A stretch of 34,396 nucleotides of DNA, taken from contig JAFAMZ010000211.1 in NCBI GenBank assembly GCA_019232935.1, positions 1 to 34,396 on the forward strand, written 5' to 3'. The notes under the pieces are model-generated. The model was not told where the DNA came from, ran no database searches, and saw nothing but the letters and a program-made list of their open reading frames with translations. Shown piece by piece: positions 1-34,396 of the stretch; positions within the stretch are counted from its first letter, which is position 1; every line of letters begins with the position of its first letter. This DNA comes from Silvibacterium sp. (GTDB lineage: Bacteria > Acidobacteriota > Terriglobia > Terriglobales > Acidobacteriaceae). The position numbers and the translations under genes were made by a program.

Positions 1-76
1 CCAACTGCTTCGGCTCAACAGGCTGTACATCGGCCCTCTGAGCCGCAGCCATGGCGGATATGCACACCAGGAGCAA
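1..76 (-). CDS. Possible N-terminal fragment of an exported protein (partial, runs off window)
   Basis: Reading the minus strand leftwards gives a frame with a strongly hydrophobic stretch, FVLLLVCISAM, followed by AAAQ, which looks like a signal peptide and cleavage site. The frame stays open to the window edge. No ATG or Shine-Dalgarno site lies in a sensible place: the in-frame candidates are a TTG at 76 and a GTG at 67. Farther upstream the frame runs without a start into the palindromic repeat at 112-131. Either a non-ATG start is used, or the repeat has displaced the original start. The protein family cannot be told from about 25 residues. Confidence 0.25.
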   Translation of the reverse strand, partial: MLLVCISAMAAAQRADVQPVEPKQL

Positions 77-111
77 AACGAATAAATGAGAAGCGGTGCG
101 GGTTGTGAAAG

Positions 112-131
112 GGCACGGCTTTAGCCGTGCC
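112..131. repeat. Perfect palindrome GGCACGGCT-TT-AGCCGTGCC
   Basis: Two 9-base arms are perfectly complementary around TT. I recall this kind of GGCACGGCTAAAGCCGTGCC element as a dispersed intergenic repeat in Acidobacteria; that is memory, not a search. It lies between the downstream end of the MmcQ-like gene and the possible signal-peptide fragment. A terminator role is possible, but no clear T-run follows. Confidence 0.6.
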
Positions 132-190
132 GCAACACCGTCTAAAGGACTTCGGGCTTTAGCCACTGAGGGGCAGTCTTGCGAGGGTGC

Positions 191-221
191 CCCACTCAAG
201 CCCGGTTCTGGCTTGAGTGGG
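191..221. repeat. Perfect 12-bp inverted repeat, dispersed-repeat or terminator hairpin
   Basis: CCCACTCAAGCC and GGCTTGAGTGGG pair perfectly around a 7-base loop. The hairpin sits about 20 bases past the stop of the minus-strand MmcQ/YjbR gene, so it could end that transcript, although no T-run follows. The same 12-mer CCCACTCAAGCC recurs at 28269-28280 in another hairpin, and the preceding GGGTGCCCCAC recurs at 17788. This suggests a dispersed repeat family, not a one-off terminator. Confidence 0.65.
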
Positions 222-243
222 TTCGAACTGCGAACGTAGACTC

Positions 244-624
244 TCATCTACTCATCCCTCGACTGGACTTCTTTACGCGCCCCGGAGTCTTCTTCGTCCC
301 CGTCTTCTCGTTCATCTTGCGCCTCAGCTCCCACGCCGTATGCAGAGCGCCGCGCAGAAGGTCCTCATTCGCCTTCGCCAGAACCACGTGCGTCGCGCCC
401 ATCCGGCCCCAGCCGCCCTTGATAGGCACAAAGACCTCGGGCATTTCTTCCACAAACGCCGCCTGCTGCTCGGGAGTGAGCATCAGATTCCCGTAACCGT
501 GCTCCTGCGCAGCCAGAGTCGCGAAAATGCGGCCGCCGACGCGAAAATCGGGCGAGCCCATATGCGAGCTCTCCTCCGCGCCTTCGAAGCTCAAAGCAAT
601 CCGCCGAAAATCCGCGATGTCCAT
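244..624 (-). CDS. MmcQ/YjbR family protein
   Basis: This 126-residue protein has the layout of the MmcQ/YjbR family: an N-terminal D-F-R-R..L.FEGAEE segment, then G.P.FRVGGRIFA, then LTPEQQAAFV, and a C-terminal GGWGRMGATHV block near residues 69-79. Family members are small, with a CyaY-like fold, and are usually annotated as DNA-binding; the true biochemical role is not established. The basic tail (residues 103-126, rich in K and R) is longer than the core needs. The start lies six bases after the lspA stop, so it is probably the last gene of an ileS-lspA-yjbR transcript. The family call is firm and the function unknown. Confidence 0.85.
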   Translation of the reverse strand: MDIADFRRIALSFEGAEESSHMGSPDFRVGGRIFATLAAQEHGYGNLMLTPEQQAAFVEEMPEVFVPIKGGWGRMGATHVVLAKANEDLLRGALHTAWELRRKMNEKTGTKKTPGRVKKSSRGMSR

Positions 625-630
625 ACAGAG

Positions 631-1173
631 TCAGGCCCGGGTTGTGTGCTCCGAAGCCCCTGCTCCGCTCCGCTGCTCTTTGGCCGCCGAAGGCGAGAGT
701 AGCGAATCGAGCAGCAAGAGTATCCCACCGATCACGATGCAGGAATCCGCCACGTTGAAGTCCGGCCAGTGGTAATGCACGATGTGGACCTCCAGAAAAT
801 CCACCACCGTTCCGGTACGAATCCGGTCCCACACGTTGCCGAGTGCTCCACCCAGCACTAGCGCCATCGAAAGCGCCGCAAGCGAAAACCTGCGCCCAAT
901 GCGCACCAGCACGATCGAGACAGCGACCGCTGCCAGCAGTGAAAATCCGATCAGCATCCACCGCGTCACCTCGGGACGCGGCGAGTTGGTGAAAAGGCTG
1001 AATGCCGCGCCCGGATTCTCGACGTGCGTGATGCGAAACAGGCGCGGGATTACTGCGATCGCATCACCCTCAGCGATGTGACGGCTTACCCAGTGCTTCG
1101 TAACGCGATCCAGAAAGACGATCAGCGCCGAAACGCAGAGCAGCCATGGACGCCAGTCGCGAATGCGGCTCAT
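631..1173 (-). CDS. lspA: Lipoprotein signal peptidase (signal peptidase II)
   Basis: LspA is the inner-membrane aspartyl protease that removes signal peptides from diacylglyceryl-modified prolipoproteins. The 180-residue length is a little above the usual 150-170. Four hydrophobic segments are visible. Family motifs are present: D22 in FLDRVTK, NPGAAFSLF at 53-61, GNVWDR at 112-117, VVDF at 123-126 and FNVAD at 139-143, which together carry the conserved aspartates. The ATG overlaps the ileS stop by four bases, and the ileS-lspA order is a classic conserved arrangement. The 30-residue tail after the last membrane segment is polar and variable. The identification is secure. Confidence 0.96.
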   Translation of the reverse strand: MSRIRDWRPWLLCVSALIVFLDRVTKHWVSRHIAEGDAIAVIPRLFRITHVENPGAAFSLFTNSPRPEVTRWMLIGFSLLAAVAVSIVLVRIGRRFSLAALSMALVLGGALGNVWDRIRTGTVVDFLEVHIVHYHWPDFNVADSCIVIGGILLLLDSLLSPSAAKEQRSGAGASEHTTRA

Positions 1174-4100
1174 GCTGCAGCGTCTCCATAGCCCATAAGA
1201 TCAAGCTGTTCGCGGCAGCGTCCGCAGACATCCTGCCAGGTGCCGTTTTCACCTGCCGCGATGTGGTAATGATATTCGCCGGTATCCGTACGGTAGTTCC
1301 AGCAGCGTTGGCACTTGATGCCGTCGGCGGGCTCAATCACGTAAAGGTCTAGGCCTTGCTCAGGCGCCTCAAACACGGAAAATCCCGTGCGCGAGGTCTG
1401 TTCTACGTGGGCTGAATCCAACATCACGTCAGAAACATTGATCGCCTCAGAAACGTTATTCACTTGGGAAACGTTGAAAAGCTCCTTGAGACTGTCCTTG
1501 TATTTCCTCAGTACCCCGAGATTTGGCGACGTCCCAACTAACTTGATCCGCACCTTCGCTTCGAGCGCCTTGCCGATGCGCTTGTCCTTCCGTGCCTCTT
1601 CCAGGCTCTTCAGCACCTCGTCGCGAATACGCAAGAGCTCAGCCCAGTCCGCCATGAACTCCTCATCCCGCTCCTTCGCAATTTGCTCCGGGTTCCAGAA
1701 CTCGGCCAGATGCACGCTCGCCTCTCGGCCTTCTATACGCGGCAGATACCCCCACACTTCGTCCGCCGTAAAGCTCAGGATCGGAGCCACCAGCCGCACC
1801 AGCGCCTCGGTGATCTTCCAAATCACCGTCTGGGCCGACCGCCGCTCCGCGCTCACCGGAGCGAAGGTGTACATCCTGTCCTTCAGCAAATCGAGATAGA
1901 ACGCCGACAAATCGACAATCGTAAACTCATTGATCGCATGAAAAACGCGGTGAAACTCAAACTGCTCGTACCACGCGAGGACTTTCTCCGTCAGTTCACG
2001 CGTCCCTGCCAGCATGTAGCGATCGAGCGGCAACAACTCGGCGTCGCTCACGGCATCCGCAGGATCGAACCCGCTTAAATTCCCCAGCAGGTACTTGAAC
2101 GTATTCCGCAGCTTCCGATAGTTGTCCGCCGCGCGCTGCATCAGGTTCTCGCTTGCCGCCACGTCCTCGCGGAAATCCACGCTTGCCGTCCACACGCGCA
2201 CGATCTCGGCGCCCAGCCGGTCGGCAATGTCCACGGGATCGACGCCATTTCCCAGGGACTTCGAAAACGCCCGCCCCTGCTCGTCGAGCGTCCAGCCGAC
2301 CGTAGCGACATTCTTGTACGGGGCGGTGTCCTTTACCGCGACCGAACAGAGCAGGGAAGAATGGAACCATCCTCTATGCTGGTCCGCGCCTTCGATGTAC
2401 AAATCCGCCGGAAACGCCAGCTCAGAATTCCCCACCAGCACTGCATTCCAGCTGATTCCCGAGTCGAACCACACATCGAGAATGTCCATCTCCTTGCGAA
2501 ACGCAGGCAGCCCGCACTCTTCTTGTGCCGCCCCGCACTTTTCGCATTTCGTACCTGCCGGCAACAACTCCTCGGCGGCGTACTTGTGCCACGCCTCCGC
2601 CCCTTCCTTCTCGAACAGCGCGACAATGCTCCGGTTCACTGCCGGATTCTTCAGAGGCTCATGGCATCTGTTACACAGAAACACGGCGATCGGCACGCCC
2701 CAGATCCGCTGCCGCGAGATGCACCAGTCCGGACGGGTCCCAATCATGTTCCAGATGCGCTCCTCGCCCCACGCTGGATCCCACTTCACACGCTTGATCT
2801 CATCGAGGGCCCGCTGCCTAAATGTAGTTGTGCGGTTATTAGACGAAGCCCCATCTGCATTCTTCAGCGGAGTCTCCATCCCAATGAACCACTGCTCCGT
2901 AGCCCGGAAGATCACCGGTTTATGGCACCGCCAGCAGTGCGGATAGGAGTGGTAGATCTCACTCTGCCCCATGAGCGCTCCTGTGTTCCTGAGCACTTCG
3001 ATGATCGGTTTGTTTGCCTCGAAGACCGTCATGCCCTCCCACTCAGGACGCCCGTTGCGCATACGGCCTTCGTTATCCACGTTGCAGGTCTGGTCCAGCC
3101 CGTAACGCCCGCCGGTGTAGAAATCGTCCGCGCCATGCGCCGGCGCTGTATGCACTGCACCCGTTCCGGTATCTGCCGTGACATAGTCAGCTAAAACGCC
3201 CAGCACGCTGCGCTCAAGGAAGGGATGTCTGAACGTCACCCGCTCCAGCTTCGCACCCTTGAATTTCGCAATCTCCTTCGCGCCCTGGAGCCCACATGCC
3301 TCGCGCACCGCCGCAGCCAGTGCCTCGGCGACGATGTACACATTCCCATTTTGCTCGAGCGCCACATAATCGAATTCCGGATGAAACGCCACCGCGAGCG
3401 ACGCCGGAAGTGTCCATGGCGTCGTCGTCCAGATGATCGTCCACACCTGCCTGCCCGCCAGTGCAGGATCGATCGCCGCCGGGTTACTCGTCAGCCCGTA
3501 ACGCACGTACACGCTCGGGCTGGTGTGCATCTCGTATTCGACCTCTGCCTCAGCCAACGCGGTGCGGTCGTGCAGGCACCAGTAGACCGGCTTCAGCCCC
3601 TTATAGACAAACCCCTTCTCGAAGAAGTCGTAGAACGTCTCGAGCGTCTTCGCCTCATATGGCCTTGACATCGTCAGATACGGCTTCTCCCAATATCCGA
3701 AAACGCCCAGCCGGACTAACTGGTTCCGCTGCAGATCAATAAACTTCTGGGCATACTCGCGGCAGGCCTTCAGTACCGACAGCGCCGGCATCTCCAGCTT
3801 CTTGCGGCCGAGCTTTTCGTCTACCTTGATCTCAATCGGCAGCCCATGGCAGTCCCATCCCGGCACCAGCGGCGCGTCGAAGCCCGCCATCGTCTTGGAT
3901 TTCAGGATGAAGTCTTTAATGCACTTCTGCAGCGCATGTCCCAGGTGAATCGGCCCGTTCGCATAGGGAGGCCCGTAATGCAAAATGTATTTCGGCGACC
4001 CCTTCCGGGCCGCCCGAATCTGTTCATACAGGCCCGAATCCTTCCATTCCTTCAACCTGGCAGGCTCGTTCTGGGGAAGGTTCGCCTTCATCGGAAACTT

Positions 4101-4223
4101 GGTTTCCGGCAGCGTAAGGGTCGACTTCAGGTCCAGCCTCTTTTCCGGCGTAACCGGAGCGCTCACACTGCCCGCGGGGGGCGTCGTTGTCTTCGTCATC
4201 GTCATGAGTCGGAGTAAAACCAT
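1170..4223 (-). CDS. ileS: Isoleucyl-tRNA synthetase
   Basis: This cytoplasmic class I synthetase charges tRNA-Ile and edits mischarged valine. The HIGH motif is HLGH at residues 93-96 within GPIHLGHALQ. The editing domain contains the TTPWTLPA and GTGAVHTAPAHG blocks. The KMSKS loop reads AFSKSLGN, so the first two positions differ from the consensus while SKS is kept. A Cys-rich insert (CNRC ... CEKC) lies in the middle, and a C-terminal zinc finger has CQRC and CGRC pairs. The length of 1017 residues is long for the bacterial type, partly from a non-conserved N-terminus. M7 or M9 (4205 or 4199) are equally possible starts, and no clear Shine-Dalgarno decides between them. It heads the ileS-lspA-MmcQ cluster. 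Confidence 0.97.
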   Translation of the reverse strand: MVLLRLMTMTKTTTPPAGSVSAPVTPEKRLDLKSTLTLPETKFPMKANLPQNEPARLKEWKDSGLYEQIRAARKGSPKYILHYGPPYANGPIHLGHALQKCIKDFILKSKTMAGFDAPLVPGWDCHGLPIEIKVDEKLGRKKLEMPALSVLKACREYAQKFIDLQRNQLVRLGVFGYWEKPYLTMSRPYEAKTLETFYDFFEKGFVYKGLKPVYWCLHDRTALAEAEVEYEMHTSPSVYVRYGLTSNPAAIDPALAGRQVWTIIWTTTPWTLPASLAVAFHPEFDYVALEQNGNVYIVAEALAAAVREACGLQGAKEIAKFKGAKLERVTFRHPFLERSVLGVLADYVTADTGTGAVHTAPAHGADDFYTGGRYGLDQTCNVDNEGRMRNGRPEWEGMTVFEANKPIIEVLRNTGALMGQSEIYHSYPHCWRCHKPVIFRATEQWFIGMETPLKNADGASSNNRTTTFRQRALDEIKRVKWDPAWGEERIWNMIGTRPDWCISRQRIWGVPIAVFLCNRCHEPLKNPAVNRSIVALFEKEGAEAWHKYAAEELLPAGTKCEKCGAAQEECGLPAFRKEMDILDVWFDSGISWNAVLVGNSELAFPADLYIEGADQHRGWFHSSLLCSVAVKDTAPYKNVATVGWTLDEQGRAFSKSLGNGVDPVDIADRLGAEIVRVWTASVDFREDVAASENLMQRAADNYRKLRNTFKYLLGNLSGFDPADAVSDAELLPLDRYMLAGTRELTEKVLAWYEQFEFHRVFHAINEFTIVDLSAFYLDLLKDRMYTFAPVSAERRSAQTVIWKITEALVRLVAPILSFTADEVWGYLPRIEGREASVHLAEFWNPEQIAKERDEEFMADWAELLRIRDEVLKSLEEARKDKRIGKALEAKVRIKLVGTSPNLGVLRKYKDSLKELFNVSQVNNVSEAINVSDVMLDSAHVEQTSRTGFSVFEAPEQGLDLYVIEPADGIKCQRCWNYRTDTGEYHYHIAAGENGTWQDVCGRCREQLDLMGYGDAAA

Positions 4224-4431
4224 TGTATCGTCCGAAGCGATTTCTTCTTTCTTTCAGTGACCTGACGGCTGGCAAGGCGTCTATACTTGTGTGCGCTGGT
4301 ACAGCCTGCAGTCGCCCGCGTGCGTCAAACCAAAATTAGCGAACCCCGGGGTTGATATACGGCAAGACAAGCAGGCCAATAGTCATCCATAATGGAGAGA
4401 TAGCCGTTGGACAGCCCTTCGGCAGAGCAAT
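4224..4431. promoter_or_regulatory. Divergent intergenic region between ileS and the TonB-family gene
   Basis: The stretch separates two divergently transcribed genes and must hold both promoters. On the minus strand GATACAAT, just before the annotated ileS start, resembles a -10 box, which would favour a slightly downstream ileS start. On the plus strand TTGATA near 4350 is a possible -35, but no well-spaced -10 follows. No riboswitch, operator palindrome or small gene is evident. Confidence 0.35.
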
Positions 4432-5664
4432 ATGGGCAATCAGCTTTTGACACCTCCTGAACTGGAACCAGAATCATTACCCACGCGGCCGGCAGAAAAA
4501 GAGCCCGATTTTCTGCTCGAGACCGGCGGTTCCATGTGGTCCTCGCTCATCTCCAATTTGCGAGACGCCTTTTCGCCCTCGAAGCAGCCACCGCTTCAAT
4601 TGAGTTCTAAGCCAGTCGCAGTCGAAGACCTCGAAGTAGAAGAATCGGTTTGGAAATCCCTCGCCGCCAGCATTCATGACGTCTTCTTCCCAAAGAAACT
4701 CCCGCCCCTCGACCTCACCTCCAAACCCATTGAAGTCGAGGACCCCACCCAGACGGAGCCTGTCTGGAAGACGCTCGGCACCAGCATTCACGACCTGTTT
4801 TTTCCCAAAAAGCTTCCGCCTCTCGAGCTCACCTCGAAGCCGGTCGCGGTCGTCGACCCGATGGCGGTCAAGCGGAATCCGAAATCGACGGCACTGGCCA
4901 TCGCGGCGCACGTGTTCGTCATCGGCCTTATCGCACTGTTCCTCATAGCTGGATGGCGCACCCGCGCGATCCAGAGGAAGCAGAAGCTAGCTGACGTCGA
5001 CATCAAGCCTTTCATCCCGCTCACCATGAAGATGAACCAGTCCATGGGCGGCGGTGGTGGCGGCGGCGCACACGACCTCGTTGAGGCCTCAAAAGGCAAG
5101 CTGCCCAAGATGGCCAAGACTCAGATCACACCTCCACAGATCATCAAGAACGACAATCCCAAGCTGGCTGTCGAGCCGACCATCGTGATGCCTCAGCAGG
5201 TTAAGCTCCCCGACGCGAACATGCCCAATGTCGGCGTGCCCCAGTCGCCTCAGGTGGCCTTGGCTTCGCAGGGGCCTGGCTCGGGTTCCGGATTCGGCAC
5301 CGGACGCGGCGGCGGCATTGGCTCCGGCAACGGAAACGGTGTCGGTCCCGGCGAAGGCGGTGGATACGGCGGCGGTCTGATGCGCCCTGGCGGAGGCGTC
5401 TCGGCTCCCCAGGTTATCTACTCCGTCGACCCTGAGTTCTCTGACGAAGCCCGCCGTGCCAAGTACCAGGGCATCTGCGTCGTCTCAGTAATCGTGGACG
5501 CCCAGGGCAATCCCCGCAACGTTCGCGTGGTGCGTCCGCTCGGCATGGGTCTGGACGAAAAGGCCGTCGAAGCCGTCCGGCAGTACAAGTTCAAGCCGGC
5601 TTACTATCAGGGCCACCCTGTACCCGTGGAAGTCAATATCGAGGTCAACTTCCGCATCTACTAG
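4432..5664 (+). CDS. TonB-family energy transducer with three N-terminal 38-residue repeats
   Basis: TonB proteins couple the inner-membrane proton motive force to outer-membrane TonB-dependent transporters. The 410 residues contain a cytoplasmic region (1-150) with three tandem 38-residue repeats starting at W36, W74 and W112; one transmembrane helix (about 153-174); a Gly-rich run (GGGGGGG, 206-212); a Pro/Gly periplasmic spacer; and a C-terminal TonB domain (about 325-410) with YSVDPEFSDEARRAKYQG and VVRPLGMGLDEKAVEAVRQYKFKPA. Classical TonB has only a very short cytoplasmic tail before its helix, so the long repeated cytoplasmic part is unusual. No exbB/exbD is adjacent. A strong terminator follows at 5685. 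The family is certain; which transporter it serves is unknown. Confidence 0.93.
   Translation: MGNQLLTPPELEPESLPTRPAEKEPDFLLETGGSMWSSLISNLRDAFSPSKQPPLQLSSKPVAVEDLEVEESVWKSLAASIHDVFFPKKLPPLDLTSKPIEVEDPTQTEPVWKTLGTSIHDLFFPKKLPPLELTSKPVAVVDPMAVKRNPKSTALAIAAHVFVIGLIALFLIAGWRTRAIQRKQKLADVDIKPFIPLTMKMNQSMGGGGGGGAHDLVEASKGKLPKMAKTQITPPQIIKNDNPKLAVEPTIVMPQQVKLPDANMPNVGVPQSPQVALASQGPGSGSGFGTGRGGGIGSGNGNGVGPGEGGGYGGGLMRPGGGVSAPQVIYSVDPEFSDEARRAKYQGICVVSVIVDAQGNPRNVRVVRPLGMGLDEKAVEAVRQYKFKPAYYQGHPVPVEVNIEVNFRIY
4537..4878 (+). repeat. Three tandem 114-bp in-frame repeats inside the TonB-family gene
   Basis: The three units begin at W36, W74 and W112, an exact period of 38 codons. Each has the pattern W-x-S/T-L-x(3)-I/L-H/R-D-x-F-x-P-x-K-x-P-P-L-x-L-x-S-K-P-V/I. 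Units 2 and 3 are closest (FFPKKLPPL in both), and unit 1 has drifted (FSPSKQPPL). The units lie wholly on the cytoplasmic side of the predicted membrane helix. Confidence 0.9.
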
Positions 5665-5684
5665 CGGCCCTCTTTGAAGGCGTG

Positions 5685-5713
5685 AGGCCGGCCGTGTGCC
5701 GGCCTTTGCTTTC
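5685..5713 (+). terminator. Intrinsic terminator after the TonB-family gene
   Basis: AGGCCGGC and GCCGGCCT form a perfect 8-bp GC-rich stem around the loop CGTGT, followed by TTGCTTTC. It lies 21 bases beyond the stop codon. This is the expected geometry for Rho-independent termination, with a moderate T-tract. Confidence 0.8.
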
Positions 5714-5797
5714 GCCGCTCAACTCGCCACTATCCGCTCGCCGGATGCAGCCCCGCATTGATACCATGCTCCCGCAACCTTCATCAGGAGATTCGCC

Positions 5798-5971
5798 GTG
5801 CCGGTATACGTGAGAATGCAAAACAGCAAGGAATTGGCTGTGGTCACCGATGGAGTCCGCGCCGAGGAAAACTCCGGGACGCTCCAGGTCTTCGATTCCA
5901 AGGGCAATCTGGTTGGTAGGTTTCACCACGTTCAGGAATGGTTCATTGGTCAGGCCCGACCCAACGAGTAA
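5798..5971 (+). CDS. Small hypothetical protein, 57 aa, GTG start (absent from ORF track)
   Basis: A GTG codon sits seven bases after a perfect AGGAG Shine-Dalgarno (5786-5790) and opens a 57-residue frame beginning MPVYVRMQNSKELAV and ending with TAA at 5969-5971. The composition is that of a folded soluble protein: alternating hydrophobic and charged residues, two likely beta strands (LQVFDSKGNLVGRF), and a tail HHVQEWFIGQ. There is no signal peptide or membrane segment. It follows a terminator, so it probably has its own promoter in 5713-5785. I do not recognise a family. An internal ATG at 5816 is a less likely start, as it has no ribosome site. The evidence for a real gene is good; its function is unknown. 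Confidence 0.75.
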   Translation: MPVYVRMQNSKELAVVTDGVRAEENSGTLQVFDSKGNLVGRFHHVQEWFIGQARPNE

Positions 5972-6053
5972 GCCTGCCTTGAAAAAGAGCTAAAGATACC
6001 TTTAGGCGCTTACCCGCCTGTTCTGGGAGGGATCGCAGCCTCTTGGCCTCATA

Positions 6054-6152
6054 GGTAACCGCGCTCTCTATCTGTTTTGGCACGCGGGTAATCTCGAAAA
6101 ACTTCTTTGTAGCCCTTTTGGGGCATTGTGAATGGTTACCTGCATTGGTAAC
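6054..6152. promoter_or_regulatory. Repeated GGTWACC sites upstream of the small membrane protein gene
   Basis: GGTAACC (6054-6060), GGTTACC (6134-6140) and GGTAAC (6147-6152) occur within 100 bases. The last two form an inverted pair, GTTACC-TGCATT-GGTAAC. They lie in the 226-base gap between the 57-aa gene and the start I favour for the next gene. A regulator-binding role is possible but unproven, and short palindromes arise by chance. Confidence 0.25.
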
Positions 6153-6197
6153 TTCTCACTCGTCCCCCGCAGATCTCTTTCCAAGAAGAAAAATCCG

Positions 6198-6413
6198 ATG
6201 AGCGATGTCACTGTTGAAGCCTCTTCTCCTGCCTTGGTTCTCGTTCTCTCACACTCGGGCGCTTCCGCACCCGATTCCAAATCTCACTCTTCGGCGTACC
6301 GGGGAGAGCTGGACGGAAACGTATTCGTTGGTCTGAAGTACGCGATGATTCTCAATCTGGTGCTGGCGGTGAGTATTGCCGTTGGATGGAAGCTATATCA
6401 CCTCTTCAGCTAA
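6198..6413 (+). CDS. Small hypothetical protein with one C-terminal membrane helix
   Basis: From the ATG at 6198 the product is 71 residues, beginning MSDVTVEASSPALVLVLS. It has a polar Ser-rich middle and a single C-terminal hydrophobic helix, KYAMILNLVLAVSIAVGWKLY, ending in HLFS, so it is probably tail-anchored or a single-pass inner-membrane protein. The ORF track extends to an ATG at 6132, but that extension (VTCIGNF..RRSLSKKK) crosses the GGTTACC palindrome region and lacks a ribosome site. The stop lies three bases from the stop of the convergent SulP gene. I recognise no family. Confidence 0.55.
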   Translation: MSDVTVEASSPALVLVLSHSGASAPDSKSHSSAYRGELDGNVFVGLKYAMILNLVLAVSIAVGWKLYHLFS

Positions 6414-6416
6414 ACC

Positions 6417-8147
6417 CTAAGCACCGGCATTTTCCGGGCGGAGGCTGGCTTCGCTAGGTGCGCCTGCCATTTCCTTGGCATAATCTGCCCTTGCATCGTG
6501 CAGACGCCGGTAAATCCGGGTACACCCGGCGCCGGCCAGCAGATGATGCCGGTTCATATCCGCTTGCAGTTCCATGCGGACGCGCGCAAATGCCATGATC
6601 ACGCCGCGCGCAGCAAGCTCCCGGTAGACGTCGCACACCACCCGCGCCGCGCTGTAATCCATATGTGTGATGGCTTCGGCGTCCACTACCACCCATTTCA
6701 CCTGCGAAGTCGCGAGGTCTTTGATCTCCTGCGCAAACCGGCTTGCATTGGCATAAAACAGGGGAGCTCCAAAGCGGTAAATTACCAGCCCCGGCTGGGT
6801 CACGGTCCCGGGAAGTGGCGGCACCACGTCCCAGGTCTTTACGTCGTTCACTACCATTACGCCGGTATTGGGATGATAGCTGTGGTGCACAATTCTCAGC
6901 AGCGACGCGATCATCGCCAGCACAATCCCCTGTTCCACGCCCCACACCACAACTACCGCAGCAGTCATCACCGCTACCGCGAATTCGCCGGGGCTCTCCT
7001 CGCGAATAGACCACAGCCCGCGCAGGTTGATCAACCGCATCGCTACCAGAAATACGATTGCCCCAAGTACGCACTGAGGAAGATACTCGAGCGGCTTCGT
7101 CACAAAGATCAGCACCAGCGCCACAACCATTGATGTAGAAATCTGCGCCATTTGACTGCGGGCGCCTGCGCCCTCGACCATTGCGGTCTGAGTCGGGCTG
7201 CCGTTGACAGGAAAGGCGCCGCTGATTGCAGCAACTGCATTGGCAGCCGACAGCCCCACCAGGTCCATGTTCTCTTCCAGATCCTGGTTGTGGCGCTCGG
7301 CATAGCTGCGCGCCGTTGCCGCGCTCTGCGCAATGATCATCACCGCGCAGGAGACAGCAATGCCGATAAGCGGTTCGATGGTCTTCCACTCGGGAAGGCT
7401 GAGTCCTGGCCTCGGCAAGCCGCCCTGAACAGGCCCGATGGCTGCTATTCCGTGCGCCGAGAAGTTCCATCGCGCACTTGCTGCAATGGCCCCCACCACC
7501 GCGATCAAGGCCCCCGGAGCTTTTGGAGCCAGTCGGCGCAAAGCCAGTATGATGCCCAGAACCGTCGCGGATACCGCCAGGGTGGGGAGGTGAACCGAGG
7601 GAAGGGCGCGACCCACTTCGGCCAGCTTCATCACGGTGTAGCGGGCATGTGTCGGTACGCCGAGTATCTGGCCCAGCACGCCGAACGCCACCTGAAACCC
7701 CACGCCGGTCAGAAATCCTACCAGCACCGTCCGCGAGAGGAAGTCAGCCAGAAAACCCAGCCGCAGAAGTCTGGCTATCAGCAGGAACACCCCGGTGAGC
7801 AGCGCGACGATCGTCGCCAGCTGGACATACTCCGGCGTTCCGGGAGGCGCGAGGCCTGTGAGGCCTCCCGCGAGGATCGCCGCAGTTGCCGAATCGGCGG
7901 CCACCACGAGGTAGCGCGACGATCCGAACGCCGCGAAGGCTATCGGCGGCAGCAGCAGCGTATAAAGGCCGGTAATCACCGGCGTTCCCGCGATCCTGGT
8001 ATAACCGAGCGCCTGTGGAATGTTCACCGAGGCAAGCTGGATTCCCGCTGCCGCATCGCGCAACACGCCGGAGACGGTCAGCGGCCGCACGCTGCTAAAC
8101 AAGCTCCGCCACGCAGTCTTCTCCGGCGGCACTCCCTCACTATCCAC
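6417..8147 (-). CDS. SulP-family inorganic anion transporter with STAS domain
   Basis: SulP proteins are inner-membrane carriers or channels for sulfate, bicarbonate or other anions. The N-terminal half has the family signature NIPQALGYTRIAGTPV.TGLY and many hydrophobic helices to about residue 420. NGSPTQTAMVEGAGARSQ is the conserved core loop, and the C-terminal cytoplasmic STAS domain (about 440-560) contains VVVDAEAITHMDYSAARVV. The track starts at TTG 8186, three bases from the upstream gene's stop. I prefer GTG 8147, which has AGGAG 11 bases upstream, but this remains open. No carbonic anhydrase or sulfate-assimilation gene is adjacent, so the substrate cannot be inferred. Confidence 0.92.
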   Translation of the reverse strand: MDSEGVPPEKTAWRSLFSSVRPLTVSGVLRDAAAGIQLASVNIPQALGYTRIAGTPVITGLYTLLLPPIAFAAFGSSRYLVVAADSATAAILAGGLTGLAPPGTPEYVQLATIVALLTGVFLLIARLLRLGFLADFLSRTVLVGFLTGVGFQVAFGVLGQILGVPTHARYTVMKLAEVGRALPSVHLPTLAVSATVLGIILALRRLAPKAPGALIAVVGAIAASARWNFSAHGIAAIGPVQGGLPRPGLSLPEWKTIEPLIGIAVSCAVMIIAQSAATARSYAERHNQDLEENMDLVGLSAANAVAAISGAFPVNGSPTQTAMVEGAGARSQMAQISTSMVVALVLIFVTKPLEYLPQCVLGAIVFLVAMRLINLRGLWSIREESPGEFAVAVMTAAVVVVWGVEQGIVLAMIASLLRIVHHSYHPNTGVMVVNDVKTWDVVPPLPGTVTQPGLVIYRFGAPLFYANASRFAQEIKDLATSQVKWVVVDAEAITHMDYSAARVVCDVYRELAARGVIMAFARVRMELQADMNRHHLLAGAGCTRIYRRLHDARADYAKEMAGAPSEASLRPENAGA

Positions 8148-8189
8148 CCGTGACCTGTCTCCTGTGCCCTGAGCTCCGAGCCCCAAGCT

Positions 8190-9383
8190 CTAGATTTTTA
8201 TATAAACCCGCTTCCGGTACAGAAGATAAACCGGAACCCAGCAGAATGCGACGAACCCCAGCGAATAGAGCAGGGAAGCAAAAGCGGCATCGGGAACGAC
8301 CGCCGCGGTCGCATGATAGAGCCACTGCTGCAGATTCCCCGCCCCTACCTGAATATTGCCAATCGCCCCGGCCAGCAGCTCCGAGAAGACATACGCCACA
8401 ATGGCATTCGTTCCAAAAACCAGGAACGGCATAAATACCTTCGAGCGTCCGGCGCTGTCCGGCCTGCCTTCGGGTGCTCGCAAAATATCCACTACCCAGA
8501 TCGAAAACGCCAGCAGCAGAAGGCTCCATCCCCCGGCAAACAGCACAAACGAGCTGGTCCACAGCTTCTTGTTCAGCGGAAACCACGGGTTCCACGCCGC
8601 GCCGGCTGCAACGCAAATCATCCCCGCGAAGAAAATCCAACGCGCTTTTTCGTCCACGCTCCGCTGCGTTCTAAGCCAGATGCCCGTAAGCATCCCCATA
8701 AGCGCCGTTCCCACTGCCGGAATGGTGCTGAGCAGGCCCTCCGGGTCACGCGTGCCCTCGTAGAGGTGGGACGCTGGAAAGATCTGCCGGTCAAGCCACG
8801 CGACCAGGTTGGCATCGCGGTCGAGGAAGGGAACATCGCGCCCCGGCAGACCGAAGCCCGGCACCGGGACGTAGCGCATGAGCACGAAATAGCCGGCCAG
8901 CGCCAGCACGGCGAGCACAAGCTTATCGCGCCATCCCGGGCTGAGGAAATAAAGACATGCCACGATGAAATAACAGATGGCAATCCGCGGCAGCACGCCG
9001 AAGAACCGCAGCGTATGCAAATCGAAGTGCGGGAAACTATTCACCAGCAACCCGAGCAGGAAAATGATCACCGTCCGCCGCAATGTGTGCAGGAAAAGCG
9101 ATCGCTTGGACGCGCCCTGCGCCAGGCGAGATTCCGTCGAGAGCACCGTCGAGATGCCCACCAGAAACAGAAATGTCGGGAATACCAGATCAGTGGGAGT
9201 GAACCCATTCCAGTTGGCGTGTTTCAGAGCCCAGTACGCCCGCGAGCCATCGCCATTGTTGTTAACCAGGATCATGAACCCGATGTCGAGGCCCCGCAGC
9301 ACGTCGAGCGATAGCATGCGGGCGGGTTTTATCTGAAGGCGGCCAGCAGCGGGATCGGCAGTGCTTATGCCAGGAGAACTCAT
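8190..9383 (-). CDS. Membrane acyltransferase of the NagX/HGSNAT-like (DUF5009) family
   Basis: This 397-residue polytopic protein starts its conserved region with RMLSLDVLRGLDIGFMI at 22-38, the hallmark of the heparan-alpha-glucosaminide N-acetyltransferase-like group, followed by NNNGDG, HANWNGFTPTDLVFPTFLFLVG and about ten hydrophobic helices. It ends with the typical WVPVYLLYRKRVYIKI. Family members are proposed to move acetyl groups across the inner membrane onto amino sugars, but most bacterial members are uncharacterised. The start at 9383 lacks a Shine-Dalgarno; M23 at 9317 would remove only the non-conserved N-terminus. It lies directly upstream of the SulP gene and may share its transcript. 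Confidence 0.85.
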   Translation of the reverse strand: MSSPGISTADPAAGRLQIKPARMLSLDVLRGLDIGFMILVNNNGDGSRAYWALKHANWNGFTPTDLVFPTFLFLVGISTVLSTESRLAQGASKRSLFLHTLRRTVIIFLLGLLVNSFPHFDLHTLRFFGVLPRIAICYFIVACLYFLSPGWRDKLVLAVLALAGYFVLMRYVPVPGFGLPGRDVPFLDRDANLVAWLDRQIFPASHLYEGTRDPEGLLSTIPAVGTALMGMLTGIWLRTQRSVDEKARWIFFAGMICVAAGAAWNPWFPLNKKLWTSSFVLFAGGWSLLLLAFSIWVVDILRAPEGRPDSAGRSKVFMPFLVFGTNAIVAYVFSELLAGAIGNIQVGAGNLQQWLYHATAAVVPDAAFASLLYSLGFVAFCWVPVYLLYRKRVYIKI

Positions 9384-9423
9384 GAATATTGCCGCGATTT
9401 TAATGCATTCTTGCTGAAACGAT

Positions 9424-9825
9424 TCAATAGCGTTTGGTCCGCATGATCTTCCAGACCGGCTCGTTGTCCGCGTAGACCCGCCACTCGCTTACCAGACGGT
9501 CGCGAATCGTCGCTCTCCACGCAGCTGGAATCCTCCAGCGGTTCTCCTTCGGCATTTCACTCCCGACTGCAAAGGTTCCTTGCGCATACCCGAACAGGCC
9601 GATCAGGTCGCCCTGCGAGAAAACATCGTCTATCTGGATCGAATAGTCGGGAAACATCTCGAAATAGCCCTTCCAGCCAAGGTCCATCTTCCGCCGGCCG
9701 CGAACCTCCTGCCCGAGACCATCGACAAACAGGAAATCCTCAGCCATCAGGTTGGCCAGGCTGGCCGTGTCATGGGAATTGATATGGTCGACGAACTCCA
9801 GTGCAATATCGGCCGCGGTCTTCAC
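9424..9825 (-). CDS. SnoaL-like / NTF2-fold protein
   Basis: The 133-residue protein has the SnoaL pattern: an N-terminal helix AADIALEFVDHINSHDTASLANLM, then AEDFLFVDGLGQEVRGRRKMDLGWKGYFEMFPDYSIQIDDVF, and beta strands through DRLVSEWRVYADNEPVWKIM. NTF2-fold proteins of this type bind small molecules in a cone-shaped pocket; some are isomerases or hydrolases and many have unknown substrates. The neighbours (a dead M1-like protein upstream, a membrane acyltransferase downstream) do not suggest a substrate. The fold is confident, the role unknown. Confidence 0.8.
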   Translation of the reverse strand: MKTAADIALEFVDHINSHDTASLANLMAEDFLFVDGLGQEVRGRRKMDLGWKGYFEMFPDYSIQIDDVFSQGDLIGLFGYAQGTFAVGSEMPKENRWRIPAAWRATIRDRLVSEWRVYADNEPVWKIMRTKRY

Positions 9826-9851
9826 AGCCGGATTCTACTCTGGTTTGGGGT

Positions 9852-11843
9852 TCACTCCGTGTCAGCCCGCTTAAAAGGCGTCTGGAGGTAATGTCTCGCC
9901 TCGTTCAGCGCTCCGCCGGTGTTGTCGTTCGTCTGCAGCGCCTGCCGATACTCCGGCACGGCACGGTCGCGCTGGCCGGTCAGGTCGAATATCTTGCCGA
10001 TCTGTACGTGGCTCCATACTTCCGTCCACTTCGGGTCGCCGTCCCCGCGCAGGCAGTCGCGATACGAATTGATTGCCGATTGATAATTGCGCTGATTGAA
10101 AAAGATCTCCGCGATGCGGTAATGCGCAAGCGAGCTCTGCGGATTAGCCTGGAGCGCCTTCTGGTACTCGGCCAACGCGCCGCTTACGTCACCCTGGGCC
10201 ACCAGCTGTTGGCCTTTGAGGATCGACACTCTCACCTGCATGTTCGGGGTGCTCTTCAGCACCCAGTTCTCCGGATCGATCTGCACGTGCCGCGGCCGGC
10301 CGAAAGTATCGACTACATATTGCGAATCCGTGCCCACCACAGTGACGCGCTTATTCTCCGTCTTGCCGTCGGTTTCGATGCGCAGGTCCACTGGCATATT
10401 AAACAGGTCGAGGTCCTGCTGAATCTCACCGATCGTTCGAAAGCCCTTGTTGTTTCCAAGCCTGTAGATCGCGTACTTGTTCGTAAACGTCGGAGCGCCT
10501 GTCCCGTCCAGCCACTGCGCAAAAAATGGAGTGAGCTGCTGCTGCGATTGCGCCTCGGCGACTTTCTCGAAATCAGTGGTCCGAATGCCCTTGTCCGTGT
10601 ACTGCGACAGCACAGCCCGAAGTATCTTTACGAAGCTGTCGTCGCCCACTTCCCACCTGAGCATGTGATAAACCACGGCGCCCTTGTCCAGTGTCATCGA
10701 CTGGAACTCCGGCGTGAATACGCCCAGCCGTCCTGCGCTCGACAACGGAATCGTGTCATACGCAAGTGCGCCCGCCGAGACATCCAGAATCGCATTATCG
10801 AGCGCCGACTTCCCCGCGGCGTCTTCCAGATACATCAGCTCGCCGTACCGCGCCATTCCGTTCGTAATCCATGTATCGTTTAGCGTCGCCGGACTCATTT
10901 CGCTGCCCCACCACTGATGCGCGATAGTGTTGGCCAGCACGCGGAAGTCCGTCTTGCCTCCCATGCGGGTCCCCGCTACTGCCGCAATCTCCGGAGCCCA
11001 GTAGGTCGGAACCGTATCCTCCGGCAGTTCCACTACATTCAAAGTGCTGGATTCCGGCAGGCCGAACGTTGACGTGAAATACGCAAAGATCCTCAGCGCG
11101 CTCTGCCCGTACTCCTGTGCGGCGGCCTTCTTGTCTTCCGTCGTATAGACGTGAATGTTTGCCGCTGCCGATGTAGGCGGTCCGAACTTGCCGGCAATAA
11201 TGGTTCCCGGAAAACCCGGCTTCTTCCAGCTGAAATCGAATTCGTTCGCGCCTCCGGCGATTGGTTTTCCGCCGCCTTGTGCGCCGCTGCCTATCGCCGT
11301 GTATCCGGCAGGCACCTTCACGTGAATCTCCGCGGTGAACCGATCGATCAGATAGCCCACTGTCGGAAACCACCGGCCGCCGTACAGCAAATACGACGTC
11401 GGATCGCCCACATACGCTAGCTTCAAACCATCGACCGGCCCCCCTGCATCGGTCTCAAGCGCGCCCGAGTAATAGAAGGTCCAGGTGTAGGTCTGCCCCT
11501 TGCTCAACGGCTGCGCTGGAGTGATCCGCAGCGTCGCCTCCGCTCCGCGCTCGCCGCTCAGCGAAACGTTCTTCGAGTCCGTCACCTTATCGACTCTTAG
11601 AGCGCCGTGCAGGTCGAACACAGCGGTCTGCACCGGATCAAGATCCGTGAAAGTCACCCGCGTTACGCACGTCAGCATATGCGTTTCGGGCTTCAGCTCG
11701 GCGTCAATGGTATAAGCCGTGATCTGGATGGGCACGCGATCCGCTGCGCCCGCTAAAGGAGCGGCCAGAATGAGCAGAACTGCCAACAAACAGCCGATGC
11801 GCGGCAAGTGGGCAAAGGTTTGAACGGAGCGAAGTGTAATCAT
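9852..11843 (-). CDS. Secreted M1-peptidase-like protein with degenerate active site and C-terminal TPRs
   Basis: The 663 residues hold a signal peptide (about 12-33), an N-terminal M1-type beta domain, an M1 gluzincin-like domain and C-terminal TPR repeats (about 545-655, with GALAEYQKALQANP and HYRIAEIFFNQRNYQSAINSY). The zinc site normally read as HEXXH-X18-E aligns at 305-328 as NTIAH-X18-N. The first His is Asn305, the catalytic Glu is Thr306, and the third ligand Glu is Asn328. Only His309 remains. The catalytic Tyr of the Y-x-K-G motif is Leu385 in LDKGAVVYHM, and no GAMEN motif is visible. The reading frame is intact, so this looks like a maintained non-enzymatic scaffold, not a pseudogene. 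It follows lpxB by 31 bases. Confidence 0.88.
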   Translation of the reverse strand: MITLRSVQTFAHLPRIGCLLAVLLILAAPLAGAADRVPIQITAYTIDAELKPETHMLTCVTRVTFTDLDPVQTAVFDLHGALRVDKVTDSKNVSLSGERGAEATLRITPAQPLSKGQTYTWTFYYSGALETDAGGPVDGLKLAYVGDPTSYLLYGGRWFPTVGYLIDRFTAEIHVKVPAGYTAIGSGAQGGGKPIAGGANEFDFSWKKPGFPGTIIAGKFGPPTSAAANIHVYTTEDKKAAAQEYGQSALRIFAYFTSTFGLPESSTLNVVELPEDTVPTYWAPEIAAVAGTRMGGKTDFRVLANTIAHQWWGSEMSPATLNDTWITNGMARYGELMYLEDAAGKSALDNAILDVSAGALAYDTIPLSSAGRLGVFTPEFQSMTLDKGAVVYHMLRWEVGDDSFVKILRAVLSQYTDKGIRTTDFEKVAEAQSQQQLTPFFAQWLDGTGAPTFTNKYAIYRLGNNKGFRTIGEIQQDLDLFNMPVDLRIETDGKTENKRVTVVGTDSQYVVDTFGRPRHVQIDPENWVLKSTPNMQVRVSILKGQQLVAQGDVSGALAEYQKALQANPQSSLAHYRIAEIFFNQRNYQSAINSYRDCLRGDGDPKWTEVWSHVQIGKIFDLTGQRDRAVPEYRQALQTNDNTGGALNEARHYLQTPFKRADTE

Positions 11844-11874
11844 AGCGCGTGAGTTTTCTTGTAGGTGGATGGCC

Positions 11875-13068
11875 TCAAGCCGCTTGCGGACTCCTCTTTA
11901 GTACTTCCATTGTGATGCGGGCGGTACGGTCGATCGCCGACTCGCCCCCTGCGCTGTCTCCGGCCTTGAGCATACCCGATATCCCGCGCAGGTCCGCAAT
12001 CATGCTCTCTCGCGCCTGGCCCGCCCGCAAAAGCGGTTCCAGGTGTGAGACGACATTCTCAGCCGTAAAGTCACCCTGTAACAACTCCGGGACCACCCTT
12101 CGTCCGGCAATCAGATTCACCATGGCAACATGTGGCACGTCCACCACCCGCTTCGCAACGGCATAGCTTAACGGCGAAACCCGGTAGACCACAACGAACG
12201 GATTACCGATCAGCGCTGCCTCAACCGTCGCTGTTCCGCTTGCCACCACGCTTGCCCGCGCGTGATGCAGTGTGGCGCGTGCATCGCTGGCAATGCAAAT
12301 GCGAGGCTGCCCCGGAAGCATCCCCTCCACCTCAGCCCGCTGCAAGGGAGTCAGCGTGGGCGCAAGCGGCAGCAGAAACTCGTAATCGCCTCGTTGCCCC
12401 AGCAGCGACGCCGCTCGCAGCATCTCAGGCAGGTTCAGACGCACTTCTTTTATGCGGCTGCCCGGCAGCAGCCCGATCCATTCCTTCGTATTGGCCAAAG
12501 GTTTGGACGATCCCGCCCCCCATTGGCGAGCGAAGTCTTCCCGTGAGACCTGAGGACGAGGCGTCTCCGCCAGCGGATGACCCACGAACGTCGCCTCGAC
12601 CCCGCGCTCGCGATAAAACCTTTCCTCGAAGGGGAAAATCACCAGCATCCGGTCGACGTATTTCTGGACCTCGCGGATGCGGTACTTCTTCCAGGCCCAC
12701 AACTGCGGCGAGACAAAATAGATGACAGGTACCCCGGCTCGCTTCAGATGCTTCGCCAGCGACAGGTTCACATCGGGAAAATCGATCAGGATCGCCGCAT
12801 CCGGCTTCTCCGTCCGGATCGCCGCCTTCAGCCGCCGGTATTCCCGATAGATCTGCGGCATGTGCCGGATCACCTCGGTGATCCCCATGACTGCCACATC
12901 TTCGGCCCGCACAATCCGCCGAAAGCCGAGCGCCTCCATCCGCTGCCCGCCCAGCCCGAAGAACTCCGCCTCCGGAACCAGCCGCCTGAGAGCCGGAATC
13001 AGCAGTGTCCCGTAGTGCTCGCCGCTTGCCTCGCCGGCAGAAATGAAAATCCTGGGCTCACCGCTCAT
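11875..13068 (-). CDS. lpxB: Lipid-A-disaccharide synthase
   Basis: LpxB (GT19) joins UDP-2,3-diacylglucosamine and lipid X to form the lipid A disaccharide at the inner membrane's inner face. The 397 residues show the N-terminal ISAGEASGEHYG (10-21), FGLGGQRMEALGF, the conserved DFPDVNLSLAKHLKRAGVPVIYFVSPQLWAW (about 95-126), FVGHPLAE, LLPGSRIKEVRLNLPEML and ASGTATVEAAL. These are the family's standard blocks and the length is typical. The ATG follows the zinc-ribbon gene's TAG with no gap. The rest of the lipid A pathway (lpxA, lpxD, fabZ, lpxK) is not in the window. Its presence shows a lipid A-bearing outer membrane. Confidence 0.96.
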   Translation of the reverse strand: MSGEPRIFISAGEASGEHYGTLLIPALRRLVPEAEFFGLGGQRMEALGFRRIVRAEDVAVMGITEVIRHMPQIYREYRRLKAAIRTEKPDAAILIDFPDVNLSLAKHLKRAGVPVIYFVSPQLWAWKKYRIREVQKYVDRMLVIFPFEERFYRERGVEATFVGHPLAETPRPQVSREDFARQWGAGSSKPLANTKEWIGLLPGSRIKEVRLNLPEMLRAASLLGQRGDYEFLLPLAPTLTPLQRAEVEGMLPGQPRICIASDARATLHHARASVVASGTATVEAALIGNPFVVVYRVSPLSYAVAKRVVDVPHVAMVNLIAGRRVVPELLQGDFTAENVVSHLEPLLRAGQARESMIADLRGISGMLKAGDSAGGESAIDRTARITMEVLKRSPQAA

Positions 13069-13275
13069 CTAGCTGTCTTTGCGATACAGCAGGTCGCGAA
13101 TCGCTTTTCGCCGGGCAGCATTCTGCTCCTTTGTCGCCGTCTCCTTCGGCCCGGCAACTGAAGTATCTTCTTCGGCCGCGCTGCACTCCGGGCAGCGGTT
13201 CGCAAAACCCGGCTTGTCGGGCCTGAGCTCGAATTCCTCGCCGCACACGACACACTTCTTTATGGGGAAGGGCAT
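13069..13275 (-). CDS. Small zinc-ribbon protein upstream of lpxB
   Basis: The 68 residues contain two Cys pairs, CVVC (8-11) and CPEC (about 28-31), that fit a single four-Cys zinc ribbon. A polar, Lys/Arg-rich helical tail follows (EQNAARRKAIRDLLYRKD). There is no signal or membrane segment. The stop codon abuts the lpxB ATG with no gap, so the two are surely co-transcribed and probably translationally coupled. Such ribbons can bind nucleic acid or protein partners; no specific family is recognised. An AAAGGG ribosome site precedes the ATG. Confidence 0.75.
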   Translation of the reverse strand: MPFPIKKCVVCGEEFELRPDKPGFANRCPECSAAEEDTSVAGPKETATKEQNAARRKAIRDLLYRKDS

Positions 13276-13325
13276 AACCCTTTATGATACGGCGCTTGAC
13301 TGGCCTGATGGAAATGAGCCAGCTT

Positions 13326-13784
13326 CTACAAGGCTTTGCGATAATTTACGCAGCGGTCGACCACCTCAAAACCCAGTGCCTTATGCGCACGCTGGGATAT
13401 CTCGTTCTCAATCACAGCATCCGAAGCCATCTCCAGGCAGCCCTGGCTTCGTGCCCACTCTTCCGCCGCGGCCAGAAGCTGTCCGCCAATGCCTTGCCTG
13501 CGCTGGTCCTCGCGCACCAACCAGCCTTCCACATATCCCACCGGCATCCGCTTATCGCACCCGTCTGCATGGGAGCGCAAGCCCACTTCGATGAAGCCCA
13601 GCAGCGTGCCGTCCTCTGTCCCAGCCACAAAGATCAAAAGTGGCAGCGTTCCAATTTTTTCGCCTCGAAGAATCGCCGTCAGTTCCCGCACGTTCTCCTC
13701 GAGATCGATTTCAGGCCAAAGCTCCCGGCGCAGTTCAGAAAGCGCGGCGAGATCAGGCAATGATGCGAGTCTGATTACGGACAT
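13326..13784 (-). CDS. GNAT acetyltransferase, aminoglycoside 6'-N-acetyltransferase-like
   Basis: The product is a 152-residue GNAT protein. The acetyl-CoA-binding motif A reads VREDQRRQGIGGQLL, with the Q/R-x-x-G-x-G/A loop. It is followed by EEWARSQGCLEMASDAVIEN, ISQRAHKALGFEVVDR and a terminal NYRK; the CxEMASD and H-xALGFE blocks are characteristic of AAC(6')-type enzymes that acetylate aminoglycosides. Chromosomal homologues may act on other amines, so resistance is not proven. The track begins at GTG 13802, but ATG 13784 has AGGA eight bases upstream and suits the family's N-terminus. It lies between the ABC exporter and the zinc-ribbon/lpxB pair, on the same strand. Confidence 0.82.
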   Translation of the reverse strand: MSVIRLASLPDLAALSELRRELWPEIDLEENVRELTAILRGEKIGTLPLLIFVAGTEDGTLLGFIEVGLRSHADGCDKRMPVGYVEGWLVREDQRRQGIGGQLLAAAEEWARSQGCLEMASDAVIENEISQRAHKALGFEVVDRCVNYRKAL

Positions 13785-13806
13785 GATGATGTCCTGTATC
13801 ACTAAG

Positions 13807-13837
13807 CCCTGTTCCCTGAGCCCTGTTCCCTGAGCCC
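13807..13837. repeat. Two tandem copies of the 14-mer CCCTGTTCCCTGAG
   Basis: CCCTGTTCCCTGAG occurs twice end to end (13807-13820 and 13821-13834), followed by CCC. It fills the short gap between the ABC exporter stop and the acetyltransferase start. A related CTGTGCCCTGAG string occurs at the start region of the SulP gene (about 8162). It has no dyad symmetry, so it is not an obvious terminator. Confidence 0.7.
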
Positions 13838-13839
13838 TT

Positions 13840-15819
13840 CTAATCCGTCCCCAGCGCCAGCGACGGCGTGAGCCCTGACCCGCCTACGCCCAATTCCTGG
13901 TCCTTGTACTGAAGCTGATAGAGCTTCCAGTAGATGCCGCGTCGCGCCAGCAGCTCCTGGTGGCTGCCCATCTCGCGCAACTGCCCTTTGTGCATCACCA
14001 GGATCACATCGGCCCGCTGCACCGTCGATAACCGATGGGCAATGACGACCGAGGTCCGCCCTTCGATCATCCGCTCCAGTGCCAGCCGCACGCGCAACTC
14101 CGTGTCCGTATCCACCGAAGAGGTCGCTTCGTCCAGAATGAGTATTCGCGGGTTGTGCGCCAGCGCGCGCGCGAAGTTGATGAGTTGCTTCTGCCCCGTC
14201 GAAAGCGAACTGCCGCGCTCCCGCAGCGGCTCCTGATATCCGCCGGGGAGGGACGTGATGAAATCGTGAATGTTCACCTGCTCGGCGGCAAGTCGCATTT
14301 CCGCATTACTGATCGCCTCCGTCCCCATCCGGATGTTGCTCTCGATGGTTCCACTGAAGAGAACCGGATCTTGTAGCACCACCCCGAAGTGCTGGCGCAG
14401 TTTAATCAGGTCGTGCTCACGGACATCCACCCCGTCCACCAGCACCCGCCCGCGCTGGATATCGTAGAAGCGCATCATCAGGCTGACGATCGTCGACTTG
14501 CCCGCCCCCGTATGCCCTACGATCGCCGCCGTCTGGTCCGGCGTAATCCTGAACGAGACCCCCCGCAGAATCCATTCGATGTCCGTCATTGCAGCCAGCT
14601 CGTCCGGAGTAGCCTGGGCCACAAATGCCTTCGTTTCATCGTCCAGCCGTTGATATGTAAACCATACGTTTACAAATTCGACGCTGCCCGAGCTGTCCGT
14701 TTTCTTCGGATGGGCCGGCGAAACGATCTCCGGCCGAGTATCGAGCAGCTTGAACACGCGCTCGCTTGCCGCCATTGCCGCCTGCAGAATGTTGTATTTC
14801 TCGCTCAGGTCCTGAATCGGACGGAAGAACCTCTGTGCGTATTGAATAAAGGCCACCAGCACGCCAATCGTAACGGCCCCATGCAGCACGCCACGGCCCC
14901 CGAACCAGATCACCATGGCAATCGCAGCCGAGCTCAGAATTTCAACGACTGGATAATAAAGCGCATAGGCCAGAATCGAATCCTTGAACGCGACCAGGTG
15001 CGTCTTGTTTACCGCCTCGAAATCCATGAACGCCCGCTTCTGTCGATTGAAAAGCTGGATCAGGCTCATGCCCGAAATATGTTCCTGCGTATAGCTGTTG
15101 ATGCGGGCGATGGCCGTGCGAATCCTGCGATAGGAATCGCGGACATACTTACGAAAAATTCGTGTCGCCAGCAGGATCAGCGGCAGCACCGAGAAGGCCA
15201 GCAGAGCCAGCCACCATTTCATGCGCAGCATCACAAAGACGATCCCTGCGAGGACAAAGATGTCTTCGAAGATCGCGAAGACGCCCGACGTGAACATCTC
15301 GTTCAGCGCGTCCACGTCGCTGGTCAGGCGCGTCACCAGTCGGCCCACCGGATTCCGATCGTAGAATCCGACGTGCATGCGCTGCAGATGCCCGAAGATC
15401 TGCCGCCGCAGGTCGAACATGATCTTCTGCCCGGTCCACTGCATCAGGTAGGTCTGGATGAACTCCAGCAAAAAGCTCAGCAGCAGCGCGCCCAGATAAA
15501 TCACGGCAATCTGAGTAATGCCACGTACAGGGCTCGCGCTCAGCCCTCGCGATAAAAATTCGCTGCCGTGCGTCGGATGCGCCGTCATGTACCTGTCGAT
15601 CGCGATTTCCGTCAGGTACGGCCCGAGGACATCACATCCGGCCTTTATCAGAATCGCGGCGATCGAGATGAACGCCGCCCACTTGTAAGGATAGAGATAG
15701 GTGAGCAGCCGCCTCATCAGCCGGCCGTCGTACGCCTTGCCGATAACATCTTCATCCTGCTGCGGAACCGGCTTCTTCTGCTCATCCGGCGCAGATTTTT
15801 CTTTGTCCGACCCGCCCAT
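13840..15819 (-). CDS. ABC exporter, fused permease and ATPase (MsbA/multidrug type)
   Basis: This 659-residue half-transporter has six membrane helices (about 45-320) and a nucleotide-binding domain: Walker A GHTGAGKS (435-442), Q-loop Q483, signature SLSTGQKQ (538-545), Walker B ILILDE (559-564) and H-loop His595. It presumably homodimerises and exports a lipid or drug. An acidic insert of about 25 residues (390-415, DDETKAFVAQATPDEL) sits between the A-loop Tyr389 and the next strand and is absent from typical MsbA. The N-terminal 30 residues are very hydrophilic. The neighbours lpxB and the AAC(6')-like gene allow either a lipid or a drug substrate, and the sequence does not decide. Confidence 0.92.
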   Translation of the reverse strand: MGGSDKEKSAPDEQKKPVPQQDEDVIGKAYDGRLMRRLLTYLYPYKWAAFISIAAILIKAGCDVLGPYLTEIAIDRYMTAHPTHGSEFLSRGLSASPVRGITQIAVIYLGALLLSFLLEFIQTYLMQWTGQKIMFDLRRQIFGHLQRMHVGFYDRNPVGRLVTRLTSDVDALNEMFTSGVFAIFEDIFVLAGIVFVMLRMKWWLALLAFSVLPLILLATRIFRKYVRDSYRRIRTAIARINSYTQEHISGMSLIQLFNRQKRAFMDFEAVNKTHLVAFKDSILAYALYYPVVEILSSAAIAMVIWFGGRGVLHGAVTIGVLVAFIQYAQRFFRPIQDLSEKYNILQAAMAASERVFKLLDTRPEIVSPAHPKKTDSSGSVEFVNVWFTYQRLDDETKAFVAQATPDELAAMTDIEWILRGVSFRITPDQTAAIVGHTGAGKSTIVSLMMRFYDIQRGRVLVDGVDVREHDLIKLRQHFGVVLQDPVLFSGTIESNIRMGTEAISNAEMRLAAEQVNIHDFITSLPGGYQEPLRERGSSLSTGQKQLINFARALAHNPRILILDEATSSVDTDTELRVRLALERMIEGRTSVVIAHRLSTVQRADVILVMHKGQLREMGSHQELLARRGIYWKLYQLQYKDQELGVGGSGLTPSLALGTD

Positions 15820-15860
15820 GCGTTGCTTCTATCTTAGAGGACAACAGGATAGCGGAGGTT

Positions 15861-16295
15861 TCAGCGAATTACGTGGAGACTCTTTGCTCCATCGCGAACG
15901 GCGTCAGAAATGAGCCGGTGATCCAAAGTCGCCAGTTGCCCCCCATGTGCCTGCGCGAGAGCCAACAGATAAGTGTCAGTTACCTGGGCCGGAGAGAGAA
16001 GTCGCGCCAGGTCGAGCTTCGAATATTCAAGCAGGCTAATCTTGTCGGACCAGAAGGTATGTCCCGGGGATTTTCCCAACTCCGAAATGGCCTGAGCGAC
16101 AGCGGCCGGACTACCAGGAGAATTTGTGTACGCTCGATTTCCTGCAATTCGGATAGCCCCATTTTCAGTGATTGGACACGTTGCCCAGGCTTCCTGCCCC
16201 TCGATCGTAAACCAGTCGTGCGCGATATTGTGCTGAGAGTGCGTCGGGTCAATCAGCGCGATCAGGACGTTCACATCAAGGAGAAAGGTCGTCAA
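15861..16295 (-). CDS. vapC: PIN-domain ribonuclease toxin (VapC family)
   Basis: PIN toxins are metal-dependent RNases that cut tRNA or rRNA and are neutralised by the cognate antitoxin. The 144 residues keep the acidic cluster: D7 in LLDVNVLIALID, E44 in CPITENG, D107 in VTDTYLLALA and D125 in ATLDHRL. The start is TTG, overlapping the antitoxin stop as TTGA, so translation is coupled. The TENG and DTYLLALA motifs match the large VapC subgroup with about 140 residues. All catalytic acids are present, so the toxin is likely functional. Confidence 0.88.
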   Translation of the reverse strand: MTTFLLDVNVLIALIDPTHSQHNIAHDWFTIEGQEAWATCPITENGAIRIAGNRAYTNSPGSPAAVAQAISELGKSPGHTFWSDKISLLEYSKLDLARLLSPAQVTDTYLLALAQAHGGQLATLDHRLISDAVRDGAKSLHVIR

Positions 16296-16522
16296 GGCAG
16301 CTCATCGCGTAATCGATTGACGAGTTCCAAAGTGGCTGGTTTTGCGTTCGGCTGCACTGGAAGTAGAGGGATGCCGTTGCGATACTTTCGCTCGGTTACA
16401 CTGCTCCGCAGCGCCTGGCGGCTCAGGGCAGAGATGACCTCACCGACCGTCTTATGTTGCCGTGACGCGATCTCTTTGGCGGCAGCGAGAATGTCATCGT
16501 CGATGGATAGCGTTGTTCGCAT
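16292..16522 (-). CDS. Antitoxin of the PIN toxin, ribbon-helix-helix type
   Basis: The 76-residue protein begins MRTTLSIDDDILAAAKEIAS, a typical RHH DNA-binding strand-helix, continued by KTVGEVISALSRQAL. The C-terminal half (PLLPVQPNAKPATLELVNRLRDELP) is the part that would wrap the toxin. It precedes the toxin with a four-base TTGA overlap. RHH antitoxins generally repress their own promoter, and a dyad at 16536-16571 just upstream is a candidate operator. Confidence 0.85.
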   Translation of the reverse strand: MRTTLSIDDDILAAAKEIASRQHKTVGEVISALSRQALRSSVTERKYRNGIPLLPVQPNAKPATLELVNRLRDELP

Positions 16523-16535
16523 TGGCCTACCTGAA

Positions 16536-16571
16536 TTGCATCAATCATCTCTATCATAGCATCAGATGCAA
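16536..16571. promoter_or_regulatory. Candidate operator: TTGCATC ... GATGCAA dyad between TA locus and hemW
   Basis: TTGCATC (16536-16542) and GATGCAA (16565-16571) are perfect inverted 7-mers separated by 22 bases, which include further ATCAT/CATAGCATCA repeats. The site lies 14 bases upstream of the antitoxin start and 30 bases upstream of hemW, where an autoregulatory RHH antitoxin would be expected to bind. Confidence 0.35.
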
Positions 16572-16600
16572 CTCTCGGGATAATGAGAAGATAGTTACAG

Positions 16601-17782
16601 ATGCACACGCTCGGCCTCTACCTCTCGATCCCGTTCTGCAAATCCAAGTGCACCTACTGTAACTTTGCATCCGGGGTCTTCCCGGCAACCTATTTCGAGC
16701 AATATATTGCTCGGCTCGAACAGGATCTGTCCTCGATCCGCGTAGAGACCCAGCAGCGGCACGTCGACCTGCCCGAAGTAGTCGATTCCATCTACCTCGG
16801 TGGCGGAACGCCGTCGTTGCTGCCGTCAGCTCTGATCAGACGCCTCTTTTCCGCAATCCGCCGCAGCTTCGCCGTGCTTCCGACAGCCGAAATCACAGCC
16901 GAATGCGCTCCAGGCCAGCTTGAGGACGCAACTCTCGGCGCTATCGTTGAAGCCGGGGTAAACCGCATCAGCTTCGGAGTCCAGTCGTTCATCGATTCCG
17001 AAGCGAAACACACAGGACGCTTTCACACACGTGAGATCGCGCTCCGCGACATCAACCGCGTGCGCCGCGCCGGAATTTCAAACCTCAGTCTCGATCTGAT
17101 CGCAGGCCTGCCCGGCCAGACCCGCGACTCGTGGCGCGAATCTCTTGCCACCCTGGCCGATACCGGAGTCAACCACGCCAGCGTTTACATGCTCGAAATC
17201 GACGCCGATTCCCGTCTGGGCCGCGAGCTAAGTTCCGGCGGTCTCAAGTACTACGCACCACAGGTTCCCTCCGACGAAGACATCGCGGACATGTACTCCG
17301 AAGCCGTCGAGCTTTTCGCTGCCCACGGCCTCCATCAGTACGAAATCTCCAACTTTGCGCGCGCCGGCAGGGAATCAGCCCACAACCTGAAGTATTGGCA
17401 CCGCAAGCCCTACCTTGGCCTCGGCCTCGACGCGCACTCCATGCTGCGCACCCGCTCCGGAGATGCTTTGCGCTTCGCCACCACCGATGAACTGGAGCCG
17501 TTCCTCAACTCATCGGGATGGAATCATCCGCACCGCCTCTCCCGTGAAGAAGAGATCGAAGAAGCGTGGTTCCTCGGCCTGCGCCTGAATGCTGGTGTAA
17601 GCCTCGGCGCTCTCCGAGCGGAATTTGGCCGGGCTGATGTCGATTCCTTCGAGCCTCTCCTCACCGAACTCGAATGCCACGGCCTCATCACCTGGACCGC
17701 TGACCGCATTGCCCTCACGACCCGTGGGCGGCTTGTTTCCAATGAGGTCTTTGAACGCTTCCTGATGGTTCCGGCCGCTTAA
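16601..17782 (+). CDS. hemW: Radical SAM heme chaperone HemW
   Basis: HemW binds heme and delivers it to membrane respiratory enzymes; it was long misannotated as coproporphyrinogen III dehydrogenase. The 393 residues begin with the radical SAM cluster motif FCKSKCTYCNF (C13, C17, C20), then YLGGGTPSLL, ECAPGQL, GVNRISFGVQSF, LDLIAGLPGQT, HQYEISNFARAG and KYWHRKPYLGLGLDAHS. The last two are HemW-type blocks. The catalytic motif set is complete and the length normal. It is transcribed away from the TA locus. HemN is excluded by length and the C-terminal HemW domain. Confidence 0.93.
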   Translation: MHTLGLYLSIPFCKSKCTYCNFASGVFPATYFEQYIARLEQDLSSIRVETQQRHVDLPEVVDSIYLGGGTPSLLPSALIRRLFSAIRRSFAVLPTAEITAECAPGQLEDATLGAIVEAGVNRISFGVQSFIDSEAKHTGRFHTREIALRDINRVRRAGISNLSLDLIAGLPGQTRDSWRESLATLADTGVNHASVYMLEIDADSRLGRELSSGGLKYYAPQVPSDEDIADMYSEAVELFAAHGLHQYEISNFARAGRESAHNLKYWHRKPYLGLGLDAHSMLRTRSGDALRFATTDELEPFLNSSGWNHPHRLSREEEIEEAWFLGLRLNAGVSLGALRAEFGRADVDSFEPLLTELECHGLITWTADRIALTTRGRLVSNEVFERFLMVPAA

Positions 17783-17787
17783 GCGGC

Positions 17788-17862
17788 GGGTGCCCCACAG
17801 CTTGCGCTGAGCGCAGCCAAAGGTTCCGGATTTTCGGACGTGGGAGCCAGCTTCGGTTGGAC
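17788..17862. repeat. GGGTGCCCCAC-type dispersed element after hemW
   Basis: The gap between hemW and the aldolase contains GGGTGCCCCACAG followed by a short hairpin (TGCGC-TGA-GCGCA) and a terminal GTGGGA. The opening GGGTGCCCCAC is the same as at 186-196 near the window start. The CCCAC and GTGGG ends are inverted. This looks like another member of a dispersed palindromic family and could also serve as a weak terminator. Confidence 0.4.
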
Positions 17863-17875
17863 GTAAAATCTCCCC

Positions 17876-18967
17876 ATGTCCCTCAGCACTGCCGAAGCCG
17901 CCGCAGCCCATATTGAGCAGGCCCTCCCGACTGCCACCATCGAGCTCCGCAGCGATACCTTCACGAAGCCCACTGCCGCCATGCGCGCCGCCATGGCCGC
18001 CGCCGAGGTGGGAGACGACGTTTACGGTGAAGATCCCACCGTCAATCTCCTCGAATCCCGCGCATCCCAGATCTTCGGACGCGAAGCCGCTCTCTTCGTT
18101 CCAACTGGCACGATGGGGAACCAGATCGCCATCCATCTTCATACGCATCACGGCCAGGAGGTCGTCACCGAATCCCGCGCCCACGTGGTCGACTGGGAAA
18201 TGGCCATGGCTGCAGCCTTCTCCGGAGTCCAGCTCCGTCCGGTCTTCGCCGACCGTGGCATTGTCACCTGGAGCCACATCGAGCAGGCGCTGAAGAAAGC
18301 CGACTTTCACCGCGCCGGCACCGGCCTCATCACCCTCGAAAACAGCCACAACATGGCCGGAGGCACCGTCACACCCCGCCACGTCTATGAAGAGATCTGG
18401 TCGCGCACGGCCGAACTCGGCCTGCCCGTTCACCTCGACGGAGCTCGCATCTTTAACGCCGCCACAGCTCTCAATACCTCTGTCGCGGAGCTGACCTCAG
18501 GCTTCTCCAGCGTAATGTTCTGTCTCTCGAAGGGCCTCTGCGCGCCAGTAGGATCGATGCTCGTCGGCAGCCGCGACCTCATTGCCCGCGCCCGCACCGT
18601 CCGCAAAATGCTGGGCGGAGGCATGCGCCAGGCGGGAATCCTCGCCGCTGCCGGCCTCATCGCCCTGGAACAAATGCCGAAGCGCCTCGCTGAAGACCAC
18701 GCCAACGCGCGCCTCCTCGCCGAAACTCTGGCCGAACTGCCTCAGGTCGAGATCGACCTCTCCACGGTCCAGACCAATATCGTCATCTTCACCGTGAGGG
18801 GGTACCCAGACCCCACGCCGATCCTCGACCGGCTGAAGCAACGCGGCGTTCTCGCCGGTACAGCCGCCGATCACCAGATCCGATTTGTGACTCACAAGGA
18901 TGTTGACCGCGCCGCCTGCGAAGAAGCCGCAAAGATAGCCTCTGAAGTTATCGAGAGTGCTCGCTGA
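17876..18967 (+). CDS. ltaE: Low-specificity L-threonine aldolase (PLP enzyme)
   Basis: The enzyme splits L-threonine or L-allo-threonine into glycine and acetaldehyde in the cytoplasm. The 363 residues are of fold-type I. DLRSDT-like IELRSDTFTKPT (22-33), GDDVYGEDPTVN (46-57), FVPTGTMGNQIA (74-85), the PLP-binding Asp188 in HLDGAR, and Lys219 in FCLSKGLCAPVGS, the likely internal aldimine lysine, are all present. The N-terminus is about 15 residues longer than usual. The start at 17876 follows a GTAAAATCTCCCC stretch without a clear ribosome site. The family is firm; the exact stereospecificity is not visible from sequence. Confidence 0.92.
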   Translation: MSLSTAEAAAAHIEQALPTATIELRSDTFTKPTAAMRAAMAAAEVGDDVYGEDPTVNLLESRASQIFGREAALFVPTGTMGNQIAIHLHTHHGQEVVTESRAHVVDWEMAMAAAFSGVQLRPVFADRGIVTWSHIEQALKKADFHRAGTGLITLENSHNMAGGTVTPRHVYEEIWSRTAELGLPVHLDGARIFNAATALNTSVAELTSGFSSVMFCLSKGLCAPVGSMLVGSRDLIARARTVRKMLGGGMRQAGILAAAGLIALEQMPKRLAEDHANARLLAETLAELPQVEIDLSTVQTNIVIFTVRGYPDPTPILDRLKQRGVLAGTAADHQIRFVTHKDVDRAACEEAAKIASEVIESAR

Positions 18968-18995
18968 CAGCCGTCCTCCGCATGTGGCGTGCAGA

Positions 18996-19406
18996 TCAGC
19001 TCACCGTCCATTGAAAGCACAGGCCGTATCCGTCTGGATCTCTGAGTTCAAGCTGCTTCATTCCGTACGGGGCCACGTGAGGCTCTTTCACATTGAGGCC
19101 GAGTGCTCTGAGCTGGCTGTACGCTCCGTCGACATCCGGGCAGCCCAGATAGAAGGTGATATCGCCGTGTGCGCTGAGCCATTCGGACGACCGCTCAGGC
19201 GGTCGTTCATCGTCATACTCATAGTGAGTGTTCAGCATGAGCTCCGCTCCATTTTTCCTGAGCCACGCCCAGTGAAAGCTGCCCGACGCCAACACGGGCG
19301 AATGGCTGACGACTTCGAATCCCAGCAAATCACAGTAAAAGCGGATAGACTCCGCCATGTCGTAGACGGAAATCAGGGGACAGAGGCCTTGAAAATCGAT
19401 TGCCAT
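18996..19406 (-). CDS. VOC (glyoxalase/bleomycin resistance) family protein
   Basis: One VOC module of about 136 residues is visible: CPLISVYDMAESIRFYCDLLGFEVV near the N-terminus, GAELMLNTHYEYDDERPPE in the middle, and VKEPHVAPYGMKQLELRDPDGYGLCFQW at the end, with the terminal Glu metal-ligand position (QLELRDPDG). Such proteins bind divalent metal and act on, or sequester, small molecules; the substrate cannot be told. I choose ATG 19406, preceded by GGAG at six bases, over the track's 19445, which lacks a ribosome site. It is convergent with the aldolase gene. Confidence 0.82.
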   Translation of the reverse strand: MAIDFQGLCPLISVYDMAESIRFYCDLLGFEVVSHSPVLASGSFHWAWLRKNGAELMLNTHYEYDDERPPERSSEWLSAHGDITFYLGCPDVDGAYSQLRALGLNVKEPHVAPYGMKQLELRDPDGYGLCFQWTVS

Positions 19407-19546
19407 GGGCGCTCCATTCGTGGAAATGCCGTCCATGGTAACCACGGATGGCTAGGCTGCCAGACTGTATCAGTGCCGGCAATGATTCGCGCGCTGTAGC
19501 AAAAGAAATCTGCAGCCGCGCTTCCCACGCCAAATCTATATAATCA

Positions 19547-20539
19547 ATGGATATGCCTAAGTATTCCATCGTCGTCCCCTTCCACAACGAAGAAGAGAAC
19601 ATCACCGCCATGTACGACCGCCTCAAGGCCGTCATGGAGCAGGTGGGAGACAGCTTCGAGCTGGTCCTCGTTGACGATGGATCCACTGACCGCAGCTACA
19701 AGCTCCTCGAGGAAATCGCCGCAGTCGATAGTCGCGTGCTCGTCGTCAAGCTGCGCCGCAACTTCGGACAGACCTCCGCCCTTGCCGCCGGCTTCGATCA
19801 CGCCCAGGGCGATTACATCCTCGCCATGGACGGCGACCTGCAGCACGACCCCTCCGAGATCCCTAACTTCATCGAAAAGCTCGAAGAGGGCTACGACGTT
19901 GTCAGCGGGTGGCGCAAGGAGCGCATCGACAACTTCGTCATGCGCCGCATCCCCTCGCGCTGTGCAAACTGGCTGATGGCAAAACTCTCCGGTGTCGATA
20001 TCCACGACTTTGGGACAACCTTCAAGGCCTACCGCCGCGAAGTCATCCACAACATTCCGCTTTACGGCGAGATGCACCGCTTCATCCCCGCTCTGGCTGC
20101 CTCCTACGGAGCCAGCATCTGCGAGATTCCCATCCGCAACGTCAATCGTGAGCGCGGCAAGTCGCATTACGGCATCGGCCGCACCTTCCGCGTCTTCTTC
20201 GACCTGCTGACCATTCGTTTCCTGCTGAAGTACATGATGCGCCCGCTGCACTTCTTCGGGATCTTCGGCGCGCTGAGCTTTCTTCTCGGAGGCGGTATCT
20301 CCATCTTCCTGCTCGCGCTTAAGCTCTTCACACACCAGGACGTCATGGATCAGCATGGGCCGCTTTTCGTCATCGCTGGCATTCTCATTCTCGCCGGCAT
20401 TCAGATGGTCGCCATCGGACTTCTCGGGGAGCTCCAGGTGCGGCACTATCACTCCGCGACCCAGCGTGCGCCGTATAGCATCGATCGCCTCGTGCGGCTG
20501 CGCGCCTCCGGCGAGCAGAGCCTGCTGCACGAAGACTAA
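19547..20539 (+). CDS. Family 2 glycosyltransferase, polyprenyl-phosphate sugar transferase type
   Basis: This GT2 enzyme has SIVVPFHNEEENI (7-19), VLVDDGSTD (41-49), LRRNFGQTSALAAGFDHA and the metal-binding DGD of AMDGDLQHDPSEIP. GTTFKAYRREV and RFIPALAASYGA follow, with the NRERGKSHYG loop. Two C-terminal membrane helices lie at about 235-258 and 275-298. This is the DPM1/GtrB/ArnC layout, which moves a sugar from a nucleotide donor to undecaprenyl phosphate on the cytoplasmic face. The sugar cannot be assigned. The start could be M1 or M3. It has no flanking flippase, so it may work in a dispersed pathway. Confidence 0.9.
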   Translation: MDMPKYSIVVPFHNEEENITAMYDRLKAVMEQVGDSFELVLVDDGSTDRSYKLLEEIAAVDSRVLVVKLRRNFGQTSALAAGFDHAQGDYILAMDGDLQHDPSEIPNFIEKLEEGYDVVSGWRKERIDNFVMRRIPSRCANWLMAKLSGVDIHDFGTTFKAYRREVIHNIPLYGEMHRFIPALAASYGASICEIPIRNVNRERGKSHYGIGRTFRVFFDLLTIRFLLKYMMRPLHFFGIFGALSFLLGGGISIFLLALKLFTHQDVMDQHGPLFVIAGILILAGIQMVAIGLLGELQVRHYHSATQRAPYSIDRLVRLRASGEQSLLHED

Positions 20540-20548
20540 GGCCCCTAC

Positions 20549-20757
20549 CTACCAGATCGTTTTCACGCCTGAGGCTCGGATTCGGCCGTCACGGCTGATA
20601 ATGGGCACGTTGAGGTGAATCGCCGTAGCTGCGATCAGACGGTCCGGCAGGTCCGGAACGGCTGCTCGGGGTACATGCAGCATGGTTTTCGAAAGTCTGC
20701 GGTCGTCGACAGATACCAAAGCGCCGCATGAGTATCGGCAACTCCAGCTATCTTCAA
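20549..20757 (-). pseudogene. Remnant of a PIN-domain toxin (frameshift plus internal deletion)
   Basis: The minus strand from TTG 20757 reads MKIAGVADTHAALWYL, a PIN N-terminus with the first catalytic Asp. Continuation in the next frame gives DDRRLS, and then the sequence jumps to a PIN C-terminus, VPDLPDRLIAATAIHLNVPIISRDGRIRASGVKTIW. An intact toxin of this type has about 130 residues. Here about half is missing, including the region with the second acidic residue, and the frame changes after LWYL. The TTG overlaps the antitoxin stop as TTGA, the same arrangement as the intact pair at 16292. The protein cannot be a working nuclease. Confidence 0.8.
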
Positions 20758-21000
20758 AATTCTTCGCCAAACCCCTTGAACATGTCGGCCCGGTTCGCAT
20801 CAATTTCTTCGGCAGTCGGAGCCGGCCCGTACTTGGCGAGCATGCCGCGCCTCGTCTGCAATGGAGCCTTTGGGGGGAGCCTCACTCGACCGAAGCTCAC
20901 GCTCCAGCACTTCGCACACATAGTCTTCCGGAGAAACACCATGGGCCTTAGCGTGCGCTTTGAGCGCGGCTTCGAGCTTCTCTGGAACTTCAACGATCAT
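20754..21000 (-). pseudogene. Frameshifted antitoxin partner of the decayed PIN toxin
   Basis: From ATG 21000 (AGGAG upstream) the frame reads MIVEVPEKLEAALKAHAKAHG and VSPEDYVCEVLERELRSS, an antitoxin-like N-terminus. It then passes CCCCCCAAA near 20870-20878 and goes off-frame. The neighbouring frame continues as RRGMLAKYGPAPTAEEIDANRADMFKGFGEEF and stops at 20754, the C-terminus expected of this antitoxin family. One base gained or lost in the C-run explains both halves. A sequencing error in the homopolymer is possible, but the partner toxin is also broken, which favours true decay. Confidence 0.75.
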
Positions 21001-21172
21001 TGATAGCTCTCCTGCCACTATATTCTAGTTGGCGAAATCACGTGCCCAAAGGCGTAGGCTCGCACTTGTACAATCCCGTCAAAGAGAGCAATGGCGAAAG
21101 ATGAGAGATCCGGCGAGCGCCCTCGAACATCGTCCCGCGATTTTAAGCCCGAATATAGAAAAGGGAAGAGGA

Positions 21173-22249
21173 ATGCGAATCAGATCCATGCGTTTTAACG
21201 TCGCCGCAGTACTCTTAATAATAATCACTGCCGGCACCCTCGGAGCCATCGCCCAGCCCACACCGCCGCAATCCCTTCTCGCCCTCTCCAAACGGAACCA
21301 TACGCTGGCCATCGTTGACCCGGCTACGCTCCAGGTCGTCGCAAAGGCTCCAGTCGGTCCCGACCCGCACGAGGTCATTGCTTCTTCCGACGGCCGCACC
21401 GCCTATGTTTCCATCTACGGCGGAGGCCGCTACCACGCCCTCTCCGTCATCGACCTCGTCGCGCAGAAAGCCCTGCCCGACATTGATACCGGAGCGCTGA
21501 ACGGCCCGCACGGCCTGACCTTCGTCGGCGGAAAGCTGTACTTCACCGCCGAGGGCGCCAAGGTGATCGCGCGGTTTGATCCGGCCACAGCCAGGATCGA
21601 CTGGGTCATGGGCACCGGCCAGAACCGCACCCACATGATCTACGTCACACCCGACGAGAAGCAGATCTACACCACCAACGTCGCGTCAGCGACGGTCTCC
21701 CTGTTCGGACAGGTCCCGTCATTCATGAGACCCCCGCCCGGAATGCAGCCGCCGCCCGGCATGGCTCCTCCGCCCGACTCCCCTCCGCGCATGGACTGGA
21801 ACCAGACCATCATCCCGGTGGGCAAAGGCGATGAGGGATTCGATGTCTCACCGGATGGCCGTGAACTCTGGACCGCAGACGCGCAGGACGGAACCATCTC
21901 GATCATCGATCTGGCGAATAGGAAAATCTCTGCCACTCTCGCTGCCGGAATCCAGAGCGCCAACCGTCTGAAATTCACTCCTGACGGTAAGCTGGTTCTG
22001 ATTTCCATGTTGCGCAATGGCGATCTCGTCGCCTACGACGCAGCATCGCGCAAGGAGTACAAGCGCGTAAAGATCGGCCATGGGGCAGCCGGCATCCTTA
22101 TGGACCCGACAGTTCCTCGGGCCTTCGTAGCGTGCTCGCCGGACAATTATGTAGCTGTGATTGATCTCAAAACCTTCGAAGTCACCAGCCACATCGATGT
22201 GGGTGGAGAGCCGGATGGCCTCGCCTGGGCCGTGCGGTCGCAGCAATAA
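21173..22249 (+). CDS. Exported YVTN/YncE-like beta-propeller protein
   Basis: I start at ATG 21173, preceded by GGGAAGAGGA, because it gives a signal peptide (MRIRSMRFNVAAVLLIIITAG, cleavage near AIAQ). The 48 residues the ORF track adds upstream are polar and unlikely. The 358-residue product has repeated beta-propeller blades typical of the YVTN/YncE group: LALSKRNHTLAIVDPATLQVVAKAPVG, PHEVIASSDGRTAYVS, GNFDVSPDGRELW-like GFDVSPDGRELWTADAQDGTISIIDL, and ANRLKFTPDGKLVLIS. A Pro-rich insert (PPPGMQPPPGMAPPP) splits a blade. These proteins sit in the periplasm or are secreted, and ligands vary. No catalytic motif is seen. Confidence 0.85.
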   Translation: MRIRSMRFNVAAVLLIIITAGTLGAIAQPTPPQSLLALSKRNHTLAIVDPATLQVVAKAPVGPDPHEVIASSDGRTAYVSIYGGGRYHALSVIDLVAQKALPDIDTGALNGPHGLTFVGGKLYFTAEGAKVIARFDPATARIDWVMGTGQNRTHMIYVTPDEKQIYTTNVASATVSLFGQVPSFMRPPPGMQPPPGMAPPPDSPPRMDWNQTIIPVGKGDEGFDVSPDGRELWTADAQDGTISIIDLANRKISATLAAGIQSANRLKFTPDGKLVLISMLRNGDLVAYDAASRKEYKRVKIGHGAAGILMDPTVPRAFVACSPDNYVAVIDLKTFEVTSHIDVGGEPDGLAWAVRSQQ

Positions 22250-22657
22250 AGGTGAACTCGTCCGGCTCAGGCTAGACGTCTTTCAATTTGCTTTGGCGAT
22301 AGCACACGAACCTTGAATCACGTTCAGCGGCCTCTAGTCTAGCGGCGTATCACGGCTCTGCGCTGTGTTACCCATCACATCTCGGCGGTGACAATCCCTA
22401 ATAAACTGGGCTCGAATTGGAGAATCCTGTTCCAATTCGAACCTTTCGTTGATCTGTATCTGTATGCGGCGTTTCTGCTCCCCAGGCCCCGCCGCACAAG
22501 ATACACAGAGGCAAATTGCATTTCGCGTTGCCTGAACTGAGTCGTTGTTTATTGCCCTGAGAAGCGCCCGGCGGAACGAGACGCCCTGCGGTCTTCCTTA
22601 ACCCGCGAAGGACGGGGCTGGACAGATCTCGCATGCATTCCTTTGCCAGGAGCAACC
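22250..22657. promoter_or_regulatory. 408-base intergenic region ahead of the outer-membrane protein gene
   Basis: No ORF with a ribosome site and no RNA gene is recognised. The notable element is a perfect inverted repeat, TCGAATTGGA (22412-22421) and TCCAATTCGA (22431-22440), separated by nine bases, resembling a dimeric regulator operator. The last 15 bases contain the AGGAG ribosome site of the downstream gene. Confidence 0.5.
22412..22440. promoter_or_regulatory. Inverted repeat TCGAATTGGA-N9-TCCAATTCGA, possible operator or hairpin
   Basis: The 10-base arms are perfectly complementary. AT-rich arms make a terminator unlikely, and no T-run follows. It lies about 220 bases upstream of the outer-membrane protein start and about 160 bases after the propeller gene. 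Confidence 0.4.
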
Positions 22658-23641
22658 ATGATTCGCACTCATAAACGCACCCTGTTCTGGTTGGGGTTTA
22701 CTCTTGCTCTCCTTCAAGCCTTCATCTTCTCGATTGTTTCTCACGCCCAGAATCTCGGCTACGAAGGCCCGACCGGAATCTTCGTTACACCCATCGCATC
22801 CGTGGCCCCTTCTGAGGGCAAGGGCTTCGGTCATCCCGTGGTCGCATATCACTTTCTCAACGGCGGTGACGTGATCGGAAATTACAGCACCGTTTCAGTT
22901 ACAGAAGGCGCTTTCAAGCGCATTGAGTTCGGTTACACAGCAGAATTGCAGAAACAGGGTGACGACCACACTAATTCCGTGAACCTGGCTCCTCTGTGGA
23001 CTGAAAGCATGCACATTGTCCACGGAAAAGCCAACCTCCTCGCGGAGAACTCCTTCAACAAAAAGTGGGTTCCGGCCATCTCTGTGGGCGCGATCGGGCG
23101 CTTCAACGACAACAACGTCGGCGACGGCACGAATTCAGCCGCGCTGCACGAGGCCCTGAGCATCACCAACGGAATCCAGACCACGAAAAATGCCGATGTG
23201 TACCTGGTCGGCACAAAGGTCGTCACGCAATTCATCCCGAAAGTTCCAGTGCTGCTCAGTGGCGGCGTACGTGGCACCAATGCAGTGCTCTGGGGGCTCG
23301 GCGGTAATTCAGTCGACTTCGAAGCACGCGGGTTTGGTGCGGCGGCCTTTGTGCTGACGGGTCCGGCGAAGAGCACCATCATCCTCGCCGCCGAGGTCGC
23401 GCAGCAACCGCATCATCTGGCAGTGACGCTGGACGACGGCCGGAAAGTAGGCATTTTCAACATTCCCACATCGGAGGTTTATGCCGTCCGTGTCCTGCCG
23501 TTCCACAAGTACAAGCTCAATGCCGATTTCGGTGTCCTGCAGGCTGCAGGCCACATCGGAGCGTCCCCGACTCTGCCTGATGTCCCTGTGAACCTGAATG
23601 CCCGTGCCCGGTTTGCCATGGGTCTGTCTTACGGGTTCTGA
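22658..23641 (+). CDS. Outer-membrane beta-barrel-type protein, DUF3034-like
   Basis: ATG 22658 follows AGGAG at five bases, so the track's TTG start at 22643 is rejected. The 327 residues start with a signal peptide (RTLFWLGFTLALLQAFIFSIVSHAQ) and continue as alternating polar/hydrophobic beta strands ending in an aromatic (FAMGLSYGF), the usual outer-membrane signature. Segments such as GPTGIFVTPIASVAPS, STVSVTEGAFKRIEFGYTAEL and GAIGRFNDNN resemble the DUF3034 family of predicted outer-membrane proteins. The function is unknown. A stem-loop follows the stop, and the next gene, copA, converges. Confidence 0.7.
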   Translation: MIRTHKRTLFWLGFTLALLQAFIFSIVSHAQNLGYEGPTGIFVTPIASVAPSEGKGFGHPVVAYHFLNGGDVIGNYSTVSVTEGAFKRIEFGYTAELQKQGDDHTNSVNLAPLWTESMHIVHGKANLLAENSFNKKWVPAISVGAIGRFNDNNVGDGTNSAALHEALSITNGIQTTKNADVYLVGTKVVTQFIPKVPVLLSGGVRGTNAVLWGLGGNSVDFEARGFGAAAFVLTGPAKSTIILAAEVAQQPHHLAVTLDDGRKVGIFNIPTSEVYAVRVLPFHKYKLNADFGVLQAAGHIGASPTLPDVPVNLNARARFAMGLSYGF

Positions 23642-23665
23642 TCGCGGCACCAACGCAGGCGCAGT

Positions 23666-23691
23666 GGCAGGAACGGTCAGCCGCTCCTGCC
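23666..23691. terminator. Hairpin between convergent outer-membrane protein gene and copA
   Basis: GGCAGGAACGG and CCGCTCCTGCC pair over 10 of 11 positions around TCAG, followed by GCTTTATCC on the plus strand. It sits between two converging stops and may end both transcripts. The T-tract is weak, so it is only a likely terminator. Confidence 0.55.
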
Positions 23692-23701
23692 GCTTTATCC
23701 C

Positions 23702-26095
23702 TCACGCCAGCTTCAGACGGCTCAACCGCAAGCTGTTCGTCACCACGCTGAATGAGCTCAGCGCCATCGCCGCGCTGCCCAGCACCGGGCTGAGCATCAC
23801 TCCCCATATCGGATACAAAACTCCCGCTGCGACCGGAATCCCGATGACGTTATAGGCAAATGCCCAGAATAAGTTCTGCCTCATCACGCGCATGGTGCCC
23901 CGCGAAAGGGAAATGGCTGCCGCAACTCCGCTTAGTTCGCTGCGCATCAGAGTTACATCGCCCGCCTCAATCGCAATATCGGAGCCGGTTGCCATGGTGA
24001 TGCCTACATCGGCCTGTGCCAGCGCCGGTGCGTCGTTAACTCCATCGCCCGCCATCGCCACAACGTGATTCAGTGCTTGCAGCTTGCGAACCGCCTCAAC
24101 CTTGCCCTGTGGAAGCACCCCGGCGATCACGGTGTCCACGCCAGCTTCGGCGGCAATCGCGCGTGCCGTACGCTCGTTGTCGCCTGTCACCATTACCACC
24201 TGCAGGCTCTCCCGGTGCAGCTGCTCGATCGCGGCTGCCGCACCCGCCTTGATCGTATCGGCTACCACAATCACCCCCGCAAGTTGGCCGTCGATCCCCA
24301 CCCACAGCGGTGTGCGTCCCCTGCTTGCCTGTTCTTCGCCCACCGGACTAAGGGCAGAAACGGCGATGCCGTGATCGTGCATGTGCTGCTCATTCCCGAG
24401 CACGACATCGTGGCCCTCTACCACGCCTGCCACACCCCGCCCCGGCATCGACGTGAAGCTCTCCGCCTCTGGAATGGCCGGGCTGTTTTCCTTCGCATAT
24501 TGGACTACTGCCTCGCCCAGAGGATGCTCGCTGGCTCCTTCGAGCGCAGCTGCCAGCAGCACAACACCATTCCGCGAAAAGCTGCTCTCCGGATTGAGGA
24601 GTATGTCAGTCACCTCGGGGCGTCCAGTGGTAATGGTACCCGTCTTGTCCAGCACCACCGTGTCGACCTTCTCCAGCCTCTGCAGGGCTTCTCCGCCCTT
24701 GATAAGTAATCCGAACTGGGCGCCGCGGCCCGTCGCGACCATCACCGCCGTTGGCACTGCCAGCCCCATCGCACACGGACAGGCAATCACCAGCACCGTT
24801 ACCGCTGCCGCAAATCCCTGCATTGCTCCATAGCTGCGGCCGAAAACTTCCCAGCCCAGAAAGGTCACAATTGCCAATACCAGGACCGTTGGCACGAACA
24901 CCGCGCTGATCCTGTCCGCCAGATTCTGAATCGGTGCACGCGATCCCTGCGCGTCGTGCAGCAGCCGCACAATCTGCGCCAGCATGCTTTCCGATCCCAC
25001 CGCTGTCGCGCGATATTCGAGCGAGCCGCGCTGGTTCAGCGTCCCGCCGATCACGCGGTCGCCTCGCGTCTTCTCAACGGGAAGCGACTCGCCGGTCAGC
25101 ATCGACTCGTCCACACTGCTCCTGCCTGCGGTCACCTCGCCGTCTGCCGGAACCCGCTCGCCAGGCCGCACTCGAATCACATCTCCGGGCGCAAGCGCCT
25201 CAACAGGCATATTCAGCTCCACTCCGTCCCGCACTACTCGCGCGGTCTTCGGCTGCAGTTGTGCCAGGTTGCGCAGCGCCATGACCGTGCGGCCCTTCGC
25301 GCGCGCTTCAAGCGTGTTGCCGATCAGCACCAGCGCGATGATCAGGATGCCCGCGTCGAAGTACACATCCGGCGCAATTCCGCGCGCGATAAAAAATCCC
25401 GGGGCGACCGTCATCGCAGCCGAATACAGAAACGCCGCACCGGTCCCGAGCGCGACCAGCGTATTCATATCTGCCGTCTTGTGCCGCAGCGCCGACCAGG
25501 CCTTGACGTAAAATCGCCGCCCGGCCCATCCCGCGACAAACGCCGACAGTCCCAGCAGCAACCATCGAATCGCATCGTCATCCATCGCATACAGCCATGG
25601 CATTATTCTGCGCAAAACCGGATCGAGCGTCCGCATTGACCAGTTCATGAAGGGATCCTTCATCCGCTCCAGACTGCCTGTGGCCTTCACGCTCATCAGC
25701 GGAATCGAGAGAAGCATTGCTGCCGCGCCTGCGATCGTGCTGACGATCGCCTTCGCCCTTAACCCGCGATATTCCTGCAGTTGTGCGGCGTCGTTCCTTT
25801 CCTGCTCCTCAAGAATCAACCCGGCGGCCGATGGCATCTCCGCGCCGTAGCCTGTGCCGCGTATCTTCTCGACCAGGGCCGCCGGAGACACCACTCCCGG
25901 ATCGAACGTCACCGTCGCATTGTGCAGCATCAGGTTGACAGTCGCATCGCGAACACCCGCCTCTTCAGCAAGTGTGCGTTGCACAAACGCCTGGCACGCC
26001 GCACACGTCATTCCGGTCACGGGAATAGTCACCCGATCCAGGGTCGCCGCCTTGACGTTCTCCCTTGTTGCTGATGCCGTTGCTGGGGTCGACAT
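23702..26095 (-). CDS. copA: Copper-exporting P1B-type ATPase
   Basis: CopA pumps Cu(I) out of the cytoplasm. The 797 residues show one heavy-metal domain with GMTCAACQ (28-35), eight membrane helices, the phosphorylation motif [12 protein letters not shown], the actuator-domain loop [10 protein letters not shown], the membrane CPC of [14 protein letters not shown] and the ATP-binding [10 protein letters not shown]. The last helices include YN and [12 protein letters not shown], the Cu(I)-type M7/M8 residues. An N-terminal extension of about 20 residues precedes the metal domain. It is co-transcribed with the metallochaperone gene nine bases upstream. No CueR, CsoR or CopY regulator gene is adjacent. 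Confidence 0.95.
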
Positions 26096-26104
26096 CGCCC
26101 TTCC

Positions 26105-26323
26105 TCAACGCTCGATCTGCGCTTTGAAGCCGATGCGGTCGACGACTCCTGCAATTTCTTCCGGAGTAGCAAGCGCAGGCTCAAACTCAACCATTGCCGA
26201 CCCCACTTGAACAGAATCGACCCGAACGCCCTTCACGCTCGCAAGAGCTCTGGTCACTCTGCCGACGCAGCCTTCGCAATGCATCCCGTCAATCGACAAT
26301 TTAAGCTCTCTGGGCATTTCCAA
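26105..26323 (-). CDS. copZ: Copper chaperone, heavy-metal-associated domain
   Basis: A single HMA domain of 72 residues carries the metal-binding GMHCEGCVGRV (CxxC at C16 and C19) and the ferredoxin-like pattern KLSIDG...VTRALASVKGVRVDSV...MVEFEPALATPEEIAGVVDRIGFKAQ. It would hand Cu(I) to the CopA encoded immediately downstream. M3 (26317) is an equally good start. The GMHCEGC motif is typical of CopZ-like proteins. Confidence 0.9.
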   Translation of the reverse strand: MEMPRELKLSIDGMHCEGCVGRVTRALASVKGVRVDSVQVGSAMVEFEPALATPEEIAGVVDRIGFKAQIER

Positions 26324-26389
26324 ATCCCTTCCTTCTAAACTGGATGCCCTTTCCCCCTATAGTATGCAAAATCGTTGTTCCGATTCTTC

Positions 26390-26436
26390 CGGCGAAAAAG
26401 CAAAAGCCGATACCAGGAGTCTCCCTGATATCGGCT
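26390..26436 (-). terminator. Intrinsic terminator after the secreted Ig/jelly-roll gene
   Basis: On the minus strand AGCCGATA and TATCGGCT close a stem with an inner CAGGGAG/CTCCTGG pairing, followed by TTTGCTTTTTC. It begins 26 bases after the stop of the gene at 26463. The stem and T-rich tail fit Rho-independent termination and insulate copZ-copA from the gene upstream. Confidence 0.85.
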
Positions 26437-26462
26437 CGCGAGCCCGGTTCAGCCGGTTATGT

Positions 26463-27491
26463 TTACCAGCGATAGACCGTAAGGTTATCTAGAAAGACTG
26501 TAGCGTTGCTCGTCCCCCCGTTTGACCCATCCACCTGGAAGTTGAACACCATTGCCGGACCCCACCCGAGCGCAAATCCGGAGAAGACGGTGTAATTCAA
26601 ATCCTGCCGGTTGCCGTCAAGCCACACCGAGTGATACGTAACCCATCCCGACGAGTCATGCGAACTATAGATCTGCACGTGATGCCATTGATTCGTGCCC
26701 CAGCCATGTGGATCGCAGTAGGCGTACGAATGCTGCCAGGTGTCCCATGAATTGCTCGGAGAGCCGCCGTTGATCGAGTAATCCCAGGTGTGCGTCCAAC
26801 CGTCGCACTGAAACCCCATTAGCGCCGTCTCGCCGTTCGGCATCGTCTGGTTCAGGTCGAACTCCAGGTTCGAAAGCCCATCGGCTGAGTCCTTAATATT
26901 GACCCAGAAGTCGTAGACAAAGTTCTGCGAGGTCGTGTCGTCGCTGAACTGTACCGAGTATCGCTGCCCTCCAAAATTGCCGAAGCTGGTCGCAAACTGT
27001 CGCGCATTGCCACTCATGGATGGTGAATTCACGAGGTTCATCGACCCGTTCGACCATCCCGGTGTTCCCCCGTCGTGAATCTGGACCCAGTTGCCGAAGG
27101 TCTGGATTGCGCTGACGCTGGTCGCGTTCGGTGGTACCACTGAGGTTCCTCCGCTCTCCCCTCCTGTGACGTTCACGGAAACATCCGTAACGCAAACGCC
27201 GCCCTGGTTATTCCAGACCTTTACATGCAACGTGTGCAATCCCTCCGGCGCGTTCACAGGGCCATTGATCTGGTTGTCGGCCCACGCCGAAAGTTGTACG
27301 CTGCTGTCGAGCGAATAGCCGACAGCGACAACGGGCAGCGATGAGCAGGTATCGGCGTTCATTATGAGGGTGAATGGGGAACTGACCTGTGCGCCATTGG
27401 TCGGACTGGTGACCGCAGTCCCTGCCAGCGCATGGATTGAAGCCGCCGCGAGCATAATTCCCGCGACAAAAAATCTCCGGATCCTATTCAT
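26463..27491 (-). CDS. Secreted Ig-like plus concanavalin-like (jelly-roll) protein
   Basis: The 342 residues carry a signal peptide (RRFFVAGIMLAAASIHALAG). An N-terminal Ig-like domain follows (about 25-112: VTSPTNGAQVSSPFTLIMNA ... LHTLHVKVWNNQGGVCVTDVSVNV, with two cysteines), then a Gly/Ser linker, and a C-terminal jelly-roll-like domain (about 125-342) rich in Trp, Asn and Gly (WTHTWDYSINGG, WHHVQIYSSHDSSGWVTYHSVWLDG, VFLDNLTVYRW). The latter looks like a carbohydrate-binding or glucanase-type beta sandwich, but no catalytic Glu pair is evident. It ends at a terminator and is probably monocistronic. The substrate and family remain open. Confidence 0.75.
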   Translation of the reverse strand: MNRIRRFFVAGIMLAAASIHALAGTAVTSPTNGAQVSSPFTLIMNADTCSSLPVVAVGYSLDSSVQLSAWADNQINGPVNAPEGLHTLHVKVWNNQGGVCVTDVSVNVTGGESGGTSVVPPNATSVSAIQTFGNWVQIHDGGTPGWSNGSMNLVNSPSMSGNARQFATSFGNFGGQRYSVQFSDDTTSQNFVYDFWVNIKDSADGLSNLEFDLNQTMPNGETALMGFQCDGWTHTWDYSINGGSPSNSWDTWQHSYAYCDPHGWGTNQWHHVQIYSSHDSSGWVTYHSVWLDGNRQDLNYTVFSGFALGWGPAMVFNFQVDGSNGGTSNATVFLDNLTVYRW

Positions 27492-27847
27492 TTTGAATAC
27501 CTTCTGAACAGTTTAGTCGTGCCCGTGCTGCGGCCCCGGCGTCCTGCTTCTTCGTGCGAACGAGCGGATCGCCGAAAACGAAATCACTAATCAGGCAGAC
27601 ATTTCAGGGGTCTTGCGGCCGGGGCTTACTCTCGCCGGCGGGCGTGCACACGCGCAGATACACTCCTTCCGGCGGGTGCCGGATCGTTCAGGCGGTGTAT
27701 TTGCTGCTGTATTGAGGAAACCTTACACGCGAAACGTGCATCGGCGCAAGCGATTTGTAAGGAATTTTTGCACAAATTGCCGGCGCACCCCTGAGACTGC
27801 TTCGAAGCCGCCGCTCTCGAAGCTGCACGACGCCCCGAAATGCAGGT
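27492..27847. other. 356-base intergenic region, no gene recognised
   Basis: The gap lies between the start of the secreted Ig/jelly-roll gene and the stop of the VOC gene, both on the minus strand. It contains short GC-rich palindromes (for example CCGGCGGGTGCCGG) and an AT-rich TTTTTGCACAAATTG stretch, but I see no ORF with a ribosome site, no RNA gene and no repeat shared with other gaps. It probably holds the promoter and 5' leader of the secreted protein gene. Confidence 0.45.
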
Positions 27848-28222
27848 CTATGGGTGTTGAGACAGAGAGAGGATGTTTCCATCCGGGTCCGGGAACCAAG
27901 CCACCCTGGCCCGTTCGGGAGAAGTCCAGACGCCGGATTCGCTCTGCTCAAGCCATGGGTAGCGCTTGAATGAAATGCCGCGTGCAGCGAGAGCGGTCAC
28001 TTCCGCGTCGATGTTCCCCACCTCCCATCCGAGGATAGTGAACGGGAACGGCGTAAAGTCCTTCACATGGACGATGCGGATCATGTTGCCTTTTGCTTCC
28101 ATAACCAGCGCAAATGCGTCATCGCTCAGGAAGCGCAGCCCGAGGGTCTGCTCGTAGAAGGTGCGCGCCCGGGCGGGGTCCTTGGTGGGAATGAAGCCGA
28201 TTAGGTCGCATCTGGAAAGCAT
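27848..28222 (-). CDS. VOC family protein (glyoxalase fold)
   Basis: This single VOC module has 124 residues: LIGFIPTKDPARARTFYEQTLGLRF at the start, MIRIVHVKDFTPFPFTILGWEV in the middle, and VWTSPERARVAWFPDPDGNILSLSQ at the end. The metal-ligand positions typical of glyoxalase I are only partly retained, so it may bind a ligand and not catalyse. It is not close in sequence to the VOC protein at 18996. It lies downstream of the AhpD-like cluster, separated from it by 99 bases that contain a hairpin repeat, so it is probably an independent unit. Confidence 0.8.
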   Translation of the reverse strand: MLSRCDLIGFIPTKDPARARTFYEQTLGLRFLSDDAFALVMEAKGNMIRIVHVKDFTPFPFTILGWEVGNIDAEVTALAARGISFKRYPWLEQSESGVWTSPERARVAWFPDPDGNILSLSQHP

Positions 28223-28265
28223 GATCTATCTCCCGCACCATTGTGCGCCTAAGAGTCAAGTCGCT

Positions 28266-28301
28266 GTGCCCACTCAAGCCGAAACGGGTTCAAGCGGGCA
28301 C
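28266..28301. repeat. Imperfect hairpin GTGCCC...GGGCAC sharing the CCCACTCAAGCC 12-mer
   Basis: GTGCCCACTCAAGC and GTTCAAGCGGGCAC form an imperfect inverted repeat around CGAAACGG. The segment contains CCCACTCAAGCC, identical to 191-202 near the window start. It lies 20 bases past the stop of the third AhpD-like gene and may act as a terminator for that minus-strand operon. Confidence 0.55.
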
Positions 28302-28321
28302 CTCCCAGGTTATTGCCGCGG

Positions 28322-28933
28322 CTATTTGGTCTCGACCGCGAGTTCCTTGTCCGCCGCCTCGCGGGCCGTCCGGTAGTACTCGGGCTCGGGCTGCTCGGCA
28401 GGACGCTTGCGGTAACCTTCTTCGGCCAGATGCTTGCCCATCTGTGCGTACATCGTCTCGTCGCGGGGCTGCCAGGTGCCGAGTCCGTCCACATAGCGGT
28501 TGAACATGCAGAAGGCCGCAGCGATGAGTACCGTGTCGTGAATCTCCATTTCCGTCGCGCCCAGCCGGCGGGCACGGTCGATGTCGGTCGAGGTGACGTT
28601 TTTGCCGCTCTGCTGCACTTTGCCGGCAATGGCGAGCAGAGCCTTGAGCTTGGGCGAAACCGGAGCTGATTCAAAGTCCGTTTTCACCTGCTTCACAATC
28701 TCGCTGCTGCCCAGGTGGCATGCTGCGGCAGCTCCATGGCTCGTCTGGCAGAAGTAGCAGTCGTTCTGCGAAGAGACATAGGTGGCGATCAGCTCGCGCT
28801 CGCCGGGCGTCAGCGAATTCGCCTCGTGCAGCAGAATATGAGCAAGCTCGCGCATAGGTTTTGCGGTCTCGGGACGGAATGCGAATCCGGCCGTAATGCC
28901 GGCGAGTCCTTCGGGAAGGGCGATGTGGGGCAT
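28322..28933 (-). CDS. AhpD-like/carboxymuconolactone decarboxylase protein, copy 1
   Basis: The 203-residue protein carries the AhpD redox site E47-x11-C59-x2-C62-x3-H66 (NDCYFCQTSHG). In AhpD these residues reduce the AhpC peroxiredoxin partner; in the peroxidase-related subgroup the role is not established. It is the last of three tandem paralogues and the most divergent: it has Ser65 where the others have a third Cys, and a longer charged tail (GYRKRPAEQPEPEYYRTAREAADKE). A CCAGGAG ribosome site precedes the ATG, and it lies 16 bases downstream of copy 2. Confidence 0.85.
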   Translation of the reverse strand: MPHIALPEGLAGITAGFAFRPETAKPMRELAHILLHEANSLTPGERELIATYVSSQNDCYFCQTSHGAAAACHLGSSEIVKQVKTDFESAPVSPKLKALLAIAGKVQQSGKNVTSTDIDRARRLGATEMEIHDTVLIAAAFCMFNRYVDGLGTWQPRDETMYAQMGKHLAEEGYRKRPAEQPEPEYYRTAREAADKELAVETK

Positions 28934-28949
28934 GGCTGTTCTCCTGGGA

Positions 28950-29522
28950 TTATTTTGCTACGGTTTCGGCGGGCAGATATTCCTGGCTGATGAAGACATA
29001 TCCGTCACGGGCGATGCGCTTGCCGCGCTCGCGATACATGGCTTCGTCGCGTGGCTGCCAGGTGCCTAACCCGTCGACGTAGCGGTTGAACATGCAGAAG
29101 GCAGCAGAAATGAGCACGGTATCGTGTATCTCCAGGTCGCTCGCCTCGGCAGCGCGGGCCTGCGCAACGTCTTCTGCCGTGACGCTTTTGCCGCTCTTCT
29201 GGACCTTTCCGGCAATAACCAGCAGCGCCTTCAGCTTTTCGGAAATATCGGCGTGTTGGAAATCGGCCTTCACGCGCTTGACCAGCTCTTCGTCGCCATT
29301 GAGGCATGCAGCGGCTATGTACCCATGGCAAGTCTGGCAGTAGTAGCAGTCATTCAGATAAGAGACGTAGGTGCCGATCAGTTCGCGCTCGCCTGGCGTG
29401 AGCGTGTGCGGTCCGTGCAGCAGCGTTTCGATGAAGTCGTTCATTGGCCGGGCGGTCTCGGGCCGGAAAGCCATCAGGCCGCGAATGCCGGGAAGTCCTT
29501 CGGGAAGGGAAATGTATGCCAT
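28950..29522 (-). CDS. AhpD-like/carboxymuconolactone decarboxylase protein, copy 2
   Basis: This 190-residue paralogue shares the start (M.YISLPEGLPGIRGLMAFRPETARP) and the whole core with copies 1 and 3. The redox motif is E47, C59, C62 and H66 with an additional Cys65 (NDCYYCQTCHG), which could form a second disulfide or a metal site. The C-terminus is short (GYVFISQEYLPAETVAK). An AAGGAGC ribosome site lies just upstream of the ATG, and an 11-base gap separates it from copy 3. It is translated as part of the permease-AhpD-like operon. Confidence 0.87.
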   Translation of the reverse strand: MAYISLPEGLPGIRGLMAFRPETARPMNDFIETLLHGPHTLTPGERELIGTYVSYLNDCYYCQTCHGYIAAACLNGDEELVKRVKADFQHADISEKLKALLVIAGKVQKSGKSVTAEDVAQARAAEASDLEIHDTVLISAAFCMFNRYVDGLGTWQPRDEAMYRERGKRIARDGYVFISQEYLPAETVAK

Positions 29523-29533
29523 GAAGGCGCTCC

Positions 29534-30118
29534 TTATTTGACGATGAGTTCCGCCGCGGGTTTCGGCGGCAGGTATTCGTTACTGGCGGAGATGTATCCC
29601 ACCTTGGCAACATGCTTGCCGCGCTCGCGGTAGAGAGCTTCAGCGTGCGGCTGCCACGTATCCAGACCGTCCACGTAGCGGTTGTACATGCAAAACGCCG
29701 CAGCGATGAGCACGGTATCGTGGATCTCAAGATCGGTCGCGCCTACGGTGTGCGCAAAATCGACATCGTCGGCTGTTACCTGTTTGCCGCCCTTCTGGAC
29801 CTTGCCGGCGATCACGAGTAGAGCCTTCAGCTTCTCGGAAATGTCGGCATGCTGGAAGTCGGCCTTCACGCGCCTGACCAGTTCTTCGTCTCCGTCGTGC
29901 AAGGCTGCGGCGATATACCCGTGGCATGTTTGGCAGTAATAGCAATCGTTTAGATACGACACGTAAGTGGCGATCAGCTCACGCTCGCCGGCGGAAAGCG
30001 TGTTCGGGGCGTGCAGAAGCACTTCGGCGAGAGCGTTCAGCGGCCGTGCGGTTTCCGGGCGAAACGCCATCGCGCCTCGAATGCCGGTCAATCCTTCAGG
30101 TAGGGAGATATGGGGCAT
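29534..30118 (-). CDS. AhpD-like/carboxymuconolactone decarboxylase protein, copy 3
   Basis: ATG 30118 (AGGAAA six bases upstream, MPHISLPEGLTGIRG) is the start that matches the two paralogues. The track's 30160 would overlap the permease gene with an unrelated basic extension. The 194 residues contain E47, C59, C62, C65 and H66 in NDCYYCQTCHG and the helical core EKLKALLVIAGKVQ, DLEIHDTVLIAAAFCMYNRYVDGL. The tail NEYLPPKPAAELIVK differs from the others. It is the first of the three after the permease gene, 10 bases from its stop, so it is probably co-transcribed with it. Confidence 0.88.
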   Translation of the reverse strand: MPHISLPEGLTGIRGAMAFRPETARPLNALAEVLLHAPNTLSAGERELIATYVSYLNDCYYCQTCHGYIAAALHDGDEELVRRVKADFQHADISEKLKALLVIAGKVQKGGKQVTADDVDFAHTVGATDLEIHDTVLIAAAFCMYNRYVDGLDTWQPHAEALYRERGKHVAKVGYISASNEYLPPKPAAELIVK

Positions 30119-30128
30119 GCGTTTTCCT

Positions 30129-31454
30129 TTATCCGGGAAGAGTTTCCGTCGCGGTTTCAACCGCGATTGGTGTTGTCGGTGACAAACGGCGGTGCAAAAG
30201 GCCTCCGGCGAGCACGACGGCCACGCCGATAAGCGCGGGGACGGGGCTATGCATCAGGATGAGCAGCGCCACCACGGCGCTTCCTGCGAGATAGATGATC
30301 GGAGCCGCAGGAAACCACCAGCGCCGGACTGGCTCCTTCACGCGGAACAGCGTGGTGACGGAAAGCGCGAGAAACACTACGGCGGAAAAAATGATGTAGG
30401 CGAGAATCTTGTCGAACGCCCCGAAAAGAAGGATGAGCAGCGCACCGCAGGTCTGCAACAGGATGGCGTTCGCCGGGGTCCCGAAGCGCGGGTGCAGCCG
30501 TCCGAAGACCGAGAAAAATGCGCTGTCTTTCGCCATGGCGTAGTAGACGCGAGGCGCGGCCATGGTCAGTGCCATCAGGCCTCCGGCGACCGAAAGCAGC
30601 ACGCAGGCGGAGAGAATCCGTCCTCCGGCCGTGCCGAACAGCGCTTCTCCGAACTGGGCGACGAAGGCCGTGTTCGACACGATCCGGTCAAGGGGCACAA
30701 CCGCCAGAAATGCGAAGCTGACCAGCAGGTAGACAGCAGTGACGAGCAGAACTCCGCAGGTGAAGGCCAGCGGCAGCGTGCGGCTCGGGTTGCGGACTTC
30801 GCCCGCAAGCTTGCCCGCCTCCCACCAGCCACCAAAGCTGAAGAAGGCGCTGACCACGGATCCCGCGATGGCCGCAAAGAGCATATCGGAGCCGGGCCGT
30901 CGCGTCGCCAGAGGAAGCAGGTTCGCCGTGGAGGCGTGTCCCGATACGAAGGCCCAGGCGACAAGCGCGAAGAGCACGGCAATCTTCAGCAGGTTGGCAG
31001 TTGCCATCACGCGCCCGCTGAGCCGCGTGCCCAGATAATTGACCGCCCCAAGCACGATGAGTATCGCAAATGGCAGCACTGTCGCGAGGCGCGGCGAAAT
31101 GGCAACAATCGCCTGCACGTACGGAACCGCTCCGAAGGCGAGCGCGGCGGCCACTCCCGGATCGATTACGGCTGCGGACATCCATCCGTAAAGAAAAGCC
31201 ACGCGCGGCCCATATCCTTCGCGCAGGTAGACATACTCGCCTCCCGCCACGGGGTAGCGCACTGCAAGCTCGGAATAGCAGAGCGCTCCGGCGAGTGCCA
31301 TAAGCGCCATGCCGCACCAGACTGCGGCGAGCAGGGCAGGCGAGCCCAGCGATTTGGCCATTGCGGCGGGCGTGAGGAAGATCCCCAGCGCGATGGCCTC
31401 GCCGCTGACGACGGCGATGGTCGCGGCCAGGCCCATCTGTCTTTTCGGTTCCAT
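30129..31454 (-). CDS. APC-superfamily amino acid permease
   Basis: The 441-residue protein has about 12 hydrophobic helices and the APC consensus near the N-terminus: VVSGEAIALGIFLTPAAMAKS in helix 1, CYSELAVRYPVAGGEYVYLREGYGP around helices 2-3 and LYGWMSAAVIDPGVAAALAFG next. It likely moves an amino acid or polyamine by antiport or proton symport; the substrate is not predictable. The gene opens an operon with the three AhpD-like genes, the first of which begins ten bases after its stop. A permease linked to AhpD-like proteins suggests uptake of a compound that generates or responds to oxidative stress. Confidence 0.85.
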   Translation of the reverse strand: MEPKRQMGLAATIAVVSGEAIALGIFLTPAAMAKSLGSPALLAAVWCGMALMALAGALCYSELAVRYPVAGGEYVYLREGYGPRVAFLYGWMSAAVIDPGVAAALAFGAVPYVQAIVAISPRLATVLPFAILIVLGAVNYLGTRLSGRVMATANLLKIAVLFALVAWAFVSGHASTANLLPLATRRPGSDMLFAAIAGSVVSAFFSFGGWWEAGKLAGEVRNPSRTLPLAFTCGVLLVTAVYLLVSFAFLAVVPLDRIVSNTAFVAQFGEALFGTAGGRILSACVLLSVAGGLMALTMAAPRVYYAMAKDSAFFSVFGRLHPRFGTPANAILLQTCGALLILLFGAFDKILAYIIFSAVVFLALSVTTLFRVKEPVRRWWFPAAPIIYLAGSAVVALLILMHSPVPALIGVAVVLAGGLLHRRLSPTTPIAVETATETLPG

Positions 31455-31530
31455 ATCTTAAGAAAATACTCGGTCATCCTAACCGGAGTCGTGCAAAGCT
31501 GGCATCCATCGAACGGTTGAGGCGAAAAAT

Positions 31531-32313
31531 CTACGCCCGCACCACCAGCTGTGCGTGCACCGAAACGACTCGCCGCGTCACAAGATGGCTCGCAACGAAA
31601 CAAGCGAGTGCCGATGAAGAGAAGATCGTCGTCAGCACGACGAACTGGTAGAGAGCTGCGTAGAGCGGCGACGATCCGGACAGGACCATGCCCGCCATGA
31701 TGCCGGGAATCCACACAATTCCGAGCGAGCGTATGTTGTCGACGGCCGGGATAAGACTGGCGCGAAAGGCGGCCTGCAGATACCGCTCGACTGCGGTGTC
31801 CGGGGTCGCCCCGAGGGCGAGAGCCGACTCGATTTCGCCGACATGGGCGGCGATTTCGCCGCGAAAGCGGTCCAGAAAAATCGACTGCGTATTCATCGTA
31901 TTCGCGATGACCATGCTGCCCACCGGGATCAGCGTGAGAATCTTCAATGGGATCACTCCCGTGACGGTCATCACCACAAGAACGCTCCCCGCTCCTGCGC
32001 CGATGGCGATGAGAGCGAGCGCGAAGGCTCCCGGAATCCTCTTCGCGCGTTTGCAGACGATGCTTGCAGCGGCCAGAATCATTCCCGCCAGGACAAAGAT
32101 CGAGGTCCACGCGGGACCGCGGAGCAGGGCCGCCAGGATCGCCCCCACTGCGACGATCTGCAGAATGCCTCGAAGCTCGGCCAGTGGGACTTCTCTGAGC
32201 AGGCCCGGCGCGCGCCGTCTTGCGAGCAGGATTACACCGATTGTCGCGGCAGCCGTGATCGCGCAGTAGACCGCTCCGCGAGCGAGCTGGTTGGAGAAAT
32301 ACTGCTCAAACAT
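31531..32313 (-). CDS. fetB: Iron efflux ABC transporter permease FetB (YbbM family)
   Basis: FetB is the membrane partner of FetA in an exporter linked to iron homeostasis and peroxide resistance in Escherichia coli. The 260 residues match the UPF0014/FetB family: VPLAELRGILQIVAVGAI, the conserved PVGSMVIANTMNTQSIFLDRF and ESALALGATPDTAVERYLQAAFRASLIPAVDN, and GIVWIPGIMAGMVLSGSSP, with about seven membrane helices. The start overlaps the fetA stop by eight bases, the usual coupled arrangement. The call is firm. No iron regulator lies beside it. Confidence 0.9.
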   Translation of the reverse strand: MFEQYFSNQLARGAVYCAITAAATIGVILLARRRAPGLLREVPLAELRGILQIVAVGAILAALLRGPAWTSIFVLAGMILAAASIVCKRAKRIPGAFALALIAIGAGAGSVLVVMTVTGVIPLKILTLIPVGSMVIANTMNTQSIFLDRFRGEIAAHVGEIESALALGATPDTAVERYLQAAFRASLIPAVDNIRSLGIVWIPGIMAGMVLSGSSPLYAALYQFVVLTTIFSSSALACFVASHLVTRRVVSVHAQLVVRA

Positions 32314-33010
32314 CGGCGGCCTCCACTCGCTTTAAAAGCACTTCATCGGGAGTGCCCAGCGCTTTCATCCGTCCCGCCTCGACTACCAGGACGCGGTCTG
32401 CCATGGCTCGCGCCTGTTCCGGGCTGTGCGTCACCCACAGGCAAGTCAGATGCCGCTCTCGAATCAGCCGCTCCAGCAGCCGCTCCACGCTTCCGCGCGA
32501 AGCTTCATCGAGCGCCGAAGTCGGCTCGTCAAGCAGCAGGACCTCCGGCTCGTTTGCCAGGGCCCGGGTGATCGCCACTCGCTGTGCTTCTCCGCCGGAC
32601 AAAGTCAAGGCGTCACGCGAGGCATAGTCTTCCAATCCGACTTCCGCGAGCAGAGCCTCGATCTGCGCTGCGGCCATTGTTTCTCCTCGTTGCCGGGGGC
32701 CGAAGACAATATTGTCCGCTATTGTCCCGGGAAACAGATAAGCGCGCTGCATCACCATCCCGATCACGCGGCGCAGGGCGTCCGGGGCCAACTCCCGGTA
32801 ATCCCTGCCGTGAAAGAAGACAGTCCCCTCTGTCGGCTCATCGAGCCGGTTGACCAGCCGCAGGAGGGTGCTTTTTCCCGCGCCGCTCGGGCCAACAATT
32901 GCAAGCACTTCGCCCGGGACCACCCCGAAGCTGACTCCGCGCAGAAGAAATTGCCCTGAGGGGGACAACTCGCGGCCAAGATTGCGGCACTCAACTAATA
33001 TGTCGGGCAT
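32306..33010 (-). CDS. fetA: Iron efflux ABC transporter ATP-binding protein FetA
   Basis: This is the ATPase subunit paired with FetB. From ATG 33010 (GAGG upstream) the product has 234 residues; the track's extension to 33076 is a Cys-rich non-homologous leader overlapping the divergent promoter and is rejected. Motifs: Walker A GPSGAGKST, Q-loop VMQRAYLFPGT, signature LSGGEAQRV, Walker B VLLLDEPTSALD and H-loop WVTHSPEQ. The core length is typical of the family. The 65-base gap to the divergent DUF4142 gene holds both promoters. Confidence 0.9.
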   Translation of the reverse strand: MPDILVECRNLGRELSPSGQFLLRGVSFGVVPGEVLAIVGPSGAGKSTLLRLVNRLDEPTEGTVFFHGRDYRELAPDALRRVIGMVMQRAYLFPGTIADNIVFGPRQRGETMAAAQIEALLAEVGLEDYASRDALTLSGGEAQRVAITRALANEPEVLLLDEPTSALDEASRGSVERLLERLIRERHLTCLWVTHSPEQARAMADRVLVVEAGRMKALGTPDEVLLKRVEAADV

Positions 33011-33075
33011 TTCCTCAAGGCAGCACAGCCAGTGTACATGGCTGCATCCCGAGTCCCGGCAGGAGGAACTCCCCA

Positions 33076-33732
33076 ATGATCCGAAGACGATTCTCCAGTG
33101 CCGCGTCCTTGTTCGCCGGCGCGGCTTTGTTCATCGGCACGAGCGCCTTGGCGCAGATGACTCCCAGTCAAACCGCACCGCAGAATCCGGCGACCGCGAA
33201 TCCCAACGCAAACCCTAACATGACCACGGCTGACACGATGCAGCAGCAACAGGCCGCCTCCGGCCAGATGCAGGACAAAACCTTCGTCCGCGAGGCGATG
33301 GAAGGCGGTATGGCCGAGGTCGAGCTGGGCCAGCTGGCTTCGCAAAAAGCGTCCAGCGATGACGTAAAGCAGTTCGGCCAGAAGATGGTCGACGACCACA
33401 CGAAGCTCAACGATCAGATGAAGCCGGTAGCAGAGCAACTGGGAGTGACGCCGCCAACACAGCTCTCAAAGAAAGACCAGGAACTGAAGGCCAGGCTCCA
33501 GAACCTGTCAGGCACACAGTTCGATAACGAGTACATCAGGTGCATGCTGAAGGACCATAAGAAGGACGCCGCCGAATTCAAGCAGGAAGCGCAGAACGCC
33601 CAGAATCCGGCTGTGCAGCAGGCGGCGCAGCAGGGCTCGCAGGTCATCGAACAGCACCTGCAGATGATCGAGCAGATTGCGCAGAGCCATAACATCAGCG
33701 GCAGCAAAGGCAAGAATGCCGGCGGCCAGTAA
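33076..33732 (+). CDS. DUF4142 exported protein
   Basis: An AGGAGG ribosome site precedes the ATG. The 218 residues begin with a signal peptide (FSSAASLFAGAALFIGTSALAQ) and a low-complexity Asn/Pro/Gln linker. The DUF4142 four-helix domain follows (about 72-205), with FVREAMEGGMAEVELGQLASQKASSDDVKQFGQKMVDDHTK, and the helical tail is Gln/Ala rich. The fold is ferritin-like, but iron-binding residues are not established for the family; it is probably periplasmic. A strong terminator follows at 33759. Confidence 0.9.
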   Translation: MIRRRFSSAASLFAGAALFIGTSALAQMTPSQTAPQNPATANPNANPNMTTADTMQQQQAASGQMQDKTFVREAMEGGMAEVELGQLASQKASSDDVKQFGQKMVDDHTKLNDQMKPVAEQLGVTPPTQLSKKDQELKARLQNLSGTQFDNEYIRCMLKDHKKDAAEFKQEAQNAQNPAVQQAAQQGSQVIEQHLQMIEQIAQSHNISGSKGKNAGGQ

Positions 33733-33758
33733 CCAGTAAAAGGCCCGAGGCAGCAGTC

Positions 33759-33790
33759 GGGGCGTCCCGCGGGACGCCCCTTTCCTTTCC
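33759..33790 (+). terminator. Intrinsic terminator after the DUF4142 gene
   Basis: GGGGCGTCCC-GC-GGGACGCCCC is a perfect 10-bp stem followed by TTTCCTTTCC. It lies 26 bases after the stop codon. It is the strongest hairpin seen in the window. Confidence 0.9.
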
Positions 33791-33805
33791 GGTAGAATTA
33801 CCCCG

Positions 33806-34396
33806 ATGCCACGCAAGACCTCACTCAGCCGCCGTGTGGCTCTGACGGCGATCCTCTTATGCGCGTTCTGCGCAGCCGCTCTCGGCCAGCCTGTTAAGAG
33901 CCTGCCGAAACCCACCGATTACGTCAGCGATTTTGCGCATGTGATGTCCCCGCCGGTGATTCACAAGCTGGATCTCGTCTGCGGGCAGGTCGACCACGAG
34001 GCCAATGCTCAGATCGCCGTGGTCACTGTAACGACTACGGCCGGAGAGCCGGTCGAAGAGTACGCCGTCGATTTATATCAGGCCTGGGGACTCGGAAAAA
34101 AAGGAATAAAAGAGGGCAGCGACCGCGGAGTGCTGATCCTGGTCGCAGTGAACGATCGCAAGCGCTTCATCTCGACCGGATACGGACTCGAAAGCATTCT
34201 GCCTGACGCCACCGTAAGCGTAATCGGCCGGCAGATGGTCCCTTACCTTCGCAACAACGATTTCGACGGCGCGATGTCGCTGGCCGTCGGACAGATCTCG
34301 CAAATTATCGCCAAGGATGCCGGCGTGACGCTGGCGCCTCTGACGCAGCAGCAGAGACAGCAGGCCGGTAAGCCCGTGCATCTCAGCCTCGGCCAG
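33806..34396 (+). CDS. TPM-domain protein, N-terminal part (runs off window; absent from ORF track)
   Basis: From ATG 33806 an open frame continues without a stop through the last base. A signal peptide (RRVALTAILLCAFCAAALGQ) is followed by the TPM domain (PF04536, YgcG/Psb32-like): PTDYVSDFAHVMSPPVIHKL, QIAVVTVTTTAGEPVEEYAVDLYQAWGLG, SDRGVLILVAVNDRKRFISTGYGLESILPDATVS and the helix YLRNNDFDGAMSLAVGQIS. TPM domains are periplasmic and have been proposed to have phosphatase activity; many members also have a C-terminal membrane segment, which would be outside the window here. The track misses it because it has no stop in the window. Confidence 0.88.
   Translation, partial: MPRKTSLSRRVALTAILLCAFCAAALGQPVKSLPKPTDYVSDFAHVMSPPVIHKLDLVCGQVDHEANAQIAVVTVTTTAGEPVEEYAVDLYQAWGLGKKGIKEGSDRGVLILVAVNDRKRFISTGYGLESILPDATVSVIGRQMVPYLRNNDFDGAMSLAVGQISQIIAKDAGVTLAPLTQQQRQQAGKPVHLSLGQ

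Follow-up and report, generated by a model that had tools for sequence, protein, structure and literature searches.

The M1-like protein encoded directly downstream of lpxB in the window (the whole 34,396-nucleotide stretch of DNA analysed here) is, judged from its residues, without a catalytic site. It is under strong purifying selection and belongs to a family in which the zinc site has been converted repeatedly and replacement pockets have become fixed. In the cell envelope, it probably serves as a reused scaffold or binding protein. A sequence-only reading had described the lost site in this single protein and proposed a pseudoenzyme acting as a periplasmic scaffold or peptide sensor; that interpretation is partly supported, and the family-wide conversion with its fixed pockets is the larger finding beyond it.

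The frame begins with ATG at 11843 and runs over 663 codons with no internal stop, and a TPR tail is attached, as the sequence-only reading had stated (Table 1). Pfam places Peptidase_M1 at residues 301-444 (E 9e-13) and TPR models at about residues 543-640, the tail bearing the signature GDxxPKWTEVWSH...D..QR.RA..EY..A. At the N-terminus, an h-region IGCLLAVLLILAAPLAG and a cleavage site near AGA/AD are recognized by eye, making export of the protein probable. The lpxB gene lies upstream on the same strand, separated by 31 bases. Searches against named NCBI families return weak TPR and PepN matches far below the cut-off, and a scan for promoters and terminators around the gene gives nothing above shuffled sequences.

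Table 1 Positions of the M1-like gene, its sequence elements and lpxB in the window.
Feature	Position	Strand	Basis
M1-like pseudopeptidase with TPR tail, 663 aa	9852..11843	-	open frame, Pfam M1 and TPR
Probable Sec signal peptide, about residues 1-34	11742..11843	-	read by eye
YWAPEI, residues 281-286, at the GxMEN place of M1 enzymes	10986..11003	-	alignment, counts
NTIAH, residues 305-309, replacing HEXXH	10917..10931	-	sequence
N328, replacing the third zinc ligand Glu	10860..10862	-	sequence
L385, replacing the catalytic Tyr	10689..10691	-	sequence
TPR tail, residues 533-656	9876..10247	-	helices in model, highest conservation
lpxB	11875..13068	-	Pfam LpxB, E 2e-89

M1 enzymes possess the zinc site HEXXH-X18-E, a catalytic Tyr within Tyr-x-Lys-Gly, and the exopeptidase motif GxMEN. 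In the query, the corresponding segment reads VLA-N305-T306-I-A-H309-QWWG, followed by WIT-N328-GMARY, with 18 residues between H309 and N328; NTIAH-x18-N thus occupies the place of HExxH-x18-E at the exact spacing previously read. The catalytic Tyr is replaced by Leu385, also as read before, which precedes K387-G388 in L385-D-K387-G. At 280-285, TYWAPE stands where GxMEN would be, a loss absent from the sequence-only reading. The M1 identity of the query is nonetheless far from chance, by Pfam (PF01433, E 9e-13) as well as by fold (Foldseek E about 1e-30).

An AlphaFold (AF2) model of the query, built from an alignment of 94 orthologs, has a mean pLDDT of 96.1 and a pTM of 0.93. Among solved structures, it comes closest to M1 aminopeptidases such as IRAP and ERAP1 (probability 1.00, TM 0.65-0.69 on the query), bearing out the earlier claim that the M1 fold is kept. 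When sequence profiles are compared, the nearest entry other than TPR proteins is 6a8z/6iff (E 1e-29 to 6a8z), the M1 zinc metalloprotease of D. radiodurans. The model proceeds from a beta domain through a helical catalytic-like domain and a beta sandwich to the TPR helices. The alignment span, about 670 columns, suggests that the TPR solenoid replaces the helical domain IV of M1 enzymes.

The replacements at the former active site are conserved as a clade, as the sequence-only reading had asked. Among 58 members of the query's order, position 305 is N in 57, position 306 is T in 56, position 328 is N in 52 (D in 5, E in 1), and position 385 is L in 51 (T in 6, Y in 1). In the old GxMEN loop, W282 is present in 58/58 and E285 in 54/58. 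The statement that all catalytic residues except one histidine are lost holds for the query; as a family constant the histidine does not stand, since position 309 is H in 51/58 and Arg in 7/58 of the order, and Arg in 30/30 members of the sister order Bryobacterales. Whole-protein dN/dS is about 0.04-0.10 in pairs with usable dS, with dS saturated, and the protein is under strong purifying selection. Conserved loss of catalytic residues combined with purifying selection is expected of pseudopeptidases, catalytically dead peptidase homologues kept for binding, and the protein probably belongs among them. A decaying pseudogene or single damaged copy, to which the lost catalytic residues of the query might point, is refuted by a frame that stays open in hundreds of genomes, by the low dN/dS and by the fixed replacements, leaving it a negligible probability. 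Intact HEXXH in sister species, which would have indicated such a copy, is found neither in sister species nor in sister genera; the intact members belong to another family of the class and fall within the pattern of repeated loss described below.

Conservation of the cleft was compared with that of the surrounding domain by mean identity. At five pocket positions it reaches 0.85 in the query's order, against 0.61 for the catalytic-like domain; the corresponding values are 0.86 and 0.60 in Bryobacterales (NQxxR..N) and 0.83 and 0.55 in clade A (RExxY..Q). In the family f66, the pocket stands at 0.58 and the catalytic domain at 0.66, and clade B and f68, both small sets, show no pocket excess. 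In every set, conservation is highest in the TPR tail (0.50 versus 0.35 over 94 sequences, and 0.73 versus 0.61 within the query's order). This last result, together with the variation of the pocket between clades, would fit an unused cleft, the M1 domains forming a rigid spacer and the TPR tail doing all the work; we consider this quite unlikely, because a pocket more conserved than the rest of its domain within three clades is unexpected from drift. The fixation of several polar cleft residues in the query's order could likewise mean that the protein is still a hydrolase, using another metal site or a non-metal mechanism with residues such as H309, E285, N305 and N328. The residue set nevertheless varies by clade with no alternative ligand set shared, H309 being Arg in Bryobacterales and some Terriglobales, and retained hydrolysis seems very unlikely. 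The window's own genome (75% complete) encodes three other M1 proteins, at least two of them with a visible HExxH..E, so hydrolysis is covered elsewhere.

The gene is present in 282/298 genomes of the order and 288/299 genomes of the class, and the Silvibacterium bohemicum ortholog (L034) is 79% identical to the query, whose own genus is Silvibacterium. Spread of the gene by plasmids is rejected, a PLSDB search at E 1e-20 giving no match. Across the phylum, two sorts of proteins are recovered: full-length orthologs that carry the TPR tail (E below about 1e-80), and M1 proteins matching the peptidase part alone. Outside the class, the orthologs separate into clades A (REVAYQWWG) and B (RRxAx), both deep, and the M1-TPR family extends across the phylum with its TPR tail kept. 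Two further proteins of related architecture were observed. One (L151, 3225-5288) combines an M1-like part and TPR tail with a lost zinc site (RSIGY..Q); it lies outside the main family on a long branch, and its placement in the tree is unsure. The other (L154, 1523-3517, minus strand), from another acidobacterial family, is an M1 protein that retains HEIAH..E and the Tyr and also has a TPR tail, possibly an active relative of the same architecture.

Among 179 distinct orthologs, HExxH..E is kept in 15, a single ligand in 75, and none of the three ligands in 81; the catalytic Tyr is also kept in 2 of the 15 (L178 and L182). Most intact sites belong to a single family of the class (f66, loci L167-L196), with L201 in addition. 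Their sisters in f66 display HEIAR, LEIAR, TEISH, YAIAN, and changes of the Glu to D, N, A or Q; in this family the zinc site is still decaying. In clade A (L116-L144), Glu306 is kept in 13/13 members counted, with both His ligands and the third-ligand Glu gone.

In a tree built without the catalytic columns, the intact members are nested among lost ones. If loss is assumed to be irreversible, the resolved tree requires 12 losses, a number that falls to 10 with weak forks collapsed, and unordered parsimony gives 6 zinc-site changes. AU tests of 27 rows under a simple model, on a group picked by its zinc-site state after the tree was seen, reject a single ancestral loss that would unite all lost members in a clade (p-AU 1e-6); they also reject a single loss inside f66 (p-AU 4e-6). 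The nearest outgroup M1 proteins keep HEIAH..E and Tyr and lack GxMEN (GGHxPA in its place), so in the common ancestor a zinc site was probably present and GxMEN absent. The proposal of a pseudoenzyme is strongly supported by the conserved replacements, the purifying selection, the confident M1 fold and the recurrent loss across the phylum.

Outside clade A, lpxB lies directly upstream on the same strand in 119/120 informative loci, L143 being the exception. This set comprises L001-L146 minus the TPR-only matches L002 and L003, nine start-truncated loci and the 15 clade A loci; it takes in L142, which the automatic distance filter missed, and it counts loci rather than independent events, some being two copies of one genome. 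In clade A the linkage is 0/15: those neighbouring genes that were tested encode unrelated proteins, UbiD and a VWA protein among them, and lpxB is located elsewhere in 14/15 of the genomes. The acyltransferase-like neighbour in the window adjoins the M1-like gene in one other locus (L033); in the relatives that were searched, the best matches to it are found on a different contig or at a long distance from the M1-like gene. The envelope role suggested earlier from both neighbours therefore keeps its lpxB half, while the acyltransferase is rejected as functional context. Elsewhere in the window, 4432-5664 (+) encodes a 410-aa protein with a TonB-like C-terminus by eye and, in its N-terminal part, three repeats that are nearly identical and about 40 residues long (SL..SI.D.F.PKKLPPL.L.SKP..V.DP).

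Several genomes carry lpxB and gave no M1-like gene (G043, G128, G160, G170, G236, G048 and G240), some of their contigs ending soon after lpxB; in five further genomes without the gene, lpxB is also missing from the assembly, maybe through a gap. The M1-like gene is thus not required by LpxB itself, and an essential partnership with LpxB is weakened by these intact-lpxB genomes and by clade A. Because of the lpxB-only lineages and the unlinked clade A, the link could be mere inherited gene order. At one such locus (L235 in G048, 2.4 Mb, 99% complete, same family), lpxB and an ABC transporter are in place with the M1-like gene missing. In genus g7 (L232, L233, L234, L237 and L238), LpxB gives a two-piece Pfam match in one frame, at 1-210 and about 250-356, which suggests that it carries an insertion; no M1-like gene was found in the g7 genomes with this split match.

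The protein may serve as a scaffold or as a peptide sensor. We give about an even chance to an exported M1-fold pseudopeptidase that has a BepA-like layout and acts in envelope biogenesis as a periplasmic non-cutting scaffold or as a chaperone that binds peptides. Its ancestor was probably a zinc peptidase whose cutting was dispensable and was lost repeatedly; the binding function would have been kept and the cleft re-fixed in a clade-specific form. In the periplasm, the protein would bind without cutting: its TPR tail would dock on a constant partner within the envelope machinery, and the cleft of the former active site would hold a client, ligand peptide or other ligand without hydrolysis. 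Pocket residues fixed per clade, and the nearly invariant W282 and E285 in the order, would also suit a sensor whose altered cleft recognises a free peptide or a fragment of the cell wall and whose TPR tail signals to a membrane partner. Such a sensor is unlikely in our view, given that lpxB is the sole consistently adjacent gene among the window's neighbours and that no transmembrane segment is evident in the sequence beyond the signal peptide.

Extended to the family, the scaffold or chaperone reading becomes more tentative: a phylum-wide, mostly lpxB-linked M1-TPR family might have turned into a non-cutting envelope-assembly factor at least 10 separate times, several lineages fixing a cleft of their own. 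If so, it would offer a natural series for the passage from enzyme to binding protein, and outer-membrane biogenesis in Acidobacteriota would include this family as an unrecognised component. The family combines, on one conserved chassis, zinc sites that are intact, half lost or fully replaced, so that how the losses were ordered and what became of the cleft are directly testable. Terriglobia are a class common in soil, and if the lpxB link reflects function, nearly all of them would possess an unstudied envelope factor. A small literature search found no account of the M1-TPR family.

Among known systems, the M1 aminopeptidases ERAP1, IRAP and LTA4H share with the query the M1 fold followed by a C-terminal helical solenoid. 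The query differs from them in lacking HExxH, the third-ligand Glu, the catalytic Tyr and GxMEN, in the apparent substitution of TPR for helical domain IV, in its predicted secretion and in its linkage to lpxB. The yeast protein Tma108 is not known to have a TPR tail. Tma108 is an M1-family pseudopeptidase that binds nascent chains (PMC11266112). It resembles the query as an M1-family pseudopeptidase, but is eukaryotic and ribosome-associated, with no lipid A context. BepA of E. coli is a periplasmic zinc-metallopeptidase with TPR that degrades or chaperones LptD and contacts BAM, acting as both protease and chaperone in the quality control of LptD and BAM (PMC7950410). The query is alike in layout, with a domain of zinc-peptidase type, a C-terminal TPR and predicted export. 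Membership in the BepA (M48-TPR) family is excluded, however, Pfam giving M1 and TPR only and no M48 domain: BepA has the M48 fold with HExxH kept, whereas the query has the M1 fold with HExxH lost. BepA acts in outer-membrane assembly, a role that for the query is proposed here, and it is the best functional analogue of the query in the literature covered.

Follow-up and report, generated by a model that had tools for sequence, protein, structure and literature searches.

A LAT-like permease conserved beside AhpD-like genes in Acidobacteriota suggests a transport-coupled thiol or selenol enzyme module

Several proteins of the TIGR01926 family (peroxidase-related enzyme) have solved structures, yet they still go by such names as uncharacterized peroxidase-related protein. 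Other AhpD-like proteins are better described: PA0269, which has a CxxC motif, reduces H2O2; the AhpD of Mycobacterium tuberculosis belongs to an AhpC/AhpD system; Bmp8 is a debrominase; and AhpD-like selenoproteins of TIGR01926, with the motif CxxU, are catalogued in a review (PMC13188914). Among amino-acid transporters, BasC is a bacterial LAT alanine-serine-cysteine exchanger, and its residues Lys154 (TM5) and Tyr236 (TM7) are described as fully conserved in LATs (PMC6472337).

The present study concerns a locus of a soil acidobacterium (Silvibacterium sp.), analysed within a stretch of 34,396 nucleotides, here called the window. Its minus strand carries an apparent four-gene operon, as had been proposed in an earlier note made from the sequence alone, comprising an APC permease gene (30129-31454, 441 aa; PF13520, 7.8e-47) as the first gene of the conserved unit, followed by the genes of three AhpD-like proteins, A1 (29534-30118, 194 aa), A2 (28950-29522, 190 aa) and B (28322-28933, 203 aa), the last to be transcribed. 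Re-reading of the sequence confirmed the shared strand and the intergenic gaps of 10, 11 and 16 bases; of the ribosome sites that the earlier note gave to every gene, those before all three AhpD-like genes were AGGAG-like, but the one before the permease was weak. A scan for promoters and terminators gave no signal above chance. The AhpD-like set is not a product of chance, since A1, A2 and B (97.5, 92.1 and 94.2 bits) all pass the curated TIGR01926 cut-off of 81.8 bits and that of PF02627, and since the arrangement recurs in many genomes. The AhpD equivalog model did not match the window proteins at E 0.001 in the NCBIfam search, nor did a PcaC-type (gamma-carboxymuconolactone decarboxylase) model, the broad PF02627 domain being the only related match. 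As the note had stated, no ahpC, katG or peroxiredoxin gene is adjacent, and the ORFs of the window that were scanned include none.

Directly upstream, in the same orientation, are genes for a UPF0014/FetB-like ABC permease (31531-32313; PF03649, 3.7e-54, below the FetB equivalog cut-off) and a FetA-like ABC ATPase (32306-33076; ABC_tran, 1.1e-35; PRK10247 FetA, 161.5 bits, under the cut-off). By their conservation they probably lie outside the permease-AhpD unit, and were rejected as members, as they are retained upstream only in one same-genus genome (G008, locus L052), at a distance of about 750 bases. A glyoxalase gene (27848-28222) was likewise rejected as a partner, being 3.3 kb away in L052. 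The window also encodes a 342-aa secreted-looking protein (26463-27491) that has no Pfam or NCBIfam match.

The best-scoring solved relative of the permease was BasC (6F2G, 6.6e-45), and the equivalents of its Lys154 and Tyr236 are present as K157 and Y242, the former kept in 43 of 44 relatives (with one gap) and the latter in 44 of 44. On these residues the permease is LAT-like, and amino-acid exchange is predicted. Its TM6 sequence, FSFGGWWE, replaces the FAYDGWIN of BasC, so its substrate is probably a different one. A wider TM6 signature, FF(S/C)FGGWW(E/D), is common to the permease group of the window and the group beside Sec-type AhpD-like genes (FFSFGGWWE in the window), and is lacking in an unlinked APC protein (L128).

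Outside this genome, the neighbourhood comparison that the earlier note had named as a refuting test upheld the linkage between permease and AhpD-like genes. A same-strand AhpD-like gene lay within 400 bases at 28 of 30 loci in an order-wide search made with a distant permease, and among 200 genomes sampled from the family 18 of 20 permeases with at least 59% identity abutted an A copy. Across 80 named AhpD loci, the permease was directly upstream of A in 26. Two permeases close to the window family had no adjacent AhpD-like gene (L172, L175), the gene order was reversed once (L036), and one further pair came from a different family of the phylum (L141). Judged from these neighbourhoods, the link is real and old, and conserved across the order; no publication on it was found in the open-access literature.

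The three AhpD-like genes are of two kinds. In a tree of 202 homologues, A1 and A2 fell inside an A clade (SH-aLRT 100), and the third copy, copy 1 of the earlier note, which numbered them by coordinate, grouped with B proteins. A1 and A2 are 75% identical, and A1 and B 62-63%. The note's old duplications maintained by selection agree with dN/dS values of 0.06-0.28, indicating purifying selection, though dS was often near saturation. By tree path, the nearest rows to A2 were L052, a same-genus locus with a single A, and L132. With the A of L052, A2 shares 80% identity and A1 75%, so that A1 looks like the added copy, while the window B groups with the B of L052 (87% identity) and is the orthologue of B copies elsewhere. 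The order A then B occurred at 55 of the 80 named Acidobacteriota loci; of all loci mapped, the window alone had the A-A-B triplet, while one further genome (G068) carries three copies in tandem at the end of a contig. Thus, of the permease and AhpD triplet that had been put forward, the permease link recurs, but the triplet is not a conserved unit: by gene order and tree the unit is the A-B pair, and the triplet is a local, lineage-specific expansion of it, the third copy being an extra A. A and B need not form strict hetero-oligomers, since at some loci no B adjoins A, although B may sit elsewhere in those genomes. An in-frame TAG in one B copy (G001) was dismissed as an anomaly, being the normal stop.

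The motif E-x11-CxxC-x3-H was present in all three proteins, as first read, with the Glu/CxxC/His relay at E47, C59, C62 and H66. The noted third Cys was also seen, A1 and A2 having CYYCQTCHG and B CYFCQTSHG, but it was found in only 2 of 203 homologues, both of them the window A copies, and so is not borne out as a functional feature. Nor does CxxC appear to be an essential motif. The first Cys is a Thr in relatives that are 46-59% identical and keep similar gene company. Cys59 is Thr in most of the Streptomyces and Spirosoma homologues, and in one Acidobacteriaceae clade it is shifted or absent. In that clade (L098-L114) the first active-site Cys of A is shifted (NCTHYC, CxxxC) or lost and that of B is lost in some members, with the second Cys and the His retained. 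Comparison of the homologues indicates that Cys59 is dispensable in the subfamily. Constant across 209 aligned sequences were Ile13, Glu47, Ser54, Cys62 (or Sec) and His66, and nearly constant were Asn57, Asn146 and Arg147. His133, Asp134, Leu137, Tyr148 and Val149 were constant in A, B and the homologues from Spirosoma and Streptomyces, and not in C or Sec types; the A/B subfamily has the constant stretch IHDTVLI..NRYVDG. This conservation would favour a one-Cys reaction with a defined small molecule as substrate, and the original description of these proteins as redox proteins stands in so far as thiol chemistry is probable.

Permeases 45-49% identical to that of the window were found in eight genomes upstream of AhpD-like CPYU proteins, whose identity to A is only about 25% and in which an in-frame UGA occupies the Cys62 column, that of the second motif Cys. 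All eight genomes gave a strong match to SelB or tRNA-Sec, and six to both. In a sample of ten genomes that carry the permease operon of Cys type, SelB exceeded the cut-off only in G008. The region after the UGA, folded as a candidate SECIS hairpin, contained an invariant 7-bp stem across the eight genes, with no covariation and z about 0. From the UGA at the catalytic column and the Sec machinery, these relatives are taken to be a selenoprotein form, and a natural exchange of Cys for Sec indicates which residue is catalytic. A second set of Sec AhpD-like proteins (CVYUIESHA type; L028, L034) adjoins AMP-binding, acyl-CoA synthetase-like genes.

Other transporters keep company with the AhpD-like genes. 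An MCT/OFA-like MFS transporter, replacing the permease or in addition to it, was found at 28 of the 80 loci, and an RDH-like Fe-S gene beside related AhpD genes at 14. At five loci (L044, L058, L061, L072 and L108) a tight cluster of a C-type AhpD, an RDH-like Fe-S protein and an MFS transporter lies downstream of A-B; the AhpD and RDH-like reading frames overlap, an outer-membrane receptor is also found upstream in four of the five, and the cluster resembles a catabolic operon. Acidobacteriota are rich in TonB/Oar-type receptors, so that receptor proximity is weak evidence. In other phyla, a Spirosoma plasmid has the gene row AhpD, TonB/SusC-like receptor, aromatic-acid-type MFS symporter, AhpD, AhpD; of the Streptomyces plasmids inspected, three place an AhpD gene next to a metabolite/H+ symporter-type MFS gene and a fourth places one next to an MFS gene. 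Others had no transporter directly beside AhpD. The family names of these transporters suggest uptake. One Streptomyces AhpD-MFS pair adjoins an annotated enediyne antibiotic chromoprotein gene (L179, 5001-5540).

An AlphaFold2 model of A1 (pLDDT 92) best matched solved TIGR01926 proteins (Foldseek E about 1e-7, TM 0.7). The debrominase Bmp8 (6ohj; TM 0.67, 18% identity) ranked below several plain peroxidase-related structures, and the family sequence profile weakly reached both Sestrin-2 and Bmp8 (E 0.0018 for the latter); these two matches are leads only.

The reading we favour, at a probability of roughly 0.6 and on comparative grounds, is that the locus encodes a transporter-coupled, Cys/Sec-dependent module of AhpD-fold enzymes acting on an imported amino-acid or amino-acid-like carboxylate compound. 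The LAT-like exchanger would carry the compound through the inner membrane; in the cytoplasm it would be acted on by the AhpD-fold enzymes, whose two old types, A and B, are represented here by A1, A2 and B. The Glu47-His66 relay would activate Cys62 as the reactive nucleophile, with Cys59 a convenient, replaceable resolving thiol, and the A/B-specific stretch IHDTVLIAAAFCMYNRYVDG would likely shape the substrate pocket. We infer the nucleophile role, the direction of import and the coupling of transport to catalysis; export is also possible, because LAT proteins are exchangers.

An unlikely, though not far-fetched, alternative is an antioxidant module, resembling at the level of an operon the xCT-GPX4 pair of animals, in which the AhpD-like proteins would be dithiol peroxidases or adaptors removing peroxides, and the permease would supply cysteine, cystine or a thiol precursor. 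The proton-relay residues agree with AhpD; BasC, the closest transporter of solved structure, exchanges Ala, Ser and Cys; a Sec in the reactive position fits a peroxidase; and peroxidase activity is plausible in itself, since CxxC AhpD-like proteins such as PA0269 can reduce peroxide. However, the ORFs scanned include no nearby peroxiredoxin or reductase partner, many relatives lack the first Cys, the alternative transporters are of carboxylate or aromatic-acid types, and the binding-site signature of the permease is unlike that of BasC. Peroxide defence, though possible, is no longer the favoured reading, as the genes that recur nearby encode uptake-type transporters and outer-membrane receptors rather than peroxiredoxins; the conserved pairing suggests an import-and-process system.

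As a further alternative, the enzymes could cleave a C-X bond in a halogenated amino acid or carboxylate after its import, by reductive dehalogenation or similar thiol/selenol chemistry, which would make the module comparable to the AhpD-superfamily debrominase Bmp8. The structural and profile matches to that enzyme, the RDH-like genes at 14 of the 80 loci and the existence of Sec variants all lean that way. It is nevertheless improbable: plain peroxidase-related structures outranked Bmp8, and the RDH-like gene scores under the RDH cut-off and never occurs in permease-type loci. That the gene order is due to chance or merely local, with permease and AhpD functionally unlinked, can be given very little credence. 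A-B pairs do occur without the permease at some loci, but the 28 of 30 adjacent permeases refute this at the level of linkage, and the two permease groups, the occurrence with both Cys and Sec AhpD types, and the one reversed gene order also speak against it; by our own estimate, the adjacency probability per permease is of the order of 0.001.

A permease conserved beside both Cys and Sec versions is a strong gene-company clue to the substrate class of these proteins and makes their function directly testable. A bolder proposal, which we consider a long shot, is that the transport-coupled AhpD-fold family cleaves amino-acid-like compounds after their import by means of a single Cys or Sec, going beyond peroxide reduction. 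If true, this could extend to the reductive removal of halogen from halogenated aromatic amino acids, for example, with LAT-like or MCT-like transporters serving the enzymes, as in animal thyroid-hormone handling.

In relation to the known systems, the window proteins have the same fold and the same Glu/Cys/Cys/His relay as the TIGR01926 structures (2OYO, 3C1L, 2PRR, 2PFX, 6K40), but A and B form a subfamily with its own constant stretch, a dispensable first Cys and a linked LAT-like permease. They share E-x11-CxxC-x3-H with the AhpD of the M. tuberculosis AhpC/AhpD system, but match it weakly in structure (TM 0.41-0.44), with no ahpC neighbour in the ORFs scanned and no AhpD equivalog match. 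Bmp8, compared by fold and profile, belongs to the same superfamily with the CMD/AhpD fold, but identity is about 18% and the gene company differs. The permease retains the Lys154 and Tyr236 equivalents of BasC and departs from it in TM6. The CxxU selenoproteins are of the same family and have Sec at the same position, but the review's listing of the Sec protein names no transporter partner for it, whereas in the genomes compared here the permease lies in its locus.
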